Source of the DNA: a virus
DNA length: 44,555 nt
Strand: one strand, 5' to 3'
IMG/VR virus record: IMGVR_UViG_3300008266_000108
Span: 1 to 44,555 of that record
Shown here: in pieces, positions 1-44,555 of the stretch
Layout: the number at the start of each line of letters is the position of its first letter
Position numbering within the stretch: the first letter of the stretch is position 1
Made by a program: the position numbers and the translations under genes
Notes under the pieces: generated by a model
Seen by the model: the letters and a program-made list of their open reading frames with translations, nothing else
Database searches by the model: none
Told to the model about the DNA's origin: nothing

Positions 1-43
1 CCTCGCCGCCCCGTATTGGTTTGGACCCCGGGAAGGACCCATA
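1..43 (-). other. cos: cos site, right-end half (cosN arm plus cosQ-like element)
   Basis: Read on the minus strand this is the right end of the phage molecule. Bases 1-11 are repeated exactly at 44545-44555. Across the joined ends the minus strand reads TACGGGGCGGCGAGG; lambda cosN, from memory, reads TTACG-GGGCGGCGACCT. At 28-43 the minus strand reads TATGGGTCCTTCCCGG, one base different from the lambda segment TATGGGTCCTTTCCGG that contains cosQ (GGGTCCT). It sits about 16 bases from the cut, against 17 in lambda. The GpA-type terminase encoded next to the other end is the matching enzyme family. Exact nick positions are inferred. Confidence 0.85.
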
Positions 44-56
44 GGGGGGGGTGACA

Positions 57-105
57 GGGGTCACATGTCGACCGATGGAACCCCGATCGGACGATCTGTG
101 ACCCC
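57..105. repeat. Inverted repeat GGGGTCACA / TGTGACCCC beside cos
   Basis: Arms of 9 bases at 57-65 and 97-105 are perfect inverted copies about 31 bases apart. They lie in the roughly 210-base non-coding stretch between cosQ and the first gene. A G8 run is at 44-51. Function unknown; a protein-binding site for packaging or transcription is possible. Confidence 0.4.
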
Positions 106-148
106 AACCCGCGGCCAGACCCGCCCGCCCGTCGAGGGGCAGGCAGGG

Positions 149-161
149 CGAACGGCGTTCG
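149..161. repeat. 13-bp near-palindrome, copy 1
   Basis: CGAACGGCGTTCG, two 6-base inverted arms around one base. This copy is non-coding, near cos, and is followed by GGG on the right. Exact copies (central base C or G) occur at 9273, 11225, 30600 and 37563. Confidence 0.6.
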
Positions 162-257
162 GGGTGGATTGAGAATGAAAAACCCGCCGCGGCGGCTGCC
201 GGGCGGGCTCGAGTCCTGTGTATCTGTCCGGAACCCTGTCAAACCGTGACCCAAATG

Positions 258-863
258 TCAACTCCCCGCCGCCACATCCCATGGCGATACCTCGGGCAGC
301 TCATCGGTCAGCCTGTATCGCGTCAGCTGATGATCGCTCAGCGCCACCATCACCTCCGCCAGCGCCTGCGCCCACGAGATCCACGCCATCCGGTCGCGGC
401 TCACCTCGTCTGGCCGGTCGACCTGGTGGACGGGCACCCACCACGCCTTGGTCTTCTGGATGAACGCCGGCACAGCCACCCGGATGAACGCGCCATTCCC
501 ATTCGGCTCGACATGCCAGTCCGGCTCAAGACGAAACCGCGCGCCCAGCCGAGGGTCGGGCCGCGATCGCATCCGCCCGTGCATCATCACCAGCGCAGGC
601 GATGAACAGGCCCGCACGCACGCATCGACCAGCTCGGCGTCATCGGCCAGGCGCACCTTCGCACCGCCGCCGCCATCGACCCGCCCGCCCAGCGATCCCA
701 TTTGCGACACCACCCGCCCCGGCCCATCCTCGCGCGGCATCAGGTCTGCCCGCTGATCGGCATAGGTCCACGCGATCAGCGCCTCCACCGAGATCTCCAC
801 GACCCCGCTCTTGTTTAGGGATGGTGTGTCTGACCTTTTATTTTCCTGTAGAGTCGAAGTCAT
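258..863 (-). CDS. Hypothetical phage protein, 201 aa
   Basis: No family is recognised. The start is supported by GGGAGAGAATT before ATG (GGAG six bases upstream). The protein is soluble, with no signal peptide or membrane segment, and has a tryptophan-rich C-terminal half (AWWVPVHQV, MAWISWAQ). It is the last gene of the leftward early operon, downstream of the helicase gene, and the last before cos. On circular DNA it is immediately upstream of the terminase genes, which is where lambda-type phages may place a late regulator; that role is only positional inference. A 73-aa open frame overlaps its end (61-282) and is not considered a gene. Confidence 0.7.
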   Translation of the reverse strand: MTSTLQENKRSDTPSLNKSGVVEISVEALIAWTYADQRADLMPREDGPGRVVSQMGSLGGRVDGGGGAKVRLADDAELVDACVRACSSPALVMMHGRMRSRPDPRLGARFRLEPDWHVEPNGNGAFIRVAVPAFIQKTKAWWVPVHQVDRPDEVSRDRMAWISWAQALAEVMVALSDHQLTRYRLTDELPEVSPWDVAAGS

Positions 864-986
864 AATTCTCTCCCGTGCGGAATATCAGCCTCACCATCCG
901 CACCATCCCACCGCGCCGGATCGTTCAATCCGTTCAGGCCGTTACGGGTCAGGGATGGTGCTCACCCCGTGGACGGTGCACCGTCC
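818..986. repeat. Cluster of CACCATCC/GGGATGGTG boxes and a 16-bp palindrome; candidate origin or operator
   Basis: GGGATGGTG occurs at 818-826 and 952-960, CACCATCC at 892-899 and CACCATCCC at 901-909. A related perfect palindrome GGACGGTGCACCGTCC lies at 971-986, directly after the helicase stop codon. The first box is inside the start of the 201-aa gene; the rest fill the gap between the two genes. Iteron-like boxes next to a P4/D5-type helicase gene suggest a replication origin. The palindrome could instead be a transcription terminator hairpin, although no T-run follows it. Confidence 0.4.
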
Positions 987-2735
987 CTAATCGTCATAGT
1001 CAGCGAACGGATCGTCGAACGGATTGCCCGCGCGCCCTTCAGAGGGACTGTCATTGGGACGGTCGAAACCGCCACCCTCCCTGTCATCGCCTGCCCTCTC
1101 AACGGGGTCCGGGGAACCCATCCCCTGCGCCAGGCGATAGGCCGCATCCCAGCCATCCCCCTCGCCAGCAGCCGCCGCCGCCGGCCGGGCAGGGGCAGCC
1201 GCCACCTCCTCCGACCGCGCCTCATCGCGCAGCCTCAACCCCAGCCACACCTTCACGCCCGACTTCAGGCTCTCGAACCCGCGTGCCTTCAGCGACTTGC
1301 CGAACGACGACCCGCTCTTTGGCTCCGGATAGGCGTTCGCCTTGCAGTACTCGCCATACTTCGCGAACAGCGCGGCCGAGCTGGCCCGCCCGCCGGCATC
1401 CCTGTCGGTCCACACGCTCAGGAACTCGCCCAGCGGGTCGCTCTCGGTGCGATAATCCTGGCTGGCCGCCAGCACCGTCGCCGGCGCGTTCAACCCTTGC
1501 GCCCGCCACGCCACGAACCCCTCCAGCATCCAGTTCAGAATGCCCGGCGCTTCGGCCTTCAGCGTCGCGCCCAGGTGCCGGTCGATCGCCTCCAGCGGAA
1601 TCTGCACCGGCCACGGCACCAGGTGCACACGCCGCCAGATCCCGTCATCCGTGCCCGGAATCCGCGGCTTCGGGTTGCAGGGGATCACCATCTTGCCGGT
1701 GAACATGAACTCGATGAACGCCTTGTGCAGCTCGCGCGCCGTGATCGGCTCCTGGCCCGTCATCTGCTTGATCAGCCCGGCCGAGAGCGTCAGGTTGTCC
1801 GGCGCGTCCGAGGTGACGATCAGCGTCCGGCTGCGCATCCGGGCGATGTCGGGGCTGGCGCTCGCGCCATCCTTCCGGGTCCCGTCGCCGAACGTCTCGA
1901 TCGGCGTGGTGATCGCCATCTGGCCCAGCACGTCGCGCAGCGCATTCAGGAACGTGCCCTTGCCGTTGCGGCCGCCGCCATGAAAGATCAGCAGCGCCTG
2001 CTCCGAAATATCTCCGGTCAGCACATAGCCCGCGAACCGCTGCAGATAGCCGCGCATGGCCGGGTCAGGCTGCACCATCTCCAGAAACGCCAGCCAGCTG
2101 GGGCAGGTCGCCTTCGGGTCGAAATCGCACGCGCCGGTCTTGGTGCGCAGATCCCCGCGATGATGCGGCCGCACCTCGACGCGATCCTTGCGCAGGTGCA
2201 GGGTCTTGTTCTTAGCCACGAACACGAACGGGTCGGCGTCGAACTCGTCCGGACGGCGCATCCGGTGCGGCGCGGCCTCCGTCAGCATCGCCGCCACCTT
2301 GCCCGAATTGCCGGATGACTTGGCAAAGCGCAGGAACGCCTCGACCAGGGCGTCGTGGTCCTTCTTCGCTTGCTTCAGCGCGCGCTCGGCATCGATGCCC
2401 TCGTCGCGCGCGCGCGCAATCACCTCTTCGGGGTCCGGGGGCGGCAGGGCCTTCGCCTCGGCATAGATCGCACGCGCCGTGAGCTGCGCCTTCATCTGCG
2501 CCAGATGCCCGCCCAGCTCCGCGTCCCAGTGCGACCCCGTCCACACCAGCCAGCCAAGGGCTGGGTGATACGCCAGGTCATCGCCATACCGCGCGATCAG
2601 ACGCTCGGCATTGCCGATATCGTTGCGCAGCAGGAACGCGCACGCCCGGTCCAGCGCCGACACGGGCCGGTCTTCCGGCGGCCCCGCGTCCTCCGCCGCC
2701 ATCAGCGCGCGCGCAATGTCGTCTTCACTTGCCAT
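987..2735 (-). CDS. P4/D5-family replicative helicase (SF3-type)
   Basis: 582 aa. The C-terminal half is an SF3/D5-type helicase. Walker A is GGGRNGKGTF at about 253-262, the Walker B region is LIVTSDAP near 305-312, and the sensor block (IPCNPKPRIP followed by TDDGIWRRV) is at about 351-370. These are the standard motifs of the phage/plasmid primase-helicase C-terminal family. The N-terminal part has the D5_N-like layout (GWLVWTGSHW, residues 61-70) but no visible Toprim or zinc motif, so the primase activity is probably supplied by the separate CHC2/Toprim gene at 5420-6523. It should unwind DNA at the phage origin. It lies downstream of the early operon, with the plus-strand membrane gene inserted just upstream. 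Confidence 0.9.
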   Translation of the reverse strand: MASEDDIARALMAAEDAGPPEDRPVSALDRACAFLLRNDIGNAERLIARYGDDLAYHPALGWLVWTGSHWDAELGGHLAQMKAQLTARAIYAEAKALPPPDPEEVIARARDEGIDAERALKQAKKDHDALVEAFLRFAKSSGNSGKVAAMLTEAAPHRMRRPDEFDADPFVFVAKNKTLHLRKDRVEVRPHHRGDLRTKTGACDFDPKATCPSWLAFLEMVQPDPAMRGYLQRFAGYVLTGDISEQALLIFHGGGRNGKGTFLNALRDVLGQMAITTPIETFGDGTRKDGASASPDIARMRSRTLIVTSDAPDNLTLSAGLIKQMTGQEPITARELHKAFIEFMFTGKMVIPCNPKPRIPGTDDGIWRRVHLVPWPVQIPLEAIDRHLGATLKAEAPGILNWMLEGFVAWRAQGLNAPATVLAASQDYRTESDPLGEFLSVWTDRDAGGRASSAALFAKYGEYCKANAYPEPKSGSSFGKSLKARGFESLKSGVKVWLGLRLRDEARSEEVAAAPARPAAAAAGEGDGWDAAYRLAQGMGSPDPVERAGDDREGGGFDRPNDSPSEGRAGNPFDDPFADYDD

Positions 2736-2795
2736 GTGCTATGCCCCAACCAGTCGGGGTGCGCGGCAATTTAGTTTGGGAGAAAGGGAGAGCAG

Positions 2796-3647
2796 ATGAG
2801 TTCGATCAACAAGACCAAGCAATTCTTTAGAGAATTCCGCAGTGAAATTCTCAGGGTGCTTTGGGTCATGCTGGGCATACTGTCTGCGATAGTATTTGGC
2901 GCGGCCGTAGCCCAGAGCGTCAGTTTGGGAATATTTTTCGGGTCTGAAAAATTTCCATTCGACCTGGGCGGATTGCTCGGTGCCGGCCTTGGTGTGATTT
3001 TCGCGGTTCGGATTTCGCGGTGGGAACGAAAGACTGCAGACGATGCGGTTGCCAAGCGAGAGAAATCTGAACAAGAAAAATCTGCAGTGGAATTGCTTGT
3101 TGTTGCCTTCGACCTCAAATCTTCCTTCACAATCATCGAACAGGTGCTCGTTGCACAGTTGTATAGGAATATTATTCAGACTAATGGCGACTACCATGAG
3201 GTCGAGATGCCATTGACATGGACAGACCGTAGAACTGCTCAACATATTGGAGAGATCGGAGAAATTATAGAGAACAATAAAGGCATCTTTCCTGCTGAAA
3301 TTGTTCGTAAGCTCGACATGGCTTCGATAGTAGAGATGCGATATTGTGAAAAACAGTTGAATAGAGGTTGGTCGCTTGTCCGTGACAGTTTCACCGCTGA
3401 CGGACAAATTGCCGACAAAAGCAGAGATAATGTATTGTATATATTGGACATGATGGCTGATGTTATCAGCAGTATTGAACGAGCAATTGCGGCTATGAAG
3501 CCTGGCTATAGCGCTGATGACTTTGCGAAATCTCTCTCCGCCAAACCTCTGAATGCCTTTGACCGGCTTCGATCTTTGGTCGTGGCCGACAACCCCGACC
3601 GGACGGCTATAGAAACCGCTCTTGCAGACGCATACAGCCAGCGCTGA
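2796..3647 (+). CDS. Two-TM membrane protein with long cytoplasmic tail (probable moron)
   Basis: 283 aa of unrecognised family. Two hydrophobic segments are seen at about 18-45 (VLWVMLGILSAIVFGAAVAQ) and 54-70 (GGLLGAGLGVIFAVRI), then a charged, helical tail of about 200 residues. GGGAGAGCAG before ATG is a good ribosome site. It is the only plus-strand gene in the first 8.8 kb, sits between two minus-strand operon genes, and is visibly AT-richer, with codons such as ATA, TTG and GAA. These are the marks of a recently acquired, independently transcribed gene. Membrane proteins in such positions often act in superinfection exclusion or abortive infection; nothing in the sequence proves that here. 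Confidence 0.8.
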   Translation: MSSINKTKQFFREFRSEILRVLWVMLGILSAIVFGAAVAQSVSLGIFFGSEKFPFDLGGLLGAGLGVIFAVRISRWERKTADDAVAKREKSEQEKSAVELLVVAFDLKSSFTIIEQVLVAQLYRNIIQTNGDYHEVEMPLTWTDRRTAQHIGEIGEIIENNKGIFPAEIVRKLDMASIVEMRYCEKQLNRGWSLVRDSFTADGQIADKSRDNVLYILDMMADVISSIERAIAAMKPGYSADDFAKSLSAKPLNAFDRLRSLVVADNPDRTAIETALADAYSQR

Positions 3648-3655
3648 TGTCGCCA

Positions 3656-4264
3656 TCACACTCTCACAATCTCAGCATGCCGCCCCGCCGTACGCGGACG
3701 GTCGAGGTCCCACACGAACCACGCATACAGCTCGGTCGACTTGGCCATCTTCGCCCCGTCCCAGCCGTCGCGATGCATCATCGGCTGCCGGTCGCGGGCC
3801 ATCACGATCATCCGCACGAAGGCCGGATGCTCGAACAGCGCATCGCGCGGCCGCGTCTCCAGGAACCGGAATCGCTGCAGCAGGGCCAGCTTGCGCGTCT
3901 GTCCCGCCCTGCGCGGCACGCGGGCCAGCAGACCCATCGCATGGCCCCACAGCCGCTCGGTGGCCTGGCCCCCATAGGCGAAGTTCGTCACGATATTGGG
4001 CGCCCTGGCGCGGGCGATGCCGAACGCATCCACCCCGCCCACGCCGAATCCGCGATACTCGATATCGCTCGCCACCACGGCGTGCCCGCGCTCGATGAAC
4101 ACCCGCGCGATCGCCCCATCGCCGCAGGCCGGCTCATCGATCCCGCCCTCGAAGATCTCATTGTCCACCAGGTGCAGAACGGTCTCCCGCCCCGTGGGAT
4201 GAAAATCCCGCGACGCCTTCGACCCCTTCGCCCGCGCCCCCGTGATGAAAGCCGACGCGCTCAT
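3656..4264 (-). CDS. SAM-dependent methyltransferase-like protein with degenerate NPPY motif
   Basis: 202 aa. A gamma-class motif I is clear (DEPACGDGAI, about 43-52), followed by an acidic motif II loop (ASDIEYRG). Where DNA amino-methyltransferases carry (D/N)PP(Y/F), this protein reads TNFAYG, so both prolines are missing. The C-terminal AWFVWDLD matches the WFVWD block common in small phage methyltransferases of this type. The start overlaps the upstream stop as ATGA. It may be a catalytically altered methyltransferase, or may act on another target. Family assignment is firm; DNA adenine methylation by this copy is doubtful. Confidence 0.75.
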   Translation of the reverse strand: MSASAFITGARAKGSKASRDFHPTGRETVLHLVDNEIFEGGIDEPACGDGAIARVFIERGHAVVASDIEYRGFGVGGVDAFGIARARAPNIVTNFAYGGQATERLWGHAMGLLARVPRRAGQTRKLALLQRFRFLETRPRDALFEHPAFVRMIVMARDRQPMMHRDGWDGAKMAKSTELYAWFVWDLDRPRTAGRHAEIVRV

Positions 4265-4497
4265 GCCTTCGGCCTCAGCATCGGCTTCAATATCGTCTCG
4301 ACGATCAGCTTGCCCTTGCTGTCAGCCGGCACCGGCAGCAGATCCAGCCTCAGCCCGGCGACCCGCTGCGACAGCTCATCCAGCGCCCTGCCGTCCTCGC
4401 CCTTGCGCGCGGCCCCGATCCGGGCCTGGCACAGCGCGACATGGATCAGCTTCAGCTCCTGCCAGCTGACTTGCAGCGCAATGGTCGGACTACTCAT
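4261..4497 (-). CDS. Small hypothetical early protein, 78 aa
   Basis: Start chosen at MSSPTIALQVSW because its ATG overlaps the upstream stop as ATGA, the pattern used throughout this operon. It has a helical, soluble sequence with no recognised domain. Coupled upstream and downstream (ATGA with the methyltransferase-like gene). Confidence 0.7.
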   Translation of the reverse strand: MSSPTIALQVSWQELKLIHVALCQARIGAARKGEDGRALDELSQRVAGLRLDLLPVPADSKGKLIVETILKPMLRPKA

Positions 4498-4760
4498 GCC
4501 GCCTCGCCTTCGCGCAGCAACCCGGCCACCTTCACCCACTGGCGCATGGCGTCACAGGCGATCGCGCGGGCGTGCACGTCCGGCGCATCCAGCCAGGCGA
4601 AGGCCAGCGCGCGCATGAACTGCACCGGCCGGTCGCGGTTCGCCACCGCGCCCTTGCTGGCCGAAACGGCCAGCTTCAGCCGCGTGCGCACAAAGCCCAG
4701 GCCTTGCGTGTCCCCCATGGCCGTCATCAGCGCCTGCTCGATTGTCGGCGCGGGCCTCAT
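4494..4760 (-). CDS. Small hypothetical early protein, 88 aa
   Basis: Start taken at MRPAPTIEQALM, whose ATG overlaps the stop of the 71-aa gene as ATGA (4757-4760). A longer frame upstream is open but unsupported. Helical and soluble, no recognised domain. Member of the tightly coupled early operon. Confidence 0.7.
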   Translation of the reverse strand: MRPAPTIEQALMTAMGDTQGLGFVRTRLKLAVSASKGAVANRDRPVQFMRALAFAWLDAPDVHARAIACDAMRQWVKVAGLLREGEAA

Positions 4761-4972
4761 GACAAACGATCCCGCAGCTGCGCAACCGCCTGCCTGCAAA
4801 CCCGGATGTCGCGCACCAGCCGCTGGAAGGGCAGGCTCAGCCCGCCAGGCAGACCGGCATTGCCGATCAGATCGACATCCTCAGCCGCTTCCTTCAGCCC
4901 CACCCGCAACCGCTCCAGCGCCGCCTCCGCCTGGGGGCACAGCACCGGCTTCACGCCCTCGCTCACAGACAT
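4757..4972 (-). CDS. Small hypothetical early protein, 71 aa
   Basis: MSVSEGVKPV start, preceded by a GGGAGG-type ribosome site and overlapping the end of the HTH gene by 10 bases. Predicted mostly helical with leucines and arginines at regular spacing. No family recognised. Confidence 0.65.
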   Translation of the reverse strand: MSVSEGVKPVLCPQAEAALERLRVGLKEAAEDVDLIGNAGLPGGLSLPFQRLVRDIRVCRQAVAQLRDRLS

Positions 4973-5349
4973 GCCTCAGCCTCCCGTTTCAGCCGCCGGC
5001 AATGCGATGCCGCCGCTTCCTCGCCCCACAGCCGGGCGTGATCGATGAAGTCGTCCACCAGGTCGCCGGGCACCCACCGGGGCACGGGCGGCACCACGGC
5101 GATGCCAGTGCCCGTGCGGGCATAGACGGCCAGCATCGTCTCGCGCATCTGCGCCCTGCGCCCCGGCTCGTCCCAGACCAGCCGCATCGCCTCGCGCCGC
5201 GACCGCTGCGCGACGCCTGCCTTGGCCAGCACGACCGCCACCGTGGTCCGGCTGCAGCCGATCCGGTCGGCGATCTGCTGCAGGCTCAGCCCCTGCCCAT
5301 ACAGCGCCGCCACGTCCGCCGCGTCGATCTGAACCGCCCGCGCCGACAT
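4963..5349 (-). CDS. HTH protein, resolvase/sigma-like helix-turn-helix
   Basis: 128 aa with the start at MSARAVQID, where GGGGAG lies seven bases before ATG. An in-frame ATG at 5403 lacks a ribosome site. Residues about 5-35 form a helix-turn-helix of the Hin/resolvase type (GLSLQQIADRIGCSRTTVAVVL), with the usual A/G spacing between the two helices. The remainder is charged and helical with no enzyme motif. Probably a DNA-binding accessory or regulatory protein of the replication operon. Confidence 0.7.
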   Translation of the reverse strand: MSARAVQIDAADVAALYGQGLSLQQIADRIGCSRTTVAVVLAKAGVAQRSRREAMRLVWDEPGRRAQMRETMLAVYARTGTGIAVVPPVPRWVPGDLVDDFIDHARLWGEEAAASHCRRLKREAEACL

Positions 5350-5419
5350 CACGCTGCTCCCCGATTTCGCTTCGGGAACATCCCACGCGGCCGAAGCCGA
5401 CATCCATCGGTCGCCGCCA

Positions 5420-6523
5420 TCACGCTGCGCTCCGCATCATGTCGTTGAAATCCATGCCGGCCTGGGGCCGCGCCCGGCGCACGCGCACGCCCGTCCGGTG
5501 GCCGAACCGCCGCGCCGCGCGCGCGTACAGCGCATCGGCCTTGCGGGGGTCCTTGTTGTCGGCGTCCTCACAGATCACCGCCTCGGCCACGCCATCGGGC
5601 AGCAGGATCGCCGGCTTCTCCATGTCGGGAATCGCGTCCCAGCCGCGCCCCGCGATATTGTCCAGCGACAGCGCCGCCCACACGGCCGCGCCCGCCGTCT
5701 CGCCGGCCATCGCCATCGCGGCCATCACGCTCAACCCCGTCTCGATGCCCTCGGCCAGGAACAGGCGCGGCGCAGTGGGCGTCAGCCGCACGGCCCCGCC
5801 CCACGCCACGCCCAGCATCATCTTGGCCGCCAGGCCCTTCACCTCGCGCTTGGCCGACAGATCGGCGTTCAGGAACGTCCGGTGCACACCCTTGAACCGC
5901 CCGTCGGACGAGGTGATCACCCCCACCATGGCGGGGTCTTCGCGCCGGTTCTCGTGATCCGGGCACTGCATCAGCAGGCGCAGCGACAGCGGCACGCCGC
6001 CCGGCGCGGCTTCGCCCCAGCTGCGGGCGATCGCCGCCGTGGGCACGCCCCGCCCGTCCAGATACCGCGTCAGCCGCACATCGTGCCGCGCCGCCCGCCA
6101 GATCTCCTCTGCCCCCATCATGCGCCGCTGCCGCGCCGCCGCCTCGCGCGCCTCGGCCTCCGCCATCAGCCGCGCCCGCCGCTGCGCCGCCTCGGCCTTC
6201 GCCCGCCGGCGCTCTTCGTCCGACAACGGAGCAGTGTCACGTGAAACATGCAGCAGCTCGCCCAGCTCGCTCAGCGCAGTGCCCAAGTCGACCGCCCGGT
6301 CCTTCATCCAGAAATCGATCACCGTGCCGTGCGCGCCGCACCCGAAACAGTGGAACGACGGCGGCACGTTCTCGACATAGACGGTGAAGCTGCCCGTCGA
6401 CTCAGCATGGAACGGACACCGCCCCACCATCAGCCGCCCCCGCCGCCTGAGATCCACGCCGGCCGCCAGGATAACCTCGGCCAGGTCGGCCCGCGCCTTG
6501 ATCTCATCGGCCAGCCCGGTCAT
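5420..6523 (-). CDS. DNA primase, CHC2 zinc finger plus Toprim
   Basis: 367 aa. A CHC2 zinc finger is at the N-terminus: C36, H39 (CPFH) and C59, C62 (CFGCG). A Toprim domain follows in the C-terminal half (LFLAEGIETGLS, then ICEDADN with the DxD-like acidic pair), and the protein ends FNDMM, typical of phage Toprim primases. It should make RNA primers and complements the helicase at 987-2735. Its ATG overlaps the winged-helix gene stop (ATGA, 6520-6523). Codons 92-98 are unusual for this genome and create a parS-like DNA site (see 6233-6248). Confidence 0.9.
   Translation of the reverse strand: MTGLADEIKARADLAEVILAAGVDLRRRGRLMVGRCPFHAESTGSFTVYVENVPPSFHCFGCGAHGTVIDFWMKDRAVDLGTALSELGELLHVSRDTAPLSDEERRRAKAEAAQRRARLMAEAEAREAAARQRRMMGAEEIWRAARHDVRLTRYLDGRGVPTAAIARSWGEAAPGGVPLSLRLLMQCPDHENRREDPAMVGVITSSDGRFKGVHRTFLNADLSAKREVKGLAAKMMLGVAWGGAVRLTPTAPRLFLAEGIETGLSVMAAMAMAGETAGAAVWAALSLDNIAGRGWDAIPDMEKPAILLPDGVAEAVICEDADNKDPRKADALYARAARRFGHRTGVRVRRARPQAGMDFNDMMRSAA
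6233..6248. promoter_or_regulatory. parS-like site inside the primase gene
   Basis: AGTGTCACGTGAAACA matches the bacterial parS consensus TGTTTCACGTGAAACA at 14 of 16 positions, with a perfect 11-base right part. The codons that create it (GTT TCA CGT GAC ACT GCT) are mostly ones this GC-rich genome avoids. This suggests the DNA site rather than the peptide is under selection. A ParB-like protein is encoded at 11729-13468. Binding is inferred. Confidence 0.45.
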
Positions 6524-6918
6524 GCGCCCACCTCAGCGCGCGCCACATCCACCAGCCGATAGCCGCGCCCCCACACGTTCTCGATCGCCACAGCCGACCC
6601 GCGGATCGCCTTGCGCACGTGACACACATGCACGGTGATCATCCTAAGCTCGGGCCAATCGGCGTCAGGCCGGTGGCCGCACATCGCCTGGTACAGCGCA
6701 TCCAATGAGACCATCTGGCCCTTGCGCCCCAGCAGCAGGCGCAGGATCAGCCCGCGTTGCGGCGTCATGTGAATGCGGCCCAGTCCGGGCACGTCAACGC
6801 TGCCGTCATCGGGCGACCCGACCAGCTCGCTCAACCGGAACTGAAGCGCCTCGTTCGCGGCCTCCAGTTCCGCGACGCGCGCGCGCAGCTGCTCGATGCT
6901 GGTCAGATGGCCGCTCAT
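6520..6918 (-). CDS. Winged-helix (OmpR/PhoB-type) DNA-binding protein
   Basis: 132 aa. The start MSGHLTSIEQL overlaps the upstream stop as ATGA. The N-terminus (about 5-32) is a short coiled coil (LRARVAELEAANEALQFRL). The C-terminal 85 residues form a Trans_reg_C-like winged helix: MTPQRGLILRLLLGRKGQMVS, a recognition region RMITVHVCHVRKAI, and the wing WGRGYRLV. Response regulators carry the same fold, but no receiver domain is present. Likely an early transcription regulator; the dimer would form through the coiled coil. Confidence 0.8.
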   Translation of the reverse strand: MSGHLTSIEQLRARVAELEAANEALQFRLSELVGSPDDGSVDVPGLGRIHMTPQRGLILRLLLGRKGQMVSLDALYQAMCGHRPDADWPELRMITVHVCHVRKAIRGSAVAIENVWGRGYRLVDVARAEVGA

Positions 6919-7352
6919 GATCGACCCCTCCGCGCAGCCACGGCGGCGTCGAAGCTCTGGAACGGGCCGAACCCGATGCCGCTGTCCAGCGCGAACATCC
7001 AGCCGCCGGTGGCCCACCAGTAGCGCGCAGAGATCAAAGGTGCGGTCTCTCCCGCCGTCACGTCCATTGCCTCAGACGTTGCAGCCGGTGTCCGCCCGCC
7101 GGCATGCCTACTCCCGGACTCCTCGACGGCGTCTGCTTTCACCACCATCGCCTCATCACCCGGTTTCGCGTGGGATTGTGTTCCGTTGTCTTGCTGCGCC
7201 GGCTGTGCCGCCAGCAGCGCGCGATAGACGGCGCGCGCCGCGTCTTCGCCCCGGCTTTCGTGAACCTCCGCGCCGCTCCAGTCGCTGACGATCCAGCGCC
7301 CGGTGCTTGAACGGAACCACATGCGCGGGCTGCGGGGCAGGGCGGCCGTCAT
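6915..7352 (-). CDS. Hypothetical early protein, 145 aa
   Basis: Start taken at MTAALPRSPRMWF because its ATG overlaps the preceding stop as ATGA (7349-7352). The frame continues upstream but is out of pattern there. Two similar short blocks are visible, WFRSSTGRWIVSDWSGAEV near the N-terminus and WWATGGWMFALDSGIGFGPF near the C-terminus. Both are tryptophan-rich beta segments that look like a duplicated small domain. The middle is low-complexity and Ala/Gln-rich. Function unknown. Confidence 0.65.
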   Translation of the reverse strand: MTAALPRSPRMWFRSSTGRWIVSDWSGAEVHESRGEDAARAVYRALLAAQPAQQDNGTQSHAKPGDEAMVVKADAVEESGSRHAGGRTPAATSEAMDVTAGETAPLISARYWWATGGWMFALDSGIGFGPFQSFDAAVAARRGRS

Positions 7353-7585
7353 CGCGCGCCGCCCTTCAGCGCGATGCGCGCCCGCGCGATCGCCGTTGTG
7401 TTCTGGCGACAGAACCGGTCGATCTGCTGCGCCGTCAGCTGCCATGCCGGGCCCAGCGCGCGGGCAGCCTCCGGTCCATGCGCGGCGGCATGCGCGATGA
7501 TCTTGTCGGCGGCCGGGCCACGCACGGCCGGCATCTGCGGATCGTTGGCCAGCACCGGCAGGCCCTTGGGTCCCCGCACAGTCAT
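7349..7585 (-). CDS. Small hypothetical early protein, 78 aa
   Basis: MTVRGPKGLPVLAND start overlaps the zinc-ribbon gene stop as ATGA. Helical and basic at the C-terminus (IARARIALKGGAR). No family recognised. Confidence 0.65.
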   Translation of the reverse strand: MTVRGPKGLPVLANDPQMPAVRGPAADKIIAHAAAHGPEAARALGPAWQLTAQQIDRFCRQNTTAIARARIALKGGAR

Positions 7586-7785
7586 GCCCCATCTCCCCGC
7601 TGCTCGGCCACGAACGCAGCACTCGCGATCATCCATGCCGGCGGCGCCGTCCGGCACGGCAGGCACACGACGCCGTCGCCCGTCCGCACGAAACTGTCGC
7701 CGCAGGCCCAGCACCGCGTCGTCCGGCCGCGCACGCGGGCGCCGGCCCCATCCCTTAATGTGTCGCTGAAGTGCCCCCCGGCCAT
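7582..7785 (-). CDS. Small zinc-ribbon protein, 67 aa
   Basis: Two cysteine pairs, CWACG and CLPCR, separated by 11 residues, form a C-x2-C / C-x2-C zinc ribbon in the middle of the chain. Such small ribbons are common in phage early operons and may bind nucleic acid or protein. It is coupled to the downstream gene by ATGA. Confidence 0.65.
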   Translation of the reverse strand: MAGGHFSDTLRDGAGARVRGRTTRCWACGDSFVRTGDGVVCLPCRTAPPAWMIASAAFVAEQRGDGA

Positions 7786-7792
7786 GGTGCGC

Positions 7793-8323
7793 TCAGCCCC
7801 GTGTCACGGCTGGCGCATCGCGCAGCCCCGCGATGTAGCCACGCAGCGCGCCCAGTGCCCGCATCGCCTGGTCGATCTCGGGCAGCATCTCCACCGCCTC
7901 GCGCCGGCTCACATGCCCGTCGCGCATCGCCTCGGCCCCGGCCCGCAGCACGTCGGCGATCTCGCCGGCCGACAGGGCCAGCAGCACCGCGATCGTCTCG
8001 GCCGTCGACTGCCCCATCGGCATCAGCGCGTGGCCGGCTTCCGCCGCCAGGAAGCGCGTCACCACCGGCTCGCCGGCCGCCCGCTCCAGCAGGCGGATCT
8101 TGCCGACGCTGGGCAGAACGCCTGCCGACTCGCCATCCGGGTCGGTCCAGCGCTGCACATGGCCCTTGCTGGTCTCGACGATCTCGGCTGCCCGCACATG
8201 TCCGCCGACCGCATCGACCAGCTCCAGCACGGCGGCCTTCAGCGTCCCCGCCGGCCGCGGCTTCACCGCGCCATGCGACCCTGGCAGGCGCTTGGGCGCT
8301 TCGCCCTTGCCCTTCGCCCTCAT
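7793..8323 (-). CDS. Probable CII-like phage regulator, 176 aa
   Basis: Start MRAKGKGEAPKRL overlaps the previous stop as ATGA (8320-8323). After a basic N-terminal tail there is a helix-turn-helix-like stretch (GGHVRAAEIVETSKGHVQRWTD), then long amphipathic helices. The layout resembles the phage regulatory CII/CP76 proteins, in which an HTH is followed by a four-helix body. The position, third gene after the Cro-like gene, also fits a regulator. The family call is tentative. Confidence 0.55.
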   Translation of the reverse strand: MRAKGKGEAPKRLPGSHGAVKPRPAGTLKAAVLELVDAVGGHVRAAEIVETSKGHVQRWTDPDGESAGVLPSVGKIRLLERAAGEPVVTRFLAAEAGHALMPMGQSTAETIAVLLALSAGEIADVLRAGAEAMRDGHVSRREAVEMLPEIDQAMRALGALRGYIAGLRDAPAVTRG

Positions 8324-8553
8324 GGCGCGACCGTCTTCAGAAGCGCGCCACCCGCCTTCATCAGCGCCAGTCCAACGCGCGCCCGCCTTGGCCGCGCGGG
8401 CGTCCACACCTGCGCCCCGATCCGCAGCAGCAGCTTGCCCAGCCACACACGCGGCCCGCCGCGCAGCTTTGGAGTCGAACCGCCAGCTTGGCTCCTGTCG
8501 TGCGGTTGCGCATCTGGCGCATGCTCGCGTCCATGATCACCTTGCCCGCTCAT
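8320..8553 (-). CDS. Small hypothetical early protein, 77 aa
   Basis: MSGQGDHGREHAPDA start overlaps the Cro-like gene stop as ATGA. The N-terminus is polar and rich in His/Asp/Gln; the C-terminus (WLGKLLLRIGAQVW, then ALMKAGGALLKTV) is basic and amphipathic. Function unknown. Confidence 0.6.
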   Translation of the reverse strand: MSGQGDHGREHAPDAQPHDRSQAGGSTPKLRGGPRVWLGKLLLRIGAQVWTPARPRRARVGLALMKAGGALLKTVAP

Positions 8554-8810
8554 GCTGCTGCCTCCGAAGATGCCGAGCCCTCGGCGTCGGCTTCTTCCCG
8601 CCTGAAGAAATCGGCCGGTTCGAGCGGCAGGCCTCGCGCGCGGGCCGCGTCCAGGAGAGCCTGCTGATGTTGAGCCGGAACCAGACCACCCGTGCCGCCG
8701 CGGTCCTTGGGATAGGTCCATCGGAACACGCGGCTACGGTGCACACCGCAGACTGTCGCGACAGCGTCGGCGGAGCCAAGGATCGAGATGATGCGTTCAG
8801 CTGGGGTCAT
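8550..8810 (-). CDS. Cro/YdaS-like antirepressor HTH protein
   Basis: 86 aa with ATG at 8810 (MTPAERIISIL); a TTG three codons upstream is possible. The HTH (GSADAVATVCGVHRSRVFRW, about 12-31) and the Pro/Lys that follow match the YdaS/Cro type encoded opposite CI. It is the first gene of the leftward early operon and diverges from cI, with three operators between them. It should compete with CI for those operators and favour lytic growth. No clear Shine-Dalgarno sequence precedes the start. Confidence 0.8.
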   Translation of the reverse strand: MTPAERIISILGSADAVATVCGVHRSRVFRWTYPKDRGGTGGLVPAQHQQALLDAARARGLPLEPADFFRREEADAEGSASSEAAA

Positions 8811-8821
8811 GGGTCGCAAGG

Positions 8822-8897
8822 ATTGTCAAAATCGCAATGCGAACGCAACATCAAAATTGCGGAAATGGCAATCGAAAGTTATTGCGGAATTCGCAAT
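8822..8897. promoter_or_regulatory. Three CI/Cro operators between cro and cI
   Basis: Three 17-bp sites share ATTG...GCAAT ends: ATTGTCAAAATCGCAAT (8822-8838), ATTGCGGAAATGGCAAT (8856-8872) and ATTGCGGAATTCGCAAT (8881-8897, nearly palindromic). They are spaced 34 and 25 bases apart in the cro/cI intergenic region, an arrangement like the lambda right operator. Two further copies lie at 11142 and 11166. The AATAAT at 8894-8899 overlaps the last site and is placed as a -10 for cI. Confidence 0.75.
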
Positions 8898-8906
8898 AAT
8901 GGGCGC

Positions 8907-9572
8907 ATGAATGTCGATTGGATTCGCGAAGGGCTGAAGTCAGCCGGAAAGACCCAGAAGGAACTGGCCGAGTTCATCGGGCTGGACGGGTCCGCTGTCA
9001 CGCGCATCATGTCCGGCGAGCGACAGCTGAAGGCCAACGAGGCCGAGAAGATCCGTGCATTCCTCGGCCAGGCCGAATCAGCGGCCGGTCAGAAGCCGGC
9101 AGCACAGCCCCCATCGGACATCAGGCCGGACGTTTTGCCCGGCCTCAGGCAGTTCGAACTGCCGCGCGATGTGCCCGTGCTTGGCGTCGCTGTTGCCGGC
9201 GACGACGGCGAGTTCACGCTAAACGGTCAGGCTAGCGACTATCTGCGGCGCCCGCCTGGCCTGGCCTTTGTGCGAACGGCGTTCGCGGTGATTGTCAATT
9301 CGACATCCATGGAGCCATGGGCATCGCCGGGTGACCCGCTCTTCGTGAACCCCAGCAGGCCAGCCCGAATCGGCGATCATGTCATCGTGGAATGCCACGG
9401 CGACACCGAAGGCGCCGCAGGCCCGGCCTACGTCAAGAAGCTCATCAAGCGGACAGGCGTGAAAATCGTCCTGGAGCAATACAACCCCAGCCGCAGCGAC
9501 ATCGAAATCGACCTAGCGCGCGTCAAGAACATCTTCCGGATCGTACCGCTGAGCGAGCTGATCGGGCTCTGA
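8907..9572 (+). CDS. cI: CI-type repressor, XRE HTH plus S24 LexA-like protease domain
   Basis: 221 aa. The N-terminal XRE helix-turn-helix is GKTQKELAEFIGLDGSAVTRI (about 14-34). A linker rich in Ala/Gln/Pro follows (55-75). The S24 domain carries the self-cleavage pair Ala97-Gly98 (GVAVAGDDG), the catalytic Ser134 (NSTSMEPW) and Lys at about 177-178 (YVKK). This predicts RecA-stimulated self-cleavage and SOS induction of the prophage. ATG 8907 is chosen from the HTH start; it lies 8 bases after the AATAAT hexamer and has no ribosome site, so the message may be leaderless, as lambda cI from PRM is. Confidence 0.92.
   Translation: MNVDWIREGLKSAGKTQKELAEFIGLDGSAVTRIMSGERQLKANEAEKIRAFLGQAESAAGQKPAAQPPSDIRPDVLPGLRQFELPRDVPVLGVAVAGDDGEFTLNGQASDYLRRPPGLAFVRTAFAVIVNSTSMEPWASPGDPLFVNPSRPARIGDHVIVECHGDTEGAAGPAYVKKLIKRTGVKIVLEQYNPSRSDIEIDLARVKNIFRIVPLSELIGL
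9273..9285. repeat. 13-bp near-palindrome, copy 2
   Basis: CGAACGGCGTTCG extended to 15 bases by flanking G/C. It lies inside the S24 domain of cI. Same core as copies at 149, 11225, 30600 and 37563. Confidence 0.55.
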
Positions 9573-9577
9573 CATCC

Positions 9578-9910
9578 ATGCTCAAGCTATTGCTCCTGAT
9601 GCAGCTGGTCGCCGTCATCGATGGCGACACGATCAAGCTCGACGGTGAGCGGGTGCGCCTGCTGGGCGTCGACGCGCCGGAGATCCATCACGCCCAATGC
9701 CCTGCTGAACGCAGGCGCGGCGAAAGCGCGCGCGGCCATCTTCAGGATTTGCTGGAGGGTCGACATCTCACTTTGGTGCGGCATGGAAAGGATCGCTACC
9801 GCCGCACCCTGGGGATCATTCTGGCCGATGGCGCCGACATCAACGCGGCGATGATCGCAAGCCACCATGCCGTTCGATGGGACGGCCAGAAGCACGACTG
9901 GTGCCGCTAG
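9578..9910 (+). CDS. Thermonuclease-like (SNase) protein
   Basis: 110 aa, a compact staphylococcal nuclease fold. The diagnostic run is VIDGDTIKLDGERVRLLGVD then APE. By analogy with the staphylococcal enzyme the active residues would be R27, E35 and R76 (DRYRRTLG), with calcium ligands in DGDT. The first 12 residues are hydrophobic (MLKLLLLMQLVA), so export is possible but the segment is short for a signal peptide. It follows cI by five bases and is probably expressed in the lysogen. Its TAG stop shares the CTAG with the convergent gene's stop. Confidence 0.85.
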   Translation: MLKLLLLMQLVAVIDGDTIKLDGERVRLLGVDAPEIHHAQCPAERRRGESARGHLQDLLEGRHLTLVRHGKDRYRRTLGIILADGADINAAMIASHHAVRWDGQKHDWCR

Positions 9911-10443
9911 GCGCGCTTCAGCCCGACCATCACCCAGATCAGCGCGCGGTCGCCATCGACTTCAATCTTGTCAAGACGACCTTCAAAGCGGTCGAGACCA
10001 GCCGCCAATACTGATTTCGATTCGATCTCACCAAGACGCCCGAGCGCGCGCAGCCCATAGCGGACCTTGATGCGCGACCCATCGGCGTGAAGGTCGACCA
10101 GAAAGCCGGGCTCAAGCTTGTAGAGGTCAGGCCAGTCCCCAAGCATCACGTCATGCACGCGGAACCTGCGCGCAGTCGGCGGAGCTGCTGGTGCCGGTTC
10201 CGGGGCTGCGGTCGCCGTCACGAGTGGCGCGCTCGTTTCGGCGAGCGCTTCAACGATCGCGCCACCCGCGAACAGTACCGCCCCCGACACGAGCAGACCG
10301 ACACCAAGCTGCGCAATCATTTCGCGCTGCGCGATCATGTCCAGATTGATCGTCGTGGACCCAGCCAGACCACCACTCATGGAGAAGGCAACCAGCAGTA
10401 TGAGACCCGCCAGGCACATCAGTACCGTACCAGCGACTTTCAT
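9907..10443 (-). CDS. Two-TM membrane protein, probable lysogenic conversion gene
   Basis: 178 aa. Two membrane segments are seen, about 3-24 (VAGTVLMCLAGLILLVAFSM) and 45-67 (AQLGVGLLVSGAVLFAGGAIV), then an Ala/Pro linker and a soluble domain of about 90 residues. The start MKVAG is chosen because GAGGT lies eight bases upstream; a GTG nine bases further up overlaps that site. It converges on the nuclease gene, follows the lipoprotein gene in the same direction, and has less GC-rich codons than its neighbours. A role at the host envelope in the lysogen is inferred from position. Confidence 0.75.
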   Translation of the reverse strand: MKVAGTVLMCLAGLILLVAFSMSGGLAGSTTINLDMIAQREMIAQLGVGLLVSGAVLFAGGAIVEALAETSAPLVTATAAPEPAPAAPPTARRFRVHDVMLGDWPDLYKLEPGFLVDLHADGSRIKVRYGLRALGRLGEIESKSVLAAGLDRFEGRLDKIEVDGDRALIWVMVGLKRA

Positions 10444-10480
10444 ACTGCCCACCTCACCCTCAGGCGCATGTCACAAGGGG

Positions 10481-11044
10481 TTACGCGACCGGCTTGCCGA
10501 CAGGCCCCGCGCAGCTTGAAGACAGTGCCGATTTGAACTTCTGATCCTTCATCACATCATCGAAGTTCTGCGCCAGGGCGCTGCGGAGGCTTGCAAAGAT
10601 CACCTCTGGAACCACGAACTTGTCTGTCGTGAATGCGATCTTGACGTTTTTGCGGAAGATCGGCTGCTCAGCCTTCAACTCATAGCTGATGTCGCTGATG
10701 TAAGTGGCGTTGAAGCCCAGATCATCCATGGCGTAGTCGTTCACAACCAGCGTCACTTCGCAGGTGCCATCACCCATCTTCACGCCGGCTCCGCGCAGTT
10801 CAAGCCGGAAGGCGTTCGAGATGTAGCTTGAGACGGGCTCGCTCATCATCAACCGGCCAACCGTCGTGGTGCGGATCTGCGTCTGTGTTGAATTGCCAGG
10901 CGGCGTGTAGCTCGCCTTCACGTCCCGGACGGACCCAGTCAGGCTTTCCGACCCACTTGGCTGATAGGCCGGCATGGTGATCGTCGCCTGGCAAGCGCCG
11001 AGACCGAGTGCGCCAGCGAGTGCGAATACTGCTGCAAGTTTCAT
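10481..11044 (-). CDS. Secreted lipoprotein, probable lysogenic conversion gene
   Basis: 187 aa. A classical lipoprotein signal (MKLAAVFALAGALGLGAC) has a LGAC lipobox, so the mature chain would begin at Cys18 and be lipid-anchored. The mature part is a mixed alpha/beta domain with one Cys near the middle and one at the C-terminus that could pair; it loosely resembles YajG-type lipoproteins. It is read leftward from the region holding the second operator pair. Phage lipoproteins in immunity regions often block receptors against superinfecting phage, an inference not shown by sequence. Confidence 0.8.
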   Translation of the reverse strand: MKLAAVFALAGALGLGACQATITMPAYQPSGSESLTGSVRDVKASYTPPGNSTQTQIRTTTVGRLMMSEPVSSYISNAFRLELRGAGVKMGDGTCEVTLVVNDYAMDDLGFNATYISDISYELKAEQPIFRKNVKIAFTTDKFVVPEVIFASLRSALAQNFDDVMKDQKFKSALSSSCAGPVGKPVA

Positions 11045-11141
11045 GGTTTCCCCCAGACACGAATTCTGATGCGAAGTTGCATGCGTTCGGGGCGGGCTGC
11101 AAGCACGGGTGCAGGCCGCTCCGAACGTCGCAGAAATGAGA

Positions 11142-11182
11142 ATTGCGGAAATCGCATTGACAAAAATTGCGATTAACGCAAT
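11142..11182. promoter_or_regulatory. Second operator pair and promoter for the ParB-integrase operon
   Basis: ATTGCGGAAATCGCATT (11142-11158) and ATTGCGATTAACGCAAT (11166-11182) match the cI operators; the second has perfect 6-base arms. A consensus TTGACA -35 hexamer (11157-11162) sits between them, and the expected -10 lies inside the second site. CI or Cro binding here would block transcription of the rightward operon that starts at 11215. Confidence 0.7.
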
Positions 11183-11214
11183 TCATGCACTCCTCAAACG
11201 AGGAGATCGCAATA

Positions 11215-11466
11215 ATGCCCGCCCCGAACGCCGTTCGCACCCCCACCGCGCTTGAGCGCGAGAACGAGTCCCTCATCGCCGACATGGCCGACAGCCTGTC
11301 GCATCTGCTGCTCACCGCCGGCGTCGCCACGCGCGACGATCTGGCCAGGCTGGGCTTCACCACCCACGCCATCGACGCGTTCCACGCTGTCGCCATGGAA
11401 CGCGCCAAGGACGATCCGCGCGTCGTTGAGGCGCTCGCCCAAAACCTCGTGGCGGGAGACGCCTGA
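11215..11466 (+). CDS. Small hypothetical protein, 83 aa, first gene of rightward operon
   Basis: Start MPAPNAVRTPTA with AGGAG nine bases upstream. Two helical segments, no known domain. The first codons contain copy 3 of the 13-bp near-palindrome. Its stop overlaps the next start as TGATG. It may be the first product made when the operator pair is derepressed. Confidence 0.75.
   Translation: MPAPNAVRTPTALERENESLIADMADSLSHLLLTAGVATRDDLARLGFTTHAIDAFHAVAMERAKDDPRVVEALAQNLVAGDA
11225..11237. repeat. 13-bp near-palindrome, copy 3
   Basis: CGAACGCCGTTCG, preceded by CCC, within codons 4-8 of the first gene of the rightward operon and about 40 bases after the operator pair. Confidence 0.55.
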
Positions 11467-11732
11467 TGGGCACGCTCACCCTCTTCCCCGCCCACCGCAT
11501 CCAGCGCTGGCCATCCAACGTCTCGGCCTTCGCCCCGCGCGTGACCTTCGCCACCGGCGACCGCGTCGAGGTGCTCGACGAACCCGGCCAGCACGGCGTC
11601 GTGGAAAACCTGCGCACCGACGAAACCGGCCTCTGGCTGTTCGTCCGGCGCAGCGGCGGCCGCCAGTCCGGCGTGGTCCGCGTCATCCCCGCCGTCAGCG
11701 TGCGCACCCTGTGCGATGAGGTACGCTCATGA
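11466..11732 (+). CDS. Small hypothetical beta-rich protein, 88 aa
   Basis: MGTLTLFPAHRIQ start overlaps the previous stop (TGATG). The pattern RVTFATGDRVEVLDEPGQHGVVENL looks like a small SH3/KOW-like beta barrel, but this is a weak resemblance. The last four bases overlap the ParB-like start as ATGA. Confidence 0.7.
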   Translation: MGTLTLFPAHRIQRWPSNVSAFAPRVTFATGDRVEVLDEPGQHGVVENLRTDETGLWLFVRRSGGRQSGVVRVIPAVSVRTLCDEVRS

Positions 11733-13468
11733 GCGCCCCTGGAACCGCCACCGAACACCTGCGCGGCGAGATCGAGACGCGCCGCGCGGCGCAGGGCCTG
11801 TCGCTCAGCGAACTGGAACGCCGCGCCGGCTTGGGCAAAGGCACTGTCGCTAAGTTCTTGAAAGACGCCAGCGGCGGCCGAGAACTGTCCATCGACGTGA
11901 TTGAACGCCTCGCGCCGGTCCTCGGCACCAGCCTGACTTACTTGCTGGGCGGCGAACCTGCTGCTGCAACGCCGCCCACGCCGCTCCGCATGCTTCGCGC
12001 CGACCAGATATTCCCGTCGCCACTGAACCCCCGCAAGACCACCGCGCTCGATGCGGCATCGATCTCCGATCTCGCCCGCTCGGTCGCCGCCAACGGCATC
12101 CTGCAAAACCTCACAGCGCGGCCCAGGCCCAACCCGCTGACCGACACGCCGCAGGTCGAGATTGTCATGGGCGAACGTCGCTGGCGCGCCGTCGTCCACG
12201 CGATCGAACAGGGCGACCTGCCGCACGACTTCGAACTGCCGGTCGTGGTGCGCGACCTCAGCGATGCCGAGCTGATCGAACTGGCCATGATCGAGAACAT
12301 CAGCCGCGCCGACATGAGCCCGCTGGAGGAGGCCGAAGGCCTCGCCGTCCTGCACGACACCGCCCGCCTCAGCGGCGGCCGCGACTGGACGGCGCGTCTG
12401 GCCAAGGCCACCGGCAAGACCGACCGCTGGGTGCAGAAGCGCGTGCGCCTGGCGCGCGAGCTGAGCGACGCTGGCAAGGCCGCGCTGGCCAAGGGCGAGA
12501 TCTCGCTGCAGATGGCGCTCGAACTCTCCGAAGTCCCCCACGCCGCCCAGGGCGTCGTGCTGACGGCCATCGCGGCCAAGTCATGGGGCTGGGACAACGC
12601 CGAGAAGGTGCAACAGAAGCTCTTCGAATCGCTGCCGCTGGCCAGCCAGGCCATCTTCGACCTCGCCCAGTACGACGGCGGCACCATCGAAAAGGACGGC
12701 GTGGTGAAGCTGGCCGACCCCGCCCAGGCCGAACGCCTCCAGCTCGCGGCGATCGCAGCGGAGTTCCAGCGCCGTGATATTGCAGGCGAGAACCCGCTGA
12801 AGATCACGGACGGCTGGAACTGGCGCCCTGCCGAAACGGGCGAGACCGGCCAGACCCTGCTTGTCCGCGACGGCTTCGCGGTCCGCTGGCTGGAAAACCA
12901 TGCCCAGCGGGGCAGCGGCCGCGTGAGCGTCAACCCGGACGCTGAGGCAAGGGCACAGGCCGAAGCCGCCGCCAGTCAGGCCCGCAAGGCGGCCCGCCAC
13001 GCCTTCCTTGCCGAGACCGCAGCGCATCTGCGCGGCGACCCCGCCACGCGCCTCAGGCTCCAGATCCTGAATACGCTGCGCGGCGTTGAGACAGGCCTGC
13101 CGGCACCCATCGGCATCAGCCACACGGCCGCCATCGAGTTGGCTCAGGGCATGGGTCTCACGGGCGATCTTTGGGCCGGCTGGGATGGCGATCCGTGGGA
13201 CCTGACAGACGAGAGGCTGGCCGCTGTCGAGGCTGCGCTGGCCGCCATCGGCCAGTCGAAACTCGAACGCCTCCTGCTCGAGGCCGCGCTCTGGGTCGGC
13301 CCGGCCGAGGTCCAGTATTCGGCATGGGCCGACGACGAAGAAACCGCCCTCAGCCGCGCCACCGGCATCCCCTTACCCGCCGAACTCATTGAACCCCAGC
13401 CGGACATCCCGCCAGACGGCGACAAAGGCGACGACGAGGACGCGATCGAAGAGGACGGCCAGCCGTGA
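11729..13468 (+). CDS. XRE HTH - ParB fusion protein
   Basis: 579 aa. Residues about 10-75 are an XRE-type HTH (LSLSELERRAGLGKGTVAKFL). They are joined to a full ParB/Spo0J N-terminal domain: NPRK at about 100-103, the CTP-binding box GERRWRA at 148-154, and ENISRADMSPLEEAEG at 189-204. A ParB-type central HTH region follows (about 215-270), then a long C-terminal part ending in an acidic tail. No ParA gene is present, so classical partition is unlikely. A CTP-switching DNA clamp used for gene regulation or for marking phage DNA is more plausible. ATGA-coupled to the upstream gene and behind the second operator pair. Confidence 0.88.
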   Translation: MSAPGTATEHLRGEIETRRAAQGLSLSELERRAGLGKGTVAKFLKDASGGRELSIDVIERLAPVLGTSLTYLLGGEPAAATPPTPLRMLRADQIFPSPLNPRKTTALDAASISDLARSVAANGILQNLTARPRPNPLTDTPQVEIVMGERRWRAVVHAIEQGDLPHDFELPVVVRDLSDAELIELAMIENISRADMSPLEEAEGLAVLHDTARLSGGRDWTARLAKATGKTDRWVQKRVRLARELSDAGKAALAKGEISLQMALELSEVPHAAQGVVLTAIAAKSWGWDNAEKVQQKLFESLPLASQAIFDLAQYDGGTIEKDGVVKLADPAQAERLQLAAIAAEFQRRDIAGENPLKITDGWNWRPAETGETGQTLLVRDGFAVRWLENHAQRGSGRVSVNPDAEARAQAEAAASQARKAARHAFLAETAAHLRGDPATRLRLQILNTLRGVETGLPAPIGISHTAAIELAQGMGLTGDLWAGWDGDPWDLTDERLAAVEAALAAIGQSKLERLLLEAALWVGPAEVQYSAWADDEETALSRATGIPLPAELIEPQPDIPPDGDKGDDEDAIEEDGQP

Positions 13469-13647
13469 TCTCCCTCGCTGAACTCGGCCGCCAGGCCGCC
13501 ATCACCTGCTTAGCTGCCGGCACCGTCTCCGTGCTGGCCGGCTGGATCTGCGGCGCCCCGCTGCTGATCGACAGCGGCGCCAAGCTGGCGGCGATCGCCA
13601 CGCTCGCCGCCTTCGCGCTCACGCCCTTTATCCGCCGCGGCAGATAG
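13465..13647 (+). CDS. Small two-TM membrane protein, 60 aa
   Basis: GTG start overlapping the ParB-like stop (GTGA). Two hydrophobic helices, about 10-30 (AAITCLAAGTVSVLAGWICG) and 40-55 (LAAIATLAAFALTPF), with a basic end (IRRGR). Function unknown; membrane topology is the only supported statement. Confidence 0.65.
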   Translation: MISLAELGRQAAITCLAAGTVSVLAGWICGAPLLIDSGAKLAAIATLAAFALTPFIRRGR

Positions 13648-13657
13648 GGCAGGGGCT

Positions 13658-13900
13658 ATGACCGCCGCACGCCGCGCCCGCGCCGAGGAGGCCATCCTGC
13701 CCCGGCTGCTGAACGCACCTGAGGCCGCGCGCTATGTGGGCGTCAGCGAGACCAAGCTGCGCGACCTGGTCGCGCGGCGCCAGGTGACCGAGGTCCGCAT
13801 CGACGGCTGCGTCCGCTACGATCGCCGCCGGCTCGACCGCTTCATTGACTCGCTCAGCCCCGATGCCGACGATGGCGACATCGACCGCATCTTCGGCTGA
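13658..13900 (+). CDS. xis: Excisionase-like HTH_17 protein
   Basis: 80 aa. The pattern LLNAPEAARYVGVSETKLRDLVARRQV followed by VRYDRRRLDRFIDSL is the MerR-like HTH_17 fold of the excisionase family. It sits one base upstream of the integrase gene. It is likely a recombination directionality factor that bends attachment-site DNA, or possibly a regulator of int. Confidence 0.82.
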   Translation: MTAARRARAEEAILPRLLNAPEAARYVGVSETKLRDLVARRQVTEVRIDGCVRYDRRRLDRFIDSLSPDADDGDIDRIFG

Positions 13901-13901
13901 C

Positions 13902-15065
13902 ATGCCCCCACCAGACAAGCTGCCCACCCGCCCGAAATTCATCGTCACCGATACCGACCGGTTCGGGAACGAGCGGATCTATGCCAGGCGTGACGGCCGC
14001 AAGACCCGCCTGAGCGGCCCGCTCTTCTCGGCCGCCTTCTGGGCCGACTACCAGGCGTGGACCGCAGGCACGCTCAAGCCCGCGCGGGAACCACTGAAGC
14101 CCGCCGCTGAAGGGTCGCTGCTGTGGCTGGCGCAGCACTACTACCGCTCCAGCGATTTCCTCGGCCTCGACCCGCGCACCCGCTATGTCCGCCGCCTGCG
14201 CCTCGACGCCATCTGCAGCCGCCCGGCGGCGTCAGGCAGCGGCGTCTATGGCGACGCCATCGCCCGCCAGATCCAGCCCAAACACATCCTCCGCATCATG
14301 GAGGCCAAGGCCGCGACGCCCCATGCCGCCAATGCCGATCGCAACGTGCTGAACGCCATGTTCAAGTTCGCCCTGGCGCGCGGCCACGTGATGGCCAACC
14401 CCTGCGCCGGCGTCGCCAACCACAGCGCCCCGGCCGGCGGCTTCCACGCCTGGACAGAGGCCGAGCGCGAACAGTTCCGCGCCCGCCACCCCATCGGCAC
14501 AAAGCCCCGCCTGGCGCTCGAACTGATCCTGCTGACCGGCGTCAGGCGTGGCGATCTCGTCAAGATCGGCCGGCCGCATCTGCGCCTCGATCCAGACCAT
14601 GGCGAGACCATCACCTTCACGGTGACGAAGGGCAGCCACAAACGCCGCAAGGTGCTGACCCTGCCGGTGCTGCCCGCGCTCAGGCAGATCCTCGACGCCT
14701 CGGCACACGTCACCGGCGACCTGGTCTTCCTGCAAACGCAGGCCGGCAAGCCCTACTCGAACAACGGCTTCGGCAACTGGTTCAAGCGCATGTGCGAGGC
14801 GGCGGGCCTGCCGCACTGTTCGGCGCACGGATTGCGCAAGCTGGCCGCCACCACGATGGCCGACAACGGCGCCACAGCGCACCAGCTGATGGCGGTTTTT
14901 GGCTGGACCAAGATGTCCCAGGCCGAGATCTACACCCGCGCCGCCGACCAGAAACGACTCGCCAGGTCAGCCATGCCGATGATCGACGGCGAACAGCCCA
15001 TGCACAAAACTGTCCCACTTTCAGGGGCCAAGCGAAAAAGTGGGACAAATCCACCCACTAAGTAA
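13902..15065 (+). CDS. int: Tyrosine-type phage integrase
   Basis: 387 aa. The catalytic set is visible: Arg215 (LTGVRRGDLVKI), Lys243 (VTKGSHKRR), His309-x-x-Arg312 (HGLRKLAATTM), Trp335 at the His/Trp position (FGWTKMSQ) and the nucleophile Tyr344 (AEIYTRAADQ). The N-terminal part carries the DNA-binding core domain. Start MPPPDKLPTR is one base after the xis-like stop; an earlier in-frame Met would overlap xis. It integrates the phage into the host chromosome. The last codons contain two of the three TGTCCCACTTT repeats, so attP probably begins inside the gene's 3' end. Confidence 0.92.
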   Translation: MPPPDKLPTRPKFIVTDTDRFGNERIYARRDGRKTRLSGPLFSAAFWADYQAWTAGTLKPAREPLKPAAEGSLLWLAQHYYRSSDFLGLDPRTRYVRRLRLDAICSRPAASGSGVYGDAIARQIQPKHILRIMEAKAATPHAANADRNVLNAMFKFALARGHVMANPCAGVANHSAPAGGFHAWTEAEREQFRARHPIGTKPRLALELILLTGVRRGDLVKIGRPHLRLDPDHGETITFTVTKGSHKRRKVLTLPVLPALRQILDASAHVTGDLVFLQTQAGKPYSNNGFGNWFKRMCEAAGLPHCSAHGLRKLAATTMADNGATAHQLMAVFGWTKMSQAEIYTRAADQKRLARSAMPMIDGEQPMHKTVPLSGAKRKSGTNPPTK

Positions 15066-15205
15066 TTGATATTGCTGGCGCGGGAATGGAAGTGGTGCCT
15101 GGGGCCGGTGTCGTCATTTCCTGCAACGTCAATGACATAGCCTCCGATGGGACACCCGGATTGCCTGCCCAAACACTGGGTTTCATGGCGGCAGTGTCCC
15201 ACTTT
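15011..15205. promoter_or_regulatory. attP: Candidate attP with three TGTCCCACTTT arm sites
   Basis: TGTCCCACTTT is present exactly at 15011-15021 (+), 15037-15047 (as its complement) and 15195-15205 (+). The first two lie in the end of int and the third in non-coding DNA. Repeated 11-mers on both sides of a short interval beside int are what arm-type integrase sites look like. No tRNA 3' end is recognisable, so the core and host target cannot be named. Confidence 0.5.
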
Positions 15206-15262
15206 CTGCCTGCCAGGCGTCTGGCTTGACACGCGCTTTGCGCGATGTGGCAGGCTCCGGCC

Positions 15263-15640
15263 ATGCCCGAAAAAAGTGACGACCAGATGCCGCGCGCCAA
15301 CCTTGTCCGCCCACCCGGCCCTATCCCCACCATGGCCGAGGTGGTGGTCGCTTACAGTGGCCTGTGCCACGCGCTTTCGATAGGCGGTTCGCTCCGGGAA
15401 AAGGCCGGTGACCTCTGCGACCTGATACGCCGCGCGCCCCTCTACGTTGGAGACGAGAAGGCGGCGACGGTGCTTGAGGTGGAGCAGCGGCTTGGGCGGG
15501 CTCGTGCGCCGTTGTGGGTGACTGCCAGCGGGTTGGAGCTATGGCCGCCCGCGCCGAACCGGTGGCGGTACGAGATCCAAGAGACGCCATACGGGCAGCC
15601 AGATCCTGCGGCGCAACCTCGCAGGCGGCCTCGGCGTTGA
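15263..15640 (+). CDS. Hypothetical protein, 125 aa
   Basis: Start MPEKSDDQMPRANL. A TTGACA hexamer lies about 35 bases upstream, giving a possible own promoter. The chain has a helical middle (LREKAGDLCDLIRRAP) and a proline/arginine-rich end (PAAQPRRRPRR). It is separated from int by the attP candidate. No family is recognised; the coding call rests on length and phage-like codon use. Confidence 0.5.
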   Translation: MPEKSDDQMPRANLVRPPGPIPTMAEVVVAYSGLCHALSIGGSLREKAGDLCDLIRRAPLYVGDEKAATVLEVEQRLGRARAPLWVTASGLELWPPAPNRWRYEIQETPYGQPDPAAQPRRRPRR

Positions 15641-15853
15641 GTGACAACCCGACCCGGGCGTTACGGCATGTTGCAGAGATTGCACTTGCCGCCAGACTAT
15701 GCCGCGATCGCACATCGGATAAGGTCTATGACATCCTTGGACCTGACCGAACTTCTCGCCGTCGTTTAAGCATGAAGCTGAGATGCGCTGCATGCAGCAG
15801 GCACGATGAAGGCGGCACAGGATACCAAAGGAAATTGATGTGGAGAGCCGGGG

Positions 15854-18418
15854 TTAAATGAGAGACCAATGATGTTTTCTTGGCGGCGCGCTCGGGAACG
15901 ATGTGCTTTTGTTTTGAACATCCTGCGCAAATTTTTGGAATGTATCGGAGCCGCTGAGAATTGGCTCAAGTCGGACCATTACCGCCTCGCGTGCCTTGTC
16001 GGTCAGCGTGTTTGGCAAGATGATCGATAGAATATCCTCATCGACAATTTCGGCCAATCCGTCCGAGCCAGTCGCCAGTCCTCGCATTTGAATGCGGAAT
16101 GCCTCTGACGAAAGGCCTACAGCCAAATCAGCGAGGCGGTCCTCGCATCCGCGCTTGAAGCGCAGGCGTGTGCACCCATTCGTCACAACAACATTTGAGC
16201 AGTCGCCCGCAGCAATGAACCACTTTCCAGCGCTACTCCAAATATGCGCGATGAAAATGTCGCCCGGAGCAGCGGCAAGTTTTGCTCGAGATGGCAAGTC
16301 CCAGCCCATCTTCTGTTCATTGTCGTACTCGCCAATACCGACGCGCTCGATCTCCACATATCGATAGAGTTTTGATCGCTCGATACGAAGGCGAGAAGGC
16401 GGGGCGATCTCCAGCACATCCCCCAGTCGGAAGTGTTTTCCGCTGGCGATACTCGCCTGTATCCGAGCGAACTTTTCCGCATAGCGTTTTGGATCAAGAT
16501 TACGGTCAGCGCGGCTCAATATGCGCTTTATAGATATGCCCTCGGTGTGAACCCCGGGGGGGGGCTCGCGCCCATCGGCGGCCCAAGGAAAGCAGTCTAT
16601 CGCAGGTGACTGGATGAAGTCAGAGAGCACACGATCAAAGTCCGCGTCGAGTATCGGCTCATTGTTGTCATCCAGAAGCGGCTCTCCGGTGCTGGCCTCT
16701 CGCAAGTAAATCGGGCCCGCACTCTTGTCGCCCGCCCGCCAGCCAACCGACTCTATATTGCCCACGAAGAAAGAGTAATCTTCGCTCTCTGATGCGTTGG
16801 CCAGAGGAACGGCTCGCTTTTCCAAAACAACCGCAGACGCGCTTACGTCGGCGCCGGATTTCTTGAATGTGAAACGCGGGAACGAGAATATCCCCACTAT
16901 CCTTGTGTGCCGAAGAAGCCACTCACGTAGCGCTACATATTCAGTACCGCGATTTCCAAGATAGCCGTTCGGCAAAATAATGCCGACGCGGCCCCCGACC
17001 GTGCATAGCCGCACGCATAGCTCGGCGAATACTATACCCGCCTGTTGCGCCTCACGAACTTCGTCGGTCTTTGTCAGTCCACGGTCACTCGCCTTCCAAA
17101 CGTGAGCGACGTCAAATTTGCGCAGCACTTCATAGCGGCGTTCGACGATCTTAGTACCAAATGGGGGGTTGCAGAGGACAATCGGGAAAAGCTGGCTACT
17201 CTTGCCGAAGGCCACCAAACTATCTTGCGGCTTGATTTGGGTCTTTCCATCTCCATTCAGCACCATATTCAGGATGCTTATCTGTACGGCTTGCTCACTG
17301 TGATCGGCGCCCCAGACGCAAGAATCGGCCGGCGTCCCAACACGCCGGAACGCGCTGACCAAAAAGTCTGCACTACCGCAAGCGGGGTCGTAAACGTGCT
17401 CGCCAGGTTGGGGATTTGTAAGATCCACAATAAAATCTATGACTTCATGGGGGGTAAAGTATTGAGCTAAGTCCCACTTATAGAGGCTTTTCGCAAACTT
17501 CATATAAAACTGTTGAATAACGCTCGTCTTCGATCCCAAAACATTGATTGGGGCAAGAATTTTAGTGGCTTGACGTATTACTTCCGGATGGCACCGATAT
17601 ATGTCGTCAATCAACTTTCCGGGTGGTAGATATATGTTGTAATGACTGGCAGCCCGAGACAATGAGTCGTTCATTCGTCTCATCACATCGGCATCGGTTA
17701 ATGCCTCAACAGAATAATCCTGGATATCTAATGGGTCAGAGCGCTTTTTGCCTGCTCTATGACTGTTTTCATCAAAAATCTTTTGTAGCAATAGTTGTTG
17801 AATGAGGGTGTATCTGGCAGCCTTATCTGCGAGGTGCGTATGTATCGCATCCTCTATCTCATCAAATATGCGAACTAGATCCTTGGTTGGCGCAAGATCG
17901 TCAAAGCTCAACTTGGTGGAATCTACAGACGAGCCCCAGGTGGGTATCTTGCTGATCGGCGCTTCTTTGATAACTGACTTCTTTTTCTCGATCTGGCGAA
18001 AGAAAAAGCGTTGCTCAATGTCGTCCCAATATACGCCGAGGGCATCCATGTCCGGGACAAGATGCAGGGCGGACCGAACTTGATTGGCCTTCGCAGCCTC
18101 CGCAGAGACGTTGTCTCGCTTGATTTCCGCAAGCAATCGGAGGTGATCCAATCTCTTTTCCAGAGAGAGGCCCCTCAAGCTATCGAATGGCTGATCGTAA
18201 ACCGCAAAATCGGTTCGGAATGAATTCCGACCCGCATTGCCAAGCCGGAACAGAGTGGTTTCGACACCAAAATTCTCACGCGGGTACTTCCGGTGGATAA
18301 GGTATCGGATAGCGTCGATGCGCTGCTTCTCTTCAGTGAACGTCAATTGATCTGAGGCGCGCTGACGCACCCTCAGGCCGCCTCGAATTGGGCAATGCAG
18401 CAGCGCAGATTCAGCCAA
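15854..18418 (-). CDS. Single-chain restriction-modification protein (nuclease - N6 methylase - target recognition)
   Basis: About 854 aa. The N-terminus is an HSDR_N-like PD-(D/E)xK nuclease: Glu53 (FGVETT), Asp70 (RTDFAVYD) and Glu98-Ile-Lys100 (LAEIKRD). A type I-style N6-adenine methylase follows: QYFTP (319-323), motif I DPACGSADFL (344-353) and motif IV NPPFG (417-421). The last 200 or so residues resemble an HsdS-type target recognition domain (FRLGDVLEIAPPSR). No helicase motifs are seen, so it fits a type IIG-like enzyme. Codons are much less GC-rich than the phage core. The TTG start at 18418 is uncertain; GTG at codon 17 has a GAGG upstream. It contains a C9 tract near residue 620. 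Confidence 0.85.
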   Translation of the reverse strand: MAESALLHCPIRGGLRVRQRASDQLTFTEEKQRIDAIRYLIHRKYPRENFGVETTLFRLGNAGRNSFRTDFAVYDQPFDSLRGLSLEKRLDHLRLLAEIKRDNVSAEAAKANQVRSALHLVPDMDALGVYWDDIEQRFFFRQIEKKKSVIKEAPISKIPTWGSSVDSTKLSFDDLAPTKDLVRIFDEIEDAIHTHLADKAARYTLIQQLLLQKIFDENSHRAGKKRSDPLDIQDYSVEALTDADVMRRMNDSLSRAASHYNIYLPPGKLIDDIYRCHPEVIRQATKILAPINVLGSKTSVIQQFYMKFAKSLYKWDLAQYFTPHEVIDFIVDLTNPQPGEHVYDPACGSADFLVSAFRRVGTPADSCVWGADHSEQAVQISILNMVLNGDGKTQIKPQDSLVAFGKSSQLFPIVLCNPPFGTKIVERRYEVLRKFDVAHVWKASDRGLTKTDEVREAQQAGIVFAELCVRLCTVGGRVGIILPNGYLGNRGTEYVALREWLLRHTRIVGIFSFPRFTFKKSGADVSASAVVLEKRAVPLANASESEDYSFFVGNIESVGWRAGDKSAGPIYLREASTGEPLLDDNNEPILDADFDRVLSDFIQSPAIDCFPWAADGREPPPGVHTEGISIKRILSRADRNLDPKRYAEKFARIQASIASGKHFRLGDVLEIAPPSRLRIERSKLYRYVEIERVGIGEYDNEQKMGWDLPSRAKLAAAPGDIFIAHIWSSAGKWFIAAGDCSNVVVTNGCTRLRFKRGCEDRLADLAVGLSSEAFRIQMRGLATGSDGLAEIVDEDILSIILPNTLTDKAREAVMVRLEPILSGSDTFQKFAQDVQNKSTSFPSAPPRKHHWSLI
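16556..16564. repeat. C9 homopolymer tract in the restriction-modification gene
   Basis: Nine G on the plus strand, so nine C in the coding strand, encoding Pro-Pro-Pro between the methylase and the target-recognition part. A slip of one base would truncate the protein before its specificity domain. Confidence 0.7.
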
Positions 18419-18935
18419 TTTTTTTCAAGCCCAGTTACAGAATACCTGCGTGAGCCTTAGCAAGTGGCGATGAAGTTCACCAGGGTGAACTTGGCTCAAT
18501 CTCGGAAAGGCACTTGATGGCATTCAGGATACGGAGTCAGACCGCCAGCCCGTCCACGCCATCGATACCGGCCTGGAGGGCGAAGACTGGCTGGGCTGGT
18601 CCGGCTTATCGCACAATTTGCTATGGAGTCCATGCATGGCCTTCCGCCCAAGCCGTTCTGGGTCACGGTGACGGGCATGGAACTTATTCCTCGCGAGCCG
18701 CGCCGCTGGATCGGCGAGCTGCAGGACACGCCCATTGGCCTGCCCCTTCCCGCGACGCAGCCCCGGCGGCCGTGCCGGCGTTGAACGTCAGCTCGGCCGA
18801 GAGTCAGGAGACTATGGCGCCGGAACGATCGTGCAAGGTCCTCGTTAGGTCGAGGATCACCAACTGTCCGACGTCATGATGCAAGGGTTGCACCTGGCGC
18901 TGGACTGTGCCGGGATCGCGCAACGGAGAAAGCCC
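18419..18935. other. Accessory intergenic region
   Basis: About 500 bases between the divergent restriction-modification gene and the 73-aa gene. It holds the upstream region of the former and one possible 53-aa gene (18623-18784). A run of seven T is at 18420-18426. I see no tRNA, clear promoter or repeat. Confidence 0.4.
18623..18784 (+). CDS. Possible small protein, 53 aa
   Basis: Open frame from ATG 18623, containing GLPPKPFWVTVTGMELIPRE and ending in a proline/arginine-rich tail. Composition and the folded-looking centre suggest a real product, but there is no good ribosome site. An internal Met at 18632 is preceded too closely by GGAG. Confidence 0.35.
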   Translation: MESMHGLPPKPFWVTVTGMELIPREPRRWIGELQDTPIGLPLPATQPRRPCRR

Positions 18936-19157
18936 ATGGCATCCCTCGACCTGTCAGCTGATGAGCTGACCGAATTCCTCGCTGTAGTCGCTACCGAAGC
19001 TGTCGCCGTGGCGCAGCCTGATGGGACGCCTGACACCGAGATCCGGGACAAGCTGCAGCGCATGGCCGATGGGATGCGGGCTTACAGTGCGGCCGGAGGC
19101 CCCGGCCCGCTGCGCGCGATTGCCGAACTGCTGGCGCAGAAGCTCGATCAGGTGTGA
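18936..19157 (+). CDS. Small hypothetical protein, 73 aa
   Basis: MASLDLSADELTEFL start with GGAGAAAGCCC before ATG. All-helical, acidic then leucine-rich; no known domain. Its stop overlaps the GTG of a 44-aa membrane protein, so the two form a small rightward operon. Confidence 0.65.
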   Translation: MASLDLSADELTEFLAVVATEAVAVAQPDGTPDTEIRDKLQRMADGMRAYSAAGGPGPLRAIAELLAQKLDQV

Positions 19158-19288
19158 TCTGGTCGATCATCTCAGGACTGGCCCGGCAATACGCAGTCAA
19201 AGCACTATGGGCAGTGGCGATCGTCGGTGTCGCCGTAATCTATTGGTGGGCGCAGGTCTCGGCGATGCTTCGCTATCTCGGTTGGTGA
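19154..19288 (+). CDS. Small single-TM protein, 44 aa
   Basis: GTG start overlaps the previous stop (GTGA, 19154-19157). One strong membrane helix (YAVKALWAVAIVGVAVIYWW) is flanked by short polar ends. It could be a membrane toxin, a small holin or an envelope-active peptide; nothing decides among these. Confidence 0.5.
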   Translation: MIWSIISGLARQYAVKALWAVAIVGVAVIYWWAQVSAMLRYLGW

Positions 19289-19300
19289 TACATGAACGGC

Positions 19301-19334
19301 AGCTCCCTGGCGCGCGTTGACGCGCCAGGGAGCT
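19301..19334. terminator. Long perfect inverted repeat between convergent genes
   Basis: Two perfect 14-base arms (AGCTCCCTGGCGCG and its complement) flank a 6-base loop at 19315-19320. It lies between the 44-aa gene (+) and the HTH gene (-). It most likely acts as a bidirectional terminator hairpin, though a T-run is lacking on either strand. Confidence 0.6.
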
Positions 19335-19339
19335 CCTAT

Positions 19340-19516
19340 TCAGCTGTCTGACTTTTTGCGGCCGCCGCGGCGGCCGGTGTGGATCTCGCTGATCCGGCCC
19401 TGATTGACATCATAGATCGCAGCGATTTGGTGCTGCGCCAGATTGTCATTCGCGAGGAGCAACTTAATCTCCTCGATCTGCTCAGGGGTAAGCGGGTGGG
19501 AATACCTTTTCGCCAT
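19340..19516 (-). CDS. Small HTH protein, 58 aa
   Basis: ATG 19516 with AAGAGG five bases upstream. Residues about 10-45 form a homeodomain-like HTH (LTPEQIEEIKLLLANDN, then HQIAAIYDVNQGRISEIHTG), ending in a basic tail (RRGGRKKSDS). Such short HTH proteins are common in temperate phages and often have regulatory roles. Convergent with the 44-aa membrane gene across the inverted repeat. Confidence 0.7.
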   Translation of the reverse strand: MAKRYSHPLTPEQIEEIKLLLANDNLAQHQIAAIYDVNQGRISEIHTGRRGGRKKSDS

Positions 19517-20055
19517 TTTGGCCTCTTACTTGAGGCTTGACACGACCATGGCCAGATACTCATCTGCCATTCTCGATGGGTGCCAAGCACTTGTTAAAGT
19601 TGGGGCAAGGGAACCTGGATTTGGCGATCCTGGTTTCCTCCCTTACCTTCTCATCCCAGAGTCAGCGTTGGCCGCTCGAGGCAGTCACGATGAGCTTAGG
19701 TCATTTTGATCAGACTCCTTTGCAAGTTGACGCGAGCCGCCACGAGCACCCCTCCACAATTGAGAGGAATCGCGACACTCGCTCTTTTTTAAACCACAGC
19801 GGTCAGTCGCCTTCACCATCGAAATCTGGGTTATTCACCGTTTTGCAGATTGCTGTGCATATCTGAACGAGCGACTCCTAACCCGCCACACCAACGGAAC
19901 TGTAAAGCGTGGCCTATAATGCCCCTTACACAAGCGATGGTGAGAGGAATTTTTGTGCTTTGCACAAAGCAGCCGCAATGTCGCAGCTCCCTGCCGGCTT
20001 CGCGTCGTCACTGGCATTTTCCCGCACGCCCGGGGCGCCGCGCTGATCCTCTTCG
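19517..20055. other. Long non-coding stretch upstream of the small HTH gene
   Basis: About 540 bases without a convincing gene on either strand. It is less GC-rich than the phage core. Visible elements are TTGACA near 19530, a TATAAT hexamer at 19915-19920, and TTTGTGC-TTT-GCACAAA at 19952-19968, an inverted repeat that could be an operator or hairpin. It may hold a small RNA or a regulatory region; this is not demonstrated. Confidence 0.4.
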
Positions 20056-20808
20056 CTAAACGCACAACCGCCCTTGTCCATCCTCGGCCGAGACCCGGGC
20101 GACGGCCGCCTCGAACCACCGCGCCTCCAGCTCGACGCCGATGAAGCGCCGGCCTGTCTTCATGCACGCGATCGCGGTCGTGCCAGATCCCATGAACGGA
20201 TCGAACACGATTCCTCCGGGCGGCACCTGCAGCTGGTCGAGACACCATGCCATCAGATCCACGCTCTTCTGGGTCGGATGCCAGTGCTCGCCGCGTTCCC
20301 AGCCGCGATGGGCGCCAGACCAGAACAGGTTCTTCAGACGTGCCGGGCGGCGCTGATCGGTCCACGCTAGCTCGCAGTCGGCCTGGTCCATCGGCTTCGC
20401 GCCGCAGCGCTTGTCCCACACCAGCCAGCCAGGCGATGCCGGCAGCCGGGCGGCAAAGTGGTTGGCGCCCCACAAGCAGGTGCGGGGCGCAAGATGCAGA
20501 AAGGGGGAGGGGTCGAAGTGGCGATCATCACCTGCGATCGCAACGCCGGCGAACTTGTGGCTTCCGCCACCGCCGACATAGCCGATGCCATAGGGGGGAT
20601 CGGCGACCAGGGCATCGATGCGCGCACGCACGATGTCGAGGCTGGCGGCATTGTCGCCGCGAAACAGGGCGACTGCCCCGAAGCGACGAAGCTCCGGGGC
20701 CGCCCTGGCCAGGTCGTTGACCAGGCCATCAAACGCCCGCGCGCGGAGATCTGCACCACGCGGCGGGCCGTCTGCATCATCCATCATCCTGTCGGCCATT
20801 GGGCGCAT
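20056..20808 (-). CDS. Site-specific DNA methyltransferase (beta class), Com-linked
   Basis: Up to 250 aa. Motif IV DPPYG (70-74) comes before motif I FDPFMGSGTTA (about 206-216), the order of beta-class N6-adenine/N4-cytosine methyltransferases. WHPTQKSVDLM and the final RRFIGVELE block are also typical. Start options are ATG 20808 (MRPMADRM) and ATG 20799; neither has a clean ribosome site, and both lie inside the com-like gene. This fits translation that depends on Com, as for mom in phage Mu. It modifies phage DNA, presumably against host restriction; the target sequence is unknown. Confidence 0.88.
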   Translation of the reverse strand: MRPMADRMMDDADGPPRGADLRARAFDGLVNDLARAAPELRRFGAVALFRGDNAASLDIVRARIDALVADPPYGIGYVGGGGSHKFAGVAIAGDDRHFDPSPFLHLAPRTCLWGANHFAARLPASPGWLVWDKRCGAKPMDQADCELAWTDQRRPARLKNLFWSGAHRGWERGEHWHPTQKSVDLMAWCLDQLQVPPGGIVFDPFMGSGTTAIACMKTGRRFIGVELEARWFEAAVARVSAEDGQGRLCV

Positions 20809-20965
20809 CCTGTGGCGCTCTCAGGCGCTCAGGCGGGCGGCTCGTGGCCGTCAGGAGGAAGTCGCCCTTGCAGCGCGGGCAACGGATTTCGACGCGGCCC
20901 CGGATCGCGTTGTTGAACGCGCGGAACCACAATCGCAGGCACGACGGACAGCGCACATTGCGCAT
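20777..20965 (-). CDS. com: Com-family zinc-finger translational regulator
   Basis: 62 aa, start MRNVRCPSCLRL. Four cysteines, C6, C9 (CPSC) and C29, C32 (CPRC), and the block VEIRCPRCK match the Mu Com protein, which ends its finger IEIRCPRCK. Mu Com binds the mom message and exposes its start codon. Here the gene overlaps the methyltransferase gene by 32 bases, so the same kind of control is likely. It lies beyond the terminator at 21133-21172 and so probably has its own promoter in the 170 bases upstream, where GGGGTG/CACCCC and GCCGGC/GCCGGC inverted repeats are found. Confidence 0.85.
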   Translation of the reverse strand: MRNVRCPSCLRLWFRAFNNAIRGRVEIRCPRCKGDFLLTATSRPPERLRAPQDAPNGRQDDG

Positions 20966-21132
20966 TGGGTTGACCTTGCTCGATCGCTGCAGTCGGATGC
21001 CGACGCCCTGGTCCAGGGTGCGGGCCGGTCCGCTGACAGCTAAGGCTGATCGGGCGAGGCTCCACCTCGCGGTTCGGGGTGTCTCTAGCACCCCGTCCCC
21101 CGCCGGCTTGTTGCCGGCGAAGCAACTCCCAG

Positions 21133-21172
21133 AAAAAATGCGCCCCTTGATCCCGAAGGACCGAGGGGCGCG
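21133..21172 (-). terminator. Rho-independent terminator after the lysis genes
   Basis: On the minus strand, arms GCGCCCCT and AGGGGCGC (plus-strand 21165-21172 and 21141-21148) enclose a partly paired loop and are followed by ATTTTTTC. It would end the late transcript before the com-methyltransferase pair. Confidence 0.75.
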
Positions 21173-21277
21173 AGGTAAGGGAGGAAACGCCCAGGAAGGG
21201 CACCCGCGGCGGGTGAGCGCCGCAGGCTATCCAGCGGGGTCAACCGCCGGATCTCGTGTCGCGCGGGACGCGCGCAA

Positions 21278-21772
21278 TCAACCTTTGTGAGCAGGCGGCA
21301 GCGGCCGTGTCCGCACGATCGATGCCGCCTCGTCCAGGTCCAGCCGCGCCAGGATCTTGTCGCGCAGCGCCCCCACGCCGATCTCATCAACCAGCTTGGG
21401 TGCCTGCCGCACGGCGTAGTTCAGCGCCTGGTTGGCGACATCGAGGCCTGTGTCCAGCGACAGGGTCTTGCCCCGCACCGCGCCGGCGACGGCATTGATG
21501 CCATACTGGATGGCGCGCTCCAGCAGCTGGTCGACGCGATCGCCCAGCAGCTTGCCCGCCCACTGGCGCACTGCTGCCGGTACGGCGCGGCCGACCCAGC
21601 CGATCAGCAGTCCGGCCGTGACGATCAGCACCTCGGCCGCCCAGTCGCCCCAGGGCACGGTCACGGCCCCGCCATCGGCCGCATGAGCCACGGGAACAAC
21701 AGCGGCGGCGACTGCCGTCACACAAGAAATCTGGGCGCAGATCAGCGCCCCCCAGAAGAGGCTACGACGCAT
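21278..21772 (-). CDS. Exported membrane protein in lysis cassette, holin candidate
   Basis: 164 aa. Start MRRSLFWGALICAQI with GGAG eight bases upstream. A signal peptide ends at AHA-AD, near residue 32. One membrane helix follows (about 43-62, AAEVLIVTAGLLIGWVGRAV), then an amphipathic helical tail. It is the third gene after the endolysin and the TM/coiled-coil protein, so a holin or pinholin role is reasonable. No named holin family is recognised. Confidence 0.6.
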   Translation of the reverse strand: MRRSLFWGALICAQISCVTAVAAAVVPVAHAADGGAVTVPWGDWAAEVLIVTAGLLIGWVGRAVPAAVRQWAGKLLGDRVDQLLERAIQYGINAVAGAVRGKTLSLDTGLDVANQALNYAVRQAPKLVDEIGVGALRDKILARLDLDEAASIVRTRPLPPAHKG

Positions 21773-21818
21773 GAAAGTTCTCCATTGATTTGACGCGGGG
21801 ACCCGCCCGCGCGGCGGA

Positions 21819-22097
21819 CTACGGTTTGCTCGGATAACCCGTGAGCCGGTCGAGCTTCGTTTCGATGCGGTCGAGCTGCGAGCCCTGGCCGCGGATCTGT
21901 TCTTCGATGCGCCCGACACGCTCGCTGATCTTCATGGCTTCGATCTGCGCCACGCGCGCTTCCAGCGCCTGCACCTGCGTCCACATGGCGGACGCCCCCC
22001 AGATGATGACAATAATCTGGATGGCTAACGTCACCACCACAGACACGTTTACGCGCTTGTCCATGGACCAATGCGATTCCTGCGGTTCGTTGGACAT
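21819..22097 (-). CDS. Membrane-anchored coiled-coil protein in lysis cassette
   Basis: 92 aa. Start MSNEPQES with GGAG seven bases before ATG; one base separates it from the endolysin stop. A membrane helix (VSVVVTLAIQIIVIIWGASAMW) is followed by a coiled coil (VQALEARVAQIEAMKISERV and on). The layout resembles Mu-type DUF2730 proteins, and also the Rz-like spanins, which share a TM plus coiled coil. Either fits beside an endolysin. Confidence 0.65.
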   Translation of the reverse strand: MSNEPQESHWSMDKRVNVSVVVTLAIQIIVIIWGASAMWTQVQALEARVAQIEAMKISERVGRIEEQIRGQGSQLDRIETKLDRLTGYPSKP

Positions 22098-22098
22098 G

Positions 22099-22755
22099 TC
22101 AGGCCTCCAGCATCGCCCAGGTGCGCGGCCCCGCCACGCCATCGGTCTTGATCGCGCGGCTCTGCTGGAACGCGATCACCGCCCGCTCCGTCTTCGGCCC
22201 GAAATCGCCGTCGTCCGGGCCGGGGTCGAAGCCTTCGCCATGCAGCGCCCGCTGCAGCGTCGCGACGTCTTCGCCCTGATCGCCAAGGCGCAGGGTAGGG
22301 CGTTCCTTCACCGGCGAAGCCCAGCCCTTCGCCGCCGCCTGACGCAGCCAGGCCGGCGCATTCACCGCCCGTCCGCCCGCGCCCCACACCAGCTGCGAGC
22401 CGAACCCGATATGCAGGCGATGCGGCCCCATGTACCCAACGCCCGCCCCGATGCCGGTCGCGCCCCGCGCGGCGGCCGCGGAGACGAAGGCAGCGACCAG
22501 GTCGCGATCGCCGTCTTCGAAATCCAGCAGGCGGCCAGCCTTGAACAGCTGCACGTCGGCCGCCTTGCCGTCGTCATGGCGTGTCGAGCCGGTGCGCGGG
22601 CCCTTGCCATGGGCGAACTGCCCGCCAGATACGACCTCGACCACGTCGATGCCGGCGGCCTCGCCGGCGCTGCGCAGCACCGCCACCAGGGCGTCGCCGA
22701 TCGGCAGCCTGCGGATTGTCGCCAGCCGCTCCTGGCTCTGTCGAACCTCAGTCAT
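22099..22755 (-). CDS. Endolysin: M15-like peptidase plus peptidoglycan-binding domain
   Basis: 218 aa. The N-terminal domain has the M15-type metal ligands His60 and Asp67 (STRHDDGKAADV), with His112 and His115 (GPHRLHIGFG) further on, as in D-Ala-D-Ala peptidase-type endolysins. The C-terminal 65 residues are a PG_binding_1 domain (LRLGDQGEDVATLQRAL then DGDFGPKTERAV). Start MTEVRQSQ follows GGAGG by five bases. No signal peptide is seen, so release depends on a holin. Located after a terminator and before the two membrane genes of the lysis cassette. Confidence 0.85.
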   Translation of the reverse strand: MTEVRQSQERLATIRRLPIGDALVAVLRSAGEAAGIDVVEVVSGGQFAHGKGPRTGSTRHDDGKAADVQLFKAGRLLDFEDGDRDLVAAFVSAAAARGATGIGAGVGYMGPHRLHIGFGSQLVWGAGGRAVNAPAWLRQAAAKGWASPVKERPTLRLGDQGEDVATLQRALHGEGFDPGPDDGDFGPKTERAVIAFQQSRAIKTDGVAGPRTWAMLEA

Positions 22756-22771
22756 GAACCCTCCGGGCAAT

Positions 22772-22792
22772 AAAAAACCGCCCAGCGGGCGG
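22772..22792 (-). terminator. Rho-independent terminator between tail fibre and lysis genes
   Basis: On the minus strand CCGCCC-GCT-GGGCGG is followed by TTTTTT. It lies between the stop of the 277-aa tail gene and the endolysin start, so read-through or a second promoter would be needed for lysis genes. Confidence 0.75.
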
Positions 22793-22820
22793 CGGTCAGA
22801 TCGAACGATGTCAGGCCAGA

Positions 22821-23654
22821 TCAGGGAATCGAGTACAGCGTCTTCAGCGTGGTGCGCACCGTCGTCCGCCCGGCGTCGCTCATCACGCCATTGCCCACGG
22901 CCACGATGCCGATCGCCGCGTTCGTGCCGTCATGCGGATCGATGTTCGACGATGCCGCCCTGCCGCACAGCTGCCCGACGCCGCCGACAAAATGCGCGCC
23001 CGGCATCGACGTCTGCACGACGTAGGACAGCCCCGCCACCCCGTCGCGCCAGAAGCGCACCATGTCGTCGCTAGGCGTGTAGTGCCACTCATACAGGTGC
23101 CAGGCCGAGGGCGTGCCCTCGATGCCGAACCCCGTCACGGCGTCGCTGCCGCCTGCCCTGAACTCGATGCTCTCATTGTCCAGCACCAGAAGGCAGTCGC
23201 CATAACCGGTCGCGTCGGGGTCGCTGTTGAACAGCACCCGCGCGCCGGTGTCGGTGCCCACCTTGGCGACGACAAAGCCCCAGTGCGGCGGGTCCTCGCC
23301 GGCCTCGATCTCGCCGAACGCCGCGAACTGGCCGGCCTGGTTGCCGCGCCAGCCGCGCACGCCCGAGATGCCGCCCAGCGTCGCCGAGGGCGCGCCGCCG
23401 GTGCCGTACTGCGTCGGCCCCGTCGCGATCGTGGGCGCGGTGCCGGTGTTCAGATACTCGACCTGCGCTTTCAGCACGTCCTGCATGTAGCGCGTGCCGC
23501 TGACCGTCTCGATCAGGTCGTTGACCGGCGCGAACAGCATGCGCACGTCGGCCGCCTGCATCGCGGCCAGCGCCGCCGCCCAGTCCGTCGCCGACTGGGT
23601 GATGACGGGCAGGCCAGGGCCGCCCGCGAACTTGCTCTGAATGATCGTTGCCAT
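22821..23654 (-). CDS. Putative tail fibre / lectin-like protein, 277 aa
   Basis: Start MATIIQSKFAGGPG. After a helical part, residues about 115-270 read as a beta-sandwich with a concanavalin/LamG-like run (AWHLYEWHYTPSDDMVRFWRD). Such domains bind sugars. It ends the tail-fibre gene block, immediately after the esterase-bearing tail protein. Probably a receptor-binding component. The family call is by fold pattern only. Confidence 0.6.
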   Translation of the reverse strand: MATIIQSKFAGGPGLPVITQSATDWAAALAAMQAADVRMLFAPVNDLIETVSGTRYMQDVLKAQVEYLNTGTAPTIATGPTQYGTGGAPSATLGGISGVRGWRGNQAGQFAAFGEIEAGEDPPHWGFVVAKVGTDTGARVLFNSDPDATGYGDCLLVLDNESIEFRAGGSDAVTGFGIEGTPSAWHLYEWHYTPSDDMVRFWRDGVAGLSYVVQTSMPGAHFVGGVGQLCGRAASSNIDPHDGTNAAIGIVAVGNGVMSDAGRTTVRTTLKTLYSIP

Positions 23655-23658
23655 GGGA

Positions 23659-26304
23659 CTACCAGCCTCTTTCTGCCAGACGGTTGACGATGCGCGCCGC
23701 AAGTTTCTGGTTGCCCAGCGGCACGGTGATGTGGGTGATGTCGGCGATCTCATGCACGGTCCAGACGCCGGCGTAGCGCACATAGATCGCGCCCACGCCG
23801 TGACCCAGACCGCCATCGGCGACCGTCCTGATCCAGTAATCGAGATCCGCGCCGCCGGTCGGCAGCCCCGCCGCAGAGCGATAGCCGGCAAAGCTCAGCG
23901 CCGCCGGCGTCCACGGCACGCTGGCATAGTTGAAGAAATAGCTGAACGGCACGATGCCATAGGTTGCCGCCACCTCAGCCTCGGTAAGCCCCGGCCACAG
24001 CAGCGCCGGCGTCGATGGCGCGTCGATGCACAGTTCTTTGCGCGTATCGAACACGAAGTCCGGGAACTGCTCTTCCAGGAACAGCACCGTGCGGAACATC
24101 ACATTGCCGGTGGCGTTGCGGGCGAACTGGCCCTCGTGGTTCGCCACCACGATCCGGCTGCCGTTCCAGGTCGTCACGAACTGGCCCAGCACGCTCATCA
24201 ATATCGCGCGCACGTCGCGCGACCCCATCAGCGCCACGATCTCGGCGTTCACCTCGTTCGTCAGATCCGCATCGCCGACATTGTTCTGACCGTGCCAGGT
24301 GACAAGGATATTGCCGCCATAGGCATCGCCCCGGTTCAGCACCAGGTCGCGGAAGATGCCGCGCAGATGGCTGGCCGTGTGGCCGCCATAGCTCTCGGTC
24401 ACCAGCGTCCGCTCCCCCGCCAGCGCAGCTGTCAGCGACGACGCCAGGAAGCCCGGCATGGAATCGCCGATCACGAACAGGCCCGAGCTGGTGGGCCTCG
24501 CCCGCTTGCTCTCGGTGCGTGACCTCAGGCCCAGCCCCACTCGTGTCGCCGACTTGTCGCTGCGGCGGAACTCCCAGTCCTGCGACCCGCGCTCGCAGCG
24601 CCTGGCGATCGTCGCGCCATCGGCATAGCTCGCCACGCCATCGGTCGCCAGACGCAGCCATGCGCCGCCCTGGCGCAGCAGCCAGTCATCCACCGCATAC
24701 GATCCGTCGGCCGCTGTCACCTGCCACAGGTCGCCATTGACGGGCGATGCCGGCGGGGAGGTCGAGGGCGTCGCCGTCTCGCCGCGCAGGAACATCTGAT
24801 CGGCCCGGCCCTTCGTCCAAAGCCGCCGCCCCGCGCCGCTCACGGTGCGCGTCGTCAGGTGGATGATCCGGTCGCCGGTCGCGTAGGCGACGCCCTTGAA
24901 GGTCCCGCCCGCGCTCAGCTGCCAGAATTCGGCCTCGTCCACCGCACCTGCCGGGCACGCCTGTTTCACCCAGGCGCCGCCGCTCTTCACAGCCAGGTCC
25001 CCCTGGGCATAGGTGTCGGCGCCGATCGTCACGCCGGCCGCAACGGTCGCCTCCAGATAATCGCCGTCCGCATAGCCTGACGCAGCGGGCAGGGTCGAGG
25101 TGAATGTGCCCAGGTCGGTCAGGCTGGCCACGCTGCCGGGATTGAACGTGCCGATGTATTTCTGCCCCGCGATCGGCAGGCCCCAGCTGCGCCGGAACTG
25201 CAGCGCCGTGCCGGTGTCGTTCACGCCGATGATGTGGGGGCTGCGATCGGCCGGCAGGCGCGTCCAGCCATAGCCGGTGATCGAGGTCTTGGCCGTCGGC
25301 TGGCCTGCGATCGAGCGCAAGGTCACCGGCTCCACCGACACCGCGTCGCCGCTGTTCGGCACGGTGACGCGCTTCAGGTCCAGTTCAAGCGCGGGCCTAT
25401 CTACCTGCCCGTCGACCAGAGACACCGGATCTCCGGTCAGCGCGTGCCCCGCCCAGCGCAGCGCATTGGTGGCCCGGTCATAGCGGCCATCGATCAGCAC
25501 CGCCCCGTCATCTGCCGCCAGGCGCAGCATCACGCCGCGCGGCGCGGGCTGCTCAACCGCGGCCGGCAGACCGTCTGTCGCGACCGCGATATCGGCGGCC
25601 ACATGGGCGGTCGTGGCGTGACCCTCCCAGACGCCGGCCTGCGCGGCGCGGTCCCAGATCAGCTGCGCCACGCTGCGCCCGTCAGCGCCCGTCAGCGCCG
25701 CCAGCACGCCGCGTGTCGCAGGCCGGGCCAGTCCGTTCAGCTGGTCCAGCGTCGCGGTGACGACCGCCGCGTCCACATCGCTCGACAGCGCATGATCGGC
25801 GACACGCACCTTGGCGGCGTCTCGGTCCCACACAAAGGTCGCGATGACCGATCCATCCGTCCCGCTCAGCACGGCGATGACGTTGCGCGCCGCCGGACGC
25901 AGCGTCGCGAAGGGCGACGACACGACCGCAGCTTCAGCCTCGACAGCCGACGCCGCTGCGTCGTCGCGATAGCCCAGCAGCTCGTCGCCTGTCTCGATGA
26001 CGGCCACCGCGCCGTTCACCGCCGCCAGCATGGTCGAGCGCAGCGCGTTCAGGTCTGACGTCGCCGTGCTGATCGTGCTGGCGACATCGCTTTCAAGACC
26101 CGCCACCGTGGCTTCCGCAGCAGCCACCGTCCCTGCGATCTCGGCCGCCGCGTCGACGGCTGGCTTGCGCAGCCACGTCGCCATCGCCGGCACGGTCGGT
26201 GCGGCGATATAGGGCTCGCCGTCATTATCCGGGTCCGGCGTCTTGAACAGCGCCTGCATGGCCGACACGCCGGCCGGCCCCTGGCCGTCGCCCCGCGCCG
26301 TCAT
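23659..26304 (-). CDS. Tail fibre/spike protein with C-terminal SGNH esterase domain
   Basis: 881 aa. The N-terminal 300 residues are Ala-rich, with coiled-coil-like helices and repeated beta segments (AVLSGTDGSVIATFVWDRD, then LTGADGRSVAQLIWDRA), typical of fibre stalks. From about 600 an SGNH hydrolase is seen: GDS near 610 (FVIGDSMPG), a GGH block, GQNN near 671 (WHGQNNVGD) in place of GxND, and the final Asp-x-x-His near 855 (ADITHITVP). It probably removes acetyl groups from host surface polysaccharide during adsorption. Its ATG overlaps the stop of a 14-codon frame. Confidence 0.8.
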   Translation of the reverse strand: MTARGDGQGPAGVSAMQALFKTPDPDNDGEPYIAAPTVPAMATWLRKPAVDAAAEIAGTVAAAEATVAGLESDVASTISTATSDLNALRSTMLAAVNGAVAVIETGDELLGYRDDAAASAVEAEAAVVSSPFATLRPAARNVIAVLSGTDGSVIATFVWDRDAAKVRVADHALSSDVDAAVVTATLDQLNGLARPATRGVLAALTGADGRSVAQLIWDRAAQAGVWEGHATTAHVAADIAVATDGLPAAVEQPAPRGVMLRLAADDGAVLIDGRYDRATNALRWAGHALTGDPVSLVDGQVDRPALELDLKRVTVPNSGDAVSVEPVTLRSIAGQPTAKTSITGYGWTRLPADRSPHIIGVNDTGTALQFRRSWGLPIAGQKYIGTFNPGSVASLTDLGTFTSTLPAASGYADGDYLEATVAAGVTIGADTYAQGDLAVKSGGAWVKQACPAGAVDEAEFWQLSAGGTFKGVAYATGDRIIHLTTRTVSGAGRRLWTKGRADQMFLRGETATPSTSPPASPVNGDLWQVTAADGSYAVDDWLLRQGGAWLRLATDGVASYADGATIARRCERGSQDWEFRRSDKSATRVGLGLRSRTESKRARPTSSGLFVIGDSMPGFLASSLTAALAGERTLVTESYGGHTASHLRGIFRDLVLNRGDAYGGNILVTWHGQNNVGDADLTNEVNAEIVALMGSRDVRAILMSVLGQFVTTWNGSRIVVANHEGQFARNATGNVMFRTVLFLEEQFPDFVFDTRKELCIDAPSTPALLWPGLTEAEVAATYGIVPFSYFFNYASVPWTPAALSFAGYRSAAGLPTGGADLDYWIRTVADGGLGHGVGAIYVRYAGVWTVHEIADITHITVPLGNQKLAARIVNRLAERGW

Positions 26305-26345
26305 GCGCCGCCCCTGTCGCTCATGGTCTTGACCCCGATGCTCAT
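26301..26345 (-). CDS. Fourteen-codon relay open frame between two genes
   Basis: MSIGVKTMSDRGGA. Its ATG overlaps the upstream 138-aa gene stop (ATGA) and its own stop overlaps the downstream esterase start (ATGA). It most likely couples translation of the two genes; a functional peptide is not claimed. Confidence 0.4.
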   Translation of the reverse strand: MSIGVKTMSDRGGA

Positions 26346-26758
26346 GCGCTTGTCTCCCTCACAATGGTGACGCGGCCCGACGCCAGCGGCGTCGCCTCGA
26401 TTGGTCCGATGCGGTTCAGGTCGGCCGGATAGCGGCCGCCATGCTGCAGATCGCGCCAGGCCTGCACGGCCGGGTCGCACCACACGGTGATGCGGTTGAC
26501 GCTGCTGCCCGGGCGCACCACGTCGCGGGCCACGACCTCGACCTCGACCTGCGGCCGACCGCTCGACAGGAAGCCGTCGCTGCGCGTGACGATCAGCGCG
26601 TTGCCGCCGGTCCGCTCCCGGCCCAGCCGGAACTCGATGACGTCTTCCTCGAAATCATAGGCCTGATAATCCGGGTCCTGGATCTCCAGCACGAAGCAGC
26701 TGTTCAGGTTCGTCGGCCCCAGCGTCTTCTCGAAGACGAACGGGATATTGGTCTGCAT
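26342..26758 (-). CDS. Hypothetical virion-associated protein, 138 aa
   Basis: Start MQTNIPFVFEKTLG, with GTGGAG eight bases upstream. Mostly beta, with a central VEVEVVARDVVRPG strand and a tail ending VTIVRETSA. It lies between two tail-fibre genes and just after a terminator, so a tail or chaperone role is likely. No family recognised. Confidence 0.6.
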   Translation of the reverse strand: MQTNIPFVFEKTLGPTNLNSCFVLEIQDPDYQAYDFEEDVIEFRLGRERTGGNALIVTRSDGFLSSGRPQVEVEVVARDVVRPGSSVNRITVWCDPAVQAWRDLQHGGRYPADLNRIGPIEATPLASGRVTIVRETSA

Positions 26759-26771
26759 GGAATGCTCCACG

Positions 26772-26797
26772 AAAAAGCCCGCCGGTGAGGGCGGGCT
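26772..26797 (-). terminator. Rho-independent terminator in the tail-fibre block
   Basis: On the minus strand AGCCCGCC and GGCGGGCT pair around a 6-base loop, then TTTTTC. It lies after the 282-aa fibre gene. Confidence 0.75.
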
Positions 26798-26822
26798 GCG
26801 TCAGGTCAGAATGGTTGTGCGG

Positions 26823-27671
26823 CTAGGTCATGATGGCGCGGTCCGTCATGCGCCTCCAGTTCGTGCCGTCCCCGAATACGGGCACTGCACCGCCGCTTTC
26901 GTTAGAGCAGAAGAACTCGCGCCCGGCCGTTGGCGTCAGCGCGTTGATCTGAGCGACGGTGCGGCTGTACTTTTGGATGCCGCCATCCTGGTCCACCACG
27001 ACACGCGACCTGATACTCAGGCCTGTTGCATGCTCTCCCCGCAGGAATTCTGTCCGTGTGGAGCTGCCGACTTCGCACATGCCGATAGCCAGTCGAGCCC
27101 CCATCGCGGTCGGGCTAGGCGTCGCCTGCGTAACCGTTCCGGTGATCGAGATATGATTGACCTCAGTCGAGGCGTCACCCATGGCAGCAAAGAAAATCGA
27201 GCCGCTGCTATCTGCGTTGGCAACAGCGGCTTTGCCGGAATTCGTGCCGCGCCCCTTTGTCAGCCTGAAGACAGGTCCGGTGCTTGATGCCACAAACGTC
27301 GCTGCCTTCAGCGTCGCCAGCGAGTCGGAAAACACGTTCAGCTGGCTCGCGGACGACGTTTCGACCGTTAGGCCCGCGTTGTTGATGTATCCGACCGGCC
27401 CGCCAGCTGCAGCAAACCCGATGGCATTGGCGCCATACAAATAGATCCCGGTGTCGGTCTCTCCCACGAAAGCGAAGGACGGTGCCAAGGCGGTGCCTCC
27501 TGACGCGCCCGCGACTTGACCGGTGAAGCTGAACCCCGTCGCCTCGAACCGCTCCTTGACATGCGAGCCCGTGGCGCGGCGGTTGTCGAGAGACGAGGCT
27601 TGGTAGATCTCGAAGACATCGCCCAGCTGGAAGCCGGACGCATCTATCAATTCTGGAATGGTGCCGGGCAT
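26823..27671 (-). CDS. Tail fibre-like protein, 282 aa
   Basis: Start ATG overlaps the tail-tip gene stop (TAATG). The N-terminus MPGTIPELIDASGFQLGD is an attachment-type segment. The body contains short beta repeats (FVGETDTGIYLYGANAIGFAAAGG) of the kind found just before intramolecular chaperone tails, and it ends in TAGREFFCSNESGG. No S74 chaperone catalytic block is visible. Probably a side or central fibre. Confidence 0.65.
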   Translation of the reverse strand: MPGTIPELIDASGFQLGDVFEIYQASSLDNRRATGSHVKERFEATGFSFTGQVAGASGGTALAPSFAFVGETDTGIYLYGANAIGFAAAGGPVGYINNAGLTVETSSASQLNVFSDSLATLKAATFVASSTGPVFRLTKGRGTNSGKAAVANADSSGSIFFAAMGDASTEVNHISITGTVTQATPSPTAMGARLAIGMCEVGSSTRTEFLRGEHATGLSIRSRVVVDQDGGIQKYSRTVAQINALTPTAGREFFCSNESGGAVPVFGDGTNWRRMTDRAIMT

Positions 27672-30271
27672 TACGCTTGAAGCCTCCTGATTGTGCCGTC
27701 CTGCAGACGGCGCGGCGTCCCGTCCTGCAGCCGTCGCATCACGCCCATCGACTGGTCGATCTGCTGCTGCAGCAGATCGTTCTCCTGGATGATCGCGGCC
27801 TGCTGCGCCTGCAGCGCCAGCTGCGGCAGGGAGGGGTTCAGGTCTCCCGACTGGGTGCCGGCCCCCACCGATCGCCGCCCGGCCACGCCGGCCTGCAGGA
27901 TGCTGGCGGGCAGAACAGGCGTCACGCCGTCCTGGCTGAACAGTTCGTCGTCATACGGCACCGCCACCACGCTCGCGGTGAAGTCGTCATCGCCAGGCGT
28001 CAGGTTGATGATCTGGCGATCGACCATCATCTTGCCGGCCTCGCCCCACACCGCCAGGTCGCCAACCACTGGCGCATCGCCCGCATCCACAGCACCGTCG
28101 AACCAGATCTCGTCGATCGTGACGTCGCCCCCGCCCGTCGCGGGATTGTCGACGTCGAACAGCGGCAGCGCGCCGTCTGCGCCGCGGCGGATCAACAAAC
28201 CATAGGTCACGCCGTCTTCCATGGTGACCAGCTCGTCCAGTCGCACGCCGATGACGTCCGGCCCGTCCATCAGCACCTCGACCACCCGGGCGGACTGCGA
28301 CCTCTCCTGCAACGCGAAATGCTCCACCAGCACCCGGTCGCCGTAGCGCGACACCAGCGACTCGGTGTCGATCTCGAACTCGGTCCCGATACGCCGGATC
28401 TTCGCCCGCTTCAGCAGGCGCTGCCCCATCCGCCAGGCCTCGATCGCGTTCGTCTTGCCTGGCGCCTCGGCGCTCTGAAACAGAGTTGCAGTCGTGATGT
28501 CGTAGCCATCCGCATAGACGATCACCTCGTCCGGCTTGTATCCTGCCGCCGCATTCAGGAACGCGACGCGCAGCGCATGCACCGGGTCGAGGTAGACGAT
28601 GCGCTCCTTGAAGCCCCGCACGGTTTCCGAGGTGAACACCTGGACGGGCAGCTTCTCGTCATCGATGATCGCGGTCCGCTTGCCTCCAGCCCAGGCGGAA
28701 CTGGCATAGCCGCACGCCGCCGTCAGCTGTGACACCTCCTCGATGCTGGCCGCATAGTCGATGACAGCGGCGCAGCTTAAGGCCTTCGTCTCGCAGTACT
28801 CATACCAGTTCTCATAGGCCCCGGCCTCCAGCCGCGCCGCCGTCAGCCGCTTGGCTGGCGCGATCGCCTGGCCCGTGTGCAGCCACCGGTTCAGCGCGGC
28901 GGGGTTCGACGACGCGGCCTCAGTCTCCCAGTCCGTGCCGTCCCAGGTCGGCACCACGGGCGTGATGATTGCGTTCAGATCGTCGATCACCCCATTCAGC
29001 TGACGGTTCGCGCGGATCACCAGCGCGGTCGCGCAGATGCTGTCATCGGCGATCGCCTCGCCGGTACGTTCCGCGCGCACGCACAGCCAGTACGCCTCGT
29101 CGGCCACCTTGGTCGAGGCAGTGTCGGCAGTCGTCCGGCGGATGCGCATCTCGTAATCGTCGGGCCCGCTGACCGCGTCATAGGTCACCCATTCAATCAT
29201 CCGCCGAATGGCATTAAGCGTCGCGGCGGTGATCGTCAGAACGCCGGGTGATACCATGTGCACCGAGGCCGAGGTCGGCACCGGCACCCATGACACGTCG
29301 CCAAGGTAGGCCTCGCTCAGCTTGCGATACCCCACCTCGAACGTGACGCTGCGATTGCCGATGCCACCATCCGATGTGTTCAGGCCTCCTGGAAACGCGA
29401 TGTCGAAGCTCAGCTGCGTCGCCGGCGCCGGGAAGCGTCTGGTCTGCCAGCCATCCGCCGCCAGCAGCTCGATCTGGATGTCGGGATTCTCGAACACCAG
29501 ATTGCCGATCACCGTCCCGAGGGTCGAGGCATAGCTCTCACCCATCAGCCGGTGCGCGATAGTAACGTCAGCATACTCCGAAACCGGCGTGTCGCCGATC
29601 TTCAGATCCGCCAGCGTGCACTTGCCCACATGCCACTGGACCAGCATGTACATCAGGATGGAATCGCCGAAGACCTTGGTGAAATACCGGGCCGCCAGCC
29701 GCCCGGTCACCCTATGCGGGCCCAGCGTGATCAGGCACGGGCCATAGGGATCGGCGCTGTTGCGTGCCCCCGTCAGCGTATAGCTCTCCGACCGCGACCG
29801 CTGCTCGGGCTGGGGAATTGGCGCGATGGCATTGACCAGCGCGTTCAGCGCGACAGACGCCACCGCCCCCAGGATCATGGCGGACGTGCTGCCGGCCGCG
29901 AACAGACCGCCAAGCGCAGTAATGCCGCCGACGCCGAAGCCGCCCGAGATCCACGCCACCGCCACCACGACCAGCAGCTGCAGGATCGTGCGCAGAGGGT
30001 TCTTCTTGCCAGACCCGCCGCCGCCCATCGGCCGCATCCGCACCAGGATCAGCGCGCCCGGCTTGGGCCTGACCTTGTGCCAGTTCTCGCGCAGCACCTC
30101 GTGCCCGTGCAGCGAGATCACCAGATTGGCCGATCTTGCTTCGGTCAGCGTCATGTGGCCCTGGGTCACCGACCACGCCACCATCTCGGCCAGCGTGAAC
30201 CCGTCCGGCACCTCCGCCGTCCCTGTCGGCCGCGACAAGGGCCGCGGCGCAAACGTCGCGACAGATGTCAT
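27671..30271 (-). CDS. J: Tail tip / host specificity protein (I-J fusion)
   Basis: 866 aa. Start MTSVATFAPRPLSR overlaps the NlpC/P60 stop as ATGA. Residues about 85-150 are two hydrophobic segments (LLVVVAVAWISGGFGVGG, then AMILGAVASVALNALVNAI) like tail assembly protein I of lambda. The rest is a TipJ-type central tip protein, with PYGPCLITLGPHRVTGRLA marking the join. The last 20 residues are three copies of an RRLQ(D/A) unit, the first two spaced by eight residues. It follows the lambda order K-I-J, with I and J apparently one chain. Confidence 0.8.
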   Translation of the reverse strand: MTSVATFAPRPLSRPTGTAEVPDGFTLAEMVAWSVTQGHMTLTEARSANLVISLHGHEVLRENWHKVRPKPGALILVRMRPMGGGGSGKKNPLRTILQLLVVVAVAWISGGFGVGGITALGGLFAAGSTSAMILGAVASVALNALVNAIAPIPQPEQRSRSESYTLTGARNSADPYGPCLITLGPHRVTGRLAARYFTKVFGDSILMYMLVQWHVGKCTLADLKIGDTPVSEYADVTIAHRLMGESYASTLGTVIGNLVFENPDIQIELLAADGWQTRRFPAPATQLSFDIAFPGGLNTSDGGIGNRSVTFEVGYRKLSEAYLGDVSWVPVPTSASVHMVSPGVLTITAATLNAIRRMIEWVTYDAVSGPDDYEMRIRRTTADTASTKVADEAYWLCVRAERTGEAIADDSICATALVIRANRQLNGVIDDLNAIITPVVPTWDGTDWETEAASSNPAALNRWLHTGQAIAPAKRLTAARLEAGAYENWYEYCETKALSCAAVIDYAASIEEVSQLTAACGYASSAWAGGKRTAIIDDEKLPVQVFTSETVRGFKERIVYLDPVHALRVAFLNAAAGYKPDEVIVYADGYDITTATLFQSAEAPGKTNAIEAWRMGQRLLKRAKIRRIGTEFEIDTESLVSRYGDRVLVEHFALQERSQSARVVEVLMDGPDVIGVRLDELVTMEDGVTYGLLIRRGADGALPLFDVDNPATGGGDVTIDEIWFDGAVDAGDAPVVGDLAVWGEAGKMMVDRQIINLTPGDDDFTASVVAVPYDDELFSQDGVTPVLPASILQAGVAGRRSVGAGTQSGDLNPSLPQLALQAQQAAIIQENDLLQQQIDQSMGVMRRLQDGTPRRLQDGTIRRLQA

Positions 30272-30732
30272 CGCCGCACGCCCGCGGGCATAAACGCCCC
30301 GACAAAGCGCTTCTTGGCGACCCACTCGGCCAGCGGCGCAGTGTACGTGCCGCCGCCTTTCACCGTGCGCAACGCGCCCTTCACAGGCCCTGCATCTTCG
30401 GCATGGATGAAGGTCTTTGCATCGATGCACCACCCGATATGACACGCATGCCCGAACCGCTTCAGCACCAGCCACGCCCCGAACTGCGGATCGCAGGGCA
30501 TGAAGCTGCCGACCTCGCGCCCGATCGCCGCTTCCAGCGTTGCCACGTCGGCCCAGTCGGCGCCCGTGTACTGATCGTCGAACGATTTGACCTCGACCCC
30601 GAACGCCGTTCGGGTCAGGAACCGCGCGCAGCCCACGCAGTCCCACCCGCTCATGTCGTCGCCATGCACCTTGAACGGTACGCGAAGCAGGTCGATCACC
30701 CGGACCGCTTTCAGTTCCACCGGCCACATCAT
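30268..30732 (-). CDS. NlpC/P60 tail peptidase (lambda K-like)
   Basis: 154 aa. Catalytic Cys32 (SGWDCVGCARF) and His98 (HACHIGWCID) fit the C40 NlpC/P60 family. Such proteins sit at the tail tip and cut peptidoglycan peptides during DNA injection. Position between the L-like and J genes agrees. The gene carries copy 4 of the 13-bp near-palindrome. Confidence 0.85.
   Translation of the reverse strand: MMWPVELKAVRVIDLLRVPFKVHGDDMSGWDCVGCARFLTRTAFGVEVKSFDDQYTGADWADVATLEAAIGREVGSFMPCDPQFGAWLVLKRFGHACHIGWCIDAKTFIHAEDAGPVKGALRTVKGGGTYTAPLAEWVAKKRFVGAFMPAGVRR
30600..30612. repeat. 13-bp near-palindrome, copy 4
   Basis: CGAACGCCGTTCG with a further ACCC/GGGT on the flanks, inside the NlpC/P60 gene. 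Confidence 0.55.
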
Positions 30733-30733
30733 G

Positions 30734-31192
30734 TCAGTAGACCAGCATGGGAAAGACAGTCGGGATGAACCGCTTGTGACAGGCCGGCTCGATGCGATAG
30801 TCGGGCAGGCTCAACCGGCCGGTCACCGTCACAGGATCGTAGGCGGACTCGGTCATTTCGAAGCCTTCGATCGCCTTCTCCACACTGTCCGGATCGCTCT
30901 CCATGACCAGTTCGATGGTGACGACCGGCGCAATAAGCGAGCCCTTCAGGGCCTTCACGATCTCTGGGTCGATATTGTCGACCACGATCTCGGCCTGGTA
31001 ATCGGCATCTTCGCCCTGGTCGGGCAGCTTCATCCGCCAGGGCCAGCCGTAATAGGTCTCGCCCCGGCTCTCGATGTGTTCGCCGTTATTGGCCACGCGG
31101 ATCGGCACGCTCAGGTCGACATGGTCGATCGTCATCAGCGCGATGACGACATCCCCGCTGTCCCGCTTGCGGATCTCGACGTCTAGAGTCAT
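30734..31192 (-). CDS. Minor tail protein, DUF1833-like (L position)
   Basis: 152 aa, beta-rich. HIESRGETYYGWPWRMKLP and FEMTESAYDPVTVTGRLSLP, ending in a cysteine with FIPTVFP, match DUF1833 proteins of lambda-type tails. The start overlaps the upstream stop (TGATG). Confidence 0.7.
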   Translation of the reverse strand: MTLDVEIRKRDSGDVVIALMTIDHVDLSVPIRVANNGEHIESRGETYYGWPWRMKLPDQGEDADYQAEIVVDNIDPEIVKALKGSLIAPVVTIELVMESDPDSVEKAIEGFEMTESAYDPVTVTGRLSLPDYRIEPACHKRFIPTVFPMLVY

Positions 31193-31554
31193 CAGACCGG
31201 CCAGTACTTCAACTGCACTGCGCCCGTGAACGCCGCCGTGTTCGGCCGCTCCGAGATGTCCGGCTCATCCGTGTACTGCGCTTCTATGTCAGCGCCCGTC
31301 AGCGGATGCGTCCACGCAAAGCGCAGCGCGCCGCCCTTGCAGGTCACCTCATAGTGCTCCATCAGATCCGCGGCCTGCGCCCAGCTCAGCCGCAGATTGA
31401 ACGACAGCGTGCCCGGTGCCTTCGTCGTCACGCGGCGGCGCTTCTCAGCGCCCGTCTTGTCCGACTCGAACCCGACATAGCCGCGCCCGGGCTTGGTCTT
31501 GAACCCGGCCTTCAGCGGCCAGACGCCCGCGCCCGGAAACACTGTTGTCGCCAT
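31192..31554 (-). CDS. Minor tail protein (M position)
   Basis: 120 aa. VFPGAGVWPLKAGFKTKPG and GALRFAWTHPLTGADIEAQY are beta-rich, with the Trp/Pro pattern of small tail-tip proteins. Order (tape measure, this gene, DUF1833, NlpC, J) equals lambda H-M-L-K-J. Identity is inferred from position. Confidence 0.65.
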   Translation of the reverse strand: MATTVFPGAGVWPLKAGFKTKPGRGYVGFESDKTGAEKRRRVTTKAPGTLSFNLRLSWAQAADLMEHYEVTCKGGALRFAWTHPLTGADIEAQYTDEPDISERPNTAAFTGAVQLKYWPV

Positions 31555-31567
31555 CAGACGCCACCCA

Positions 31568-34051
31568 TCAGACCGGCCTCAGCCGGGGCCGCACGCCCGA
31601 CCGCTCGGTCATCGCCTTGTCCATCGATCCGCTGCGCACGTTCTCGCGCTGTGCCTGCTTCACCATGGGCTTCAGGATCGTCTCGATCGTCACATTGCCG
31701 CGCCCGTCCTGCGACGTCTTCGTCTCGGTCTCGATCGCCTGGCCGGTGTTGTTCGTGACCGTCGGCATGATGTTGACCACCGGCGCCGCCGCCCGTTCAC
31801 GCCCGCCGCCGCCGCCACCGGCCAGCGCCATCAGCTGCGCCGGATCGAACGACGGCGCCATCGCCCGCGCCGGCATCGCCGCCATCCCGCCCGGCGCGCC
31901 CAGTGCCCCGAACCGCGCGCCGCCGGGCGTGACGGAACCAGGCCCCACCAGGGCCGCAACGGGGCGATCGCCGGTACGATCAACGGCGCGATACTCAATA
32001 GCGTTGCGCAGCACAGTGTTGCGCTCGATCACCTGCGGCCCGGCCCCCACAAGCCGCGCGGGCTCGCGAGGCGCAGCAACAGGTGCAGGTCCGACGAACG
32101 CCGCCAGGGCGCGGGTGGCCTCCGGCGCCGCACCGGCCCGCGCCGCCATCTGGCCGGCATTCAGCACCATCGCGTGCCCGCCGGCGACCAGATACTCCGG
32201 CCCCTCGGCCGCCTTGTTCTCGTTCACCAGATAGAACTTGCCGGGCTCGACGGGTCCGCCCCCGGCCCGCGGCCCGCCGAACTGACCGCCGCTTCCGCCG
32301 CCGATATTCGCAGATCCTTGCGCGCCAGCGCCGCCGCCGCCACCCAGCCCCGCGAACCCCAGCAGCGCATCGCCGAACAGGCTCCAGAAACTGCCCTCAT
32401 TGTTCGCCGCGCCCATCGCCGCCGCCTGCGCCAGCTGCGCCACGATGTCCACCAGCACGTTCAGCAGGTCATCCAGCGTCGTGACGTTGCCGCTCAGAAT
32501 CCGGCCCATCAGGTCGAACCGGGCATTCACCCCTTCGGTCGTGAAATCGGCGGTCTTCAGCGTCTCGACCAGTGCGACGGCCTGCTTGTTCGCATCCGTT
32601 AGCCAGGCATTGCGCTCGACATCCACCTTCGCCGTGGCCTGCCGCACCAGCGCGTCATACTCTGCATCGGTCGCGATCACGCCCAGCTGCCGCGCCCGGG
32701 TCAGCCCCTCGATCTGCTCGCGCAGCTTCGCATCGGCCTGCGCCGCCTTGCCCTTGATGTCCAGCACCAGCCGCTCGGCCGCCGCCAGCTCGCGCGCCGC
32801 TTCCGTTGCTGCGCGTTTCGCCTCGGCATCCGCCCTTGCCGTCGCGGCCGCGCCGCGCGCCGCCTCCTGTTCGGCTTCACGCATCTCGGCAATGCCCTCG
32901 GCATAGGCCTCCAGCTGTTTGTCGAGATTGGGCAGGAATGGAGATGGCAGGGCAGGGGTCGGCAGGCTGCCCAGATCGCGGCGCACAGTCGCTGTTGCGC
33001 CCGGCGCCGGCCGGTCTTCAGCCAGCGCCTCGTTCAGGTCTTGCCCGATCTGAAGCCCGGGCGCCAACCCGCGCAACACCTGGCCTCCTGTGGTTAGCAG
33101 GCCGGTCCGGAACAGTTTCTCGATACCCTGATTGAACGACTCGCTGTTGAACATGCCGATGATTTCGCGCAGCTTGTCGGCGATGAATTCCAGCACCGGC
33201 GTCGCGGCATTGCCAAGGGCGATGAAGGCCGGCGTGACGGTGACGCTCAACTTGGTCGCCATCTCCTCCCATTGACCGGTCAGCTCGGCGGCGCGCTGCA
33301 CCAGCTCTTCATCGACAATGCGCCCCGCTTCGCGGTTCTTCTGGTTCAACCCCTCCAGATTGCCTTCCGCGTCGATCAGGCCCTGCGCAATCGAATCCAG
33401 ACCCATACGAAACAGCACTGCGGCGGCGCGGCCCTGGTCGCCCATCTCGTTCGCGCCGCGCGCCACGCGCTGCAGCAGCGTCTCCATGTCTTCGATCCGG
33501 GACAGGTCATCACGGCTGATGCCAAGCGCGGTAAACCCGGCCTGCGCCCGCTCGGACCCACGCATCCCTGAAAGGGCCGTCAGCCGCGCGTCGCGCAGCG
33601 CCTGGATCGAGGCGTCGGCATTGGCGAATTCGAAACCTGCCTCACGGGCCGCCAGACGAAGACTCTGGATCGTATCGGTGCCAATCGTCAGCTTGTCGGC
33701 GATGTCCTGCAACTGGTCCAGGTCCGCGACAGTCTGGATCGCCTGTCGGCTGAGGGCCGCAAGACCGATGACGGCCGCACCAATACCTGCCGCCACCAGA
33801 ATGCCGGTCGGCCCGATCGACGACAGCACAGTCCCCAGCGTTCCGGCCCGGCTTGCCAGTCCCTCGATGCCGCGCTGCGCCTCGCCCGTCGCCGTCGTCA
33901 TCGCCCTTAAGCCTGGCGACGCCTCAACCTCTGTGGCGCGCCGGATCTTCCGCCCCGCCGCCTCGCCCTTGTCGCCGATCTCGTCAAGGCCGCGCACGAC
34001 GACCTCGCCGTTCTCCAGCTGCAGGCGCATCACGAATGTCTTGTCAGCCAT
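31568..34051 (-). CDS. Tail tape measure protein
   Basis: 827 aa. Start MADKTFVMRLQLENG, with GGAGGT five bases upstream, overlapping the end of the T frame by 8 bases. Long Ala-rich helices dominate. A hydrophobic segment is present at about 80-105 (IGPTGILVAAGIGAAVIGLA), and glycine-rich linkers are near 570-600. These are the signs of a tape measure, whose length sets tail length. It follows the G/GT frameshift pair, as in nearly all siphoviruses. Confidence 0.88.
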   Translation of the reverse strand: MADKTFVMRLQLENGEVVVRGLDEIGDKGEAAGRKIRRATEVEASPGLRAMTTATGEAQRGIEGLASRAGTLGTVLSSIGPTGILVAAGIGAAVIGLAALSRQAIQTVADLDQLQDIADKLTIGTDTIQSLRLAAREAGFEFANADASIQALRDARLTALSGMRGSERAQAGFTALGISRDDLSRIEDMETLLQRVARGANEMGDQGRAAAVLFRMGLDSIAQGLIDAEGNLEGLNQKNREAGRIVDEELVQRAAELTGQWEEMATKLSVTVTPAFIALGNAATPVLEFIADKLREIIGMFNSESFNQGIEKLFRTGLLTTGGQVLRGLAPGLQIGQDLNEALAEDRPAPGATATVRRDLGSLPTPALPSPFLPNLDKQLEAYAEGIAEMREAEQEAARGAAATARADAEAKRAATEAARELAAAERLVLDIKGKAAQADAKLREQIEGLTRARQLGVIATDAEYDALVRQATAKVDVERNAWLTDANKQAVALVETLKTADFTTEGVNARFDLMGRILSGNVTTLDDLLNVLVDIVAQLAQAAAMGAANNEGSFWSLFGDALLGFAGLGGGGGAGAQGSANIGGGSGGQFGGPRAGGGPVEPGKFYLVNENKAAEGPEYLVAGGHAMVLNAGQMAARAGAAPEATRALAAFVGPAPVAAPREPARLVGAGPQVIERNTVLRNAIEYRAVDRTGDRPVAALVGPGSVTPGGARFGALGAPGGMAAMPARAMAPSFDPAQLMALAGGGGGGRERAAAPVVNIMPTVTNNTGQAIETETKTSQDGRGNVTIETILKPMVKQAQRENVRSGSMDKAMTERSGVRPRLRPV

Positions 34052-34873
34052 GCTGCACCTCCGTGTATTCGCCAGGCTCGGCGGCGCCGCCGCCCTCGTC
34101 AGGCGCAGCACGATCCCGCGCCGCCTTCTCCGCCGCGCCCTTCACGGCGCCGGCCTCATAGAACCGCGCATAGGCCCTGATCTGGGGCCAGGTCGCGTCG
34201 TCGCCATGCACGATCATCAGGCTGGGCCAGTCGATCCCGGCCAGCCCGCCCAGCGCGCCCATGCGCCACACGCCGGGGCTGCCGCACGCCTTGACGGTCA
34301 GCACGCCGGCCCCGGTCTGAGGGCGGTGTTCGATCTGCGGGCACAGCGCCCCGTCATCGCCCGGCAGGCCCCGCGAACAGGGCCGGTTGGCGCTCAGGCA
34401 TCCCCGGCAATAGTCTGCGCCCCCGCCCCAGTCATACTGGGCGAGGGCGCTGAGGCGTTTCCCTCCGGGATACTCACCAGCAGCTTTGCGGCGTGCTCGC
34501 ACCACGCCCCGAACAAAGCCGGCATCTGCAGCGCCTTGTAAACCTCCGTCCCCGGCATCCGTCCCTCGACGCGTGTTCCGCCCTCCAGGAACGAGACCGT
34601 CTTCACCGAGGCGATCCACAGCTCGGCATAATACAGCCAGCTGCGCAGGCCCTCTTTCAGCAGGGGCTGCGCCATCGCCTCCGGGTCAAGGCCGATCTCG
34701 GCCAGCGCCGCGGCGCCGTTCTCGATCGCCGCCATGATCTCGCCGGCCTTCGTGCGCGCCGCGCTCATGACCACCGCATCCAGGGCGCCGTGATGCGCCT
34801 CCAGCCCCATCGGATCGAAGCGGAACACGCTAGGGCGAACCGCCGCCAGCGGCCACATTAGGATTTCGCTCAT
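34044..34873 (-). CDS. GT: Tail assembly chaperone GT frameshift product
   Basis: A -1 frameshift at GGGAAAC (plus strand 34457-34463, GTTTCCC) joins the first 139 codons of G to the T frame ending at 34044, giving about 276 aa. The heptamer reads G-GGA-AAC in the G frame, a valid X-XXY-YYZ slip site. The T part has a cysteine cluster (DYCRGCLSANRPCSRG, then LCPQIEH) like a zinc ribbon. Both proteins bind the tape measure during tail assembly in lambda. Slip efficiency cannot be judged from sequence. Confidence 0.75.
34394..34873 (-). CDS. Tail assembly chaperone G
   Basis: 159 aa. Start MSEILMWPLAAVRPS overlaps the tail tube stop as ATGA. Mostly helical with a short disordered end (SAPSPSMTGAGAQTIAGDA), which is the region bypassed when ribosomes shift at GGGAAAC. 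Position between tail tube and tape measure supports the chaperone call. Confidence 0.78.
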   Translation of the reverse strand: MSEILMWPLAAVRPSVFRFDPMGLEAHHGALDAVVMSAARTKAGEIMAAIENGAAALAEIGLDPEAMAQPLLKEGLRSWLYYAELWIASVKTVSFLEGGTRVEGRMPGTEVYKALQMPALFGAWCEHAAKLLVSIPEGNASAPSPSMTGAGAQTIAGDA

Positions 34874-35841
34874 GCGTAGACCGTGCCGGCCGTGCCGCAT
34901 TTCAGCGTCGCCAGCAGCGCCTCGACGCTTGCGGTCTGTTCAGGCCTGATACTGAACGACTCCTCCACGCCGCCCGGCCCGTTCACCTGCGGGCCTTCCG
35001 CCTTCAGCCGCACATTGGCCATCGCCAGGTTGAACAGCCGGTTCGTCGCATCGCTCAGAGAGGGCGTGTTGATCGACAGCGCGGCCGGCGCGGCGTTCGT
35101 CTTGCTCAGCTGGCGGAACGTCCTGTCCTTATGGCGCAGGCGCAGCGTGCCGGTGATCGCCAGCAGGCCCTGGTCCATCTCGGCGGGGAATTCCTCGCCC
35201 GACATGGTGTTGTAGCGGTCCAGATTGTTCGTGAAGTTCAGCGTGCCCTGCAGCAGATCGGCCATCAGCGTGCCGCCCCAGCTGGCCGTCGACTTGTATT
35301 TTAGCAGCGGCGCAGCGGTCAACGCGGTCGCCGTCGTGCCCGACAGGAATGTCGTGTCGTAGTCAAACGCACCGACCTCCCACGTCATGTCCACGCGCAG
35401 ATAGCTCGGGTCCTTGGTGAAGTCGAACGCCATCGTGTTCAGCCGGCAGTTCCGGTACTGCCCCACATCGCCGCTCTGCCACGCCACCTGGATGGTTGCA
35501 TAGGGCTGCGTCTCGCGGCCCGACTTCGCGGTGTGCACGAAGTTCGGGCTGGTGCCGGTCGTGGTCAGCGTGCCCAGCAGGAATTTCAGCCAGTGGCCCA
35601 GCATGTTCAGATCGGCGCGCACGGTCATGCGCAGCTGCCCTGCGACCAGGGCGCGCAGCGGCGCGATCGGATCGCGGGTGTTCTCCAGCGTCTCGCCCAG
35701 ATGCGGGTCGTCGACGAAGTCGGGGTCCGCCGGCGGTATGATCGAGTAGAACGGGAACACCACCCAGCCCGACGACGCCACGGTCAGCGCGTCCGCCTGA
35801 TAGCCAAACCGCGCTTTGACGGCGCGTCCAAGGTTACGCAT
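34870..35841 (-). CDS. Major tail tube protein
   Basis: 323 aa. A beta-barrel-type sequence with GQLRMTVRADLNMLGHWLKF, LLKYKSTASWGGTLMADLL and LQGTLNFTNNLDRYNTMSGE, typical of phage tail tube proteins of the V type. Located between the small connector gene and the G chaperone. A C-terminal Ig-like domain is not evident. Confidence 0.75.
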   Translation of the reverse strand: MRNLGRAVKARFGYQADALTVASSGWVVFPFYSIIPPADPDFVDDPHLGETLENTRDPIAPLRALVAGQLRMTVRADLNMLGHWLKFLLGTLTTTGTSPNFVHTAKSGRETQPYATIQVAWQSGDVGQYRNCRLNTMAFDFTKDPSYLRVDMTWEVGAFDYDTTFLSGTTATALTAAPLLKYKSTASWGGTLMADLLQGTLNFTNNLDRYNTMSGEEFPAEMDQGLLAITGTLRLRHKDRTFRQLSKTNAAPAALSINTPSLSDATNRLFNLAMANVRLKAEGPQVNGPGGVEESFSIRPEQTASVEALLATLKCGTAGTVYA

Positions 35842-36118
35842 AGGTATATCCTCCAGTGGTCAGATCTCTGGCCTGTCCCTCGCCAATGCTCACATCATCC
35901 CGGCTCGCCGGCCGCGCCACGCCATCCGCGACCAGCGTTGCGGCCTTCTCAGGCTGCACCCGAATGAGCCGCCCTGGCCCCAGGTCCAGCGCCAGGCCAT
36001 CCGGCTTGCGCACCTCCAGCCACCCAGTCAGCACCACCCAGACGGGCGATGCGTCCTTCTCTGGCGCAGGCACAGCAGAAGCCCCGGCCGAACCGGCCGC
36101 CGCAGTCGTCTTGCTCAT
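35834..36118 (-). CDS. Small tail-region protein, 94 aa
   Basis: A polar Ala/Pro-rich N-terminus is followed by a beta-rich segment (VLTGWLEVRKPDGLALDLGP). No family recognised. It lies between the tail terminator and the tail tube, overlapping the latter by 8 bases. Confidence 0.6.
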   Translation of the reverse strand: MSKTTAAAGSAGASAVPAPEKDASPVWVVLTGWLEVRKPDGLALDLGPGRLIRVQPEKAATLVADGVARPASRDDVSIGEGQARDLTTGGYTYA

Positions 36119-36128
36119 GTCGATGTCC

Positions 36129-36572
36129 TCAGCCGAACTCGGTCGGCGCGGTGTAGAGAAACAGGATCGGCAGCTCCGCCACCTTCAGCCCCACGGCAAA
36201 ATCCAGAACCTCGGGCGCGGGTTCTTCGGGCGGCTCGACCACACACAGATCCACCAGACCCTCCAGGTCGTCATCGGTCAGAACCTCGGCCACCCGGCTG
36301 GCCGATGCGTCGAAGCGCTGATCCCGGCCGGCGTCATCCTCGCCGCGCACCCAGATCTGCAGCCGGGCGCGGTGATCAAACTCCCAGCCCCCACCCAGCA
36401 GCGCGGTCGGCTGCACGCGCGGCCCGTCCATCAGGTTGAACCATACGGTGTCGATGTCATCGACCCGCTCGGCGAATGCCGCATTGCGCGTCAGCAGCGG
36501 CGTCGATCCTGCCGCAAACGCGCCGGCCAGGCGACCAAAGATCGCCGTCAGGATCTGCTCGCGCATGCTCAT
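36129..36572 (-). CDS. Tail terminator protein (U-like)
   Basis: 147 aa. Start MSMREQILTAIFGRL overlaps the upstream stop as ATGA. A helical N-terminus leads to beta strands WEFDHRARLQIWVRGED and FAVGLKVAELPILFLY, the layout of lambda U-type tail terminators. Position just before the tail tube agrees. Confidence 0.65.
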   Translation of the reverse strand: MSMREQILTAIFGRLAGAFAAGSTPLLTRNAAFAERVDDIDTVWFNLMDGPRVQPTALLGGGWEFDHRARLQIWVRGEDDAGRDQRFDASASRVAEVLTDDDLEGLVDLCVVEPPEEPAPEVLDFAVGLKVAELPILFLYTAPTEFG

Positions 36573-37231
36573 GATCTGGCTCCGGTCGACGCCGGCCACG
36601 CCGCCGCAATGTTGGGCTTCAGTTGGTCACCTGCAGCGGCCAGGGTGGATTCGATAGCGATCCGCTTGGGCATCTGCACCTGGCGCACGAAGACGAACAT
36701 CGGTGTCCAACTCACGTCGCGATTCTGCGCGATGCGGCGCTTGCTCGCCTTGCGCAGGCTCGTGCCATTCTTGCCCAGTACGGTCGGAAACAGCGCCAGA
36801 AACCCGGTCTTCGTCTTCAAGATCTTCGGGTCGCCAAATCGCTTCAGCGCCTCAGCGTAGGTCATGCGGCGGCCGCGCGCCGCCTTCGGCGCTGTCGGCA
36901 GCGCGATGGCCAGCCAGCCGGCATTGCCGCGGCCCTTGATCAGTGATCCGCGCGTCAGCGATTCGAAGATATGCGGCGCGCGGCTCACCATGTTCGCGGC
37001 CGGGCTCAGCGAGATGGTCGAGCCCTTGGGGTAAACCGCGACCGTGATGGTCTGCGAAAACCTCTGGCTGAAACCGGCCTCGACAAGTTTCGCGCGCGCG
37101 GCAGCTTTCCACCGATCGCCCGTCACCCGCATGCCGTTCGTGGCGGCGACACGCGCATGGCGCGCCTCTTCCGTCATCGCCTTGCGCATCTGCCCTTCCC
37201 AACTCTTGGTCAGGCCCAGGCCAAAGCTCAT
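36569..37231 (-). CDS. Minor tail / tail completion protein (Z-like position)
   Basis: 220 aa. Start MSFGLGLTKSWEGQM forms an ATGA overlap. A basic, helical N-terminus and a C-terminal run MTYAEALKRFGDPKILKTKT are like DUF6441-type proteins of alphaproteobacterial phages. Its position equals lambda Z. The name is inferred mainly from order. Confidence 0.6.
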   Translation of the reverse strand: MSFGLGLTKSWEGQMRKAMTEEARHARVAATNGMRVTGDRWKAAARAKLVEAGFSQRFSQTITVAVYPKGSTISLSPAANMVSRAPHIFESLTRGSLIKGRGNAGWLAIALPTAPKAARGRRMTYAEALKRFGDPKILKTKTGFLALFPTVLGKNGTSLRKASKRRIAQNRDVSWTPMFVFVRQVQMPKRIAIESTLAAAGDQLKPNIAAAWPASTGARS

Positions 37232-37557
37232 GACGCCGCCGCCACCTGACAACGCAACGTCCACACCAGCCGATCAGGGTCGTCCATGCTGGGCTTCTCG
37301 ACGATCTGCCACGCGACGCCATTCTGACGGATCACCCCGTCCTTTACGGGAGTGATGTCCGGGCTGGCCGTCATCTCGAACAATCCGCTTTTCGTCCGTC
37401 CACGAGCCTGGCCGATGGTGAGATCGGCATCCTCAGTCGAAGAGATGATCGTGACCGGGCGCGCCGCCGCGTCCGGAACCGGAGGCGTATACGTCGCCTC
37501 GACCCCGAACGCGGCGTCGGCAGCGCGAAGCACCACCGACGGATCGAACAACCCCAT
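37228..37557 (-). CDS. Head-tail connector protein (FII-like)
   Basis: 109 aa. MGLFDPSVVLRAADAAFGVEA then a small beta domain ending VKDGVIRQNGVAWQIVEKPS resembles lambda FII-type connectors, which join the head to the tail tube. It lies directly after the major capsid gene, separated by a 21-base palindrome. Confidence 0.7.
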   Translation of the reverse strand: MGLFDPSVVLRAADAAFGVEATYTPPVPDAAARPVTIISSTEDADLTIGQARGRTKSGLFEMTASPDITPVKDGVIRQNGVAWQIVEKPSMDDPDRLVWTLRCQVAAAS

Positions 37558-37558
37558 G

Positions 37559-37579
37559 ACCCCGAACGCCGTTCGGGGT
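37559..37579. repeat. 21-bp palindrome between capsid and connector genes (copy 5 of the 13-bp element)
   Basis: Ten-base arms (ACCCCGAACG and its complement) flank one base. The 13-bp core is at 37563-37575. It spans the interval from the capsid stop codon to two bases before the connector start, so in mRNA it would form an 8-bp hairpin with loop GGC. It may tune expression of connector relative to capsid. Confidence 0.65.
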
Positions 37580-38607
37580 TAGTTCGAGGATGTGATCTTG
37601 ATCGAAATCCCCGGCCTCTTGTTGATCGGCAGGGGATTGCTCTCGGTGTGCACCACAACTGCGTCGCCCGATTCTCTCAGATACTGGCGAGCATAAAAGG
37701 GCAGTCCCACGGTGTTCACCGTCTCGATCAGATTGGCCGGCGCATCATACGTCGTGAACGTATCCAAGGTGCCCAATGGGAACGCGACGCCGCCGCTAGC
37801 CGGCAGGAATGGTCCGGCAGTAGAGCCGTCAGACAATGTCGCCGTGCCGCTATACGCCTCCCACATGATGCCGCCGAAGCTGAACCCGCGCCGCATCCCA
37901 TCGCGCAACGGATTGTTTCCGTCAGTCGCAGCGAAGTACTTGTAAGCGTCGGCCACCTTGGCGTGCCCGATGAGTTTGTTGAAGAAAGTCCGGTCGACAA
38001 AAGCATGAACGTCCGTCATCACCTCGCCCTGCAGATTGTCTTCGATCGCATCGATCACGCTGCGCGCCTTCGCGACGACGTCCGTTCCGGCAGTGCCGAG
38101 TAGAAAATCGACAGTCACCTGAGAGACGCCGAACTCGGTATAGAAGTTGACCAGCGTGGCGCCCGATCCGTCTTTAAGGACACCCTGTAGGGCGTTCACC
38201 TGCATGTATTCGCGCGTCAGTTCGTGCTTCGCCTGCATCTTCTGCAGGCGCGAATTCATCAGCACGGCCAGTGGGTCTGGGGCATCACCATAGATCTGCG
38301 GACGAACCCCCTGAAAATCGGCCGGCAGAATGTAGTCGTCATACGGAATATGCGGCACCCGGAAGCCGCGCACAGAGCGAGCGTCGCGCTTGTATACGGA
38401 GGCCGGCCCGCCGCGTGGAGTCGACGGCAAAAGATTAATGACGCCGTTGGCATACTCGACCAGCGCGAAATCGACAGTGATGCCCTCGGGCCGGAACAAG
38501 CCCAGATCGCTCACGCGTGAATAGCGGCGCGGCAGTATATTGATGGCTTCCGTCATCTCGGCCAGGGAAAAGCCGCCGGCGTCGAACGGATTGACGACAA
38601 CTGTCAT
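37579..38607 (-). CDS. Major capsid protein (lambda E family)
   Basis: 342 aa. Start MTVVVNPFDAGGFSL with AAGGAAT seven bases upstream. VNPFDAGGFSLAEMTEAINI, the DSN-like NLLPSTPRGGPASVYKRD segment and MLRAFVDRTFFNKLI-type helix (VHAFVDRTFFNKLIGHAKV) agree with phage major capsid protein E. The decoration and protease genes lie upstream. No N-terminal scaffold domain is present, again as in lambda. Confidence 0.88.
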   Translation of the reverse strand: MTVVVNPFDAGGFSLAEMTEAINILPRRYSRVSDLGLFRPEGITVDFALVEYANGVINLLPSTPRGGPASVYKRDARSVRGFRVPHIPYDDYILPADFQGVRPQIYGDAPDPLAVLMNSRLQKMQAKHELTREYMQVNALQGVLKDGSGATLVNFYTEFGVSQVTVDFLLGTAGTDVVAKARSVIDAIEDNLQGEVMTDVHAFVDRTFFNKLIGHAKVADAYKYFAATDGNNPLRDGMRRGFSFGGIMWEAYSGTATLSDGSTAGPFLPASGGVAFPLGTLDTFTTYDAPANLIETVNTVGLPFYARQYLRESGDAVVVHTESNPLPINKRPGISIKITSSN

Positions 38608-38637
38608 GATTGTATTCCTTCTCGAGACTGGGCTGGG

Positions 38638-39018
38638 TTAGACGGCGACGCGCGGCACGATGCCGAGTGTGACAAGCTGGGCGCGCTTGGCGGCCTTCTT
38701 GGGCGCGTCGGAGACACTGGCGTCGAAGAGCAGCAGTGCATCGGCCACGAGTGCCGGGCCGCGTTTCACGATCAGGCCCTGAGCATCGCCGGCGCTCGCA
38801 TCGACACGCTGGATCAGCACGCCAGCAGCAACCTGCGCGCCGTCAGATCCGGTGTCTGTTGAAAGTTTGTATTTTCCGCCGGTGGTGATCTGCCCCAGGA
38901 CAGAACCGATCTCGTAGATCGAACCAGTCAGCAGGGTAACGACTTCGCGCGTGAAGTTCGGATTGCACTCATATTTCACCACGTCGCCGACCAACGGCGA
39001 CTGTGTCAGAACAGGCAT
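38638..39018 (-). CDS. Head decoration protein (lambda D family)
   Basis: 126 aa. FTREVVTLLTGSIYEIGSVL and the VLIQRVDASAGDAQGLIVKRG block are the standard pattern of D-type decoration proteins, which trimerise on the capsid surface after expansion. GGAG precedes ATG by seven bases. A terminator lies just upstream. Confidence 0.85.
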   Translation of the reverse strand: MPVLTQSPLVGDVVKYECNPNFTREVVTLLTGSIYEIGSVLGQITTGGKYKLSTDTGSDGAQVAAGVLIQRVDASAGDAQGLIVKRGPALVADALLLFDASVSDAPKKAAKRAQLVTLGIVPRVAV

Positions 39019-39043
39019 GGGTTTTCTCCTTCAGTTGCCGTAA

Positions 39044-39071
39044 GAAAAAAGGCCGCCCCTAACGGGCGGCC
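39044..39071 (-). terminator. Rho-independent terminator between protease and decoration genes
   Basis: On the minus strand GGCCGCCC and GGGCGGCC pair around a 5-base loop, then CTTTTTTC. It may lower the level of upstream packaging transcripts relative to separately promoted head proteins, or be partly read through. Confidence 0.75.
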
Positions 39072-39099
39072 TCTAGACGCGGTCACACCGCGAATTCGA

Positions 39100-40251
39100 T
39101 CAGCTCGTTTTCTTTTTCGCCGCTGCGCGTGCAGTACGAACCAGGGCGCTTTCTCCAGCAGTCGCACCTCGGGGCGCGGCCACAATGAGTGGGGCAGCCT
39201 CGCTGCGAGCCGCTAGCTCCTCCAGCACACTGCGCCGAAGCGCGTCGGGCTGGACGCCATCTCGAATGGCGGCCGCCGCGTCGATCGTTACCCCTTGCCG
39301 AAGGGCAGTTGCTGCGATTTCCGCGATGTCGGCCGATCTCGCCATTTCCGCAGCGACGCGCAAAGTTGCCGCGTCCGGCGCTGGCGGCTCCGGCTCAGGG
39401 ACCGGCTCGGGCGCCGGTGCGGGCGTCGGATCTGGATTGTCCAGCGCGGCTGCGAAACTGGTCAATGCCGCTTCGAAGCTGAGCACCTCGTCCGCCAGTC
39501 CGGCAGCGACAGCCTGGGCGCCACGATAGACGGCGGCTTCCTGCGCCCGGATCTCTGCGTCATCCAGCGGTCGCGACGTCGCGACCGCCGTCACGAACTT
39601 GGCGTAAAGGGAATCGATGTCGGCCTGGATGTCGGCCAGCGCGCTTGCGCTCAGCGGCATGTGAGGGTTGCCATCGCTCTTCTTGGCGCCGGCCTGGATG
39701 TACGTGTAGCTCGCGCCCAGTCGAGCGTCGTAGGCGGACTGGTCGCAATGCAGCGCGATGACACCGATCGAACCCAGCTGCGCGGTCTGCGTCGCTATCA
39801 CCCTGTCACAAGCGCTCGCGATCAGATACGCGCCCGAACAGGCGGTCTCCCGCGCGATTGCCCAGACTGGCTTGCCTGCCGCGGTCTTTGCGGCGACCAG
39901 GCTATCGCGACAGTCGAATGCACCGGCTGCCTCGCCGCCGCACGAGTCGATTTCGACCATGACGCCAAGAACCACAGGATCGGCCAGCGCCGCAGTCACG
40001 CGATCAACCACTGCGGCATAGTCTGAAAGCCCGAAATACAGATCCCATTCGTCGGCGCGGGCAGCGATAAATCCAAGCACCTGCACAACGGCAACGCCGC
40101 CAGGGCGAAGGTCATAACCACCGGCAGCATAGACCCTCTCAACGCGCACGCCGGTGATCGCACGGGCTGACAGTTCAGCCTCCGCCAGCGGCCAACAGGC
40201 CGCCAGAGCGCGATTACTGACACGCGCCCTCAGGGCTTCCATCCGCTCCAT
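39100..40251 (-). CDS. Head maturation protease, S49 family (lambda C-like)
   Basis: 383 aa. Catalytic Ser139 (ETACSGAYLIASACD) and a Lys near 190 (AGAKKSDGNPH) fit phage S49 proteases. GVMVEIDSCGGEAAGAFD is the other conserved block. A Pro-Glu-rich linker at about 275-293 separates a helical C-terminal part which, as with lambda C/Nu3, could serve as scaffold; no convincing internal start is visible. Start with GGAG six bases upstream. Confidence 0.85.
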   Translation of the reverse strand: MERMEALRARVSNRALAACWPLAEAELSARAITGVRVERVYAAGGYDLRPGGVAVVQVLGFIAARADEWDLYFGLSDYAAVVDRVTAALADPVVLGVMVEIDSCGGEAAGAFDCRDSLVAAKTAAGKPVWAIARETACSGAYLIASACDRVIATQTAQLGSIGVIALHCDQSAYDARLGASYTYIQAGAKKSDGNPHMPLSASALADIQADIDSLYAKFVTAVATSRPLDDAEIRAQEAAVYRGAQAVAAGLADEVLSFEAALTSFAAALDNPDPTPAPAPEPVPEPEPPAPDAATLRVAAEMARSADIAEIAATALRQGVTIDAAAAIRDGVQPDALRRSVLEELAARSEAAPLIVAAPRGATAGESALVRTARAAAKKKTS

Positions 40252-40254
40252 TGT

Positions 40255-41688
40255 CTACTCCTTCTGTGTCGTCAGGTCTGCCGGAACCGGATCATCGGGC
40301 GGCGGTGGGGCTGATGAGGCATTGGCGAATTGCAGACCGCGGGCGGCGGCGCTCTGTCGCTCTGCTGCGATTTCGGCATCGAGCTCCTCGATATCGAATC
40401 CGCGCTCGGCCACCGATTGCGTACGGCTCTTCAATCCCGCGTCAATCTGGACCTTCTCGGCATTGGCGTCCTTCAACGGGTCCAGCCATTCCCAACGCGG
40501 CGTCAGCCACTGAACCCGACGCTTCAACGCATCCAGACTGACGCCCTCTTCCAGAACCAGCGCGCCGGACAGCACCGCGATGTCGCACCATTTCCGCCAG
40601 ACCGCGCGGTTCATTTGAAAGACAAGCACGGCGTGCTGAAAGGCCTCGATCCGTTGCTTGAAGTCGATGCGCGCAGCGCGCGTATTTCCGTAATTGGCGC
40701 GGACCATGTCGCCGCTGCCCGAGGCGTAAGGTACGCCCAGAGCCGAGAAGATCTGCAGCAATGTCCGGTACTGGAACGGCTCATAGGATTGTCCGACATC
40801 CGCCGGGGCCGAGAACTTGATGTCTTCTCCAGGCTCAAGATCGGCCATCATACCAGGTTCGAGATCGATGGATCGGCGGCCCGATTCCATATCGGTCGTT
40901 TCAGCCAGATCGAAAGGCGCAGTGTCGGGCGGGGGACGCGTGATGAAGCCAGCATACATTGCCGCCGTCTTCTTTCGGTCTAGTTCTGCGTCGTCATAGG
41001 CATCGAGAAGAAACAATTTCACGATGGCTGGCGCATAGCGTGAGACGCCGCGAATCTGACCGCCGTCCATCGGGTCCATGACGTGCACGACTTCGCCCGC
41101 CGGCGTCGCCCTCTGGCTCAGTGCGGTGCCCTCGTCGGTCGTATCGTCTGGATGCCGGCTGTAGAAATGATAGGCAGTTCTCCTTCCGATGCCGTCAAAT
41201 TCGATACCCTGGCGGATGGTCCCGCCGCCATTGCCTGTAAGGGCTGGCCCGACAGGCAGAAGTTCACTTGGCAGGATCTGCAGCTGCAGCGGAACAGTTA
41301 GCCCGTCGCCCGGACGACGGGAGCGAAACCGGATAAATGCCTCGCCAGCGACGAAATGCTCGCGCGCCACTCGCCTTTGTTGCCCGTAGAAATCGGTAAT
41401 GCCTTCGGCATCGGACTCATCGGTCCAGTCTAGCCAGAGTTGCTGGACCCGCCGGCGGAACGCCGCCGAGCCTGTCGTCACGCGCGGGATGATGCCGGCC
41501 CCGACAGACGCAGCGGTAAACACTTCGACCGCTTGCGCCGCGTACCCGTTGTTGCGGACAAGATGGCGCGCGCGCGCAGTGATGTCCTTGCCCGACGCCT
41601 TGATCAGCGCGTTGATGTGCAGCCGGCTAGGCTGGAAATTGCGCAGCCGCCGCGACCCAGCTGCAGCTTCAAAACCGCCGGGGATCAT
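40255..41688 (-). CDS. Portal protein (lambda B family)
   Basis: 477 aa. The N-terminal DITARARHLVRNNGYAAQAV, the stem region with IRFRSRRPGDGLTVPLQLQI, and YASGSGDMVRANYGNTRAA are typical of lambda-type portals. It follows gpW with TAA directly before ATG. The portal forms the DNA entry ring at one capsid vertex. Confidence 0.9.
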   Translation of the reverse strand: MIPGGFEAAAGSRRLRNFQPSRLHINALIKASGKDITARARHLVRNNGYAAQAVEVFTAASVGAGIIPRVTTGSAAFRRRVQQLWLDWTDESDAEGITDFYGQQRRVAREHFVAGEAFIRFRSRRPGDGLTVPLQLQILPSELLPVGPALTGNGGGTIRQGIEFDGIGRRTAYHFYSRHPDDTTDEGTALSQRATPAGEVVHVMDPMDGGQIRGVSRYAPAIVKLFLLDAYDDAELDRKKTAAMYAGFITRPPPDTAPFDLAETTDMESGRRSIDLEPGMMADLEPGEDIKFSAPADVGQSYEPFQYRTLLQIFSALGVPYASGSGDMVRANYGNTRAARIDFKQRIEAFQHAVLVFQMNRAVWRKWCDIAVLSGALVLEEGVSLDALKRRVQWLTPRWEWLDPLKDANAEKVQIDAGLKSRTQSVAERGFDIEELDAEIAAERQSAAARGLQFANASSAPPPPDDPVPADLTTQKE

Positions 41689-41907
41689 TTAGAGACCCTT
41701 GCTGGATGATGTGTACAGAAACCGGCGGCGGGCGACCGGAATGGGCTGCGAGGCGGCGATGCGGCGCTCTAGGTCTGAAATCGCCGAGGCCATCTCAGCG
41801 TCGCTGCCGTATTCCATCGAACGTCCTTGATAGGTCGCTTTGCGGATACCAGTTGCGCGAGCTTTCATGAGCGCGCTGAGCGCACCCTGCATTTCGCTGA
41901 CATTCAT
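41689..41907 (-). CDS. Head-tail joining protein gpW
   Basis: 72 aa. MNVSEMQGALSALMKARATG, then SMEYGSDAEMASAISDLERR, matches gpW in length and pattern (lambda W is 68 aa). It closes the portal and starts the connector. AGAGG precedes ATG by six bases. Confidence 0.85.
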   Translation of the reverse strand: MNVSEMQGALSALMKARATGIRKATYQGRSMEYGSDAEMASAISDLERRIAASQPIPVARRRFLYTSSSKGL

Positions 41908-41916
41908 GTGTGCCTC

Positions 41917-43971
41917 TTACAGGTAGGATGAACGGCTGATCCGCCGGCCTTGCTGTGGCCGAGCCACACTCCCCTGAACGGTAGTGGCCTGAGCGGAAGG
42001 AGAAGCACGGCCAGGGACATCAGCAGGCTTGGTCATCATTGGACCGGGTCCGAGCAGGTCGCCCTGCACGGGGTCTGGAACCGCACCCCGCTCAGCTGCC
42101 AGTACGCGCCACCGCTCAGGAGTGTATCGGTCAAGACCAATATGCCAGGCTCCGGCACGAGCCATGACCCAAAGGTCCAATGCTTCATTGGCAACGTCGC
42201 GCTTTTTCTTCCACTGCTTCTTGATGCGGCCGTCACGGGTCGCAACGTCCGCCAGATACTCGGCTGTCATCTGTCGCACATAGTCGCGGTCGATATCGTC
42301 TGACAGGCGGACCGCGCCTGGCGGCCATGTGCCGTCCGCATTTGGTCCGTCGATTGTTTTGCGCAGCCCGGAATACAGCAGACTCTTCAGCGGAAACGTC
42401 CCCATTGGGTACAGCATTGCGCCGCCCTTGATTGGCTTCCCTTTCCAGTTCACGTCCACTTTCTTGGGCGTTCCCAGCATCGGCAGCAGGTGGCCATCCA
42501 GTCCGTTCGTCGCGATGACCCGCGGCCGCCCCCGAGTGAACGCATAGACGGCATGGCTCTTATAGCCGGAGTCGACACACCAGATTTCTACTGGCCAGGT
42601 TCGGCCGCTCGGCATCGCATAGGTTCGAGGCAGGATCGCGTCTATCAGTCGCCAAGTCTCTTCCGAATCCGGATCGCCCTCGACGATGCCCTTATCGACG
42701 AGGAACGAAGTAAGCCCCGCGCCCCATCCCCACACCGCCCACTCCAGGCGATTGCTCTGCACGTCGACCGCGCCCGTCAGCACCAGCGCCCCCACGGGCA
42801 TCGCGCCCAGACGGTACGGTTCGCGCCGCAAGAACAGCATCTCGTCGTCGGGCGCCTCGCCCTTCTCCTCGAACGCCTCGCCCAGTATCTGCTGGCTGAA
42901 CACCCGCTCAGTCAGATAATTCCCGACGCTCTCGCGATAGCGCAGAATGATCTCGTCCCAGCTCACAAAGGGCGAAACGACCTGCCACACGTGAAATCCG
43001 GGCTGGCGGCCCGCGCTCGCCCGATTGCGGAGGTGAGCGAACTCATCAGCTGAGACGACATCGCCTGGGCAGCCGTCTCCTGAATAGGTCTTTAACCACC
43101 CATCCGGCCTGACCATCCTCCGCTTGGCATGATGCTCGATCACACAGCCATGTGCGGGGCAGGCCAGATAGGCAGCCGGCGATCCGGCGTCCGCCTCCCA
43201 TTTCAGGTACTCGAACCGCGGCAGAAAATACGCGCCGCAATGCGGGCAGGGCACGTAAAACCGTCGCTGGTCGCTTCGGCTGTAGGCCTCTGTAATCCGG
43301 CACGCGCCCTTCACCCCTGGAGTCGACACCTGCACGCGCTTCATCGCGCGATTTGACCAGGCCAACGTGCGCGCCAGCGCCATCGCGCCCGGGTCGCCGC
43401 GGCCGTCCAAGTCGTCGGGGAATTCCGTGACCTCCTCCAGCAGGACACGCTTGACCGAAATCATCTGCAACCCTGCAGATGCGTTCGCGCCGGCAATGGT
43501 GATCGAAGCACCCCTGAACTTTTTGTAGAACACCGACGAACCCTGTTCGTCACGGCTGACCAGCCGCATCATCCGGGCTCTCAAAGCAGGCGTCGCATCG
43601 AGCATCGGCGAGAGCTTCAGGCGGTTGTACTTCTTGGCCTCGTCCAGCGTCGGCAAAACGATCAGCATCGGGGCAGGGTCGTCGCAGATCCCATAACCGG
43701 TGAAATTCTCTCCCACAGACGACTTGCCGATCTGCGCGGCGCCCATGAATGCGACATCGGTGCTCGGGTCCTGAAGACCGCAGCAATCCATAGGCTCGAC
43801 CAAGTAGGGCGCCAGCTCGTTCGACCAGCGGCCGGGCTGGGGCGAGCCTGAATCCGGCGAGACGACGCGCTCCTCTTTTGCCCACTCCGATACTGTCCGC
43901 TCGCGCGGCGGCGTTAGGCCCTCGATAATCGCTGCCCGAACCGTCGCCGCCCCGTCCGACAGGCCGATCAT
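41917..43971 (-). CDS. Terminase large subunit, GpA family
   Basis: 684 aa. The ATPase P-loop MGAAQIGKSS (76-85) is the variant form of GpA terminases, with the acidic Walker B in RVLLEEVTEF. A zinc-ribbon-like stretch (CPHCGAYFLPRF, then CPAHGC) lies at about 235-280, and the nuclease domain has TGAVDVQSNRLEW. GpA enzymes make staggered cuts at cos, which agrees with the terminal repeats. Its ATG overlaps the small subunit stop (ATGA). Confidence 0.92.
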   Translation of the reverse strand: MIGLSDGAATVRAAIIEGLTPPRERTVSEWAKEERVVSPDSGSPQPGRWSNELAPYLVEPMDCCGLQDPSTDVAFMGAAQIGKSSVGENFTGYGICDDPAPMLIVLPTLDEAKKYNRLKLSPMLDATPALRARMMRLVSRDEQGSSVFYKKFRGASITIAGANASAGLQMISVKRVLLEEVTEFPDDLDGRGDPGAMALARTLAWSNRAMKRVQVSTPGVKGACRITEAYSRSDQRRFYVPCPHCGAYFLPRFEYLKWEADAGSPAAYLACPAHGCVIEHHAKRRMVRPDGWLKTYSGDGCPGDVVSADEFAHLRNRASAGRQPGFHVWQVVSPFVSWDEIILRYRESVGNYLTERVFSQQILGEAFEEKGEAPDDEMLFLRREPYRLGAMPVGALVLTGAVDVQSNRLEWAVWGWGAGLTSFLVDKGIVEGDPDSEETWRLIDAILPRTYAMPSGRTWPVEIWCVDSGYKSHAVYAFTRGRPRVIATNGLDGHLLPMLGTPKKVDVNWKGKPIKGGAMLYPMGTFPLKSLLYSGLRKTIDGPNADGTWPPGAVRLSDDIDRDYVRQMTAEYLADVATRDGRIKKQWKKKRDVANEALDLWVMARAGAWHIGLDRYTPERWRVLAAERGAVPDPVQGDLLGPGPMMTKPADVPGRASPSAQATTVQGSVARPQQGRRISRSSYL

Positions 43972-44510
43972 GTGTCCTGCGCCGCCAATTGCTCGACGAA
44001 CCGCGACAGCATCTCCCTGTTCCGTCGCACGATCATAGCCGCGGCGCTGGCCATGCCGTCACAGGCCAGCAGCCGCTCGGCGAATTCCATGTCCGGCGTC
44101 AGCAGCCCGTCGCGCAGGCCTTGCGCCGCCGCCGCCACCGCGCTGCGCACGTCGTCCGCCTTGACCAGCTGGCCCAGCTTCTCCGCCAACTCCAGTTCTA
44201 CAAGCTGCGCGCGAGCTTCCTCGTACTTGCCCTTGGCCGCTCGCGCCGGAAGATCGGTCACCGTCGCCATCCTGGGCGCCGGCGTGTCCAGATCCATCTG
44301 CGGCGCGGGCGTCGCGGCCGGATTGTCCGACCGGTGCGCCAGGTACTTGTCACGCCAGACTTTGGTCTGACCGTCCACCGACACGCCAAGCTCGGGATAG
44401 CGCTGCACATAGCGCGTCACCGTTGACGGGTTTTGTCCCGTCAGTTCCGCCATGGCGCGAACGCCCACCAGCTGATCGGGCGCAACACGCTGCGCAACAG
44501 CCTGTTGCAT
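43968..44510 (-). CDS. Terminase small subunit, Nu1-like
   Basis: 180 aa. N-terminal winged helix (VRAMAELTGQNPSTVTRYVQ, about 18-37), then a long helix with KYEEARAQLVELELAEKLGQ, the Nu1-type dimer region. It would bind the cosB side. Only 45 bases separate it from the end of the molecule, fewer than in lambda, so its binding sites may lie partly inside the gene. Confidence 0.85.
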   Translation of the reverse strand: MQQAVAQRVAPDQLVGVRAMAELTGQNPSTVTRYVQRYPELGVSVDGQTKVWRDKYLAHRSDNPAATPAPQMDLDTPAPRMATVTDLPARAAKGKYEEARAQLVELELAEKLGQLVKADDVRSAVAAAAQGLRDGLLTPDMEFAERLLACDGMASAAAMIVRRNREMLSRFVEQLAAQDT

Positions 44511-44555
44511 GGTTTGCGAACCCCCTCACTAGCAAACCCAAACGCCTCGCCGCCC
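44511..44555 (-). other. cos: cos site, left-end half, with inverted repeat
   Basis: Read on the minus strand this is the left end: GGGCGGCGAGGCGTTTGGG and on to the terminase start. The first nine bases equal the lambda left end. GGTTTGC (44511-44517) and GCAAACC (44532-44538) form a 7-base inverted repeat that could be a small-terminase (R-type) site. The outer 11 bases (44545-44555) repeat positions 1-11. Confidence 0.8.

Follow-up and report, generated by a model that had tools for sequence, protein, structure and literature searches.

Gene organization at the com–methyltransferase locus

The window, an IMG/VR virus record of 44,555 nucleotides, encodes lambda-type terminase, portal, head protease, major head and tape measure proteins, J-like tail proteins and an integrase, in agreement with the first-pass annotation, which had named a lambda-like phage. 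The structural genes run leftward on the minus strand and are followed by an endolysin-like gene (22099–22770), two small open reading frames (ORFs), the com-like gene and the methyltransferase gene (Table 1), and the gene order after the structural block therefore places the com–methyltransferase pair last in the late gene block, like com–mom in Mu. A second DNA methylase of 854 residues (15854–18418, minus strand) is encoded elsewhere in the window; this N6 enzyme (PF02384) is type I/II-like, and its gene, in a stretch of lower GC content (0.55 versus about 0.65), was probably acquired separately as part of modification or restriction-modification. The ORF at 5420–6523 has a PADLOC match to a reverse transcriptase but is a DNA primase according to PHROGs, and so the reverse transcriptase assignment was rejected.

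Table 1. Features of the com–methyltransferase locus in window coordinates
Feature	Position	Strand	Description
Leader upstream of com	20996..21105	minus	Local alignment to the leader directly preceding a com-less methyltransferase gene (L180/L181)
Likely com Shine-Dalgarno, AAGG	20974..20977	minus	8-nt spacing to ATG 20965
com-like gene, 62 aa	20777..20965	minus	N-terminal four-cysteine zinc finger, charged tail; stop TGA 20779–20777
Candidate tandem-hairpin Com operator	20809..20854	minus	Covariance model R2 and fixed-offset extraction
Hairpin 1, stem CGGC/GCCG, pentaloop CACGA	20838..20850	minus	CC-N2-GAG core
Hairpin 2, stem GCGC/GCGC, hexaloop CTGAGA	20815..20828	minus	CC-N3-GAG core; ends 3 nt before the methyltransferase Shine-Dalgarno
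Likely methyltransferase Shine-Dalgarno, AGGA	20808..20811	minus	8 nt ahead of ATG 20799 (codon 4)
N4/N6 beta-class DNA methyltransferase	20056..20799	minus	247 aa from the preferred ATG 20799, 250 aa from ATG 20808; PF01555 1.2e-18, phrog_67 1.1e-35

The com product begins with MRNVRCPSC and later contains VEIRCPRCKG. Its zinc-finger cysteines are arranged as C6-x2-C9 and C29-x2-C32, and all four align with those of Mu Com. The product matches phrog_6417 'translational regulator' (3.6e-8) and phrog_13819 gpCom (1e-6), and its score against the Pfam Com family (PF10122) is 22.4 bits, slightly below the gathering cut-off of 22.9. The four-cysteine Com finger of the first-pass annotation is thus confirmed; the VEIRCPRCK stretch that it described as an ending closes the zinc finger and is not the end of the protein. 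Direct look-ups in phage, E. coli and IMG/VR collections gave no near copy of this com gene or its DNA. Two com ORFs at other loci (L262 and L275) have CxC in place of CxxC at the first knuckle and keep both hairpins and a downstream methylase, so that either the first knuckle tolerates change or the com genes there are decaying.

In the methyltransferase, motif IV (ADPPYGIGY) precedes motif I (VFDPFMGSGTT). Since DPPY stands ahead of DPFMGSGTT, the enzyme belongs to the beta class, as had been proposed and as the PF01555 match supports. The DPPY motif suggests adenine as the predicted target base.

The first-pass annotation had also stated that neither start codon has a clean ribosome site. 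This does not hold, because AAGG precedes the com ATG 20965 and AGGA precedes ATG 20799; the first methyltransferase ATG (20808) is the only one of the three starts without a ribosome site. In 45 of the 56 com loci that could be judged, the modification gene starts at a distance of 25, 28 or 31 nt from the hairpin 2 loop. In the window, this distance is 25 nt with ATG 20799 and would be 16 nt with ATG 20808. Because ATG 20799 has both a ribosome site and the hairpin distance seen in relatives, it is probably the true start of the methyltransferase gene. Accordingly, the 32-nt overlap of the earlier description is correct when counted from the com stop (20777) to ATG 20808, and the overlap predicted from ATG 20799 is 23 nt. 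Among relatives, com and the modification gene overlap by anything between -122 and +10 nt, whereas the hairpin-to-start distance stays fixed, and so the overlap is incidental and its length is not the conserved feature.

The tandem-hairpin element and its conservation

The RNA immediately ahead of the methyltransferase start, GAGCGCCUGAGAGCGCC, forms the hairpin GCGC-[CUGAGA]-GCGC (hairpin 2). A wider scan has identified hairpin 1, CGGC-[CACGA]-GCCG, which has a five-base loop and lies 22 nt upstream of hairpin 2. A covariance model (R2) built from 52 loci, with the window left out of training, matches the window element with 51.2 bits and an E value of 9.5e-15, and the next match in the 44.5 kb stands at 0.16. 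With such an E value in 44.5 kb, the com ORF with its tandem hairpins is not a chance occurrence. No Rfam family matches the hairpin element.

Com loci were collected from 19 phage records including the window, 80 IMG/VR loci and 80 genome loci, and clustering at 85% left 116 non-redundant loci. A scan profile of six diverse Com proteins was too divergent, and a closer protein set worked. The consensus element consists of 4-bp stems with loops CNNGA and CNNNGA, 22 nt apart, at a fixed place within com. One or both hairpins occur in 112 of the 116 loci compared with 12.7 expected from synonymous-codon resampling, in which the protein is kept, and both hairpins with a spacing of 19–25 nt are present in 72 compared with 0.32 expected. 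Other offsets in the same loci yield a hairpin in only 1–15 of about 110 and no dual hairpin. When segments are cut relative to the codon of the second zinc knuckle (CPRC), so that the stems themselves do not select the sequences, full pairing at the fixed offset is seen for hairpin 1 in 91 and for hairpin 2 in 72 of 115 loci, many of the others being loop-size variants.

Covariation was measured on an alignment (A4) anchored on the CPRC codon only, which replaced a stem-selected one (A3). In the 94 loci of A4, from which some 20 loci with evident indels or variant loop sizes were excluded, 98.7% of the cells are paired and double changes occur at all eight pairs. The covariation score is 0.485 compared with 0.176 for shuffled alignments and at most 0.119 for a slid structure, a comparison in which kinship among the loci partly remains. 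Within the dual-hairpin set, com runs through the hairpins in two different reading frames (62 and 10 loci), and Mu uses another codon phase. These differences in frame speak against conservation of the Com protein as the cause of the hairpins.

In 398 Pseudomonadota genomes, all matches of at least 31.5 bits lie within com ORFs except a repetitive locus (L263). There, a GAGCGCC-rich repeat (1501–1546 and adjoining repeats) matches the operator model but lies outside any com ORF, and the ORF downstream of it is similar to Mu-like gp16; this match is probably due to repetitive sequence. A search of the genomes for trans-acting operator sites gave just com loci and low-scoring chance matches. 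No report of the tandem-hairpin element was found in the literature searched, which covered a minority of subscription papers. These comparisons of sequences show that the tandem hairpins are a widely conserved element, a predicted on-switch for at least four kinds of DNA-modifying enzyme.

The survey of Com neighbours suggested by the first-pass annotation shows that 93 of 112 downstream genes encode DNA-modification enzymes of four families, namely 62 D12 adenine methylases, 23 N4/N6 methylases, 5 C5-cytosine methylases and 3 Mom proteins. Mom is therefore a rare partner of Com, and a methyltransferase (90/112) is the usual one. With these counts, the earlier proposal that Com-dependent translation has been moved from mom to a methyltransferase survives in one part only: Com control of the methyltransferase is supported by hairpins carrying the motif selected by Com in vitro (SELEX), and the move as a special event is unsupported.

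Another 13 of the 112 downstream proteins have an ABC-type ATPase match, mostly together with an acetyltransferase domain. At these loci (L016:1658–2925, L052:2795–3922 and 11 others), com is followed by a gene of about 375 codons with ABC-type ATPase and acetyltransferase (GNAT) matches. Two of these proteins were tested, and both fall into phrog_11143, a PHROG of unknown function; at L016 a 49-aa ORF (phrog_28816) lies between com and this gene. By its association with com, the ATPase-acetyltransferase is a candidate new DNA-modification enzyme. In the Pseudomonas phage DVM-2008 record (EU982300.1; L015:2880–2923), the operator model matches with an E value of 1.7e-7 in a degenerate com-like ORF directly ahead of cma, a colicin M-like bacteriocin gene (start 2968), which suggests that the Com switch may also have been fitted to a bacteriocin gene.

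Genes related to the methyltransferase of the window mostly occur by themselves, and none of 76 such relatives has com or a dual hairpin. The closest methyltransferase relatives (L180 and L181, 62% identity) are among those without com. Their sequences (about 1885–2020) contain a leader like that of com in the window, followed by GAGGTCAAGATG and the methyltransferase, with a strong GAGG ribosome site directly ahead of it. The arrangement resembles the outcome of a cassette-like insertion or loss of com, and these two loci provide a natural com-minus comparison.

A putative Com switch ahead of the methyltransferase gene

Com from a Mu-like prophage of Haemophilus sputorum selects RNAs with GAG(N)2CC motifs, often two, in SELEX experiments, and the core CC(N)2-3GAG is recognised in a hairpin loop (PMC6483171). 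In Mu, Com binds a hairpin beside a translation-inhibiting structure and exposes the mom start, thereby allowing mom translation (PMC6483171). Both loops in the window are identical to the SELEX core. The genes and hairpins, the covariation, the constant spacing between hairpin and start codon in many modification genes and the match to the SELEX motif are all observed features, and they lead to a well-supported interpretation, with a probability of about 0.82, that a Com-type translational switch lies ahead of the DNA methyltransferase gene. What we infer for this switch is that Com binds the hairpins, that it activates and does not repress, that it sets the timing, and that the methylation protects against restriction.

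In the proposed mechanism, com and the methyltransferase gene would be carried on one mRNA late in infection, and com would be translated from its own ribosome site. Com, a predicted zinc-finger RNA-binding protein, would then grip the adjacent CACGA and CTGAGA hairpins in the 3' portion of the com coding region and make the methyltransferase ribosome site usable. Since Com would have to build up first, methylation would be delayed and would mostly affect phage DNA that has already been replicated and is soon to be packaged.

This mechanism is weakest in its inhibitory part. RNA around the start was folded, as the first-pass annotation had suggested. In free RNA of the window both the Shine-Dalgarno and the start codon of the methyltransferase gene are paired; when the two hairpins are forced to form, the start codon is partly released and the AGG of the Shine-Dalgarno is not. 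Folding across the loci gives no sign of a general sequestration of the modification-gene ribosome site, the mean unpaired probability being 0.50 compared with 0.47 for shuffles and 0.38 for com starts. Hairpin 1 and the start region are only weakly more complementary than swapped controls (p 0.02 and 0.24).

Ordinary translational coupling, in which ribosomes ending com re-initiate at the overlapping methyltransferase start and the Com protein has no role, would fit the overlap of the genes and the presence of the AGGA site and an ATG just upstream of the com stop. However, simple coupling would have no need of a pair of hairpins whose loops are conserved and whose stems covary, and the overlap varies among relatives although the hairpin-to-start distance does not, so that coupling is improbable as the explanation. 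It is marginally less probable that Com is an autogenous or operon repressor, which would bind the hairpins in its own coding region and limit translation or stability of the mRNA. The position of the operator inside the com coding sequence would suit such a repressor, as would the folding results, in which the downstream ribosome site is not clearly sequestered in the absence of Com. In Mu, however, the same protein–hairpin pair activates mom translation (PMC6483171), and hairpin 2 of the window is placed as in Mu, its loop being nearly the same distance ahead of the start.

The hairpins might also be a by-product of a conserved Com segment (approximately PERxRAS) in GC-rich genomes and have no RNA function, since this segment is fairly conserved as protein in many relatives, and the relatives are partly akin. 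Yet the synonymous resampling that keeps the protein predicts far fewer dual hairpins (0.32) than are seen (72), the hairpins persist while the reading frame and the protein sequence differ between groups, and every one of the eight pairs shows double compensatory changes. The by-product explanation is therefore already strongly disfavoured, and it is the least probable of the three.

A Com-type switch of this kind may have wider significance. Phages need to modify their own DNA but must not poison or mark the host prematurely. If Com and the tandem hairpins are a general timer, Mu com–mom would be one member of a broad family of switches found mainly with methyltransferases. It is rather more probable than not that Com, as a protein family paired with a tandem-hairpin RNA, is a portable on-switch that is exchanged between phages and placed on unrelated modification enzymes (D12, N4/N6 and C5 methylases, Mom and the new ATPase-acetyltransferase family) and apparently on a bacteriocin gene in one Pseudomonas element, the tandem hairpin being a previously undescribed RNA family. 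The 46-nt RNA element is now defined and can be used in reporter and binding assays, and the search model may help to find modification genes of unknown type, such as those of the ATPase-acetyltransferase family. A compact translational switch could also find use in synthetic biology.

Comparison with known com loci

The pairing of com with a methylase gene is already known, being annotated in B3, KS5 and other phages, and the RNA element is the interesting part of the com–methyltransferase locus. The Mu-like prophages FluMu/Hin1523 and their relatives carry an adenine methyltransferase in the place of mom. In Mu itself, as in the window, a 62-aa zinc-finger Com overlaps the start of a DNA-modification gene, and a hairpin with a C-N3-GA loop, AUGC-[CUGCGA]-GCAU, corresponds to hairpin 2 and lies 26 nt ahead of the start (25 nt in the window). 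The two differ in that Mu carries a single hairpin and encodes the acetamido-adenine enzyme Mom, whereas the window, which represents a lambda-type phage, carries two hairpins and encodes a beta-class methyltransferase. A hairpin matching hairpin 2 is also found in Moraxella phage Mcat3, AGUC-[CCAAGA]-GACU.

Genes 21 and 20 of the Burkholderia P2-like phage KS5 were published in 2010 as a Com translational regulator (gp21) and an N4/N6 methylase (gp20) (PMC3091744). As in the window, the Com ORF of KS5 (and of AP3, Mana and Carl1) lies on the minus strand and overlaps a PF01555 methyltransferase by 23 nt, with the hairpin AGGC-[CACCGA]-GCCU before the start. KS5 differs in being a P2-like phage with a tail-gene neighbourhood, and its hairpin 1 loop deviates. 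Pseudomonas phage B3, in which ORF47 and ORF48 are annotated as Com and Dam methylase, likewise has com followed by an overlapping DNA methylase gene and tandem hairpins, the second being GCGC-[CAUCGA]-GCGC. In contrast to the window, B3 is a transposable Mu-like phage, its methylase is of the D12 type, and its hairpin 2 is read in another com frame.
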